A DNA stretch of 5,643 nt, from contig SPLB01000189.1 in the NCBI GenBank assembly GCA_004566265.1, positions 1 to 5,643 of the forward strand, read 5' to 3'. The notes under the pieces are model-generated. The model ran no database searches, had not been told where the DNA came from, and worked only from the letters and a program-made list of their open reading frames with translations. Source of the DNA: Paracoccaceae bacterium (GTDB taxonomy: Bacteria > Pseudomonadota > Alphaproteobacteria > Rhodobacterales > Rhodobacteraceae). Below are positions 1 to 5,643 of this stretch, in pieces. A program made the position numbers and the translations under genes. The first letter of the stretch is position 1, and each line of letters opens with the position of its first letter.

Positions 1-47
1 GCCTGAAGCGCGCCCATCAGCGAGTCGACTGTCCAAGTCTGTGTCAT
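1..47 (-). CDS. Partial N-terminus, possibly DUF2170 (YjfI-like)
   Basis: Only the first 15 complete codons are inside the window, running off the left edge; they read MTQTWTVDSLMGALQ. The ATG is at 47-45 and is preceded on the minus strand by AAGAGGA, a good Shine-Dalgarno sequence about five bases upstream. The short W-T-V-x-S-L-x-x-A-L pattern resembles the beginning of DUF2170/YjfI proteins as I remember them, and a DUF2170 gene is expected next to DUF2491, DUF350 and DUF1190 genes by analogy with E. coli yjfIJKLMC. The CDS call rests on the start codon plus ribosome binding site. The family call rests mainly on context and is tentative, since 15 residues cannot prove homology. It is transcribed divergently from the channel operon; a PspA-type gene (yjfJ) might follow it beyond the window. 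Confidence 0.5.
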   Translation of the reverse strand, partial: MTQTWTVDSLMGALQ

Positions 48-139
48 GTTATCCTCTTGTTTTCATAAAAGTGGGCCCGAACGGCAGGCTCAAATGCACA
101 TGGCGATATGGCAAAACAGCTAACCACACAGCGCGTCTA

Positions 140-154
140 CTTCAAGTGTTGAAG
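140..154. promoter_or_regulatory. Perfect 15-bp inverted repeat in the divergent spacer (operator-like)
   Basis: The sequence CTTCAA-GTG-TTGAAG is a perfect inverted repeat with 6-base arms and a 3-base centre. It lies 13 bp upstream of the predicted GTG start of the potassium channel gene, in the spacer between that gene and the divergent minus-strand gene. It could be an operator for a dimeric regulator or an RNA hairpin close to the weak ribosome binding site of the channel. The symmetry is seen directly; any regulatory role is inference. No convincing -35/-10 pair was identified around it. Confidence 0.35.
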
Positions 155-167
155 CGGCAATCCCCTT

Positions 168-1277
168 GTGGCAAGCTCGCTTATAGTCAGCCTTCTCCTG
201 GGCTGTTGGATTACTTGGAAGTGCATTTTGCCAGTCTTGTCTAGGCTATTTTTCAAACTCTACCACGAGCTTCTGGAGCTAAGCGTTTGGATATTGCTGC
301 TCCTGTGTTTTGCCTTTTTTGCCCTCTCTTGGTCGTTCTTCTGGCTGGCTGGAGAAACAGATCTGACCGCCAATGTCGTGACCTTTGTCTATTTCGCGGC
401 GACCACGGCGTCGACGGTGGGGTATGGTGATTTCTCGCCGCAGACAAATGCAGGCAAACTGGTTGCGGCTTTCTGGTTCTTTCCGGGGGCCTTGTTGATT
501 TTCTCGGCGGCGCTTGGGCGACTGGCTGGGTCGATGGTCGAAAGGATTAGGCGCATGGCCGACGGGCATGGCAACTATGAACGGATGAATGGTGCGACTG
601 TCATTGTCGGCTATCATCGTGAACAAACACCGCTGATGGTCGAGAACCTCGTGGCTGGCGACGATGGGGATGACAAAATCGTGCTGCTCACCACGGTTAC
701 AGATGCGGATGTGCCGGAAGGGGTTTATCTGGTGAAATCAGACCGGCTGGATGCGCTTGCACCGCTCAAACGCGCCGGGATCCCAAAGGCGCAGAAGGCG
801 CTTGTTTGCGCTGGCAGCGACGCGGAGACGTTTAACACCTGCCTTGCCATTCGCGAGCTGAATGAAACCGTCCATGTGGCGGCGTTTTTTGAAGACCGCG
901 ACACGGCACACCGTGCATCGCGGATTGCGGGTGTGGAAACCGTGGTTGCAAATACCAGCGAAGCCTTGGTGCGTGCGGCACAGGATCCCGGGTCCGGTCA
1001 AATCCTTATGGCCCTGTCCGCCGCCAATGTTGGGGCGACTATCTATTCAGCGCAAACGCAAAACCCGCTGGAGGTTGCGACCTTGCAGCAGGCGCTGACA
1101 GCTTTGAATGCAACCCTTATTGCGGTCTCGCAGCCGGATGAAAGCGACTATTCATTCTGCCCCTATCCCGCGTTACTCCGGGCGAATGGCGCGTTTTACT
1201 ACCTGTCCAAAGCTCGGTTGACGTCCAAGGCGATACACGCAGCTGCAGGAGGCGGAGATGTTTCGATCGTGGTTTAA
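168..1277 (+). CDS. Two-TM potassium channel with RCK/TrkA-N-like domain
   Basis: Encodes a 369-residue inner-membrane K+ channel subunit of the Kch/MthK type. A first transmembrane helix covers about residues 38-61. A pore helix follows, then the selectivity filter TVGYG at 83-87 within TTASTVGYGDFSP, which is diagnostic for K+ channels. The second transmembrane helix is at about 96-118. A cytosolic domain from about 142 has the alternating beta/alpha look of RCK/TrkA-N, with an additional C-terminal segment from about 280. The first strand reads ATVIVGYHREQTP, so the usual GxGxxG nucleotide-binding turn is not conserved; ligand binding may be altered or lost. The start is the GTG at 168: an in-frame TGA lies at 150-152 and the upstream site (GAAGCGG) is weak, so a slightly later start is possible. 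The 3' end overlaps the next gene by 20 bases. Channels of this type accompany DUF2491/DUF350/DUF1190 genes in other proteobacteria, as I recall. Likely tetrameric. Confidence 0.9.
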   Translation: MASSLIVSLLLGCWITWKCILPVLSRLFFKLYHELLELSVWILLLLCFAFFALSWSFFWLAGETDLTANVVTFVYFAATTASTVGYGDFSPQTNAGKLVAAFWFFPGALLIFSAALGRLAGSMVERIRRMADGHGNYERMNGATVIVGYHREQTPLMVENLVAGDDGDDKIVLLTTVTDADVPEGVYLVKSDRLDALAPLKRAGIPKAQKALVCAGSDAETFNTCLAIRELNETVHVAAFFEDRDTAHRASRIAGVETVVANTSEALVRAAQDPGSGQILMALSAANVGATIYSAQTQNPLEVATLQQALTALNATLIAVSQPDESDYSFCPYPALLRANGAFYYLSKARLTSKAIHAAAGGGDVSIVV

Positions 1278-1902
1278 ACGCCCCCAAACCCCCGCCACCC
1301 CTGAGGTTCTGGGTCTGACGATCGGCCGGGCGATCCGGTTGGACACAATGGAGTTTCGCCTGTTGCCACATGACAGTCTGTTTGTCGGCCCGGAAACGGA
1401 TATGATGGTGACCGCACAAGGGGCTTGCGATCTGGGCGAGCAGTCGTTTCTGCACCGATTTTACCCCGATGACGACCGGTTTCTTCTGCAGGTGCAAGGC
1501 GGCGACGGTCATGAAGACCCCCGCGTGGACGAGCTGATGTTGTGGTTTTTCCATGACGTCCAATACCCTGCAGGCGAAACCGCTTGGAAAGATCATCTCA
1601 CCCGCCTGCGACAACCCCGGTTTGCGTTGCACACAGAGACCGGCACTGTTGAATTTGAGCGCGCGTGGTTCAATGACAGCCCTATCGCCCAAGATCCCGT
1701 GACCTATTGGGAAGAGGTTCGCGACTCCCGAGAACAGTCAGAGCCAACTCGCATTTTCCAATCCGCCATGCTGTTTGCGCGCACCGCAACGGATGGACGC
1801 GACGATATGCTGTTGGTCAATATGGAAGAGCCCGAACACGGTGAGCGTGCCGTGTCCTTCATGATTGGCCGCAGCCTGCCGCAGCACAGCCTGATCACCT
1901 GA
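1258..1902 (+). CDS. yjfK: DUF2491 family protein, YjfK-like
   Basis: Encodes 214 residues with no signal peptide or membrane helix, so probably cytosolic. It resembles E. coli YjfK along its length: a short basic N-terminus (MFRSWFKRP), a G-R-x-I-x-L-D segment near 23-29, the block CDLGEQSFLHRFYPDDD at 57-73, and a C-terminal part with FERAWFNDSPIAQDPVTYWEEV (about 133-154) followed by FQSAMLFAR and DMLLVNMEE, typical of the family. Length is near that of YjfK (about 219 residues, from memory). ATG 1258 is preceded by AGGAGG at 1247-1252. The gene starts inside the 3' end of the channel gene, which suggests translational coupling and a stoichiometric relationship. The molecular function of DUF2491 is unknown; the constant association with DUF350, DUF1190 and a channel suggests a soluble partner of a membrane assembly (inference). 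Confidence 0.85.
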   Translation: MFRSWFKRPQTPATPEVLGLTIGRAIRLDTMEFRLLPHDSLFVGPETDMMVTAQGACDLGEQSFLHRFYPDDDRFLLQVQGGDGHEDPRVDELMLWFFHDVQYPAGETAWKDHLTRLRQPRFALHTETGTVEFERAWFNDSPIAQDPVTYWEEVRDSREQSEPTRIFQSAMLFARTATDGRDDMLLVNMEEPEHGERAVSFMIGRSLPQHSLIT

Positions 1903-1940
1903 CACTCTACTTGCAAGGCCCAAAGGAGCTTTGATTTGCA

Positions 1941-2351
1941 ATGACCGACCTTCTTTATTCTCTTTCTGGTGTGGTGCCGTTCCTGATCTACTTCGGAACA
2001 AGCATTGCAATGCTGCTGATATTCATGTGGCTCTACATGCGAATGACACCTGTTGATGAGGTGGCGCAGATCCGTGAAAACAATGTCGCGGCCTCGCTGG
2101 TGTTCAGCGCCGCGTTTGTTGGTTTTGCCTTGCCCCTGGCCAGCGCTGCGGCAAATTCGGTCGGATTTGTCGATTTTCTGCTTTGGGGTGCCATAGCCGG
2201 GATCGCACAATTGCTGGTGTACCAGATTTTCCGTCGGTTCTATCCGCTGGTTGCGGAACGCATTTCGCGGGGCGAAATGGCCGTCAGCACCAAACTGGCT
2301 GGATTGTCAATCACGGTCGGGCTGCTGAACGCCGCCTGCATGACCTATTGA
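1941..2351 (+). CDS. yjfL: DUF350 family inner-membrane protein, YjfL-like
   Basis: Encodes a 136-residue hydrophobic protein with four predicted transmembrane helices, at about residues 10-33, 49-71, 77-97 and 114-134. That is the arrangement of DUF350/YjfL, a family built from two repeats of two helices. The family-like N-N-x-A-A-S-L-x-F-x-A-x-F-x-G-F-A-L-P-L stretch starts at 47, and R-G-E at 110-112 precedes the last helix. ATG 1941 is used; the ribosome binding site AAGGAG (1923-1928) is 12 bases upstream, longer than usual, but no in-frame start fits better. The gene follows yjfK after 38 bp and precedes the DUF1190 gene by 10 bp. The function of DUF350 is unknown; recurrent linkage to ATP-grasp enzymes and PspA-type proteins is known from comparative genomics. 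A role as a small membrane scaffold or accessory is inference. Confidence 0.85.
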   Translation: MTDLLYSLSGVVPFLIYFGTSIAMLLIFMWLYMRMTPVDEVAQIRENNVAASLVFSAAFVGFALPLASAAANSVGFVDFLLWGAIAGIAQLLVYQIFRRFYPLVAERISRGEMAVSTKLAGLSITVGLLNAACMTY

Positions 2352-2361
2352 GGAGGCGGAT

Positions 2362-2910
2362 ATGAAACGTTCAAGATCGGTCACTCTGGTCGCCATGGCA
2401 GGAGCGGCGGTTAGCCTCAGCGCCTGCGATCCAGCTCCGGACAGCGAAGGGTCGGTTTACGCGTCAGAGGCGCAGTGTATTCAGGAAGATTTTGTGCCTG
2501 ATGCGGATTGTGCCGCCCTGTTTTCCAAGGGCGAAGAAATTCACGAAAGCACTGCCCCCCGGTATGCCACACGAAGCCTATGCGAAGATCAACATGGTTT
2601 TGGGCAATGCGAAAGCGGCCTCTCCTATGCCTCACCGCGTCCTTACGGCTACTTGATTGCAGGATCACTGGCGACCCTGGCGCTGAGCGACGCGGTGCGC
2701 CCTATCTATCCTGATCGAAAGCGTCGCGGTTACTATATGACCGGTGGCAGTTATATTCACTTTTCTTCCGGGAGAACCGTGAAATACAGATCGTCGGAGC
2801 TCAAGAAATTTAATGTGAATGCGCCCCGTGCTGTGCCCAAAATTCAGACCCGTACCACAGTGGTGTCCCGAAACGGTTTTGGCAGCAGATCTGGTTCATT
2901 CGGGAGCTGA
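2362..2910 (+). CDS. yjfM: DUF1190 (YgiB/YjfM-type) predicted lipoprotein
   Basis: Encodes 182 residues. The N-terminus is a lipoprotein signal: basic MKRSR, a hydrophobic stretch, then lipobox L-S-A-C with the acylated cysteine at 22. The +2 residue is Asp, which in E. coli keeps lipoproteins in the inner membrane; whether this rule holds here is uncertain. The mature domain carries Cys39, Cys50, Cys74 and Cys83 spaced as in DUF1190 (Y-x-S-x-x-x-C, C near a helix, AP-x-Y at 65-68, C-x-x-x-x-G-x-x-x-C), which could form two disulfides in the periplasm. The C-terminal part ends in Arg/Gly/Ser-rich TVVSRNGFGSRSGSFGS, also typical of YgiB. ATG 2362 follows AGGAGG at 2351-2356, which overlaps the yjfL stop codon. 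It is the last gene of the operon. The symbol follows the yjfKLM context; the E. coli paralogue YgiB is equally close in kind. Function unknown. Confidence 0.87.
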   Translation: MKRSRSVTLVAMAGAAVSLSACDPAPDSEGSVYASEAQCIQEDFVPDADCAALFSKGEEIHESTAPRYATRSLCEDQHGFGQCESGLSYASPRPYGYLIAGSLATLALSDAVRPIYPDRKRRGYYMTGGSYIHFSSGRTVKYRSSELKKFNVNAPRAVPKIQTRTTVVSRNGFGSRSGSFGS

Positions 2911-3662
2911 GTGACGTCGTGTTCCCCATATCGGCTGTGGACCAGCTCCGCGCTCAACACTGCATATGCAAGATGTGACGTCAGTTTCTCAAAAGCCGCT
3001 ATGGCATGTCTGTAAACCGCGAAGAACAGCTTGGAGATTACAGAAATCAAAGATGCCGAAGCGGCGAACGCGCTGACACTCCGCTTTCCCGACATTGGTC
3101 TGATCACCGCGCCAAACCTGCTGTATACCAGCGCGCCTGTTTTCCCATTGAAAAACGCCGCGAATTGGATCGTTATGAGTTAAGACGTTCCCCGCACGAG
3201 AGGCCTCAAGATGAGCGGAGCGGGGCACGAGCCGCCAGCCAGCCGTGGTGCCTCTTACACTGCCATCTTGTGATTGAATTTCTTAAATGATGTTGTCTTG
3301 AGCAGTCCCGACGCCGAAACCGCCATCGCAGTAGGTGGCGGCGCTCACTTGAAATCCAGAGGTCAGGACCTTCTTGGGTTGCCATCTATCGCTTTCAGCA
3401 AACGAGTTAGCGCGTTCTTCTTTGTGTGCGCGCAACCGTCGTTCGGGGATGTTGGACGACATGCGTGACGTGAACCGTTGGCCTCAGCCAGCGCGGGCAC
3501 TTGATGATGGCCTTCCTCAGCTTGCTAAGCTTGGGGGTTCAAAATCAGATAGACCCCGTCACAAACTTTGATCAATCTCGGCGCAAAATTTTTGTGATAA
3601 CGAACAAAACACGATGTCCTCTGCTATTTAGGTGCTGTAACGGTAGGTCGGAGGTATCCCCA
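2911..3662. other. Gene-poor spacer with possible decayed coding fragments, ending in the rarD leader
   Basis: About 750 bases with no convincing intact gene. The E. coli yjf order would place a YjfC/GSP-synthetase-like gene here, but no ATP-grasp motifs are visible in any frame. Three short open stretches look somewhat coding. One is on the plus strand at 3016-3183, reading NALTLRFPDIGLITAPNLL and related sequence. One is on the minus strand at 3107-2844, which overlaps the first and also the 3' end of the lipoprotein gene. One is on the minus strand at 3462-3283 (59 codons). None has a strong ribosome binding site and none was recognised. An 8-base repeat GTGACGTC occurs at 2911-2918 and 2975-2982. 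No transposase motif, IS ends, tRNA or T-tract terminator was found. The last ~100 bases are AT-richer and contain the palindrome TTGATCAA at 3568-3575, probably part of the rarD upstream region. Confidence 0.5.
3650..3654 (+). promoter_or_regulatory. Ribosome binding site that fixes the rarD start
   Basis: GGAGG stands 8 bases before ATG 3663. The reading frame is open back to 3501, but the extra 54 residues there are unlike RarD and lack a comparable site, so this Shine-Dalgarno sequence decides for the shorter, family-length protein. Confidence 0.8.
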
Positions 3663-4574
3663 ATGACCGCAGCCAACACACCTGCTCAACAGGAGAACAT
3701 CGACAGCCCGCAAGGCCTTGGCTTTGCGCTTGGTGCCTATGTCATGTGGGGCTTTCTTCCACTTTATATGAAGTTGTTGGCGCATATACCTCCGGCCGAG
3801 GTGGTGACACATCGCGTGCTGTGGTCGGTGCCAATTGCAGGGGCACTTTTGCTGTTGTTACGCCGCGTTGATGATCTTTTGGCGGCTCTGCGGTCGCCGC
3901 GCACGTTGATGATGGGCTGCGTCACAGCGGCACTTATCTCGCTCAACTGGGGGATCTACGTTTGGGCGATCAGCGCCGGTTTCGCAATTGAGGCAGCGCT
4001 GGGCTATTACATCAATCCGCTGTTTTCCATTGCGCTGGGCGCGCTTTTGTTGGGCGAGCGCTTAACACGCATGCAAATGGTGGCTGTGGCGCTGGCCGCG
4101 CTGGCCGTGTTGATTTTGACAATTGATGCAGGGCGTCTGCCACTGGCCGCGTTGGGTCTGACAGTGTCTTGGGGGTTTTACGCACTGGCAAAAAAATCCC
4201 TGCCTATCGGTCCAAATCAGGGGTTCCTGCTCGAGGTCCTGATCCTGACGCCGCCTGCATTGGCATATTTGATTTATTTAAGCGCGACCGGTCAGAACCA
4301 TTTCTTTGACGGCTGGCCCAATCTCCTGATGCTCATGGGATGTGGTGTGGTGACGACGATTCCGCTGGTGCTCTATGCCAATGGAGCAAAACTGTTGCGG
4401 CTATCGACCATTGCGATCCTGCAGTATATTGCGCCGACAATGATCTTCCTGATCGCGGTTTTTGTTTTCCAGGAACCTTTTGGCGGGGCGAAGCTGCTGG
4501 CCTTTCCACTGATCTGGGCAGCGCTGGTGATTTATTCGACGACCCTGTTCAACCAGATGCGCAAGAAGGTATGA
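3663..4574 (+). CDS. rarD: RarD-type EamA/DMT permease
   Basis: Encodes a 303-residue integral membrane protein with about ten helices arranged as two EamA repeats (roughly 18-150 and 160-295). The opening LGFALGAYVMWGFLPLYMKL and the following HIPPAEVVTHRVLWSVP (41-57) are hallmark RarD sequence. SLNWGIYVWAI (93-103) and the paired helix motifs ALGYYINPLFSIALGALLLGE (112-132, ending in GERL) and LQYIAPTMIFLIAVFVFQEP (253-272) are the conserved ends of the two repeats. RarD is named for a chloramphenicol-sensitivity phenotype in Pseudomonas, but substrates are generally not known; export of a metabolite or amino acid is plausible by family. ATG 3663 is chosen for its GGAGG site and family length (usually near 300). 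The gene appears to be monocistronic: a 750-bp spacer precedes it and a 382-bp spacer follows. No clear terminator was seen. Confidence 0.93.
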   Translation: MTAANTPAQQENIDSPQGLGFALGAYVMWGFLPLYMKLLAHIPPAEVVTHRVLWSVPIAGALLLLLRRVDDLLAALRSPRTLMMGCVTAALISLNWGIYVWAISAGFAIEAALGYYINPLFSIALGALLLGERLTRMQMVAVALAALAVLILTIDAGRLPLAALGLTVSWGFYALAKKSLPIGPNQGFLLEVLILTPPALAYLIYLSATGQNHFFDGWPNLLMLMGCGVVTTIPLVLYANGAKLLRLSTIAILQYIAPTMIFLIAVFVFQEPFGGAKLLAFPLIWAALVIYSTTLFNQMRKKV

Positions 4575-4956
4575 AGGCTTAGTCATCTGTGTCCTTACGG
4601 GTCGCGCCGCAGGCCAACCGGGCAGCGCTATTGGCCACAACGTCGGCCTCATCTCAGTCCTCCACGAACACGGGACGGATTTGGGCATAGTGCACGCCGT
4701 TTGGCCGGAGGGGCGCCCGCACCTGCTGCGGCCGACGATTGTCGGGACGCGCTCAGTTTTCCTCGGCACCAGAGTTATCCATGAAAAAGCCAACGCCGTG
4801 ACGCCGAGTCGGCGTGCATGTCGGAGCGGCTGACCAAACGTGGTAATCCCGGGCGAACCTGTCTCGACGCGCTGCGCGAACAGCAATAGCCTCCGACGCA
4901 GGCCGAAGAATAGCGACAGCTTGCGATAGGGGTAAAATGCGACTAGCTAGGCGCTC
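4575..4956. other. rarD-rluA spacer with possible minus-strand pseudogene remnant
   Basis: No intact gene is seen in these 382 bases. On the minus strand, one frame from about 4800 down to a TAA at 4581-4579 reads like protein (for example LRPNGVHYAQIRPVFVED and DEADVVANSAARLACGATRK). It has G-rich first codon positions and GC-rich third positions but is interrupted by TGA at 4755-4753 and 4656-4654. This may be the degraded end of a gene convergent with rarD; the family was not recognised. The opposite plus-strand frame is also open from 4576 to about 4832 without a good start, so the direction is not certain. A perfect hairpin lies at 4801-4815. No terminator T-tract and no RNA gene was recognised. 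Confidence 0.35.
4801..4815. repeat. Perfect GC-rich inverted repeat ACGCCGA-G-TCGGCGT
   Basis: A 15-bp perfect inverted repeat (7-base arms around one base; as RNA a 6-bp stem with an AGT loop) in the rarD-rluA spacer. No T-run follows on either strand, so it is not a standard intrinsic terminator. It could assist transcript termination or processing between rarD and rluA, or be an operator; no role can be shown from sequence. Confidence 0.4.
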
Positions 4957-4960
4957 ATGA
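4937..4960 (+). other. Possible seven-codon leader ORF overlapping the rluA start
   Basis: An ATG at 4937 opens a mini-ORF reading MRLARRS whose TGA (4958-4960) overlaps the rluA ATG in an ATGA arrangement. AGGGG at 4928-4932 stands 4 bases upstream and is a better ribosome binding site than the weak TAGG in front of rluA itself. CGA, CTA and AGG, usually infrequent codons, are among its codons. It could couple translation into rluA. The competing reading is that TAAAAT at 4933-4938 is a -10 promoter element, in which case the mini-ORF would not be transcribed whole. Functional status is inference. Confidence 0.3.
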
Positions 4961-5622
4961 CCCTGTGCAACAACTATAGCCCTCCCAATGTACCCTTGGA
5001 TATTCTGCATGATGATGCAGAGATTCTGGTGGTGAACAAACCCGCGGGTCTGCTCTCGGTGCCGGGCCGGGGCGATCATCTGGCTGACTGCCTGATTTCG
5101 CGCATTCAGGCGGTGTTTCCGCAGGCTTTACTGGTGCACCGGCTGGACCGGGACACTTCGGGCGTTATGGTCTTTGCTCTCACGGCACACGCACAGCGGC
5201 ATCTGTCCATGCAATTTGAAAAACGGACTACAAAAAAAGCCTATGTGGCGTGGGTGCAGGGACGGGTAGAGCCACGCGCGGGCAAAATTGATCTACCTCT
5301 GATTGTCGACTGGCCCAACAGGCCGCGTCAGAGGGTCTGTCATGAGACCGGCAAGCCTGCGATCACCGACTGGAAAGTCATCCGTTACACCGACGGCCCC
5401 GAGGGAGAAACCAGCCGAATGCGCCTGACGCCGCAAACCGGGCGCTCGCATCAGCTGCGGGTGCATATGCTCTCGCTCGGTCATCCGATCCTCGGCGATC
5501 CGCTTTATGCAAGCGGTGCCGCACTCGATCAACCGCGCATGATGCTGCATTCCGAGGAACTTCGGATCAAACATCCCGACAGTGGCGAGAGCCTGAAGTT
5601 CCGAGCGAAAGCAGATTTTTGA
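4957..5622 (+). CDS. rluA: Dual-specificity 23S rRNA/tRNA pseudouridine synthase RluA
   Basis: Encodes 221 residues, essentially the size of E. coli RluA (219), which isomerises U746 of 23S rRNA and U32 of several tRNAs to pseudouridine in the cytoplasm. The N-terminus N-Y-S-P-P then VVNKPAGLLSVPGRG (25-39) matches RluA. HRLDRDTSGV (61-70) holds the catalytic Asp64, the same number as in E. coli. KKAYVA (93-98) carries the conserved active-site Tyr96. LPLIVDWPNRPRQRVCHETGKPA (113-135 region) and TGRSHQLRVHMLSLGHPILG (161-180) with Arg168 are RluA-specific blocks, and the C-terminus FRAKADF matches FKAPADF of E. coli. There is no S4 domain, as expected for RluA rather than RluC/RluD. ATG 4957 is fixed by an in-frame TAG at 4948-4950 just upstream. 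The ribosome binding site is weak and the start overlaps a possible leader mini-ORF. Confidence 0.95.
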   Translation: MTLCNNYSPPNVPLDILHDDAEILVVNKPAGLLSVPGRGDHLADCLISRIQAVFPQALLVHRLDRDTSGVMVFALTAHAQRHLSMQFEKRTTKKAYVAWVQGRVEPRAGKIDLPLIVDWPNRPRQRVCHETGKPAITDWKVIRYTDGPEGETSRMRLTPQTGRSHQLRVHMLSLGHPILGDPLYASGAALDQPRMMLHSEELRIKHPDSGESLKFRAKADF

Positions 5623-5643
5623 AGCGTCACGCCACGCGCAGGA

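Follow-up and report, generated by a model that had tools for sequence, protein, structure and literature searches.

One arm of a divergent PspA/YjfC-type gene module, with a candidate ligase substrate in its DUF1190 lipoprotein

The contig analysed here, 5,643 nucleotides long and referred to as the window, carries one arm of a divergent seven-gene PspA/YjfC module. The ATP-grasp ligase of this module, which relatives encode, is likely to attach spermidine or a different polyamine to the Gly/Ser end at the C-terminus of the DUF1190 lipoprotein, a reading to which we assign a probability of about 0.6. YgiC and YjfC appear in the literature searched, as far as its accessible text goes, as peptide-spermidine ligases for which no natural partner is named, and the coupling between tail and ligase described below names a candidate. 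If true, this would mean that bacteria modify a membrane lipoprotein at its C-terminus with a polyamine, through a PspA-linked and often K+ channel-linked cluster.

Gene content of the window and the complete module in relatives

Four ORFs were found on the + strand (Table 1), the first being an open frame at 168-1277, and their coordinates agree with the tight packing of the original prediction (gaps -20, 38 and 10), that is, a 20-base overlap followed by spacings of 38 and 10 bases. The Pfam matches of all four genes lie above the curated cut-offs, which upholds their earlier assignment as K+ channel, DUF2491, DUF350 and DUF1190; the channel ORF matched Ion_trans_2 at 9.2e-13 and TrkA_N at 3.8e-05, the latter just above its cut-off (24.4 against 23.8 bits). 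AlphaFold2 modelling gave predominantly beta strands for DUF2491 (mean pLDDT 91.4) and four long predicted helices for DUF350 (mean pLDDT 93.6). In the module, DUF350 would be a membrane partner and DUF2491 a soluble one. The divergent DUF2170 gene, suggested earlier as a possibility, is real, its 15 codons being identical to the start of the Epibacterium ulvae protein; only these codons are present, since contig and window are coextensive and the sequence stops there. A recognisable gene remnant was looked for in 2911-3660, where none of three ORFs matched Pfam with an E value of 1 or below.

Table 1. Positions of genes and sequence features in the window
Feature	Position	Strand	Basis or remark
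DUF2170 (YjfI, CesT/Tir-like) gene, first 15 codons	1..47	-	MTQTWTVDSLMGALQ, the start of the E. ulvae DUF2170-profile protein
MthK-like 2TM-RCK potassium channel gene	228..1277	+	Pfam PF07885, PF02254; open from GTG 168
Selectivity filter TVGYGD of the channel	414..431	+	Sequence; channel alignment
DUF2491 (YjfK) gene	1258..1902	+	PF10679, 1.2e-46
DUF350 (YjfL) gene	1941..2351	+	PF03994, 1.7e-36
DUF1190 (YgiB/YjfM) lipoprotein gene	2362..2910	+	PF06693, 1.7e-22
Lipobox-like LSAC of DUF1190	2416..2427	+	Cys column near-invariant in DUF1190 alignment
Weakly hydrophobic segment of DUF1190	2647..2697	+	Between acidic Cys-rich domain and basic tail
Tail box RNGFG of DUF1190	2869..2883	+	Family consensus RGGFG; columns G172 and G174 invariant
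C-terminal Gly-Ser of DUF1190, proposed attachment end	2902..2907	+	Gly-Gly in most relatives

The whole module is present in E. ulvae U95, where PspA (YjfJ) and a YjfC-type ATP-grasp ligase are encoded on the other arm. Positions 1-2913 of the window share 85.9% DNA identity with this genome, in an alignment that ends 3 bases past the DUF1190 stop codon. A divergent arrangement of the complete set of seven genes was seen in 7/7 loci found, one in E. ulvae and six in Roseibium/Labrenzia. That these complete relatives encode PspA and a YjfC-type ligase supports the suggestion, made from the window alone, of membrane stress and polyamine/peptide conjugation. Neither ligase nor PspA genes were found elsewhere in the window's own assembly, which is 67.8% complete. 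In a survey of 398 Pseudomonadota genomes, DUF350, DUF1190, the ATP-grasp ligase, PspA and DUF2170 were all present in 24/24 of the DUF2491-bearing loci among the DUF1190 loci of the survey; the K+ channel was present in 19 of these 24 and absent from five.

The E. ulvae ligase matched the PDB structures of YgiC (7uk8, 2.8e-128) and YjfC (7uk6, 7.2e-125). Both E. coli proteins bear the RefSeq name peptide--spermidine ligase, a naming that follows Pederick 2023.

The DUF1190 tail and its coupling to the ligase

The window DUF1190 scores above its Pfam cut-off and has the lipobox Cys and all four further Cys residues. Its Cys-rich domain carries a net charge of -10 and its tail one of +13; among the survey DUF1190s the medians are -7 and +8, and the tail is the more positive part in 64/67. 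DUF1190 is called a metal-chelating lipoprotein in the available text of Ravi et al. 2024 (PMC11237479), and metal chelation would be compatible with the four conserved cysteines. E. coli YgiB has been reported in tolA-mutant vesicles, and YgiC is listed as cytoplasmic. Given the lipoprotein nature of DUF1190 and how weak its second hydrophobic segment is, the tail may sit in the periplasm, which would speak against its capping by the ligase.

A G[FYL]G box together with a small-residue C-terminus is shown to be coupled to the ligase. Excluding the window, 67 DUF1190 matches were counted, 61 of them with a ligase in the fetched stretch and six without. The box lies within the last 60 residues of all 61 ligase-linked proteins, which terminate in GG (50), GS (5), SS (4), GT (1) or AT (1), so that the final residue is Gly or Ser in 59/61. 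The distance from box to end varies, being 8 to 26 residues in most. The matches without a ligase had neither box (0/6) nor GG (0/6); the difference in GG (Fisher 1.2e-4, without kinship correction) is a soft contrast, because these six are mostly weak or partial matches and four are in genomes with a ligase elsewhere. GG ends were found in 15 of the 16 sampled families. Among the matches listed, many of them enterobacterial, 94/120 homologues have the box, and of these 82 end in GG and eight in GS. The C-terminal Gly-Gly is proposed as a DUF1190 feature in the present analysis and is not a published definition; the DUF1190s of the window and of E. ulvae U95 both terminate in Gly-Ser instead, a point against the proposed capping. 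The tails are Gly- and Ser-rich, and some terminate in SSS or STAS.

A strict tail pattern picked out exactly one ORF in 57/65 ligase loci, and one ORF each in 12/20 ligase loci where Pfam recognised no DUF1190; a tail-pattern ORF was on the ligase strand and within 1.5 kb in 49/65 and 11/20, respectively. The strict pattern was found in 0/13 loci whose ligases score lower (12 of these ligases have bifunctional length) and in 0/17 other loci. This test was not blind, the pattern having been drawn up once the first set of tails, and an output of the second set, were in view. When relaxed, the pattern was found in 16/20 of the extra ligase loci, yet also in 1/13 and 4/17 of the control loci, and four of the 20 had no recognisable tail gene. 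One lower-scoring ligase (G404:C160, L085) adjoins a DUF1190 tail gene. Across the 16 families sampled, tail and ligase occur together, and the tail is retained even if the remainder of the lipoprotein is barely or not recognised. As the box and Gly-Gly track the ligase, and the strict pattern does so in loci without a Pfam DUF1190 match, the ligase likely caps the DUF1190 tail. Comparison of the sequences points to the pair of DUF1190 tail and ligase, instead of the RCK-DUF2491 or DUF350-DUF1190 pairs singled out in the original prediction.

Alternatively, the product of the ligase could be soluble, a polyamine conjugated to a peptide or metabolite, with the DUF1190 tail serving another role such as docking to DUF2491, DUF350 or the membrane. 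GspSA, which is related to the ligase, uses glutathione, and this counts in favour of such a product. So does the literature searched, the accessible parts of which describe YgiC and YjfC solely as peptide-spermidine or peptidylpolyamine ligases, and the available text of PMC12568646, in which fungal structural homologues act in small-molecule amide formation in the E-64 pathway. We consider this alternative unlikely, given that the tail accompanies the ligase where Pfam misses DUF1190, by the strict and the relaxed pattern, and is missing from the six ligase-less matches, and that the strict pattern is missing from 13/13 loci with lower-scoring, mostly bifunctional-type ligases. Less probable still is that the tail represents an envelope segment of low complexity, rich in Gly and Ser, whose Gly-Gly end is mere composition. 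Its richness in Gly and Ser and the occasional SSS or STAS ends would suit such a segment; against this, GG ends occur in just 15 of the 1454 remaining long ORFs in these loci, a total that includes spurious frames, and the box and the Gly/Ser last residue are kept (61/61 and 59/61) although the distance between them varies. The ligase literature may already name the DUF1190 tail as a substrate; no text on DUF1190, YgiB or YjfM as ligase substrate was found in the accessible parts of the literature searched, which covered few subscription papers.

For capping of the tail by the ligase, we propose that the tail would be recognised through its RGGFG-like box. DUF1190 would be lipid-anchored, with a disulfide-type domain outside and the basic tail probably inside, and the capped tail would therefore be a membrane-tethered polycation that may serve a PspA-type membrane repair response. 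A link to stress comes from E. coli, where yjfIJKL, a set that excludes yjfM and yjfC, shows raised expression in strains adapted by evolution to growth at up to 45 C, which is ascribed to a promoter deletion (PMC12492005, in its available text).

The potassium channel

Translation of the channel probably starts at TTG 228, the position at which its E. ulvae orthologue likewise begins with TTG. The 2TM-RCK architecture and the TVGYGD filter of MthK-type channels are both present, and a profile of 17 module channels matched MthK at 8.6e-32 over nearly the whole chain (profile positions 14-333). At the calcium residues of MthK, which we take to be D184, E210 and E212, the window channel has Cys, Phe and Glu; across the 17 channel rows D184 is kept in six, E210 in none, and E212 is Glu in six. 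MthK-style calcium gating was rejected for the window channel on these residues. The channel would instead be controlled by a cytoplasmic ligand, and may release K+ or set the membrane potential during membrane repair.

The subfamily is sharply bounded: when no more than five candidates from each genome were given a score, the 398 genomes gave 31 matches of at least 360 bits, the next scoring 78.4 bits. Twenty of the 31 lie in the module and 11 outside it, nine of these in one genus. A chance neighbourhood, against which the original prediction was to be checked by a survey, is ruled out by the recurrence of the module, the 20/31 channels within it and the seven-gene relatives. There is a substantial possibility, somewhat short of even, that the channel is a passenger that shares the operon and works independently in ion homeostasis. 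It is missing from E. coli yjf and from the five channel-less modules, and the 11 members outside the module agree with such independence, as does genome G728, where an intact channel is retained apart from a channel-less module; the sharp boundary of the subfamily and its 20/31 membership in the module argue for a working link. At the far end of such a link, DUF1190s would be membrane-tethered tails made for polyamine capping, and the capped cationic tail would plug or act as a ligand of the MthK-like channel, making polyamine charge, K+ flux and PspA repair one switch; we regard this as a long shot.

Comparison with known systems

The four genes of the window do co-localise, as had been claimed, and their description as a poorly explored combination did not hold, the gene set having already been published by Ravi et al. 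2024 (PMC11237479) as the third group of CesT/Tir-PspA operons, according to the available text. The module of the window is thus a member of a known operon type. Features common to that group, as given in this text, are a K+ channel, DUF350, DUF1190, DUF2491, an ATP-grasp ligase and a DUF2170-PspA pair. The channel with an intracellular ligand domain, DUF350, DUF1190 and DUF2491 occur together in the window; of the DUF2170-PspA pair it has the 15 DUF2170 codons, the contig ending before the place where PspA would lie, and E. ulvae has both. The module here differs in its two-arm divergent layout, with the ligase and PspA probably cut off by the contig end, and the available section on the operon makes no mention of the DUF1190 tail as a ligase substrate.

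E. coli yjfIJKLMC has DUF2170, PspA, DUF2491, DUF350, DUF1190 and the ligase in common with the module, arranged on one strand; it differs in lacking a channel and in YjfM ending in GG, whereas the window DUF1190 ends in GS. The ygiBC pair shares DUF1190, with a GG-ending tail, and the ligase, but consists of two genes only. MthK shares the 2TM-RCK layout and filter with the window channel and differs at the calcium residues. Finally, in the eukaryotic SUMO/ubiquitin-spermidine system, as described in the available text of PMC12270671, a polyamine is likewise placed on a protein C-terminal Gly-Gly, a modification that is predicted here; that system uses E1/E2 enzymes and folded modifiers, whereas the present one would use a single ATP-grasp ligase and a tail.

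Gene content of the window and its relatives

The four tightly packed genes named in the original prediction were found as described, on the same strand, with a 20-base overlap between the channel and DUF2491 followed by gaps of 38 and 10 bases, and with matching Pfam assignments. The window is one whole contig of 5643 bases. Its end cuts off a divergent gene after 15 codons, and the residues they encode are the same as the start of the DUF2170 protein of Epibacterium ulvae, which bears out the divergent DUF2170 gene suggested earlier as possible. The remaining recognised genes encode a RarD-type EamA transporter and an RluA-type pseudouridine synthase; about 750 bases between the module and rarD (2914-3660) hold no recognised gene.

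Module genes located in the window
Gene	Position	Strand	Basis
K+ channel	open frame 168-1277, likely start TTG 228	+	ORF call and Pfam
DUF2491	1258-1902	+	ORF call and Pfam
DUF350	1941-2351	+	ORF call and Pfam
DUF1190	2362-2910	+	ORF call and Pfam

The module of a genome of the same genus (G014) has one arm of DUF2170, PspA and ligase genes and another of channel, DUF2491, DUF350 and DUF1190 genes, and a 10,634-base segment of E. ulvae U95 shows no difference from the corresponding part of this stretch. Window positions 1-2913 align with the E. ulvae stretch at 85.9% identity, the alignment stopping 3 bases past the DUF1190 stop codon; transposase-type ORFs lie in the E. ulvae flank at the same module edge as window 2914-3660. 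All seven genes, in divergent layout, were present in 7/7 named loci found via the DUF350 of the window, the channel frame being split in one of them (L229). The module channel of another locus, L086 (G708), is likewise split or broken by stop codons.

A search of 398 Pseudomonadota genomes found DUF1190 in 63, with 68 matches once the window is counted. The DNA around the other 67 matches was annotated with profiles that drew on the window and on loci of E. ulvae and E. coli, among others. This neighbourhood survey, proposed earlier as a check on the grouping, upheld it: DUF2491 occurred in 24 loci, all 24 with the other five families and 19 with the channel. The divergent layout was seen in nine of these loci, spread over three families. 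DUF2491 is patchy (3/101 relatives, 12/385 genomes of the class), and the weaker matches of the class-wide search sit in longer ORFs. In five loci of other alphaproteobacteria (L118-L122), a DUF2491-like stretch lies inside ORFs of about 350-790 aa, followed in three by a DUF350 gene; no DUF1190 or ligase match was found within the DNA taken around each locus.

The DUF1190 tail and the ligase

In the DUF1190 alignment, the lipobox Cys is nearly invariant and four more Cys are invariant. A weakly hydrophobic segment separates the domain from a basic C-terminal tail with an RGGFG-like box and, in most proteins, a Gly-Gly end, the box-to-end distance being variable. A ligase was present in the examined stretch for 61 of the 67 survey proteins; with kinship ignored, the G[FYL]G box is present in all 61, and their C-termini are GG (50), GS (5), SS (4), GT (1) and AT (1). 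The six matches lacking a ligase in the stretch, mostly weak or partial, have neither box nor GG end, and four of them come from two genomes with a ligase elsewhere. The GG end was seen in 15/16 families. The DUF1190 proteins of the window and of E. ulvae U95 both end in GS; that of another entry named E. ulvae (P0054), 83% identical to the window's, ends in GG. A large protein collection gave 158 homologues, of which 120 were listed, many enterobacterial and some cut or frame-shifted; with kinship ignored, 94 of those listed have the box (82 ending in GG, 8 in GS, 4 otherwise).

Ligases of family PF03738 occur in 90/398 genomes. We examined 20 (out of 25 counted) YjfC-type loci without a Pfam DUF1190 match, together with 13 loci whose ligases score lower; in 12 of these the ligase ORF has the bifunctional length (620-646 aa). 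The tail pattern was not set beforehand, and its counts ignore kinship. The strict pattern occurred, a single time per locus, in 57/65 ligase loci and in 12 of these 20, and in none of the 13 lower-scoring-ligase and 17 other control loci; on the ligase strand and within 1.5 kb the figures were 49/65 and 11/20, the misses including divergent loci. A relaxed pattern recovered 16/20, but also 1/13 and 4/17 control loci, where the matching ORFs are unlike the DUF1190 family. Six tail-bearing neighbours were scanned with Pfam and none exceeded the DUF1190 cut-off; because three match below it, some such neighbours are, judged by sequence, remote DUF1190 proteins. Short proteins (roughly 95-200 aa) adjoining the ligase at loci L195-L213 bear the same tail, and since the six scanned stay under the cut-off, these may merit classification as a separate family.

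The channel

A profile of 17 module channels matched the calcium-gated channel MthK at 8.6e-32 over positions 14-333, and the selectivity filter TVGYGD is present in 14/17. The calcium residues of MthK, D184, E210 and E212, are kept in 6, 0 and 6 of the 17, so the module channel probably responds to a different ligand. With up to five candidates scored per genome, the 398 genomes gave 31 subfamily matches that score 360 bits or more, against 78.4 bits for the next best; 20 lie inside the module and 11 outside, with no other module gene in the surrounding stretch examined. In a single genus, orphan copies occur in nine genomes (L153-L161); within the stretch examined, seven of these copies adjoin what are presumably nadA and the gene for a Pal-type lipoprotein. 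The module lacks a channel in two genomes that share a genus. One of them (G728:C22, locus L163) retains an intact channel of the subfamily away from the module, whereas the other has a short channel match with a stop codon (G484:C1:2413460-2413708).

Proposed function and comparison with known systems

In E. ulvae, the ligase is related over its full length to YgiC and YjfC, both named peptide--spermidine ligase in RefSeq, a naming that reportedly goes back to Pederick 2023. The tail data are most simply explained if the natural peptide of the ligase is the DUF1190 C-terminus. In one genome (G086, L007 14335-16837), an Orn/Arg-type pyridoxal decarboxylase (PF02784/PF00278) and a DUF3326 protein adjoin the module ligase, a possible link to polyamine synthesis.

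The DUF1190 domain may lie outside and the tail inside, and the median charges (-7 and +8, respectively) agree with this. YgiC is listed as cytoplasmic. The tail may instead lie in the periplasm, given the weakness of the membrane segment and a report of YgiB in vesicles from a tolA mutant. A stress role of the module is supported by its PspA partner and by the up-regulation of yjfIJKL in heat-evolved E. coli, which the authors credit to a promoter deletion; the up-regulated set does not include yjfM and yjfC (PMC12492005).

A coupling of tail and ligase was not found in the searchable literature; Pederick 2023, which lies outside that scope, may contain it. The operon has already been described by Ravi et al. 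2024 (PMC11237479), and compared with that operon the window represents a further member, with a divergent layout.
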